Positions 1 through 32,085 of a DNA stretch of 32,085 nt are shown here, piece by piece. How positions within the stretch are numbered: the stretch's first letter is position 1; the number at the start of each line of letters is the position of its first letter. Made by a program: the position numbers and the translations under genes. This DNA is from Deltaproteobacteria bacterium. Its GTDB lineage: Bacteria > Myxococcota_A > Polyangia > HGW-17 > SLPX01. The stretch spans positions 1-32,085 of the forward strand of contig JAGGXR010000114.1 of assembly GCA_021162935.1 (NCBI GenBank). Reading direction: 5' to 3'. The notes below the pieces were generated by a model. It was not told where the DNA came from. It did not search any database and saw only the letters and a program-made list of their open reading frames with translations.

Positions 1-1
1 C

Positions 2-55
2 GGTGGTAACGGCGGCCAAGGCGGCATCGCGCAGGACACGCGAAACGTACCGTGA
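2..55 (+). CDS. possible C-terminal end of a glycine-rich protein (5' end outside window)
   Basis: Reading from base 2, seventeen codons encode a tail that begins GGNGGQGG and ends in a TGA at 53-55. The Gly/Asn/Gln composition resembles the end of a glycine-rich surface or low-complexity protein. A second frame starting at base 3 is also open to base 104, so the assignment is weak. No function can be given. Confidence 0.2.
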   Translation, partial: GGNGGQGGIAQDTRNVP

Positions 56-151
56 CGACGCGGCCCAGCCCCAAGACACGATCCCCCCCCTCTTGTGGCC
101 ATGAATGCGCCAGGAACCCACAACCGCAAACAAGCAACGACGGAGGCAGGG

Positions 152-2437
152 ATGGACCCAAAAGTCCTTGATGGCACAGAAAGGACAAGAGGCAGGTATC
201 ACGTCTCGAATATCGGGCATCCCCTCATCGCTGCCGCGGTTTTCTGGGTTCTGCCTGCCGCAGGTATCTGGCTGGGCTGCGGGGACCAGAGAAGCCACGG
301 AGGCAGCTCGAATCAAAATAACGTGAACTGGACTCCCGTGGTGTTGGACCCGGGCGAGTTCACCTATGAGCTGACCGAAAGCCCACAGGGGCTTCCCCTC
401 TGGACCACATCGTCCACCCACAAAGTGGTAACCAACGAACGGCCTCCCGACGACAGTCGATCCGGGCTCACCCTGTTCGCGGCGCGCAACGAATTCGAGC
501 CGGTGCAACTCCTCATGGGCCCTGGCTCGGGCGGAGTGACCGTCCAGGTCGAACCCTTTTCGGATCTCGGCGCAGGACAACGGGTGAACCTGGCGCAAAT
601 AGGGTACGAATCGGGCTGGGCCGAGCACCTCCTGCCCGTGACGAACGGCGACCACATCGCCCTGTCGGACGACCGGCCCGAAGGTCTGTGGATCACGGTC
701 TACGTTCCGCCGAACGCACCGGCCGGCAATCACGAGACGACCCTCACGCTGACTCCGGACGGCGGCGCCGCCGTGACGATTCCGATCCGACTGACCGTGT
801 TCGATTTTGCCCTGCCCGATCGCGTCGGATTCGCCACCCAACTCAACGTGAGCATCTCCGACCTGATCCCCGAAGGAGGCACGGTGGACGACGCCAAGGC
901 AATGCTCCTTAGGCACAGATTCACGCCCAAAAGCGTGACCTGGCCGAGTGGTTTTCGCTGGAACATCACCTGGGATAACCCAAAGTCCACGGACCGTTGC
1001 GAAACCTTCTGGGACGAGCCGGACGAACCCGACGCCTATGCCATCCGATGGCTGGCCCCGCGCTACATGCTCGGCAAGGACTGGATCGGCGAGGGCTTTC
1101 CAAACGCCATGATCTTCCAATTCGTGGACAACTCCACGCCGAGGCCAGCCACGTTTTGCGGTATCGATCGAGGCGATCAGTACGGCACCACTGCCTACAA
1201 CGCAAAGTGGTCCCAATTTCTCACGGCGTTGCAGGCCTACCTCGATGATCATGGACTACTCGAAAAGGCCTACTATTACGTGCAGAACGAACCGCAGGAT
1301 GCGGCCGACGCAAAGCTCGCCGCATACCTCTGTCGCCTCACCAAGGCCGCCGCGCCGAATCTGCGGATCGCCATCAGCGAAGAACCGAAGCCCGAAATCG
1401 CCGAAGACCCCGAGGGAGGCTGCGGCTACGACGTCTGGATCGCCCACGTGCGCGCCTACCGCCAGGACTATGCCTGGAAACGCCAGCAAGATTTCGGCGA
1501 GCAGGTCTGGTTCTACAGCCTCGACCAGGATCCGGATCCCTACTTCAACCCGACGCGAATCGACGCCCAAGGCATGAACCAGCGCATCATTCCATGGGTC
1601 GCATGGCATTATCGGGCGAGCGGCTGGGCTTACTACGACTTCGGCCGATTCTTCGACGGGCCCAGGCCCACCATCCGAGCCGAACTGTTCCGCGAGGGAT
1701 TCGAAGACTACGAATACCTCCTCCTGGCCGCTGGCGGTCCGCCCCACGTGGACGAAGCGAACCCCCTCGACTCCACCGTGGACTCGGCAGCATCCAGCCT
1801 GACGAGTTGGACCCGCAACGCCGATGCCCTCATGGTCCTACGTCGCGAATTGGGGCGATACATCGAGGGGAGCCGCTCCACCCTGCCCGTTCTCGAGATC
1901 CAGGGAAGCAACCGGCCACGGGGCGCCTATTCCATAAACTTCCAGGACCCGGCGGGGCAACCGACCGCCGACCCGCTCGTGGTGGACGCAACAACGTACC
2001 TCAAGGTTGGCTGGCAGCCCTGGAACGACCAGGACGAGCTTGGCTGGTACGGCGAACACGTGACCGACCCGTCCATCGCCCTCTACGGCTATGACGACAC
2101 GGCCGGCTATTCCGAAGTTCAAAAAAGCTACCTGTACGACGACTACGGACGCGACTCGCTCTTCGAGTTCGGCATCGAAAACGGTCGATACCTCGTCACC
2201 GTGGGCGTGGGCCGGCCGGCCCGCGGCTACCCGAACGATCCCCACAACGTGACCATCGAAGGCCAGGATGTTCTCCACGACTGGGTCACGACCGACAGTG
2301 AACCGGTGCACGAGGCCACCGCTATGGTCGACCTGACGGACAGCCGTCTGTCCGTGGAGTTCGGCGGCCGCTCGGACCTCACCGGCGACTGGGCCTACAC
2401 GTTCGCCGCCTACCTGTGGGTCGAACCGGTCGAATAA
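152..2437 (+). CDS. DUF4091-type glycoside-hydrolase-like exported protein
   Basis: This is a 761-residue protein. The ATG at 152 is preferred over an upstream in-frame GTG at 95 because GGAGG lies at 142-146. A hydrophobic segment near residues 22-45 ends in WLGCG, which suggests membrane anchoring or a weak lipobox. The centre carries features typical of DUF4091 proteins: a YYYVQNEPQD segment, a WVAWHYRASGWAYYDF segment and the FREGFEDYEYLLL motif. DUF4091 proteins are related to TIM-barrel glycoside hydrolases, so the conserved Glu residues could be catalytic; this is inference. The last 120 or so residues look like a malectin or carbohydrate-binding beta-sandwich. The likely role is handling an extracellular glycan of unknown identity. 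The gene stands alone. The stop region contains a 10-bp direct duplication (2428-2447) that includes the TAA. Confidence 0.75.
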   Translation: MDPKVLDGTERTRGRYHVSNIGHPLIAAAVFWVLPAAGIWLGCGDQRSHGGSSNQNNVNWTPVVLDPGEFTYELTESPQGLPLWTTSSTHKVVTNERPPDDSRSGLTLFAARNEFEPVQLLMGPGSGGVTVQVEPFSDLGAGQRVNLAQIGYESGWAEHLLPVTNGDHIALSDDRPEGLWITVYVPPNAPAGNHETTLTLTPDGGAAVTIPIRLTVFDFALPDRVGFATQLNVSISDLIPEGGTVDDAKAMLLRHRFTPKSVTWPSGFRWNITWDNPKSTDRCETFWDEPDEPDAYAIRWLAPRYMLGKDWIGEGFPNAMIFQFVDNSTPRPATFCGIDRGDQYGTTAYNAKWSQFLTALQAYLDDHGLLEKAYYYVQNEPQDAADAKLAAYLCRLTKAAAPNLRIAISEEPKPEIAEDPEGGCGYDVWIAHVRAYRQDYAWKRQQDFGEQVWFYSLDQDPDPYFNPTRIDAQGMNQRIIPWVAWHYRASGWAYYDFGRFFDGPRPTIRAELFREGFEDYEYLLLAAGGPPHVDEANPLDSTVDSAASSLTSWTRNADALMVLRRELGRYIEGSRSTLPVLEIQGSNRPRGAYSINFQDPAGQPTADPLVVDATTYLKVGWQPWNDQDELGWYGEHVTDPSIALYGYDDTAGYSEVQKSYLYDDYGRDSLFEFGIENGRYLVTVGVGRPARGYPNDPHNVTIEGQDVLHDWVTTDSEPVHEATAMVDLTDSRLSVEFGGRSDLTGDWAYTFAAYLWVEPVE

Positions 2438-2546
2438 CGTCGAATAACCACCGAACCAGGACAAGCAGCCGGTGAAACGACCGATCGATCTTTGCACTGA
2501 GCCTGCGCCTATCGTTCAAAGACCCACTCCAAAAGATGTCCTGTCA

Positions 2547-2574
2547 TTGACCAGACGGGCCTTGCCCGTATAAT
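2547..2574 (+). promoter_or_regulatory. sigma70-like promoter for the kinase pair, with palindrome in spacer
   Basis: TTGACC at 2547-2552 and a perfect TATAAT at 2569-2574 are separated by 16 bp. The spacer is almost filled by the inverted repeat ACGGGC-CTT-GCCCGT (2555-2569), whose last base is the first base of the -10 box. The predicted start is near 2581, which leaves a leader of about 70 nt before the kinase at 2651. The palindrome is placed where a repressor or promoter-remodelling activator would bind; that role is inferred. Confidence 0.65.
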
Positions 2575-2650
2575 GGCATCGATACCTCGATGTCCACCTC
2601 GTGATTCGCCGTGAGCCCACATTCGGCTGGCAGAAGGTTACGTTGAATCC

Positions 2651-4300
2651 ATGGCTCGTATCTGCCCCATATGCCATACGTCCTGGCCCGATGACATGAA
2701 GTTCTGTCCCCACGACGGCCAAAACCTGGAGGCACCTACCAATGACTGGGACGCCATCGTGGCCCAGGCCGCCCCGAGACGAAAGCCGAGCCACGCGGTC
2801 GAGCCGGGAGACACCCTGGGCCAATACCATCTTCTCAGCCGAATCGGTGAAGGTGGCATGGGAGCGGTGTTCAAAGCAGAGCATCAACTTCTCGGACGCC
2901 AGGTCGCGGTCAAAGTCCTCCTCGGTGAGTTGAACGACAACCGCGAGGTGGTGCAGCGTTTTTTCAACGAGGCGCGAGCCGTCAACAAAATCCAGCATCC
3001 CAACATCGTAGACATCACAGATTTCGTCGAGTCAACGGACCGGGCTCCCGCGTTCATGGTCATGGAACTCATCGATGGGCGATGCCTGGCGGACGTCATT
3101 GACGAACAGGGCCCGCTTGCGCTCGAACATGCAGTCTCCATCGCTCGGCAGGTCTGTGACGCCATGGCCGAGGTGCACCGCAACGAAATCGTACACCGGG
3201 ACCTGAAAACCGAAAACATCATGCTCCTGAACCCGAATCTGGATCGAGCAAAGCTGCTCGACTTCGGGATCGCCAAGTTCCTTGCAACCGAAAAGGCATT
3301 CCTCAAGACGGCGACAGGACAAACCATCGGCACGCCCGAGTACATGGCACCAGAACAGATCCGCGGCAAGGAGGTGGATAAACGAACAGACATCTATGCA
3401 ATGGGGATCATCCTTTATGAGATGCTGACCGGAACGCTTCCTTTCAAGGCCACCAATCTCGGAGATCTCTTCACTCTCCAGTTGAGCCGAAGGCCAACGC
3501 CGCCATCACAAGTCCTCACGGAACACGGCCGCACAGGCATCCCTCCTGCCATCGAATCCATTGTCCTGACCTGCCTGGAAAAGGATCCCGATGCCAGGAT
3601 CCAGACCATGGACGAACTCTCGCAACGGCTCGAATCTGCCCTGGACGACGACGGTGAAATCACGGCTGTGACATCGCTGACGCCGGCCAGTCCCCGAGGA
3701 CACAAAGTCCTCGTCGTGAGCCTGATTGCCGCTGTTGCTGTCCTGGCGGTGTCTGCCATGACGATTCTGCGGTATCATCGCGGTGCCGAACGAGATGCCG
3801 ACAGGCAGGAACCGTCACGCAGCGCCAAGACGGATGGACGGCCGCCCGAGCAGAAGGCCGTCGATGCCGCCACCAGGGCTCCTGCGATGCCCAATGGTAC
3901 GACACAGGATGCTTCGTCCGGAAAGGCTGGGATGACGGGCAGCAATCGGAAACATCCGGCAGGCCCGACGGCGACGAAACAGCCGCCCCCTCCGCGAAAG
4001 GTGACCATTGCAACGAAACCCGCCCATTCCTTGATCTTCCGCAAAAGTGACGGAGCCTTCCTGGGCCAGGCCCCCATCTCGGTCGCTGTCCATGGCCAGG
4101 CCCTACTCATCAAAAAACAAGGATACAGGACCGTCGAGATTTCCGTCACGACCGAAACGAAACCCACACTGTCCATTGCTCTCAAAAGGCTCCGACACCG
4201 ACGGCATCGTCACTCACGACGACACGGCGGACGCACGCAGGGTTCCTCTGCAGGAACCGACACTTGGGGAACCGTCAATCCCTTCAAAAAAGGGAAATAA
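2651..4300 (+). CDS. transmembrane Ser/Thr protein kinase with N-terminal zinc ribbon and PEGA-like C-terminal domain
   Basis: This 549-residue protein begins with a zinc ribbon (C5, C8, C19, with H21/D22 as a likely fourth ligand), an arrangement common in deltaproteobacterial kinases. A complete Hanks-type kinase domain follows: GEGGMG glycine loop near residue 66, VAVK lysine K88, HRD at 182-184 (HRDLKTEN, with T replacing the usual P), DFG at 204-206 and GTPEYMAPEQ. All catalytic residues are present, so it should be active. A single membrane helix lies near residues 353-373. After a low-complexity linker comes a PEGA-like beta domain near residues 450-515, expected outside the inner membrane, then a very basic stretch and the tail GTVNPFKKGK. 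It is followed after 5 bp by a second kinase and is probably cotranscribed with it from the promoter at 2547. Substrates are unknown. Confidence 0.92.
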   Translation: MARICPICHTSWPDDMKFCPHDGQNLEAPTNDWDAIVAQAAPRRKPSHAVEPGDTLGQYHLLSRIGEGGMGAVFKAEHQLLGRQVAVKVLLGELNDNREVVQRFFNEARAVNKIQHPNIVDITDFVESTDRAPAFMVMELIDGRCLADVIDEQGPLALEHAVSIARQVCDAMAEVHRNEIVHRDLKTENIMLLNPNLDRAKLLDFGIAKFLATEKAFLKTATGQTIGTPEYMAPEQIRGKEVDKRTDIYAMGIILYEMLTGTLPFKATNLGDLFTLQLSRRPTPPSQVLTEHGRTGIPPAIESIVLTCLEKDPDARIQTMDELSQRLESALDDDGEITAVTSLTPASPRGHKVLVVSLIAAVAVLAVSAMTILRYHRGAERDADRQEPSRSAKTDGRPPEQKAVDAATRAPAMPNGTTQDASSGKAGMTGSNRKHPAGPTATKQPPPPRKVTIATKPAHSLIFRKSDGAFLGQAPISVAVHGQALLIKKQGYRTVEISVTTETKPTLSIALKRLRHRRHRHSRRHGGRTQGSSAGTDTWGTVNPFKKGK

Positions 4301-4305
4301 CGCCC

Positions 4306-5823
4306 ATGGGTGAACCACGACATTCCACGCTGGAACCTGGCCAGCAGATTGGCCCCTATCGCATCCAACGCCTCATTGGCGAAGGCGGCATGGCAGTCGT
4401 GTATCTGGCCGAACACGTCACCTTGGAACGACGAGTCGCCGTCAAGGTGCTCCGTTCGTCCTATGCCTCACGTACCGATGCGGTGCGCAGCTTCTTCGAA
4501 GAGGCCCGCGTCGCCAGCCAACTCAACCATTCCCACATCGTTCAAGTGACAGACCTCATCGTGGAACCAGGGCTGGCTGCCTGCATCATGGAATACCTCG
4601 AAGGCCGCACCCTGACGCAACGAATATCGCAAGAGGGGAAACTCCCGATTCGAGACGCCCTGTGGATCGCTCACCAGGTAGCCGACGCCATGATGGCCGC
4701 GCACGAGCATGGCGTCATCCACCGGGACATCAAGCCATCAAACGTCTTTCTCGCCCGGGACAGACGGCAGACCGAAGTGGCCAAATTGCTCGATTTCGGC
4801 ATTGCCCAGCTCAACTCGAATGCCATGCTCCAAGGCGGGAGCCTGTCTGGACAACAGGCGGGAACACCCGCGTACATGTCGCCCGAACAGTTTCAGAACG
4901 ATGACGTGGACGAACGGTCGGACATCTATTCGCTCGGTGCCGTGCTGTACGAAATGATGACCGGCCGTCCGCCGTTCGAGGCAAAAACATCTGCTGAATA
5001 TGCCTACAAGCACACATCGATCCAGCCCACGCCACCTCATCAAGCGACGACTGGACCAACTCGAATTCCCAGGGACTGTTCCCGTGTGGTCATGAAGTGC
5101 CTGGCCAAAAAGCCCGAGGAGCGATACCAAAACGCCAGGAGCCTCATGGATGACATCGATCGGGCTGCCAAGGGCACGGGGGTCACCTTTCGGAACGGCA
5201 CATCGCCCCTCCTGATCGCGACGCCCCCGAACTGGACACCCCTTCTGTGGATCGTTGGCATCGTGTCAGCCATTGCGGTCAGCGGTATCGTTGGAGTCCA
5301 TGTCCTGTTCGGAAGTGATGGGGAACCGAATCATCCCCAAAAGTCGTCGGCCACCGTCTCGCCGAACGTCGGCGACGACGCAGAAGTACCCCAGACGAAG
5401 GCCGTGACCACGCCCCCTGTTTCCAGACCTCGGTCCGAACGACAGACGGGCCGATTGGGGGTATCCCAACCGAGGCAGACATCCGCGATGGGACGCGCCA
5501 ATCCTTCTTCAGAAAATCAACGAGCGACGATCACCATCCACATCGTCTCGCGACCAGCAGGTGCGGAGGTCCACAGAATTTCACCAAATCCTGGATTGCT
5601 GGGGATCACGCCCTTGGACATTCGGATCCCTCGCACGAGCCGCGTATGGGTCATCGATATCGTTGGATCCGAACGGCGATCCCGCCGCATTCGATTTTCC
5701 TGCAACCGGAACGTTTTCCGCTCCGTGCGGCTCCTGCCGATCCACCGCCACGGCGACCACAGGCACCAGAAGCCCCGACACATCCAAGACACTTCCGGAA
5801 CCGTCAATCCGTTCCAAAAGTGA
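4306..5823 (+). CDS. transmembrane Ser/Thr protein kinase with PEGA-like C-terminal domain
   Basis: This is a 505-residue protein. The ATG at 4306 is chosen over an in-frame TTG at 4264 that would overlap the upstream kinase; AGGGAA lies about 10 nt before it. The kinase domain is complete: GEGGMA loop, VAVK K47, HRD at 139-141 (HRDIKPSN), DFG at 163-165 and GTPAYMSPEQ. One membrane helix (LLWIVGIVSAIAVSGIVG) lies near residues 311-333. The outer part has a linker and a PEGA-like domain (RPAGAEVHR followed by a GITPLDIRIP segment). It ends in GTVNPFQK, nearly the same tail as the upstream kinase. Adjacency and the shared tail suggest the two work on the same pathway or with the same partner, possibly by duplication. 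It lacks the zinc ribbon of its neighbour. Confidence 0.92.
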   Translation: MGEPRHSTLEPGQQIGPYRIQRLIGEGGMAVVYLAEHVTLERRVAVKVLRSSYASRTDAVRSFFEEARVASQLNHSHIVQVTDLIVEPGLAACIMEYLEGRTLTQRISQEGKLPIRDALWIAHQVADAMMAAHEHGVIHRDIKPSNVFLARDRRQTEVAKLLDFGIAQLNSNAMLQGGSLSGQQAGTPAYMSPEQFQNDDVDERSDIYSLGAVLYEMMTGRPPFEAKTSAEYAYKHTSIQPTPPHQATTGPTRIPRDCSRVVMKCLAKKPEERYQNARSLMDDIDRAAKGTGVTFRNGTSPLLIATPPNWTPLLWIVGIVSAIAVSGIVGVHVLFGSDGEPNHPQKSSATVSPNVGDDAEVPQTKAVTTPPVSRPRSERQTGRLGVSQPRQTSAMGRANPSSENQRATITIHIVSRPAGAEVHRISPNPGLLGITPLDIRIPRTSRVWVIDIVGSERRSRRIRFSCNRNVFRSVRLLPIHRHGDHRHQKPRHIQDTSGTVNPFQK

Positions 5824-5893
5824 CACATGGTCGAACTTTTTTTTATACCACGACACAATCAAAGCGTGTTATGATTAACAAGAACTTATTCTG

Positions 5894-5923
5894 TTGATAT
5901 ATGAAAACCTAGTCGTTTATTAC
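5894..5923 (+). promoter_or_regulatory. candidate promoter in an AT-rich gap before the TPR gene
   Basis: The 164-bp gap 5824-5987 is clearly more AT-rich than its surroundings. TTGATA at 5894-5899 is followed after 18 bp by TATTAC at 5918-5923. A separate TATGAT at 5870-5875 has no good -35 partner. No terminator hairpin was found for the upstream kinase. Confidence 0.3.
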
Positions 5924-5987
5924 TGAATAGGAATACCATATGCCCAGTCGCTGCCCAGTCCGGCATCATCATCTGGAGGAACCAACG

Positions 5988-6680
5988 ATGTCTCAATCAG
6001 CGCGATCGCTGCACACTCTTCTTCTTGCCGCCATCGTCTTGTGTGCCATCTCCGGCCCGGCATCCGCTCAACCACCCACCAATGCAAGCAAGAAGGCGCT
6101 GGCGCAAAAACTCTTCAAGCAGGCGGAAAAACACTACAATCTCGGTCGATTCCAAAAGGCGCTCACGCTCTATTCGAAGGCATACGAAACGCTGCCTCTG
6201 CCCGGCTTCCTGTTCAACATCGGGCAATGCCACAGAATGATGGGCCATTACACGAAGGCGCTGTTTTTCTACCAGGGCTACCTGCGCGCCACGGACGCAC
6301 CAAATCGGCTCGTGGTGGAAAAACTCATCGTCCAATGCAAAACCAAGGCAACGGAACAAGCTCGAATCGATCGGCGCAAGGCCGAAGCAGCCCGACGACA
6401 GGCAGAAAAACGTCGTGCCCTTGCTGCAGCCGTCAGCAAACCACCGGCTCAAAGGCGCGTGCCGACGAGGCATCGTCTCGGCCCCGGCGCCTTCATGCCC
6501 GGGCCCACGAAACAGCACGCCAAAAAGCACCGCCCCTGGTTCAAAACATGGTGGTTTTGGACGGCCGTCGGGGTCGGAACGGCCGCACTCGTGGGCGGAA
6601 TTGCCGGCGGTTTGGCATCGAAGGACTCGGACGGCACGAGCCTGCCCAGCGGCAGTTTGGGCAGACTGGACAGGCGCTAG
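5988..6680 (+). CDS. exported TPR-repeat protein with C-terminal membrane segment
   Basis: This is a 230-residue protein. The ATG at 5988 is chosen because GGAGGA lies just upstream and a typical signal peptide follows (LLLAAIVLCAISGPASA, cleavage before QPP); the in-frame ATG at 5940 would put 16 polar residues in front of it. Residues 30-110 form two or three tetratricopeptide-like helical repeats (AEKHYNLGRFQKALTLYSKAYE, then FNIGQCHRMMGHYTKALFFYQGYL). A charged Ala/Arg/Lys helix follows, then a Pro/His/Lys stretch and a membrane segment (WWFWTAVGVGTAALVGGIAGG). The same plan recurs at 18406-19395, so the two are probably paralogues. TPRs mediate protein-protein contacts; the partner is unknown. 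It precedes the cysteine-rich gene and may share a transcript with it. Confidence 0.8.
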   Translation: MSQSARSLHTLLLAAIVLCAISGPASAQPPTNASKKALAQKLFKQAEKHYNLGRFQKALTLYSKAYETLPLPGFLFNIGQCHRMMGHYTKALFFYQGYLRATDAPNRLVVEKLIVQCKTKATEQARIDRRKAEAARRQAEKRRALAAAVSKPPAQRRVPTRHRLGPGAFMPGPTKQHAKKHRPWFKTWWFWTAVGVGTAALVGGIAGGLASKDSDGTSLPSGSLGRLDRR

Positions 6681-6687
6681 GAATAGG

Positions 6688-6724
6688 CGTTTCGTTCGAC
6701 GGGTTGCCCGTCGAACCGAAAGGC
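6688..6724 (+). other. strong stem-loop between the TPR and cysteine-rich genes
   Basis: TTCGACGGG (6695-6703) and CCCGTCGAA (6707-6715) form a perfect 9-bp stem with a 3-nt loop. The stem can extend outward by about five pairs with one bulge (TTTCG with CGAAA). No T-run follows on either strand, so this is not a standard intrinsic terminator. It may be an mRNA-processing or stability element. Confidence 0.6.
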
Positions 6725-6774
6725 GTCATTGCGAGACATGATGGAACCGTGCAATACGTTGCTTGGAGGCCAGT

Positions 6775-9006
6775 ATGAAACATATCATTATGACAGCGCT
6801 CGTCGTGGGATTGAGCTTGGGGAACTTCGCCTGCGGAGGCAAATCCAGTTCAGACAACGTCCAAATAACGGGAATTCGACTCACCATCCGATTCGACCCC
6901 ACGGTCCTGACGCTCGACCACGTCCGGATCGAAGGATATGACACCCAGGACAGCACCGAGGTCTTTCCAGCGGGCGAATTACCCCAAACTGCTTCAGGGA
7001 TCCTGACATCGGGTATGGAAACCGCGGTCATCCTTCTCCCGGACAACCTGTCCGGCAGGGAGATCCTTATCAAGGTTTGGGGCAAAAAGGGCCAAGACAT
7101 TACAGCCTACGGCAACACCACCGTGGTCCTCGAACGCGGTGTGATCACCGATGCCGAGGTCAACCTGGACGCACCGCCGGTCTGTGGCGATGGAACAGTG
7201 ACCCAAGTCGAGGAAATCTGCGACACGGCCATTCCACAAGGACAAAGCGGCGCGTGCCCCCAGGACTGCGACGATCAAGACGTCTGCACCACCGACACCA
7301 TGAACGCCCCGAACACCTGCCAGGCCTCGTGCCACCATGCGACCATCAAGACCTGCATCCATGGAGACGGCTGCTGTCCTGACGGATGCGAGCCAGCCAC
7401 GGACAGCGACTGTGCCGCTGTCTGCGGCGACGGTCTCATCGGAGAAGGTGAAACCTGTGACACGGGAATTTCACCTGGCCAAGCCGGGGCCTGCCCCACG
7501 GACTGCGACGACGGCAACCCTTGCACCACGGACAAACTGGTAGGCCAAGGATCCTGCCAGGCTCACTGCACATCCGACCCGGTCACCGACTTCGTGGGAG
7601 GAGACAACTGCTGCCCGCAGGGCGGCACCTCCCTCAACGACACCGACTGCCCGATCACCTGCGGAAACGGCGCCCAGGAGGCTGGTGAACAATGCGACGT
7701 GGCCATTCCGGCCGGACAGTTGGGTGCCTGCCCGACGAACTGCGACGACAGCGACCCATGCACCACCGACACGCTCTACGATGAAGACTCCTGCGAGGCG
7801 CGCTGCGGCCACCAGGTCATCACGGACTTCGTGGCCGGCGATTCCTGTTGCCCAGAGGGAGCCAACAGCACGCAGGACTCGGATTGTCCGGCGGTCTGCG
7901 GAAATGAGGTCGTCGAGGAAGGCGAAACCTGCGATGCCAGCATCCTGACCGGACCGGGTACCTGCCCTCAGACAGCCTCGGATTGTGACGACCAATTGTC
8001 CTGCACCATCGACTCGGTCGCTCACCAGGGGACCTGCCAAGCGGTCTGCCAAAATACCCCTATCGTTTCGTGTCAGGACAACGACGGCTGCTGTCCGGAA
8101 AACTGCACGGATTCAACAGACAACGATTGTGCTGCAACGCCGACCTGCGGCAACGGCGCTGTCGATTCCGATGAGACCTGCGACATCGCCATTTCACAGG
8201 GACAGCCCGGCGCTTGCCCAACGAGCTGCGACGACAGCGACCCCTGCACCACCGACACGCTCGTGGGCGACGGCACGTGCGAGGCCCACTGCACGAACGA
8301 CGAGATTGCCTGCACCGATGGTGACGGCTGCTGTCCGACAGGGTGCAACAACAACACGGACGACGACTGTGCAGCGGTCTGTGGAAACGGTGTGGTCGAA
8401 CCAAACGACCCGATCAACCCGGAAACCTGTGACACGGGCATCCCGGCCGAAGAAAGTGGTTCCTGCCCCACGAGCTGTAGCGATGGGGAGGCCTGCACCA
8501 GCGACACCCTGACTGGAACGGGCTGCCAGATCGCATGTGCATACGATCCAATCACGTCCTGCACGAGCAACGACGGCTGCTGCCCGAGCGACTGCTCGCT
8601 CGCCAACGATGGGGACCTGGACTGCCCGGGTTGTGGTAATGCGCGTCTGGAGACCAACCTGGGTGAAGAATGCGACGACGGGAACGCAGCGAACCTGGAC
8701 GGCTGCACCACGTCATGCACCACCCAGTCGGGCCAAATCGGCGACCCCTGCAATTCGAGCAACGATTGTAACAGCATGCTGACCTGCTTGACAGGATCTT
8801 CCGTGCCAGGAGGATACTGCTCCCAAAAAGACTGTATTCCATCCGTGACTCCCTGCCCGGACAACGCTGTCTGCACGGACCAACTGACCACGGGGCCTAC
8901 CTCGGCCTGTGCCGAGCCCTGCCAGGCGGACACGGACTGCCGCTGGAACGAAGACTACAAGTGCCGGAACGCCGGCAACGGCAACAAGGCCTGCCTCCCG
9001 GACTAG
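6775..9006 (+). CDS. exported cysteine-rich protein with six tandem ~80-residue repeats and a DUF4215-like motif
   Basis: This is a 743-residue protein. The ATG at 6775 is chosen because GGAGG is 5 nt upstream. A hydrophobic N-terminus ending LGNFACGGKSSS suggests export, possibly as a lipoprotein with an imperfect lipobox. A domain of about 110 residues precedes six repeats, each opening with a C-G-(N/D) segment and GE(T/Q)CD, then GACP..CDD..PCTTD, a CCP pair and a closing D-C. A seventh segment has the pattern CDDGNAANLDGCTTSC, as in the Myxococcus cysteine-rich DUF4215 repeat. The C-terminus has further spaced cysteines (DPCNSSNDC, CQADTDC). Repeats 1 and 4-6 carry twelve cysteines; repeats 2 and 3 carry ten. 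Such proteins are usually disulphide-stabilised and extracellular. No enzyme motif was seen. Function is unknown; adhesion or a surface role is inference. Confidence 0.85.
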   Translation: MKHIIMTALVVGLSLGNFACGGKSSSDNVQITGIRLTIRFDPTVLTLDHVRIEGYDTQDSTEVFPAGELPQTASGILTSGMETAVILLPDNLSGREILIKVWGKKGQDITAYGNTTVVLERGVITDAEVNLDAPPVCGDGTVTQVEEICDTAIPQGQSGACPQDCDDQDVCTTDTMNAPNTCQASCHHATIKTCIHGDGCCPDGCEPATDSDCAAVCGDGLIGEGETCDTGISPGQAGACPTDCDDGNPCTTDKLVGQGSCQAHCTSDPVTDFVGGDNCCPQGGTSLNDTDCPITCGNGAQEAGEQCDVAIPAGQLGACPTNCDDSDPCTTDTLYDEDSCEARCGHQVITDFVAGDSCCPEGANSTQDSDCPAVCGNEVVEEGETCDASILTGPGTCPQTASDCDDQLSCTIDSVAHQGTCQAVCQNTPIVSCQDNDGCCPENCTDSTDNDCAATPTCGNGAVDSDETCDIAISQGQPGACPTSCDDSDPCTTDTLVGDGTCEAHCTNDEIACTDGDGCCPTGCNNNTDDDCAAVCGNGVVEPNDPINPETCDTGIPAEESGSCPTSCSDGEACTSDTLTGTGCQIACAYDPITSCTSNDGCCPSDCSLANDGDLDCPGCGNARLETNLGEECDDGNAANLDGCTTSCTTQSGQIGDPCNSSNDCNSMLTCLTGSSVPGGYCSQKDCIPSVTPCPDNAVCTDQLTTGPTSACAEPCQADTDCRWNEDYKCRNAGNGNKACLPD
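7180..8628 (+). repeat. six in-frame repeats of about 240 bp encoding cysteine-rich modules
   Basis: Six head-to-tail units begin with VCG or TCG. The best conserved parts encode GACPT.CDDSDPCTTDTL and the CCP pair. Spacing is roughly 230-250 bp. The units have diverged well beyond recent duplication, so this is an old internal repeat. Confidence 0.85.
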
Positions 9007-9081
9007 GACTAGGACAACGAGCCAGACCCTCTTGACAGATTCCTTGCAACCTCCGTCGTTTCGTGTCGTATATCAAATGTC

Positions 9082-10452
9082 ATGACGCGAGACGATCAAG
9101 ACGGAATCCCGACGCGGATCCGGCAGGAACCGCAAACCACCGACTTCCATGCCAAGCCGGGCCAACGGCTTACCCTGACCTTCCAGCAACCCATCAGTTC
9201 GCTGGATCGGGAAAAGCCCGCCCCGGATCCTCTCACGGGCCTTACGTCCCTGACCGCCCTCCACGCCGAACTGGCGGAAATCATCGCAGACGCTGAACAG
9301 GTCACCTGTTTCTACATCCACCTGCCCAACGCCAGAATCGTCGAGGATCGGTACGGTTGGCAGGCACTCGAAACCCTCCAAGGCGCTACTTCGACCTTCT
9401 TGCTCCAAGAAACAGCCCGCATGAGGACCAAGCGAGGGTCGGCATCCATCAATCAGATCTATGCAGACGATTTCGTGCTCTTCACGCCCAGTGATCCAGA
9501 CGACGACGAGATACGCCGAGGGCTCGCAGGAAGCCTAACGAGACACATCAAGGCTCTCGACGAAGATCTGGCCTCCATCAGCCAAGCCTACGTAGGAATG
9601 ATGCAGATGGCCCCCCTGCCCAGGCTCCACACCGAACGCATGATCCTGCGCACCATCCAAGAAGCGCAGCAAAACGCCATGGACGTGGGACAACAAATTC
9701 TGGCCACCCAGGCCAAGCTGCTCGAAGATTCCATCGACCGTGGGGACCTCCTGCTCCACTACCAGCCCATCGTCAATGCGAACGACTTGAGCATCTTCGG
9801 ACACGAAGCACTCGTGCGATGCCACAACGATGAATTGAACAATCCGTACGTCCTGTTCGATATCGCCGAAAAGACGGGGCGCCTCAGATTGCTCACTCGG
9901 GTCCTGCGCACCATGACGGCCCGGTCCACTCAAGGCATGCCCGAGGGCCAGTTCATGTTCATGAATCTCCACCCGTTCGACCTAGAAGATCCGCAACTGT
10001 TCAACCCGCCGGATTGGCTTGCCGCCTTGGCGGATCGCATGGTCCTCGAAATCACCGAACGCGCGGGGATCGAAGACTACGGCCGCTTTCGGTCACGGCT
10101 CGAACCGCTGCGGAAGCTAGGATTCCTCGTGGCCATCGACGACCTGGGTTCAGGCTATTCCTCGTTGAACAACGTCGCCGAACTGGAACCGGATGTGATC
10201 AAGCTGGATATCCTCCTGATCAAGGGCATCGAAGAAAGTCCCATCCGTCGTGATCTGGTCAAACAGCTCGTCACCTTTGCCAACAGCATCAACTGCCGTG
10301 TGGTCGCAGAAGGAGTGGAAACGGAAGAACAGATGGCCATTGTCCGAGACCTGGGCTGTCACCTCCTGCAAGGCTTCCTCCTCTGTCGCCCACAGCCGAC
10401 GTTTGCCACGGAAATCATCCTGGATTCGCTTTCGGTGCCGGACAGCGCCTAG
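9082..10452 (+). CDS. degenerate GGDEF / intact EAL cyclic-di-GMP phosphodiesterase
   Basis: This 456-residue protein has no membrane segment. Residues 45-150 look like a GGDEF domain (opening DPLTGL) whose signature is replaced by YADDF near residues 127-131, so cyclase activity is unlikely. Residues 220-450 form an EAL domain with the expected metal and catalytic residues: E242 in HEALVR, Asn in FMNLHP, Glu in LEITER, the Asp pair in AIDDLGSG, Lys in VIKLD, Glu in VAEGVET and Gln in LQGF. It should hydrolyse c-di-GMP to pGpG in the cytoplasm, lowering this second messenger. No obvious ribosome-binding site precedes the ATG at 9082. It converges with the gene at 10565-11728. Confidence 0.9.
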   Translation: MTRDDQDGIPTRIRQEPQTTDFHAKPGQRLTLTFQQPISSLDREKPAPDPLTGLTSLTALHAELAEIIADAEQVTCFYIHLPNARIVEDRYGWQALETLQGATSTFLLQETARMRTKRGSASINQIYADDFVLFTPSDPDDDEIRRGLAGSLTRHIKALDEDLASISQAYVGMMQMAPLPRLHTERMILRTIQEAQQNAMDVGQQILATQAKLLEDSIDRGDLLLHYQPIVNANDLSIFGHEALVRCHNDELNNPYVLFDIAEKTGRLRLLTRVLRTMTARSTQGMPEGQFMFMNLHPFDLEDPQLFNPPDWLAALADRMVLEITERAGIEDYGRFRSRLEPLRKLGFLVAIDDLGSGYSSLNNVAELEPDVIKLDILLIKGIEESPIRRDLVKQLVTFANSINCRVVAEGVETEEQMAIVRDLGCHLLQGFLLCRPQPTFATEIILDSLSVPDSA

Positions 10453-10564
10453 GCACACCATCGCCCCCTGCATCCAACGAGATACCTCGAAAAAGAGGAC
10501 CTGAACCGCCCCGACTTCGACCGGATTGATCCCATGTGAAGTGATTTGGATTTTGAATCGAGGA

Positions 10565-11728
10565 TTATTTCGGCGATGTTTCCGAATCGCCTCCCCGTTT
10601 TTTTCCAAACCGTGTCTTGCGACGTTTGTGACGACGCTTTTCACCGCGGTCCGTGTCCGCCCCCACAATGCGGGCAGGTCCATGGCCCCCCGTCTCCGAG
10701 GTCAGCCGCTTCGCCTTGGACCGAAATCTCCGCTTCTTCGCCGGAGCCTCCATCTCGTCCCCACAGGCTGCTTCCAGGTCGACAACCGCCGGCAGGTGTC
10801 CCTGCTGACTCGTCAGGCGTTCTTCAAGACGAACGCGAACCATCTTCTGACCGGAGGTGCAGAGCGTATCGTCGATGGCGCCCTGCCTCATGCGCCGCTT
10901 GAGCGCCCCCCTCAACTTCTTGGCCTCTGCCAACACCTCCATCCCCGTCGGATCCGCCTGAACCACCGGAGCCTTGCGGCCGTGGCTCAACAGGGACAGA
11001 GTCGAATCCAGAGCCATACTCCGCACGAACGAAATCTCGTCTGCAGCAAGCGCCCAGGCCGATCGGTCTGCCATGTTGGACACAGTCTGGCGCCAACGCT
11101 CCGTCCTTTGAACCATCATGACACTGTTGAAGAGACGTCTCGAAACCTCGAACGGCAGCAGTCTACTGGAGCGACTCAACTCTCGGCGCAAAAATGCATC
11201 CTCATCGAGAAACGTGGACCGGCCCACGAAGTCCAGGGCTTCCCAGACCCCATCCCCATTGTGCCGTGCCTGATCGAATCGCATCTCCCAATAGATATGT
11301 CTCGTGGTCTGCGCCCGATAACTCGTAATCGTTTTGAGGGGAACAAAGTAGTTGTGGGCCACCACGTCCGCCGCAAGATGGCAGAGAAACCCCCAACACA
11401 ACGACTCGACCCGACCGGAATCCGCGTGATCGAGCATCCGAAATCCCACGTCCCAGTTGTGGCAGTGATTCACATACTCGGCCATGTTCTTGCCCACGAT
11501 GATGTCGGCCGCACAGGTTCCATACAAGAACTGATCGGGGTAATGACGAAGCAGGGTCCTGATGCCAGCGGGCAGCAGCGCCAGATATCGTAGAGCATTC
11601 AGACCAAATTCGATATGGGCCGCGGGTCCGAAAGCCAACGCCGGCCCCGACAGGAACAACAGAATACCAACGGTCCACAGACCGATGTCGAGGGCTCCTG
11701 GTCTTGGCTTCCAGCTTCGAGGCACCAC
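10565..11728 (-). CDS. exported zinc-dependent phospholipase C-like protein
   Basis: This is a 387-residue protein with two consecutive GTG start candidates (11728 and 11725) just after an AGGAGG box. The N-terminus is a signal peptide (GLWTVGILLFLSGPALAFG). Residues 35-130 match the Zn-dependent PLC / S1-P1 nuclease fold: HIEFGLNAL, LYGTCAADIIVG, the HCHNWDVG motif and GFLCHLAADVVAHNYFVP, with histidines and aspartates suited to bind zinc. Known members cleave phospholipids or nucleic acids; the substrate here cannot be told. The C-terminal third lacks a recognised domain and ends in a strongly basic tail rich in Lys/Arg, unusual for this family and perhaps a binding segment for polyanions or membrane. 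Three 20-bp tandem repeats lie 12 bp upstream of the start. Confidence 0.75.
   Translation of the reverse strand: MVPRSWKPRPGALDIGLWTVGILLFLSGPALAFGPAAHIEFGLNALRYLALLPAGIRTLLRHYPDQFLYGTCAADIIVGKNMAEYVNHCHNWDVGFRMLDHADSGRVESLCWGFLCHLAADVVAHNYFVPLKTITSYRAQTTRHIYWEMRFDQARHNGDGVWEALDFVGRSTFLDEDAFLRRELSRSSRLLPFEVSRRLFNSVMMVQRTERWRQTVSNMADRSAWALAADEISFVRSMALDSTLSLLSHGRKAPVVQADPTGMEVLAEAKKLRGALKRRMRQGAIDDTLCTSGQKMVRVRLEERLTSQQGHLPAVVDLEAACGDEMEAPAKKRRFRSKAKRLTSETGGHGPARIVGADTDRGEKRRHKRRKTRFGKKRGGDSETSPK
10572..10604 (+). terminator. possible terminator of the EAL gene, inside the end of the convergent gene
   Basis: GGCGAT (10572-10577) and ATCGCC (10586-10591) form a 6-bp stem with an 8-nt loop. 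A run of seven T lies at 10598-10604, six bases after the stem. The gap makes it a weak intrinsic terminator. It overlaps the 3' end of the minus-strand coding sequence. Confidence 0.35.
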
Positions 11729-11740
11729 TCCTCCTCAGGG

Positions 11741-11820
11741 CGACCGCCGAAAACTCAGGGCGACCGCCGAAAACTCAGGGCGACCGCCGAAAACTCACGG
11801 CGAACCGCCGAAAAACAACG
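11741..11820. repeat. 20-bp tandem repeat, three copies plus one decayed
   Basis: Units at 11741-11760, 11761-11780 and 11781-11800 share CGACCGCCGAAAACTCA; the third differs by one base. A fourth, decayed copy lies at 11801-11820, and a fragment CTCAGGG at 11734-11740 continues the pattern on the other side. The array lies in the 5' leader of the minus-strand gene that starts at 11728. Confidence 0.9.
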
Positions 11821-11835
11821 GCTCGAATGGGGCCA

Positions 11836-11864
11836 ACCATAGCGCCAGGGCAAGCTCTAGGCAA
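11836..11864 (-). promoter_or_regulatory. candidate promoter for the phospholipase-like gene
   Basis: On the minus strand, TTGCCT (11864-11859) and TATGGT (11841-11836) are 17 bp apart, each matching four of six consensus bases. It would place the 20-bp tandem repeats inside the transcribed leader. The rest of 11865-12086 holds no gene that I can support. Confidence 0.3.
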
Positions 11865-12086
11865 GCACCGCCGCAGGTTGAAGAAGTTTCTCTACGAGCA
11901 CTCAGGGTACAGAAAAAACGAAACCTATCGGGCCCGATGGGCGAGACGGCAAACATGATTGCCCGCAACCGGCCGAACGGGTACAGTGATGCCCGATGAC
12001 GTGGATGCTCACCGACTCCAAGAGCCTTTTCCGGTCAAGGCGTCTTTGTGCACATCATCGTCTTGCTGGAAGTGAGAGGAACCTCG

Positions 12087-13118
12087 ATGAAGGATCACGA
12101 CGTATCGCCGGACGCCCCGCAGGATGCACAGCCGGACATCGCGGCGGAAGCCCCGGTGGAAACAGAGCTTACTGAACTGGCAGGAGCCCTGGTGGCACAA
12201 ATGAAACGGGCCGAACGACTCGGCCGGGGTTTCTTTTCCGGAAAGCCGCCGAAGCCACTCGATGCTCGTCGCGTCGACTCGCCTCGTCCGAGCCAGGACA
12301 TGAACCGACAAACGCGCCGACCTCCGGGCGCCCAGTCCTCGTCTGCACCGGGGCGTCGAATGCCGGCGTCTCGCCTTGAAACGGATGGTCCAAGACCAGC
12401 GGCCTCCTCACAAAACCGGATGCAGGACAGGGTGAAGGGCCGAATGGACGACCAGGTTCCGAACCGACATGGCGCGCCGAAAGCCGGATCCGGCGACGTC
12501 ACGGGCAAACTCGCGGCCATCGACATGACAGGCGCTGCTGGTCTGCTCGTGGTCAAGACGCTCCTGGGACGATGCGAGCGCTGTCCGCTCCATCGGAGCC
12601 GGCGTCACATCGTATTCGGTGAAGGGGATCCAGACGCGGACGTCATGTTCATCGCAGAGGCGCCCGGCGCCGAAGAGGACCGACAGGGAGCACCCTTCGT
12701 TGGACCGGCGGGCAACCTGCTCACCCGAATGGTGGAGGCCATGGGCCTGCGTCGGAAAGACATCTACATCGCCAACATCCTCAAGTGCCGACCTCCCTCC
12801 AATCGGGATCCCCTCCCCGAAGAAATGGAGGTCTGCCAACCGTTTCTGATGGCTCAGATCCAGGCGATTCAGCCACGTATCATCGTCGCACTCGGACGCA
12901 TCGCCGCCCAGGCTCTGCTGGAAACCGATGAACCTCTGTCACGTCTGCGGGGCCGCTTTCACGACCTTCGAGGCGTCCCGTTGATGCCCACGTATCACCC
13001 TGCCTACCTGCTCAGGAACGCAGCGGCGAAACGCCCCACATGGGAGGATCTCAAAAAGATCATGTCGGAAATGGACCGCTTGGGTATCAAACGAAACAAG
13101 AACCCACCGCGAGCGTAA
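12087..13118 (+). CDS. udg: family 4 uracil-DNA glycosylase
   Basis: This is a 343-residue protein. The ATG at 12087 is preferred to a GTG at 12048 because GAGAGGA (12074-12080) is correctly spaced. It removes uracil from DNA to start base-excision repair. The last 200 residues hold the family 4 landmarks: [20 protein letters not shown], a [13 protein letters not shown] segment and HPAYLLR near the end. Four cysteines (CERC near residues 162-165, then the ones in LKCRPP and EVCQPF) fit the known [4Fe-4S] cluster of this family. The first 140 or so residues are a Pro/Arg/Ser/Gln-rich, probably disordered extension, longer than in the minimal enzyme. The gene is alone and converges with the cold-shock-like gene. 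Confidence 0.92.
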
Positions 13119-13140
13119 ACAGCAACGGAGGACGCCCAAA

Positions 13141-13167
13141 CGCCATGCTGACAGTGGTCTCATGGCG
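13141..13167. other. inverted repeat between convergent genes
   Basis: CGCCATG (13141-13147) pairs with CATGGCG (13161-13167). The loop contains a further GAC/GTC pair, making a compact hairpin. No T-run follows on either strand. It may act as a bidirectional transcription barrier between udg and the minus-strand operon. Confidence 0.45.
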
Positions 13168-13185
13168 ATCCGAAAAAAGGAGTCG

Positions 13186-13395
13186 TCAGCGCTTGGCAGG
13201 CTTGTCCGAACAAACGACGTGAATGGCTCTCGGCTTGCCGTCCCAGCCCTTCTTGGTGTCGAACTCCACCCGGTCCCCCTCCTCCGGGCCCTCGTAGTTG
13301 CAACCCGTCACATCGAAGAGCAGTTCCTGCCCATCGCTCGATAGGATGGTCCCAAAGCCCGAACCCATCTTTGAAATCGTTCCTGTACCGTGCAT
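13186..13395 (-). CDS. divergent cold-shock-domain protein
   Basis: This is a 69-residue protein, the size of a bacterial cold-shock protein. The ATG at 13395 is chosen because GAGAGG lies 6 nt upstream, inside the final codons of coaBC. The sequence GTGTISKMGSGFGTILSSDG keeps the GxGFGxI core of RNP1, and GDRVEFD keeps the later strand. The RNP2 segment usually reading VFVH is LLFDV here, and the aromatic at the start of strand 1 is missing. Nucleic-acid binding may therefore be weakened or altered. It follows coaBC with no gap and is probably translated from the same mRNA. A link to coenzyme A synthesis is not implied by its sequence. Confidence 0.7.
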   Translation of the reverse strand: MHGTGTISKMGSGFGTILSSDGQELLFDVTGCNYEGPEEGDRVEFDTKKGWDGKPRAIHVVCSDKPAKR

Positions 13396-13396
13396 G

Positions 13397-14635
13397 TCAG
13401 GCCTCTCCATGCAATTCAAGTTTCGCCAGCCGGTGCCAAATCTCATGGGCAAGCTGGTTCTTGGTCATCAAATCGAACGCCCAATGCTCACCGGATCGCG
13501 CCAGCAACTCCGCCCGATTCGTGTCCACCTCGAACCCTGCGTGTGGCTCCGTCACGTCGTTGAGCACGAAAAAATCACAGTTTTTTCGTTCCAATTTGGC
13601 TTGCGCCCTCTGCCTCGCTCCAGCCCCCGCCTCAGCCGCGAATCCGACCAGGAGGGGCCTGACACCCGCCATTCGTCGCTCACCCAACTCCTTGAGTATG
13701 TCTGGATTCCGGACAAGCTTCAAGACGTATTCGTCCCCAAGGTCTTCCTTGGCAATCTTGCCCTTCACCGAATCCTTGGGTCGCCAATCCGCCACTGCTG
13801 CGGACTTGACCACCACGTCCATCTCCGATGCGCGACCGAGCACCTCCTGGGCCATCTGCCGTGCATCCCGAACCGAGACAAGATGAAGCCCATAGGGGGG
13901 GACCAGACAACCGGGCCCAGCGACGAGGATGACATCGGCGCCACGGGCGGCAGCAGCCCGTGCCATGGCGAAGCCCATTTTTCCAGTCGAACGATTGGTC
14001 AGGAAACGAACGTCATCGATGGTCTCTCGCGTCGCCCCAGCGGTTACGAGAACCTTCAGCCCCCCGAGATCCTGGGGAGACAGGGCACGGACCGACGCAT
14101 CGAAAATAGCCGCTGGCTCGGACATGCGCCCCATTCCTCGAACTCCGCAGGCCAAATCGCCCGCCTCGGGTCCCACCACGAGACAGCCGCGCTCCCGCAA
14201 GAGCGCAAGGTTCGCCTGGGTGGCCCGATGGTTCCACATGTCCACGTTCATCCCCGGCGCCAACAAGAGCGGACAGCGGGACGCAAGCGCAACCGCCGAC
14301 AGCATATCCGAGGCGAACCCGCCTGCAAGCTTGGCCATGGTATTCGCCGTTGCCGGAGCCACGACCATCAGATCCGCCTTCTTGGCGAGTTCGATGTGTC
14401 CAATTCCACCGGTCGTGCTCGGCCGAGCCGCCACGTCGACGAGAACCGCCTGCCCCGTCAATGCCTCGAAGGTCACAGGCCCCACGAACCGGGTCGCCGT
14501 CTCGGTCATCACCACCCGAACCTGCGCGCCTGCCTTGACGAACAGGCGTACGAGTTCAGCCGTCTTGTACGCGGCAATGCCGCCACTGACCCCCACCAGC
14601 ACGCTCTTGCCCTCGAAGAGCCACCTATGGTTCAT
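13397..14635 (-). CDS. coaBC: bifunctional phosphopantothenoylcysteine decarboxylase / phosphopantothenate-cysteine ligase
   Basis: This 412-residue protein is the usual length for CoaBC. The ATG at 14635 begins MNHRWLFEGK; a GTG at 14695 is a possible alternative start. The CoaC half shows SGGIAAYK, the HIELAKKAD segment with the active-site His, APATANTMAKLAGGFASD, an APGMN segment and LACGVRGMGRM with the expected Cys. The CoaB half shows VLVTAGATRETIDDVRFLTNRS, SAAVADWRP, KLVRNPDIL and the FVLNDV segment. The enzyme joins cysteine to 4'-phosphopantothenate using CTP and decarboxylates the product, steps two and three of coenzyme A synthesis from pantothenate. Transcription probably starts from the strong promoter at 14732-14759. 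The stop codon overlaps the ribosome-binding region of the cold-shock-like gene. Confidence 0.96.
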   Translation of the reverse strand: MNHRWLFEGKSVLVGVSGGIAAYKTAELVRLFVKAGAQVRVVMTETATRFVGPVTFEALTGQAVLVDVAARPSTTGGIGHIELAKKADLMVVAPATANTMAKLAGGFASDMLSAVALASRCPLLLAPGMNVDMWNHRATQANLALLRERGCLVVGPEAGDLACGVRGMGRMSEPAAIFDASVRALSPQDLGGLKVLVTAGATRETIDDVRFLTNRSTGKMGFAMARAAAARGADVILVAGPGCLVPPYGLHLVSVRDARQMAQEVLGRASEMDVVVKSAAVADWRPKDSVKGKIAKEDLGDEYVLKLVRNPDILKELGERRMAGVRPLLVGFAAEAGAGARQRAQAKLERKNCDFFVLNDVTEPHAGFEVDTNRAELLARSGEHWAFDLMTKNQLAHEIWHRLAKLELHGEA

Positions 14636-14731
14636 GGCATCTGCACTTTCCTCATCGGAAGAGGCCCACACATGCGCCCCGGAGGTGACCGACACCCTTT
14701 CGAGGGATATCGGTGCTTGCGAACGATGTCA

Positions 14732-14759
14732 GTTATAATAGAGCACAAGACCCTGTCAA
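14732..14759 (-). promoter_or_regulatory. sigma70-like promoter for coaBC
   Basis: Minus-strand TTGACA (14759-14754) is perfect and TATAAC (14737-14732) matches five of six; the spacer is 16 bp. The predicted start is near 14725, about 90 nt before the coaBC ATG and about 30 nt before the alternative GTG. Confidence 0.7.
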
Positions 14760-14786
14760 CCGTGCAACTTCTCAAACAACTTGTGC

Positions 14787-14813
14787 TTCACAATGCAGTG
14801 GATATATTATAAT
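14787..14813 (+). promoter_or_regulatory. candidate promoter for the DUF4215 lipoprotein
   Basis: A perfect TATAAT (14808-14813) lies in an AT-rich patch. TTCACA (14787-14792) matches five of six -35 bases, but the spacer is only 15 bp. It diverges from the coaBC promoter. The rest of 14636-14932 has no gene. Confidence 0.4.
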
Positions 14814-14932
14814 TTTATTGGGTCATGGCGAATCAACGGTCAGTGGCGAACTCGATGGCCAATGGTCGTGTGCATTTTTGGCCCTGAAATCTCAACGAAC
14901 GACTGGTTGAAAAACTTGGGGATTTCCAGCAG

Positions 14933-15919
14933 ATGAACGATGGACACATGCAAAACATGAATCGAAAAGCGATATTCATTCCTTTTGGACTTCTCGCGGC
15001 GGGTTTGATGACGAATGCCTGCAACGCCAAATTTCCAATTTCTCTCCTACATAAAGATGCGAGCACGGATGCCGCCCAGCAGGACGCAAGTACGTTGGAC
15101 AGTGCGTTGCAGGACGGACAAACCATCGATGCAAACCTGGATGCATCGATCCAGGACGGAACCGTGGACGCAGCGCCCGTAGACGGCCAGACTACCGATG
15201 CCGCCGACGTGGATGCCGCGGGGGTCTGCGGGAACAGCACGGTGGAATCAGGCGAAACCTGTGACGACGGCAATACAACGAGCGGAGACGGCTGCAGTTC
15301 GAGTTGCCAGGTCGAATGCTCCAACGGATCCACCACGGACTGCAATCCCTCTGGAGAAACCAAGATTCCTACTTCGGCTTTCGTGGACTCGGATCCCCCG
15401 GCCGGATTCATTCAATGTGCTGGATTCGAGAATACGACAAACGATGACGTGGGGCCCAACTGGGATGCCAATTGCTTCGGAGCCGTCCAACATCTCCGCA
15501 TCCGATATTGGGACTCCAGCGCCAACCCATGGACCTTGATGGGCGACGCCACCCTCGACCCGACCAGTCTGGCCACCTATGCAACGCAGGTCTTCGATGC
15601 GACGAACCATGGAGGCACCCAAGGTGTGCTGGCCACACAGGGAGTCACCATACTCAAAGACGATCCAACTGCGAGCACGGTGAGCGACTGGGTCTGCAAC
15701 CAGGGGCATGCAAACAATGAATATGCCGCCTCGGACCTATACCTGGGCAACCAGGCATCCGACCACATGCTCATGGTGTGTGGATACAGCGCCTCCGACG
15801 ACGCTTCGGCCCATTGTAGCGACCGGAAGGAACTGCTCTTCACGCCCACGGTTTATGAGCATTGCAGCCACGGCCAGGGCCCCATGGACCTTGCCGTGGC
15901 CATTTATGTCGAAAAGTAG
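14933..15919 (+). CDS. exported lipoprotein-like protein with one DUF4215 cysteine motif
   Basis: This protein has up to 328 residues; in-frame ATGs at 14933, 14948 and 14957 are all possible starts, with a TGGGGA about 10 nt before the first. A hydrophobic N-terminus (AIFIPFGLLAAGLMTNACN) suggests a lipoprotein with a non-canonical lipobox. A linker rich in Asp, Ala, Gln and Thr follows, then a DUF4215-type motif (GETCDDGNTTSGDGCSSSC), as also seen at the end of the 743-residue cysteine-rich protein. The C-terminal 190 residues are a probable beta-rich domain with several cysteines (FIQCAGFEN, DWVCNQGH, LMVCGYS, YEHCSHGQG) that I do not recognise. It is expected on the outside of the cell. 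Function is unknown. Confidence 0.75.
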   Translation: MNDGHMQNMNRKAIFIPFGLLAAGLMTNACNAKFPISLLHKDASTDAAQQDASTLDSALQDGQTIDANLDASIQDGTVDAAPVDGQTTDAADVDAAGVCGNSTVESGETCDDGNTTSGDGCSSSCQVECSNGSTTDCNPSGETKIPTSAFVDSDPPAGFIQCAGFENTTNDDVGPNWDANCFGAVQHLRIRYWDSSANPWTLMGDATLDPTSLATYATQVFDATNHGGTQGVLATQGVTILKDDPTASTVSDWVCNQGHANNEYAASDLYLGNQASDHMLMVCGYSASDDASAHCSDRKELLFTPTVYEHCSHGQGPMDLAVAIYVEK

Positions 15920-16017
15920 ACGCGCATGAAAGACGAACGGGACGTCGCACGGAACGCCTTCAGGTCGCCGCATCCGGGGCCAGACTCGAACGGACACTCA
16001 AGACAACGGCACGTGAC

Positions 16018-18372
16018 ATGACTGCGAACGAGAAGCCACAAGGAAACGGTGCCCAAAATGAGGGCATTCCCACTACGGAGGACTCCTCGTCGAACAGCGT
16101 GGACGACTTCGGCGGAGTGACGAGCAGCATCGACGAGGCGCAGTTTTTCGAGGGTCAGGGCTTGTTCGACGAAGCAGCCGAAGTCCTCGAAGAATGGGTG
16201 AAGGTCAACGGCACGAACGAACGCGTCGCCGCTGAAATCCAACGTCTCCGATCCGCAGTCAAACGACAGGGCGAGCAGGAGGAGTCCAATCCCACGGGTA
16301 TCTGGATGCCCAATGAAGTGACCGGACCAAAACATCGAATCGTCCTGGAGCCGACGAGCGGAAGTACGGCCAAAAATCCCAGAGAAGAAGGAGACGACGA
16401 GGAAGACGAAGAAGAAACGGTCACCAATGCAGTCGATCCCGAGGCTCATCGCCCCCCGACCGAACAGCCACCTGGCAATCGAGAAAAAAATGGCCAAAAT
16501 AGTGCAGAAGCCCCAACGAAATTAGCTGTTCCATTGGGCATGGAGGAGCCTGCCGATCAACAAGCGAGCAACATCTCTGATGAGGCACCAACGACCATTG
16601 CCGTCCCTTTGACCATGCGAGTGGGCCCCGATAAAGACGAGTTCGGTCCCGACAGACCCACCCTCCCCCCGACAGCCGCTACCGAACGCCCTGGAGCAGT
16701 CGGTGAGGGAACCCAGGATCGTCCAAAACAAGGCAATGCCCCTAAGTCAGCGGCATCCAGCGCACCTGTGTCCGTATCTGAAAAAGCGAAAGAAAAGAAA
16801 CAAATCACAAACGACCGAGCCCGCCTTGCACCAAAAAGGAAATCCCCAGACGAAAGCCCACTCAACAAACGAATGAGGGAACTTGCCGCCAAACGGGAAC
16901 AGCAGCGCAAAGAACTCAAGGCCGAGAAGGAACGGCGGCGTCAGGAACTCGAGGCCGAAAAGGAACGGCGGAAGCGGGAGTTTGCCACCAAGAAAGAGCA
17001 GCAGCGAAAACGTGCTGCTGGAGGGGCAACGGAAACGTCAGGTCTGGCGTCCACCGGCCAGCATCAAGAACCAACTCCCTTGCCGGACCTCGCCCCCGTC
17101 GAGGCACTCAATCGAGCCCAAGCGTCCACGCCAGGTTTGAGCATTTCGCGAACCGAGGCTGCCGTGCCACCGCCGCCCAAGGCGCCACCGCTGCCGACCG
17201 CTGCTCCGACTGGTCCGGACGTCCCAACAACCGAGGCTGCCGTGGCTCAACCGCTTGCAGCTCCAATGCAAAATGCAGCTCACGCTCCCGATGCCGAGCC
17301 TGCCTCTGCGTCCAAAGCCTTCGTTCCACCTTCTCCCGAAAACTTCGTTCCACCTTCTCTGGAATTGGACATCGACATTCCAGCCCCGATGCAACCACCG
17401 CCCATGGCTCCGCGGCAGTCACCGCCCATGGCTCCGCGACAGTCGCCGTCCATGGCCCCGGTGCAACCACCGCCCATGGCCCCAGTGCAGTCGCCAGCCG
17501 AACCACCTGGCGGCCCTTCGGAACCGGACAGGACCGTGACCGCCGGCGACATGGCTGCTGCGTCCATGACCCCTTCGACGGGGGCCGATGAACCCCACAA
17601 GGCCATCACCGAACCCATCATCAGGGTCCAAACACCAAAAGACAATGGATGGACGGACCGGTGGTCCAGAGTCGACCGCACGACCAAACGGATCATCTCC
17701 GGAGGTTTGGGGTTCTTGATCCTGCTGGGTATCGTGCTCCTGGTCGTCCATATCCGTTCGAGCCACAAATCCGTTTCGGCCGGGGGCGAGTCAAATGAAG
17801 GCGCATCGGGAGACCATGCGGCAACGAGGCCGTCCTCCGCGTTGGACGCCGGCCCTGCGGCAGACAGCACCAGCAGATCGGCCACGCCGATTGCAAGAGC
17901 GCCCCATTCCGTAACGCTCAGCATCGTGATCACCCCGAAAGAAACCGAGGCCTGGATCGTCTTCCGGGAAAAGCGATACAAGAGTTCCGAATTCAAGAAC
18001 CGTCGCGTTCCCGCATCCAGCGTCCCTGAACAGATCCGAATCGAGGCCGACCGGTACAAACCCATCCACCGATTCGTCACCCTGTCCCAAGACAGGACGC
18101 TCTCCATCACGTTGGAGGCGTCCGAACCAGCGTCCAATCCATCGGCAACCGAGACTGGGTCCCAGGGGAGAAAACCGGCTCACCACACCGGAAACGGCAG
18201 TGGCAACGAAGCACCACGGGCGGGCATGCCGGGACACCATGCGAGGAGACATGCAGGAACTCGCAGGACAGGCAGACATCATACCAAAGCCCGAAAGACG
18301 AGGCGAAAACCCAAAACACGTAGGCATCATCGCAGGAAGCCGAGACCCAGAAGTCGCCTGTTCAGTCTGTGA
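16018..18372 (+). CDS. large coiled-coil / proline-rich membrane protein with PEGA-like C-terminal domain
   Basis: This is a 784-residue protein. The ATG at 16018 is chosen because upstream in-frame codons from 15862 overlap the previous gene and look non-coding; it also overlaps a TGA of a small upstream frame. The N-terminus has a short TPR-like helix pair (FFEGQGLFDEAAEVLEEW). A long disordered part follows, with two similar short motifs, TKLAVPLGM and TTIAVPLTM. Residues 282-334 form a highly charged Lys/Arg/Glu coiled coil. Residues 457-498 are a Pro/Met/Ala repeat built on PPMAP. One membrane helix lies near 559-580 (LGFLILLGIVLLVVHI). The outer part has a beta domain resembling PEGA and a long His/Arg/Lys tail. 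It resembles the kinases of this window without a kinase domain, so a scaffold or kinase substrate is possible but unproven. Confidence 0.75.
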   Translation: MTANEKPQGNGAQNEGIPTTEDSSSNSVDDFGGVTSSIDEAQFFEGQGLFDEAAEVLEEWVKVNGTNERVAAEIQRLRSAVKRQGEQEESNPTGIWMPNEVTGPKHRIVLEPTSGSTAKNPREEGDDEEDEEETVTNAVDPEAHRPPTEQPPGNREKNGQNSAEAPTKLAVPLGMEEPADQQASNISDEAPTTIAVPLTMRVGPDKDEFGPDRPTLPPTAATERPGAVGEGTQDRPKQGNAPKSAASSAPVSVSEKAKEKKQITNDRARLAPKRKSPDESPLNKRMRELAAKREQQRKELKAEKERRRQELEAEKERRKREFATKKEQQRKRAAGGATETSGLASTGQHQEPTPLPDLAPVEALNRAQASTPGLSISRTEAAVPPPPKAPPLPTAAPTGPDVPTTEAAVAQPLAAPMQNAAHAPDAEPASASKAFVPPSPENFVPPSLELDIDIPAPMQPPPMAPRQSPPMAPRQSPSMAPVQPPPMAPVQSPAEPPGGPSEPDRTVTAGDMAAASMTPSTGADEPHKAITEPIIRVQTPKDNGWTDRWSRVDRTTKRIISGGLGFLILLGIVLLVVHIRSSHKSVSAGGESNEGASGDHAATRPSSALDAGPAADSTSRSATPIARAPHSVTLSIVITPKETEAWIVFREKRYKSSEFKNRRVPASSVPEQIRIEADRYKPIHRFVTLSQDRTLSITLEASEPASNPSATETGSQGRKPAHHTGNGSGNEAPRAGMPGHHARRHAGTRRTGRHHTKARKTRRKPKTRRHHRRKPRPRSRLFSL

Positions 18373-18405
18373 CCACTGGTTGGCTTCGGATACGTGGAGG
18401 CCCAG

Positions 18406-19395
18406 ATGATTCGAACAGCACTCATTGTCCTGTCCTCATTGGCCGTTGTCAGTCTCTCGGACAGCGCCATGGCCGGCCAGTCCAGGCACAGCAGGGGCCG
18501 ATCAAGAAAAACACATCAGAAGGCAAACAGGGCAAGCAAGCAGCTCTTTGCCGCAGCCAGCAGACTCTACAAGCAGGGCAAGCTTGCCGAGGCCATCGAG
18601 AAATTTCAACAGGTGTATGACCGGACCAAAAACCCGAAGGTCCTGGCCAACATCGCCATTTGTCATGCGGAAAGCAACGACCCGGTGGCAGCAGTCACCT
18701 ATTGGCGTCGGGCGCTCCGTCAGGCTCCACCAAAGCTGTTGGAACGAATGCGGGCAGCCAAACCCAAAGTCGTCGCCGATGCCGAACAAAAGGTCGGCGA
18801 CCTGACGGTCGTCGGGCCCGAACCGACCGCGGCGATTCAAATCGACGGCAGGCAATCAGGAGACGGCAACGTCACGGTCCTCCTCGCCGCTGGTCCCCAT
18901 GAAGTTCTGTTGTCGAAGGAAGGCAGACATCCCGTTCGCAGGACCATTTCTGTGGAGGGAGGCCACGCACAAACCTGGAAAGTGGAAACCTGGCCCAAGC
19001 CTCCGGTCCAACGGCGAGTCACCAAGACCAAACACGGTCACCATCGACTCTTCGGTCGAATCCCCGGGTACTACTTCCTCGCTGCTGCCGCAGTCACCGT
19101 GGCGGCAGGCGCCACACTCGTCGGTCTGGGCGTCAAGACGAACCAACTCGAAGACGACTACCACACGAATCCATCTGCGAGCAGCAGAGACCAGGGGCTT
19201 CGGTACAGAATGGCAACCAATGCGATGGTCGGCATTCTCACCGTATCCGCAGTGACGTCGGTGGTCGTGGGCGTCTTCACGGACTGGAAGGGCCTGGGGC
19301 GCCTATTCGGAAGGTCGGAAAAGAACGGCACTGCATTCATCACCCCCTTGGCCGGACCAAGAACCGCGGGCATCAGCATTTCGGGAACCTACTAA
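18406..19395 (+). CDS. exported TPR / PEGA-like protein with two C-terminal membrane segments
   Basis: This is a 329-residue protein. The ATG at 18406 has GGAGG 5 nt upstream; a GTG at 18394 overlaps that box and is unlikely. A signal peptide is present (ALIVLSSLAVVSLSDSAMAG). Residues 40-110 are TPR-like (FAAASRLYKQGKLAEAIEKFQQVYD, then ANIAICHAESNDPVAAVTYWRRAL). Residues 128-195 are PEGA-like (GPEPTAAIQIDGRQSG, then AAGPHEVLLSKEGR). Two membrane segments lie near residues 225-247 and 270-292. The same signal peptide, TPR and membrane order occurs at 5988-6680. It lies 33 bp after the 784-residue membrane protein and is probably cotranscribed with it. Function is unknown; an envelope-associated scaffold is inference. 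Confidence 0.8.
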   Translation: MIRTALIVLSSLAVVSLSDSAMAGQSRHSRGRSRKTHQKANRASKQLFAAASRLYKQGKLAEAIEKFQQVYDRTKNPKVLANIAICHAESNDPVAAVTYWRRALRQAPPKLLERMRAAKPKVVADAEQKVGDLTVVGPEPTAAIQIDGRQSGDGNVTVLLAAGPHEVLLSKEGRHPVRRTISVEGGHAQTWKVETWPKPPVQRRVTKTKHGHHRLFGRIPGYYFLAAAAVTVAAGATLVGLGVKTNQLEDDYHTNPSASSRDQGLRYRMATNAMVGILTVSAVTSVVVGVFTDWKGLGRLFGRSEKNGTAFITPLAGPRTAGISISGTY

Positions 19396-19444
19396 AAAAC
19401 GGCATGGATCCCATGCCTGATTCGCGTCTCCAGATCGAATCAGG
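19394..19444 (-). terminator. hairpin with T-run on the minus strand, plus an adjoining second hairpin
   Basis: GGCATGG-ATC-CCATGCC (19401-19417) is a perfect 7-bp stem. Read on the minus strand it is followed after one base by six T (19399-19394), the form of an intrinsic terminator. A second perfect 9-bp stem, CCTGATTCG (19416-19424) with CGAATCAGG (19436-19444), shares two bases with the first. On the plus strand no T-run follows. The structure sits directly after the stop codon at 19395. Confidence 0.55.
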
Positions 19445-19540
19445 GGCCCGGCTTTCCTTGACGGGCAAGAGGCGATGGGCTAACTGATCCGAGACATGAT
19501 CGTCCGACAATGGAACCCACGACGTGAAAGGGACGCTACC

Positions 19541-20161
19541 ATGATTCGAACCATGCGATGGTGCATGCCGACCGCCATCCTGTTGCTGACTGCCTGCCGT
19601 CCCGGCAGCATTCCCGTTTCCTCGCCCGACCGGCCAAATCCCGCTCTGGCACGCAAATCTCTTTCCCAATTGACGCACATCCTCAACCGAAAAAACTCGC
19701 GGGCCGACCTCTACCTGTCCGTGTCCCTGTGGGATCGCGCCTACGTGGAGGCATTCCTCAAGCAACGCGCTTCCCTCAAGCACTGGTCCAAGCAGCAACT
19801 CGACGAGTCCATCTCGTCGTGGACGAAACGCTTCCTCGTGAATCAAACATCGTTCCGCGTGCGGCTCGACGCGCTCCATCGCCCCCTGGTCGTCCAGGGC
19901 ACCGACCCACTCCTGGACCTGTCGGCATGGCGATGGGAACTCTGGGACTCGACGGGACGCCACGTCACGGCGTCCAAGGCAGCGACGGAACTCAAGAAGG
20001 TGTTCCAAGGAGGCTCCAAACAGTACAGTTTCCGTGCGGACGGAAACGTGCACTTCCCCTACGTCCTGGATCCGCACAAGGTGCAATGGGTCGAAGTCAT
20101 TGCCTACCCTCCAGGCAATGAACGCTCCATTCGCCTTCCGAAATGGCACATTCGTCCCTGA
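19541..20161 (+). CDS. lipoprotein of unknown function, upstream of the permease
   Basis: This is a 206-residue protein. The ATG at 19541 has AAAGGGA about 8 nt upstream; an in-frame ATG at 19496 would add 15 charged residues before the signal peptide. The N-terminus ends in a canonical lipobox, LTAC, with the lipidated Cys at residue 19. The mature part includes a charged helical region (FLKQRASLKHWSKQQLDES) and a later beta-rich segment with WRWELWDSTG and PYVLDPHKVQWVEVIAYP. No named family is recognised. It ends 9 bp before the ABC-type permease, so the two are very likely one operon and may form a transport or envelope complex. Confidence 0.8.
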   Translation: MIRTMRWCMPTAILLLTACRPGSIPVSSPDRPNPALARKSLSQLTHILNRKNSRADLYLSVSLWDRAYVEAFLKQRASLKHWSKQQLDESISSWTKRFLVNQTSFRVRLDALHRPLVVQGTDPLLDLSAWRWELWDSTGRHVTASKAATELKKVFQGGSKQYSFRADGNVHFPYVLDPHKVQWVEVIAYPPGNERSIRLPKWHIRP

Positions 20162-20170
20162 CGCCCCATC

Positions 20171-22027
20171 ATGTTCGAAACCCTCGTCGCTTACCGATAC
20201 CTCGTCAACCCTAAATTGCCACCGCGCATCGCGGCAGGCTTGGTGGTTTGCTTGGCGGAAACGGCCGCTGGCCTCCTCCTGTTCTTCGATCGGCATGGTG
20301 GTCTGACCGCCTCCCTGCTCTCATCTGCACCGATCTGGCTGACGTGGGTCGTCTCATGGATGTCCCGAGGACCGAGGAGCCGCGCCATTCGATGGGCGAC
20401 CGGTACCCTGGGCGCCTTCCATGCCCTCTACGTCCTGGCAGCCGTCATCGCGCCTGTCTGGCATCGGTCGTGGCTCCTGCCGCTTCTGCTGCCCACCGCC
20501 GGCGCTCTCATCGCGATCGGACTTGCCCTCTTCCACATCTGGAACAGCAAACGGGCCATCTTGATTCTGACCATGATGGCCATGACGGCCCTGATCGTCA
20601 CCACCATCCAACTCCGACTGAATTCGGCCACCTCCGCCTATGCCGGTGCGCTGCTCATTGCCGCAGGATCCCTGGGCAGCACAGTGTTCGGGCTCATGTG
20701 CTTCTTTTCGGCCTTCACCACGATTTCCATCACAGGCGTTATCCTGGGCGCGGCCTCGTTGGTCATGGTCCGATCCGTCACCAGGGGGTTTGCCCACGAA
20801 TTCCAGGACAAAGTCCTTGGATTCAACGCACATGTCCTGGTGATGAAGAACTACTACGGATTCACCGAATATGCCGAAGTGGCCAAAATGGTGCGCAAAA
20901 TTCCTCACGTCACCGGTGCGGCGCCGTTCACCATCGCTGAGATGATCGTGACCGCAAAAGGCCGCCACACCACGGTTCTCATGAAGGGCGTGGATCCCAG
21001 GAGGGTGGGAGAAGTCCTGGACCTCACCAAGTACGTGAGGGTCAAAGGCCCGGCCGATTTGAAATGGACCCTCCACGCCATGGCAACGAACCTGTCACGC
21101 GGGCTCGTGATTCCGGGCAAACCAGAATCCTGTCAGCGCTTCGATGAAGACGGCGACCCGATTCCAGGCGCAACCAAGAATTGCAAGCTGCCCGGAATCA
21201 TGATTGGAACGAAACTGGCCCACAAACTCCGGGTGCATCGAGGCGACGTGATCCGTCTCATCTCGCCCACAGCCGAATTGGAATCCTACAGGTCGGATTC
21301 GGACAGCGATGACGGCGCATCCCAAACAGTACTCGCCAGAGATTTTCGGGTCGCCGGATTGTTCTACTGCGGATTCCAGGAATATGATGACAAGCTCGTG
21401 TTCGTGGATCTCCGTGCGGCCCAGCACTTCGTCAACCCGGCATCCCTGCCCGAAGACGACAACGCCGTGCTGGGCATCGAGATCAAACTCGACGATATCT
21501 ACCAGGCAGGCCAGGTGGCCCAGACAATCCGGACGAACCTGGGAAAGGGCGACTACCGAGTCGTGACCTGGTACGAGCTGAATCGCCCGTTGTTCGAGGC
21601 TCTCCGCACCCAAAAACGCATCATGACGCTCATCGTCTTCATCACCGTGGTGGTGGCGGCATTCGGCATCCTATCAGCCCTGACCATGATGGTCCTCACC
21701 AAGACTCGTGAAATTGCCATCTTGAAGGCCATGGGCGCCACTTCGTCGTCCATTTCACGAATCTTCCAATTCACCGGCATCATGGTTGGCATGGTGGGCG
21801 TGGTGGCTGGAACCGGGTTGGGAGTCCTCAACGCTCAGTTCCTGTCGCGGCTCCACTTCCCCCTGGATTCCAAAGTGTATCTCATCAGCCGCCTGCCCGT
21901 TCTCGTCGATTGGAGTGAGGTGGGGCTGGTGATACTCTCCGGCCTGGCACTCTGCTTCCTGTCCACCCTGTACCCTGCAAGAAAAGCGTCGGCTCGAACA
22001 CCAGTGGATGGGCTTCGATACGAATAG
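20171..22027 (+). CDS. LolC/FtsX-family ABC transporter permease with extra N-terminal membrane helices
   Basis: This is a 618-residue protein. The C-terminal 430 residues match the LolC/LolE/MacB permease plan: a helix with FTTISITGVILGAASLVMV, a periplasmic domain beginning VTRGFAHEFQDKVLGFNAHV, and three final helices with the TREIAILKAMGAT coupling motif and YPARKASARTPVDGLRYE at the end. LolCE-type proteins extract lipoproteins from the inner membrane with the ATPase LolD. Here the family's starting motif (VAYRYL, residues 6-11) is separated from the first expected helix by about 170 residues with about five extra hydrophobic segments. No ATPase gene is adjacent, so a partner must be encoded elsewhere. 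The lipoprotein directly upstream is a plausible client or subunit. Confidence 0.88.
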   Translation: MFETLVAYRYLVNPKLPPRIAAGLVVCLAETAAGLLLFFDRHGGLTASLLSSAPIWLTWVVSWMSRGPRSRAIRWATGTLGAFHALYVLAAVIAPVWHRSWLLPLLLPTAGALIAIGLALFHIWNSKRAILILTMMAMTALIVTTIQLRLNSATSAYAGALLIAAGSLGSTVFGLMCFFSAFTTISITGVILGAASLVMVRSVTRGFAHEFQDKVLGFNAHVLVMKNYYGFTEYAEVAKMVRKIPHVTGAAPFTIAEMIVTAKGRHTTVLMKGVDPRRVGEVLDLTKYVRVKGPADLKWTLHAMATNLSRGLVIPGKPESCQRFDEDGDPIPGATKNCKLPGIMIGTKLAHKLRVHRGDVIRLISPTAELESYRSDSDSDDGASQTVLARDFRVAGLFYCGFQEYDDKLVFVDLRAAQHFVNPASLPEDDNAVLGIEIKLDDIYQAGQVAQTIRTNLGKGDYRVVTWYELNRPLFEALRTQKRIMTLIVFITVVVAAFGILSALTMMVLTKTREIAILKAMGATSSSISRIFQFTGIMVGMVGVVAGTGLGVLNAQFLSRLHFPLDSKVYLISRLPVLVDWSEVGLVILSGLALCFLSTLYPARKASARTPVDGLRYE

Positions 22028-22049
22028 GAACCTCACTGAGACGTCGAGG

Positions 22050-22517
22050 TCAGGTCCGCGCAGCAGCCAAATCGGGCCGAGCGTCATCTCGGTGAGCGGC
22101 AACTTCGAGGTCGAGCCGATACAGTTGGTCCAAACTACGACTGGCAAACTGCTTCCGAATGGCATCCTGCGCCTCACGACACAAGGTTTGGATGGCGCAG
22201 GCGCCCAATCGGCCACAATCGGAACTCCCCACCAGACACCGATTCACCAAAATGGGACCATCGATGGACTCGATGACATCGAGCGCCGAAATCTCTGAGG
22301 GAAGCCGGGACAGTCGATACCCGCCACGCGCTCCGCGCCGCGAATGGAGCAAACCTGCCTTGACGAGACGCGGCATCACTTTGTGGAGAAACTGCGGCGG
22401 AATCTGCATCGACGAAGCGATCTCCCCAATCAGGACGCTGCCGCTCCCTGTTCGTCCCGCCAGATACATCATGGCCCGCAGCCCATAGTCAGCAGCCCTG
22501 GTCATCTCCATGGACAT
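22050..22517 (-). CDS. Rrf2-family transcriptional regulator with cysteines for an iron-sulphur cluster
   Basis: This is a 155-residue protein. The ATG at 22517 has AGAGGG 6 nt upstream; longer starts add Arg/Gly-rich sequence not typical of the family. The N-terminal winged helix is clear: TRAADYGLRAMMYLA, a GEIASSMQIPPQFLHKVMPRL recognition region, then GLLHSRRGARGGYRLSR. Cysteines at 101, 107 and 113 have the C-x5-C-x5-C spacing used by IscR and NsrR to hold a [2Fe-2S] cluster; an extra C94 lies upstream. It may sense iron-sulphur status, nitric oxide or redox state. No isc, suf or nitric oxide gene is nearby, so its target is unknown. It ends 22 bp from the convergent permease. Confidence 0.92.
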   Translation of the reverse strand: MSMEMTRAADYGLRAMMYLAGRTGSGSVLIGEIASSMQIPPQFLHKVMPRLVKAGLLHSRRGARGGYRLSRLPSEISALDVIESIDGPILVNRCLVGSSDCGRLGACAIQTLCREAQDAIRKQFASRSLDQLYRLDLEVAAHRDDARPDLAAART

Positions 22518-22582
22518 GACACACCCTCTTCCCTCTGCGGCCCCGCGACGCCCGAAGGACCGAAAAATCAATTAAGATTTCA

Positions 22583-22599
22583 ATATGTTTTATGCATAT
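22583..22599. promoter_or_regulatory. AT-rich dyad upstream of the Rrf2 gene
   Basis: ATATG and CATAT are arranged as inverted repeats with 7 bp between them, in the most AT-rich part of the gap 22518-22733, about 65 bp upstream of the Rrf2 start. It could be an autoregulatory operator. The gap also has two direct copies of CGCACACGGAAC near 22663-22692. No gene was seen there. Confidence 0.25.
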
Positions 22600-22733
22600 C
22601 ACGTCCATCGCAAAAAACAAGTGGTATTTCTAGCTCGATTCATCCCAAATACATACTTCCACGCACACGGAACTAAGAATCCGCACACGGAACCCAAAAT
22701 CCGCTGGGAAAAACACCCCCAAGTCGCTGTGTG

Positions 22734-25010
22734 CTATCGTTGTCCTGCAGCCGATCGTCTTCCTACGGCCGATCGTCCTCCTACGGCCGGTCGTCTTCCT
22801 ACGGCCGGTCGTCTTCCTACGGCCGGTCGTCTCAAACGCTCCCTACGATCATGCTCTCGAACCACGGACAGCGCCTCCCGAATGCGGTCATAGACACGGT
22901 CGGAAATGGGCACAAATGATGTGATCTGGAAGTTCCCCCCCAGAGGATGCTTGCGCAGCCGTTTTTCATCCGTGCCGAGAACCGCGTACGTGACCCACTG
23001 GCGTACCGTAGCCGACATCTTGGGGGAAAGCACGATCACATCCTGAGGAATGGGCCCAGTCGGGGCCACGACCCGTACTCCACCCGGAATGACGACCTGC
23101 CGTCGGTAGTAGACCATGTTGAAGACGGCTGCGGCGTCACAGACGCCTTTCGCAAGCAAACCCAAAGCTCGATCATGGCTGCCGGCCATGATCGACTTGG
23201 AAAAAAGCTGCTCCGGATCCAGGCCAGCCTTGAGCAGGAGCAGATAGGGCATCAGATACCCCGAAGTCGAATTCGACGACACCCAACACATGGTCTTTCC
23301 TTTGAGATCCTTGAGATGGAAAATGTGCCGATCGACCCTGCCCACGATGAAACCTTGGTAGGTGGCGCTGCGCGCCGATCGAATGGCCGCGACCAGGCGC
23401 AGGGATGGAAATCGCTCCTTGAGCTTGACGTACAGCAACGGAGAAATGAAGGCCAGATCCAGCCGACCATCCACCAAACGTCGACCGACAGAAACAGGAT
23501 CATCAAAGGTTTCCGGCAGCACCTCGACACCGCCGAGTTGCCCCTTGAGATGCTCTGCCAGATCCCTCATGACCTCGACGCCTTCCTTCTTCGGCATGTA
23601 CTCGCCCAATCCAAATCGAAGACGCGCATGGACCGGTCTGATCGGCCCTGACGAAGACGAAGCCGTCCAATGAAGCAACGCCCATCCGGCAAGGCCCAAT
23701 CCTGCCAGAAACAGCAACAGTCCCATCCAAACTCCCCGCCGCAACAACAGGGAACGACGTGTCTCTGAGACCGCCCTGGTCGTTGCAAGGGATGTCGCCT
23801 TCGAGCCCGTCTCGCGCACGGACAAGGAAGCAGCCACGGAACGCGATGAGGGCCGCCGACCGGAGTCGTCCATGGAATCCTCATCGTCGAAGTCGTCCAT
23901 CGAGTCATCACGGTCCCGAAGGCTGACCCTGCCGGGCGTCTCACATACCGTGGGAGTCCCGTCCTCACCTTCGGCCAGATTCCGATCCGTGGCCACCGTA
24001 TCCGACTGACCGACTGCCAGGACTTCGGTGCTGTGGAGCCCTGGTGCCGTCGCATCTCCTTCCAGTTCTTCGAGTTCCTCCATCTCGTCCCATGGCTCCC
24101 CTTCACCTAGGGGAACGAACGAAATGGTGACATCGATGTCGCTCACCCTCGCCAGATCCTCAGCAAATGCCTGGGCGTTCTGATACCGATGATCGATCTC
24201 CCGAGCCATGGCCGTCTCCACCACGGCCACCAACCCATCAGGGAGATCGGGACGCAACTCCTTGAGAGGCCTGGGGCTCTGAGCCAAAATCTTGGCAAGG
24301 ATCTGGTTGTAATTCGCCCCTCGGTAGGGGACTCTCCCCGCAAGGCATCGATACAGAATCGCCCCGAGCGCGTACAGGTCCGCCCGGTGATCCACGTTCT
24401 TGGCCCCCCGCGCCTGCTCGGGTGCCATGTAATGGGGCGTCCCCATGACCATGCCGGTCGCCGTCAGATCGCCTCCCGCCATATGGTAGGACTGGATCTT
24501 GGACACACCGAAATCCACCAATTTCACGAAATCCTGCTGCCCGGCACGTTCCACCAACAGGACATTCGCCGGCTTAAGGTCCCGATGGACGATGCCCCGA
24601 GCATGCACCGCGGATAAGGCGGACAAGGCCTGGATGGCAATACGGCTCGCCCTCTTATAATCGAGGATTCGAACCTCTTTGAGAAGATCCTGGAGGGTCC
24701 TTCCATCGAGCAACTCCATCACAATGAAAGGAGAACCGCCCTTGGGAGTCCCGAGATCCAGAATGTCCACGATGTGGTCATGCCCGGTCGATGCGGCCGC
24801 CACCGCCTCACGATGGAATCGTTCCACCGCCACCTCATTGTCCGCAAGATTGGCGTGCAGGAGTTTCACCGCCACACGGCGCTCGATGAGCAGGTTCTCC
24901 GCCTCGACCACCACACCCATCCCCCCCTTGCCCAGGAGACGGACAACGCGGTACTTGCCGTCGAGCACCTGACCGATCAGGCTCCCCTGCTCTTCAGATG
25001 AGTCGGGCAT
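22734..25010 (-). CDS. transmembrane Ser/Thr kinase fused to a PhnD-like extracytoplasmic binding domain
   Basis: This is a 758-residue protein. The ATG at 25010 is chosen because a G-rich box ending in AAG precedes it; an upstream GTG at 25070 is less likely. The kinase domain (about residues 18-285) is complete: GKGGMG, VAVK K49, HRD 142-144 (HRDLKPAN), DFG 166-168 and GTPHYMAPEQ. An acidic linker follows (EMEELEELEGD, DDSMDDFDDEDSMDD). One membrane helix is near 424-447. Residues 455-715 resemble the PhnD-like periplasmic binding family: LRFGLGEYMPKKEGVEV, DGRLDLAFISPLLYVKL, LKDLKGKTMCWVSSNSTSGYLMPY and LLAKGVCDAAAVFN. Members bind small oxyanions such as phosphonate or phosphate; the ligand here is unknown. 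The protein ends in a repetitive Arg/Pro/Ala/Val/Gly tail. It probably senses an external ligand and signals by phosphorylation. Confidence 0.88.
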   Translation of the reverse strand: MPDSSEEQGSLIGQVLDGKYRVVRLLGKGGMGVVVEAENLLIERRVAVKLLHANLADNEVAVERFHREAVAAASTGHDHIVDILDLGTPKGGSPFIVMELLDGRTLQDLLKEVRILDYKRASRIAIQALSALSAVHARGIVHRDLKPANVLLVERAGQQDFVKLVDFGVSKIQSYHMAGGDLTATGMVMGTPHYMAPEQARGAKNVDHRADLYALGAILYRCLAGRVPYRGANYNQILAKILAQSPRPLKELRPDLPDGLVAVVETAMAREIDHRYQNAQAFAEDLARVSDIDVTISFVPLGEGEPWDEMEELEELEGDATAPGLHSTEVLAVGQSDTVATDRNLAEGEDGTPTVCETPGRVSLRDRDDSMDDFDDEDSMDDSGRRPSSRSVAASLSVRETGSKATSLATTRAVSETRRSLLLRRGVWMGLLLFLAGLGLAGWALLHWTASSSSGPIRPVHARLRFGLGEYMPKKEGVEVMRDLAEHLKGQLGGVEVLPETFDDPVSVGRRLVDGRLDLAFISPLLYVKLKERFPSLRLVAAIRSARSATYQGFIVGRVDRHIFHLKDLKGKTMCWVSSNSTSGYLMPYLLLLKAGLDPEQLFSKSIMAGSHDRALGLLAKGVCDAAAVFNMVYYRRQVVIPGGVRVVAPTGPIPQDVIVLSPKMSATVRQWVTYAVLGTDEKRLRKHPLGGNFQITSFVPISDRVYDRIREALSVVREHDRRERLRRPAVGRRPAVGRRPAVGGRSAVGRRSAAGQR
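22751..22832. repeat. 18-bp tandem repeat, four copies plus a partial, inside the kinase C-terminus
   Basis: Units at 22751-22768, 22769-22786, 22787-22804 and 22805-22822 plus 10 bases are built on CCGRTCGTCTTCCTACGG. Because the unit is a multiple of three it adds six residues per copy (RRPAVG or GRSAVG type) to the end of the minus-strand kinase. Copies 3 and 4 are identical, which suggests recent change in number. Confidence 0.9.
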
Positions 25011-25384
25011 CACAGACTTCCCCCCCCATCTCGAAGCGACATTCGTGTCTGGTCGAAAAACAAAACGCAATGCTCACGGAGAAACCTCTCGTCCCGGATG
25101 CCGACATACAACCATGCGCATTGTCAAGCCATCCGGGCATGCCCGAACCCGCACCAACAGGGCACATGAATCAAGCATCAACTGCCGCAAGTTCAGTATC
25201 TTACTGTATGCCAGACCGCATGTGAACACAATAGCGCATCAACCCGCCAAATCCACCATCAGATCGTGCGGGCGGCGCTCATCACCGCCGCTGGGGACGA
25301 TCCGGCGGCCATATCGGGCATGACAAGCAGGAAAGGACGCCTCGGGCAGATTGGTGACCGGTTTGTCCTGTCAGGCTCCATCAA
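25011..25384. other. intergenic gap of about 370 bp without a supported gene
   Basis: It holds a run of eight C at 25020-25027 in the kinase leader, a 10-bp palindrome GGGCATGCCC at 25135-25144 and a 6-bp hairpin GCGGCG/CGCCGC at 25272-25291. A minus-strand TTGACA (25127-25122) has no good -10 at the right distance. Short open frames here lack homology that I recognise. Confidence 0.5.
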
Positions 25385-25412
25385 CCTCATTCATCAGTGC
25401 CAATGAATGAGG
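25385..25412 (-). terminator. stem-loop directly after glyS
   Basis: CCTCATTCAT (25385-25394) and ATGAATGAGG (25403-25412) form a perfect 10-bp stem with an 8-nt loop, one base after the glyS stop codon. The T-run expected of an intrinsic terminator is missing, so it may be a weak terminator or a 3' stabilising hairpin. Confidence 0.55.
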
Positions 25413-25413
25413 C

Positions 25414-27469
25414 CTACTCGGCGGCAATGACCTTGAAGTCCGCCACGCGACGAAACAGAGCGTCCACCCGCTGCAGAAGTGCCAGACGGTTCTTCGTGAG
25501 TTCCGGCCCCGCATCGAGCACCCGCACGTGATCGAAGAACCCATCGATGGCTGCGGCCAGTTCGGCCATGACCTCCAGAGCCTCGGTCGGCCGCCCCTGG
25601 TCGAGTAGACCGAGCGCCAGATCCGAAACCCGAGTCAGTTCCGCCCAAAGGTGTCGCTCCTCGCCCGTCTCGAACCGATCGGGGTCCAGCTCGCCCACCT
25701 CACCAGTGGCCTGTTTGAAGATATTGATGGTGCGACGAAATGCGGTCCCGAGCACGCCGAACACCGGTTTGCCCTGCAGCGCCACCACGGCGTCCACCCG
25801 CCGTTTCAGGTCGCAGATATCGTCGCCTCCGGCCAGAAGCACTGCACGAACCACGTCGCCCGAAGCCGAATCGGAAAGCAGCCCCCGCAGCCGGTCCAGG
25901 ATGAAGGCCACCACGTCCGTTGGCTCGGGCCGCACCGCATCCGGCAGCAGAGCAGCAGCCTGACCCACCAGTTCCACCAGACTGACCCGGACATCCCGGT
26001 CCAGCAAGATAGCCACGAGCCCCAAAGCGGCGCGGCGCAAGGCATAGGGGTCACCGCGTCCCTTCGGTCGGAGCCCTGCACCGAAACACCCGGTGATGGT
26101 ATCCAATCGATCCGCCAGGCTCACCACCGCCCCCGCCGCCGTCTTGGGCAGGTCGTCACCAGCCCCACGAGGCAAATAATGCTCCCAGATAGCGAGGGCC
26201 ACCTCATCGCCGAGGCCTTGCTTGCGGGCATACTCACGCCCCATGACGCCCTGCACCTCGGGAAATTCGCCGACCATTTGGGTCATCAGGTCGGCCTTGC
26301 ACAAAAGACCGGCCTTGCGAGCCACAGCAGGGTCCACGCCGAGCACAGGCGCAATCTGCTCCGCCAAAGCGGAAACCCGCAGACTTTTTTCCTTCATGGT
26401 GCCAAGCTTGCTCTGGAACATGGCCGCGTCGAGCCGATCGGCAAACACATCCAAGGATACCTTCAGATCTTCTTCCCAAAAGAATCTGGCATCGGCCAGC
26501 CTGGCCCGCAGGACCCGCTCATTGCCCCCGATCGCCACATGGCGATCCCGCACGTCCGTTCCCAAAACGGTCACGAAGGCCGCAGCGAGCCTACCCTGCC
26601 GGTCCTCGACCGCAAAGTAGCGCTGATGCGTCTTCATGGCGGTCACCAGGACCTCTTCTGGGACATCCAAAAAACTCTCGTCGAACCGGCCCACCACGAC
26701 CACGGGCCATTCCACGAGGCCGGTGACTTCTGCGAGCAGGCCATCGTCCTTGCGCAGAACCCAGCCACGGTCCAAAATTTCCGCCCCAACCTGCTCTAGG
26801 CCCTCTGCGATTGCAGCACGACGTCGGACCGCATCGGCCAAGACGTGCAGCTTCTCCAAAACGGATTCGTAGTTTGCCGGATCGTGCAACTCGACGGGCT
26901 TCGGATCCATGAACCGATGACCTCGGGTGGCCCGTCCTGAGGCCACGCCGGCAAACGTCATGGGCACCACCGCGTCCCCGAACAGTGCCACGATCCATCG
27001 AATCGGCCGCACGAACGACGTCTGCTGCCGCGCCCAACGCATGGACTTGGTGAACTTGAGCCCCGCACAGACCTGCTCCAGGACGGGCGGAAGGATCTCC
27101 ATGGCTCCCCGCCCCCGTTCCTCCTTGCGACACCCCACGTAGACACCCTTGTCCGTCTCGACTTTCTCCAAGGCGGTCACGTCCAGTCCGACCTTTCGTG
27201 CGAACCCCTGCGCTGCCTTGCTCGGGTTGCCCTCCTTGTCGAAGGCCACGTTCCAGGGCGGACCCAGCACCTGTTCGGACAGGTCCTGCTGACGATCCGC
27301 GAGGCCGTTCACCCGCACGGCAATCCGTCTGGGCGTCACGAACACGTCCATGTCGCGCCACGAAAGTCGCTGCGCCTTCAACGCTCTCTCCATCGACACG
27401 GGAAGTTGTTTCGCCGACTTGGCCTGCTCGCCGACGGGAATCTCCTCACAGCCGATCTCCAACAACAAA

Positions 27470-27477
<8 letters not shown>
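25414..27477 (-). CDS. glyS: glycyl-tRNA synthetase beta subunit
   Basis: This is a 687-residue protein, matching the usual length of bacterial GlyS. The ATG at 27477 begins [14 protein letters not shown], the standard N-terminus, and overlaps the end of glyQ by 8 bases. Other family landmarks are the TPRRIAVRV segment, [70 protein letters not shown] and [17 protein letters not shown]. The beta subunit binds tRNA-Gly and works with the alpha subunit (glyQ) in an alpha2-beta2 enzyme that charges tRNA with glycine in the cytoplasm. Nothing looks broken. Confidence 0.97.
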
Positions 27478-28357
<880 letters not shown>

Positions 28358-28380
28358 GTCCACTCCTAACTTCCTGTCTT

Positions 28381-28513
28381 GGATGTTGGCTGCCACATCC
28401 TCGTGCCTGCTATGACGGCAGGATTGCCGATCGTCACACCTGCCCGATCACCAGGGCCCCGGCAAGACTCCCTGCGACCCACGCGAAGTTACACTGGGCA
28501 AAAGGCCTGTCAA
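28381..28513 (-). promoter_or_regulatory. promoter and structured leader of glyQS
   Basis: Minus-strand TTGACA (28513-28508) is perfect; TAACTT (28491-28486) is a poor -10 at 16 bp. The leader would be about 120 nt. It contains a near-palindrome of 20 bases at 28381-28400 (GGATGT with ACATCC at its ends) and a 5-bp stem CCTGC/GCAGG at 28406-28422. I see no T-box or known riboswitch motif. The remaining gap up to 28684 has no gene. Confidence 0.4.
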
Positions 28514-28635
28514 GGATCACAGCCCACTGTGCCACGCCCATGGTTTGACTTTCACAGGGAGCAATGACATCCTCCACGCCAAGGTGCCGATCATCTCCAC
28601 ATCACAGGGATACGGATCGTAGGCATGCTGAAGGC

Positions 28636-28665
28636 GCCGTGCTGAGCCGTGCTGAGCCGTGCTGA
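28636..28665. repeat. 10-bp tandem repeat, three perfect copies
   Basis: GCCGTGCTGA occurs three times head to tail at 28636-28645, 28646-28655 and 28656-28665. It ends 19 bp before the lipoprotein start at 28685. Confidence 0.9.
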
Positions 28666-28684
28666 TACGAAAGGTATCGTGCGT

Positions 28685-29404
28685 ATGACAACACCGATCG
28701 AGGACAAGGGTCACCGAGCCACCTTGCCGTCTGTTGCAATGCTCACATTGACCGTGGCCATTGCCGCATCGGTGGCAGCCTCGGGCTGCGCGGCTCCCTA
28801 CACGGTTCGGAACGTGGGTCGGGGACACACAGCGCTCCATCTTTCCGTGGGCGGACCGCTCGTGTCGAACCTGGGCGTCCCCGCTCCGATCCCGGCAACC
28901 GTGATCGGGGCTCAATACGGCATCACGGATGACTGGGACATCTCCGGGTCGTTCCATCTCCTGGCCGCCTTCTACAAGACCTCGGGCCTGGACGTGGGCG
29001 TGACCCGCCGCATCCTGACCCAAAAGAAGTGGATCCCTGAATGGACGGCAACGCTCCGCCTGTCCCAACTGACGAACTTCCATGAATACAGAATCTATCC
29101 AGAACTGGAGTCATACGCGTCGTATCTCCTGGGACGACGCTGGCTCCTGTACTTCGGCATGTCCACGCTCTACGACTTCTTCTGGGACAAGGGTCGACAC
29201 TTTCGGATCCAATGGGGCCCGGCCCTCGGCCTGGACGTCCGATTCGCAAAACGATACGCCGTAGGGGTGGCGTTTCGCTGGATTTCTCCGAACCTGGACC
29301 GCGAGGCGTTGGCCGTGGATTACGTGGCGCCAGGACATCTGGGGAGCATCTTCGTGCAGCTCGCTTTTCGGGTCAACATCCAGGGCTGGAAGCACGGATC
29401 ATGA
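28685..29404 (+). CDS. lipoprotein-like outer-membrane-type protein of unknown function
   Basis: This protein has about 239 residues from the ATG at 28685; an ATG at 28739 (MLTLTVAIAASVAASGC) is a strong alternative since it begins directly at the signal peptide. The lipobox is ASGC. The mature part has alternating aromatic and hydrophobic residues in strands (ATVIGAQYGITDDWDISGSFHLLAAFY, YASYLLGRRWLLYFGMSTLYDFFW, YAVGVAFRWISPNL) and ends in GSIFVQLAFRVNIQGW. This looks like a small beta-barrel or outer-membrane beta protein, though a lipidated barrel would be unusual. No named family is recognised. It is followed by a 23-bp tandem array and a hydrolase gene. Confidence 0.75.
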   Translation: MTTPIEDKGHRATLPSVAMLTLTVAIAASVAASGCAAPYTVRNVGRGHTALHLSVGGPLVSNLGVPAPIPATVIGAQYGITDDWDISGSFHLLAAFYKTSGLDVGVTRRILTQKKWIPEWTATLRLSQLTNFHEYRIYPELESYASYLLGRRWLLYFGMSTLYDFFWDKGRHFRIQWGPALGLDVRFAKRYAVGVAFRWISPNLDREALAVDYVAPGHLGSIFVQLAFRVNIQGWKHGS

Positions 29405-29407
29405 ATC

Positions 29408-29545
29408 GTGGACGAAAATACGTAGCAATCGTGGACGGAGATACGTAACAAACGTGGACGGAGATACGTAGCAATCGTGGGCGGAGATACGTAGCAATCG
29501 TGGACGGAGATACGTAGCAATCGTGGACGGAGATACGTAGCATGA
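29408..29545. repeat. 23-bp tandem repeat, six copies, running into the hydrolase start codon
   Basis: Units begin at 29408, 29431, 29454, 29477, 29500 and 29523. The core is CGGAGATACGTAGC, with the palindrome TACGTA. The first copy differs most and copies 3 and 5 are identical. The last copy contains the ATG at 29542, and its GGAG is the likely ribosome-binding site. The unit is not a multiple of three and there are no spacers, so this is not a CRISPR array. Confidence 0.95.
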
Positions 29546-30441
29546 ATTTTCCCAATCGATGGATCACGTCTTCTCGGGCCATCGTGCCATCGGCCCTCGC
29601 TTTGGCTATGGCTCTGGCCCTGCTGACCGCGCCTGGAGGCTGCACCATGGACAGCTTCATGTTCAACGGCAGCAAGCAGGACGGTCCCTACGATTTTTCG
29701 GACAGCATCATCCCCGCGGACAAGTATGACGCGGATGGCCTGTTTGCGGAAGCAGCCGACGGCACCCAGGTCAATCTGTACTTCGTCGATTCGAGCGGCG
29801 ACGTTCCCAATCGAGCGACGACCACGATCTTCTACTGCCACGGCAACCGTGACCACATCGGCCATTACTGGGACCGCGTCGAATTGTTCTATGAAATGGG
29901 ATACCAGACCCTGATCTTCGACTACCGAGGATTCGGCAGAACCAAGGGAACGCCGACCGAAAAGGGCCTCTACATGGACGCCGAGGCCGCCTACTCGTAC
30001 ATGCTCACCAGGCCCGATGTGGATCCCGGCCGAGTCATCTTTTACGGATACTCCCTGGGATGCGCGGTCTGCACGGAAATGGCCAAGCGACACAAAACCC
30101 AGACCGCCCTCATTTTGGAAGCACCCTTCCGCTCGGTCAAAGACATGGTCGAAGATGGCGCCACGTCCAGTCTGGCTCGCAGCTTCGTCACCACGCTCAA
30201 ATTCGACAACTACGGAAAGATTCGTGACATCGGTTCGCCGCTGTTCATCATCCACGGCGATTCGGACGACTACATCGAGACGCAGTACGGCATCGATCTC
30301 TACAACCATGCGCTGCCTCCCAAACAACTGTGGATCGTGCCCGGCGGGAACCACACGACCATCCCGGGTACGGAAGGGAGTCAACGGCGGCAGGAATACA
30401 TGACCCGGGTTCCCGCCTACATCGACCAGTATCTTCCATAG
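29542..30441 (+). CDS. exported alpha/beta-hydrolase
   Basis: This is a 299-residue protein. The ATG at 29542 has GGAG 9 nt upstream, within the last tandem repeat. The N-terminus is hydrophobic and ends in APGGC, a possible lipobox. The fold is clear: the FYCHGNRDH oxyanion region, FDYRGFGRTKG, nucleophile motif GYSLGC with Ser171, then HGDSDDY with Asp242 and GGNHTT with His271, giving a full Ser-Asp-His triad. It is most like the serine hydrolases of the ABHD13/YqiA-like group with acyl esterase or peptidase activity; the substrate is unknown. It likely acts in the periplasm or on the envelope. The upstream lipoprotein may share the transcript, with the repeat array between them. Confidence 0.85.
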   Translation: MNFPNRWITSSRAIVPSALALAMALALLTAPGGCTMDSFMFNGSKQDGPYDFSDSIIPADKYDADGLFAEAADGTQVNLYFVDSSGDVPNRATTTIFYCHGNRDHIGHYWDRVELFYEMGYQTLIFDYRGFGRTKGTPTEKGLYMDAEAAYSYMLTRPDVDPGRVIFYGYSLGCAVCTEMAKRHKTQTALILEAPFRSVKDMVEDGATSSLARSFVTTLKFDNYGKIRDIGSPLFIIHGDSDDYIETQYGIDLYNHALPPKQLWIVPGGNHTTIPGTEGSQRRQEYMTRVPAYIDQYLP

Positions 30442-30455
30442 CGACGGGACGTCCC

Positions 30456-30512
30456 GGCCGGCTCCGTCAGGAATGGCCGGCTCCGTCAGGAATGGCCGGC
30501 TCCGTCAGGAAT
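30456..30512. repeat. 19-bp tandem repeat, three perfect copies
   Basis: GGCCGGCTCCGTCAGGAAT occurs at 30456-30474, 30475-30493 and 30494-30512. An excellent Shine-Dalgarno sequence, AAAGGAGG, follows at 30518-30525, ahead of the pseudokinase reading frame. Confidence 0.95.
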
Positions 30513-30595
30513 GGAACAAAGGAGGCTTGCGTCCGTTGGCGCCCCGAGACGAATCATCGCTCCCTCGCATCGCTGGATTGCGGCCCCTTCGAGCC

Positions 30596-32085
30596 ATGAC
30601 ATCGAAGGGGGGCATCACGATCTACGAAGGGGAACTGACGGCGCACCGAGCCGCCGACGGCCGACCAGGTCACGTCCGCATCCACGTCTTCGAAAAAAAG
30701 GCGGCACGCAGGCTCGACCAGGCCGAACTGATCCCGGAAATCCGGTCGGCGACCGGAATGGCCCCCCCCTCGGTTGCACGGATTGTTGCGTCTGGCCTCA
30801 TCCAGGACGAGCCGGGCGCCCTCCCTTCCTTCTACCTGGTCACCGAGTGGATGGAGGGACGAACCATCGACGCATACATGGGTGAGCATCCAAACGAGCC
30901 CATGGCCCCTTCGGAGGCCACACGCCTGATGGCTGCCATTGCCCGAGCCCTCGTGCTCATCGAACAGGACGAGCAGATCGCCTGGCCGTCCGGCCACGTG
31001 CGTCCCTCCACGGTCTGGATGCAGGACCTCGACCACGTGCGTATCGACAATCCCTGGCTCGAAACGGCAATTCTGACCTGCGCGGGATCCAACAAGAAGC
31101 AACTGTCGGCATCCCTTGCCTACATGGCCCCCGAACAGGTCAGCGGTCGTTCGGTGGACATGCGAACCGACGTGTTTTCTTGCGGCGTCCTCTTCTACGA
31201 ACTGCTGACAGCGAAGCGACTGTTCGATGCCACGAGTCGCAGCGGCATCGTATCCCAAATCAAGACAGGGCCCATCGTGCCCCCATCAAACGCCTGTCCC
31301 TGGATCGACTCGAAGATGGACCAACTCGTCCTCTGGGCCCTGGAACGCACACCTGATAAACGTCCCGATTCGGCAGCCGCATGGGAACAGGCTCTGCAGA
31401 CCTATCTCACCGCCGTCCATGGAGACGCCCAGCAGGGCGTTCGCGACAACAGCGACGCTGCTGGCGCCAGCAGCCCCGTCGGACAAAACCCCATGGGCAT
31501 CGTCCCTGCCGAGCCCCGGAACGAACGATCGAAAGCGCCCGATTCGATCGACCTGGCCATGGCGAATCCAGAACCGCCGGGCGAAACCCTGTCGCCCAAA
31601 CGCAGCGTGAAATCCGGGCAGGACCGAGCCCCTGCCCCGCAGCCGGAACCAGAGGCATCCAGAAACGTCTCTGCGCCCAATCGTCCCGATCGTCCCGCCC
31701 GACCCGACCTTCCCGACCGACCCGATCGTCCCGACCGACCCGACCGTCCCGACCGTCCCCAGGTTTCGAGTCGCACGGCACCCGCCCCGCAACCCCGCGA
31801 ACTTTCGGCGACCGTTCCGGCGGACGCACACCCGGACATGGTCACTGACATCACGAGAGCGGCTGGCGCAGCCTCCCTTCCATCTCACAGACGAGCAGAC
31901 GCGCAGGGCATGGGGCAAGACGGCCAACCTCGAAATGACGACATCGAAACATTCCATGCAGAAGCTGCTTCCCACGCCATGGCCCGAAACTCCAGCATCC
32001 TGATGGCTTGGCTTCCCGAAATCGTGATGTCCGTCCTCATTGCGGCGCTCATGCCCCTGGCCATCCTCATGGCCCAGTCCCATTC
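30596..32085 (+). CDS. Ser/Thr pseudokinase with RPD repeats and a membrane helix (3' end outside window)
   Basis: The frame is open from the ATG at 30596 to the window end, 496 codons. TTG codons at 30527 and 30536 are in frame after AAAGGAGG (30518-30525) and may be the real start, since the ATG has no ribosome-binding site. The C-lobe of a kinase is clear: YMAPEQVSGRSVDMRTDVFSCG, then YELLTAKRLF and ERTPDKRPDS. Catalytic residues are lost: no glycine loop, VAIK reads VRIH (H30), HRDLKPxN reads SGHVRPST (H134 in place of the catalytic Asp) and DFG reads DNP (151-153). A linker has seven or so Arg-Pro-Asp repeats (31680-31760). A membrane helix lies near 467-493. It probably binds or regulates partners instead of phosphorylating them. 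Confidence 0.85.
   Translation, partial: MTSKGGITIYEGELTAHRAADGRPGHVRIHVFEKKAARRLDQAELIPEIRSATGMAPPSVARIVASGLIQDEPGALPSFYLVTEWMEGRTIDAYMGEHPNEPMAPSEATRLMAAIARALVLIEQDEQIAWPSGHVRPSTVWMQDLDHVRIDNPWLETAILTCAGSNKKQLSASLAYMAPEQVSGRSVDMRTDVFSCGVLFYELLTAKRLFDATSRSGIVSQIKTGPIVPPSNACPWIDSKMDQLVLWALERTPDKRPDSAAAWEQALQTYLTAVHGDAQQGVRDNSDAAGASSPVGQNPMGIVPAEPRNERSKAPDSIDLAMANPEPPGETLSPKRSVKSGQDRAPAPQPEPEASRNVSAPNRPDRPARPDLPDRPDRPDRPDRPDRPQVSSRTAPAPQPRELSATVPADAHPDMVTDITRAAGAASLPSHRRADAQGMGQDGQPRNDDIETFHAEAASHAMARNSSILMAWLPEIVMSVLIAALMPLAILMAQSH

Follow-up and report, generated by a model that had tools for sequence, protein, structure and literature searches.

Two cysteines of a tandem repeat of about 79 residues occur together or are missing together throughout the homologues surveyed: among 669 repeats, 443 carry both, 226 carry neither and none carries a single one. 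The repeat was found in a lipoprotein-like protein encoded in a 32,085-nucleotide stretch of DNA from a Deltaproteobacteria bacterium (the window). Judged from this covariation, the cysteines of alignment columns 58 and 69 almost certainly bond to each other. Very probably they form a disulphide inside each repeat that carries them, an optional addition to a module whose other five disulphides are fixed; the array of these modules is likely the stalk of a surface lipoprotein. One bond is thus assigned, by prediction, in an uncharacterised six-disulphide module with relatives in 104 of the 318 genomes of the class. That bonded cysteines are gained and lost together is an established principle of disulphide connectivity, for which PMC3548674 cites Rubinstein and Fiser 2008; the principle is the same here and only the protein family is new. 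The pairing is ordinary co-evolution, long known in principle, and what is new is a well-supported prediction for an undescribed repeat.

Organization of the repeat protein

The features of the gene are listed in Table 1. Six tandem repeats of 78-84 residues each span positions 7180-8628. The protein contains 85 cysteines, one in the lipobox (Cys20), 68 in the repeats and 16 after them, so that 84 remain besides the lipidated one. The lipobox-like end, read by eye, is non-canonical with Asn at -3; signal peptides of the related proteins have similar ..GC/..AC endings. The head domain was modelled with pLDDT 90 and pTM 0.82.

Table 1. Features of the repeat protein gene in the window.
Feature	Position	Strand	Basis
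Lipoprotein-like protein gene, 743 aa (P0001)	6775..9006	+	
Signal peptide, lipobox-like end LGNFAC, Cys20	6775..6834	+	direct reading, homologues
Head domain, seven predicted beta strands	6844..7179	+	predicted structure
Repeat 1, 12 Cys; covarying Cys194 (7354-7356) and Cys205 (7387-7389)	7180..7419	+	
Repeat 2, 10 Cys; pair replaced by Phe273 (7591-7593) and Gly284 (7624-7626)	7420..7656	+	
Repeat 3, 10 Cys; pair replaced by Phe352 (7828-7830) and Ala363 (7861-7863)	7657..7893	+	
Repeat 4, 12 Cys; covarying Cys433 (8071-8073) and Cys444 (8104-8106)	7894..8142	+	
Repeat 5, 12 Cys; covarying Cys513 (8311-8313) and Cys524 (8344-8346)	8143..8376	+	
Repeat 6, 12 Cys; covarying Cys596 (8560-8562) and Cys607 (8593-8595)	8377..8628	+	
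TIGR02232 (myxo_disulf_rpt), one copy, 4 Cys	8629..8736	+	
Cys-rich tail, pattern unlike the repeats, 12 Cys	8737..9003	+	

When the six repeats (R1-R6) were aligned, ten cysteine columns were invariant. Columns 58 and 69, which are eleven apart and lie one on either side of the CC pair, hold Cys in R1, R4, R5 and R6 and have lost it together in R2 and R3, giving totals of 12, 10, 10, 12, 12 and 12. The repeat coordinates and cysteine counts given in an earlier note on this DNA agreed with the window sequence and the alignment. The note had also correctly placed a cysteine six residues before CC in the four 12-Cys repeats, and had read the replacements in R2 and R3 as Phe followed by Gly or Ala. 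The second cysteine that it described exists in the same four repeats, but the first Cys of CC lies five and not four residues before it; a distance of four holds only when counted from the second Cys of CC.

The six window repeats alone are weak evidence for pairing. The losses in R2 and R3 are probably one old inherited event, because same-order proteins have 10-Cys repeats at matching places in their arrays. Among them, the start-of-array pattern 12-10-10-12-12 (CooCC..) recurs in proteins with the same head domain (L005, L031, L006/L032). The nearest relatives of R2 are the second repeats of two such arrays and, equally close, a 10-Cys repeat further along a third one, and the Phe of R2 and R3 is also found in same-order homologues. 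Two fresh losses in R2 and R3 were rejected on account of this shared state at shared positions. The pairing put forward in the earlier note therefore draws its support from the wider survey; the strength it attached to two repeats was overstated, as these probably share one ancestral loss.

Joint presence and absence of the two cysteines in homologous repeats

Iterated searches with a profile of the six repeats raised the number of distinct homologous repeats from 279 to 518 and finally to 671. Two of these (L251 319-398 and L183 270-346), in both of which the CC pair was absent by eye, were set aside as misaligned. Cysteines were counted between anchors (column 50 to CC; CC to column 77), which makes small indels harmless. 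In a plain column count some repeats appeared to hold a single cysteine (L032, L045, L055, L133, L180 and others); in these the other Cys is present and shifted by an indel. Homologues with only one of the two cysteines, which the earlier note had named as evidence against pairing, were thus absent from the whole set.

The repeats come from 106 genomes or records, with an effective sequence number of 421 at 70% identity. Besides the genomes of the class, 52 of the 379 drawn from the phylum bear the repeat. Most relatives that bear a name are metagenome-assembled genomes of Myxococcales/Myxococcota; a few matches fall elsewhere, including archaea. Going by these relatives, the window probably derives from Myxococcota. 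The joint state of columns 58 and 69 is spread across taxonomic families, and 33 of the 106 genomes or records carry both 12-Cys and 10-Cys repeats. The cysteine total is 12 or 10 in 665 of 671 repeats, and the other ten cysteines are 98-100% conserved. Exceptions to the even number are L128 with 9 Cys (among the other ten only column 46 is missing) and L213 with 13.

The covariation check suggested in the earlier note gave a clear answer: by APC-corrected mutual information (0.90, z 13), columns 58/69 rank first of 3003 column pairs, above the pair 16-20, in which gaps often coincide. If the losses were independent at these frequencies, about 300 singletons would be expected by our own arithmetic, which ignores relatedness, as against the zero observed. 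In the 10-Cys class, 46 residue pairs replace the cysteines (Pro/Ala 88, Ala/Ala 34, Phe/Gly 18, etc.), and the residues between the two sites vary freely. Both cysteines switch between repeats that are 70-77% identical outside the sites, once within a single protein (L005, 75%). A FastTree tree was made of 467 repeats with columns 57-59 and 68-70 left out. It needs 45 state changes, every one of them joint; well-supported branches account for only 3 independent pairs, so that the tally of separate events is uncertain.

Alternatives to a bond within the repeat

According to the proposed scheme, the cysteine of column 58 would bond that of column 69 inside the same repeat, so that a 12-Cys repeat would form six bonds and a 10-Cys repeat five, the 58-69 bond acting as an optional staple. 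The two sites might instead be unpaired and have been inherited and carried along together in a single short tract as repeats were duplicated and converted, the joint loss then reflecting few events. This is consistent with the 10-Cys state of related proteins being tied to the place in the array (CooCC.., oooCoCCC), with the Phe that R2 and R3 share with same-order homologues, and with the small number of well-supported independent changes. We nevertheless consider it very unlikely, since no single-Cys intermediate occurs despite the many replacement combinations and the freely varying residues in between, and since, without pairing, later single losses should appear among the 443 two-Cys repeats.

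Joint loss would fit equally a two-ligand site at which both cysteines bind a metal or cofactor with no bond between them, and several acidic residues are seen nearby by direct reading. The remaining cysteines of this exported-type protein are, however, kept in an even-numbered pattern, the genome encodes thiol oxidases, and no third ligand disappears when the pair does: the columns that follow in strength of linkage to the state are far weaker and mostly gap columns. A metal site was rejected on these grounds as highly improbable. In a tandem array the pair could conceivably also link adjacent repeats or two separate chains; this would be the most improbable arrangement of all. Neighbouring repeats of unlike state meet at 64 junctions, and if column 58 were joined to column 69 of the following repeat, an odd cysteine would be left at each of them; inter-repeat bonds were rejected for this reason. 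Like-position bonds between chains would not force joint loss. Most simply, therefore, the predicted 58-69 bond lies within one repeat.

Two repeats of one genome (G031; L065, ORF residues 456-528, and L066, 383-456) lack both column 35 and column 64 and keep 58 and 69, which is only a hint that columns 35 and 64 might form a second disulphide. Five- and six-bond repeats might also be placed on purpose, their order, conserved in related proteins (e.g. CooCC), setting the local stiffness of the stalk or its protease or redox sensitivity; we regard this as unlikely. The natural versions of near-alike domains with and without one disulphide are useful for stability studies.

Predicted structure of the repeats

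R1-R2 was modelled by AlphaFold2 from 120 aligned tandem pairs (pLDDT 95, pTM 0.62). The model has one hairpin per repeat, formed by residues 37-42 and 50-55. Searched against solved structures with this two-repeat model, Foldseek returned nothing better than E 5.7 and VIA-align nothing at Z >= 2. PDB sequences gave no good match to the repeat profile.

Relation to known cysteine-rich repeats and the putative stalk

The whole protein matches TIGR02232 in six stretches (27.9 bits, E 1.5e-6), above the curated cut-off of 20.8 bits, the best stretch being residues 619-654, the copy that follows repeat 6. Taken singly, three of the six repeats match this model weakly (best E 0.037) and one of six reaches no better than E 0.22 with Pfam DUF4215; the DUF4215 profile did not match the whole protein at E up to 10. 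Both models are resembled by the first third of each repeat (CGNG..E.GE.CD...CP..C). The models are 38 (TIGR02232) and 47 (DUF4215) positions long, whereas the unit described here has about 79 residues and 12 or 10 Cys. Its second part is covered by no Pfam model and was not found as a stand-alone unit in the loci, and the unit as a whole has no model of its own in Pfam or NCBIfam. A literature search on TIGR02232/DUF4215 found no paper in the collection searched.

By analogy, a stalk is the likeliest role of the repeat array, because the Cys-rich repeats of TraA of Myxococcus xanthus (TIGR04201) have been proposed to be a rigid stalk presenting a head domain (PMC3325183). TraA, a myxobacterial surface protein, has tandem Cys-rich repeats in common with the protein described here. 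It differs in that the present protein and its single repeats have no match to the TIGR04201 profile at E up to 10, and no PA14 domain was found in the protein with Pfam profiles. We infer the S-S bond, the surface exposure and the stalk role; the array would then act as a rigid stalk of the surface lipoprotein and would resist proteases.

Genome setting

The host genome has 3 VKOR matches and 15 DsbA-like matches. Because these oxidases are encoded, exported cysteines are probably oxidised in this genome, and the array would be oxidised in the periplasm by VKOR/DsbA-type enzymes. On three contigs (C136, C60 and C72) the VKOR match adjoins a DsbA match on the same strand and the open frames that hold them are equal in length, an arrangement that resembles fused VKOR-DsbA oxidases.

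The genome contains at least 150 matches to TIGR02232 (150 of 413 candidates scored). One further Cys-rich protein with a TIGR02232/DUF4215-like stretch is encoded in the window itself (14933-15916, +). The genes neighbouring the repeat protein encode Ser/Thr kinases, a TPR protein, an EAL protein and a uracil-DNA glycosylase, and give no pointer to its function. Four Ser/Thr kinase domains lie within the 32 kb (2651-5820, 22734-25070 and 30473-32083). At 22734-25070 (-), Ser/Thr protein kinase and periplasmic phosphonate-binding-protein domains are combined in one frame of 778 residues.
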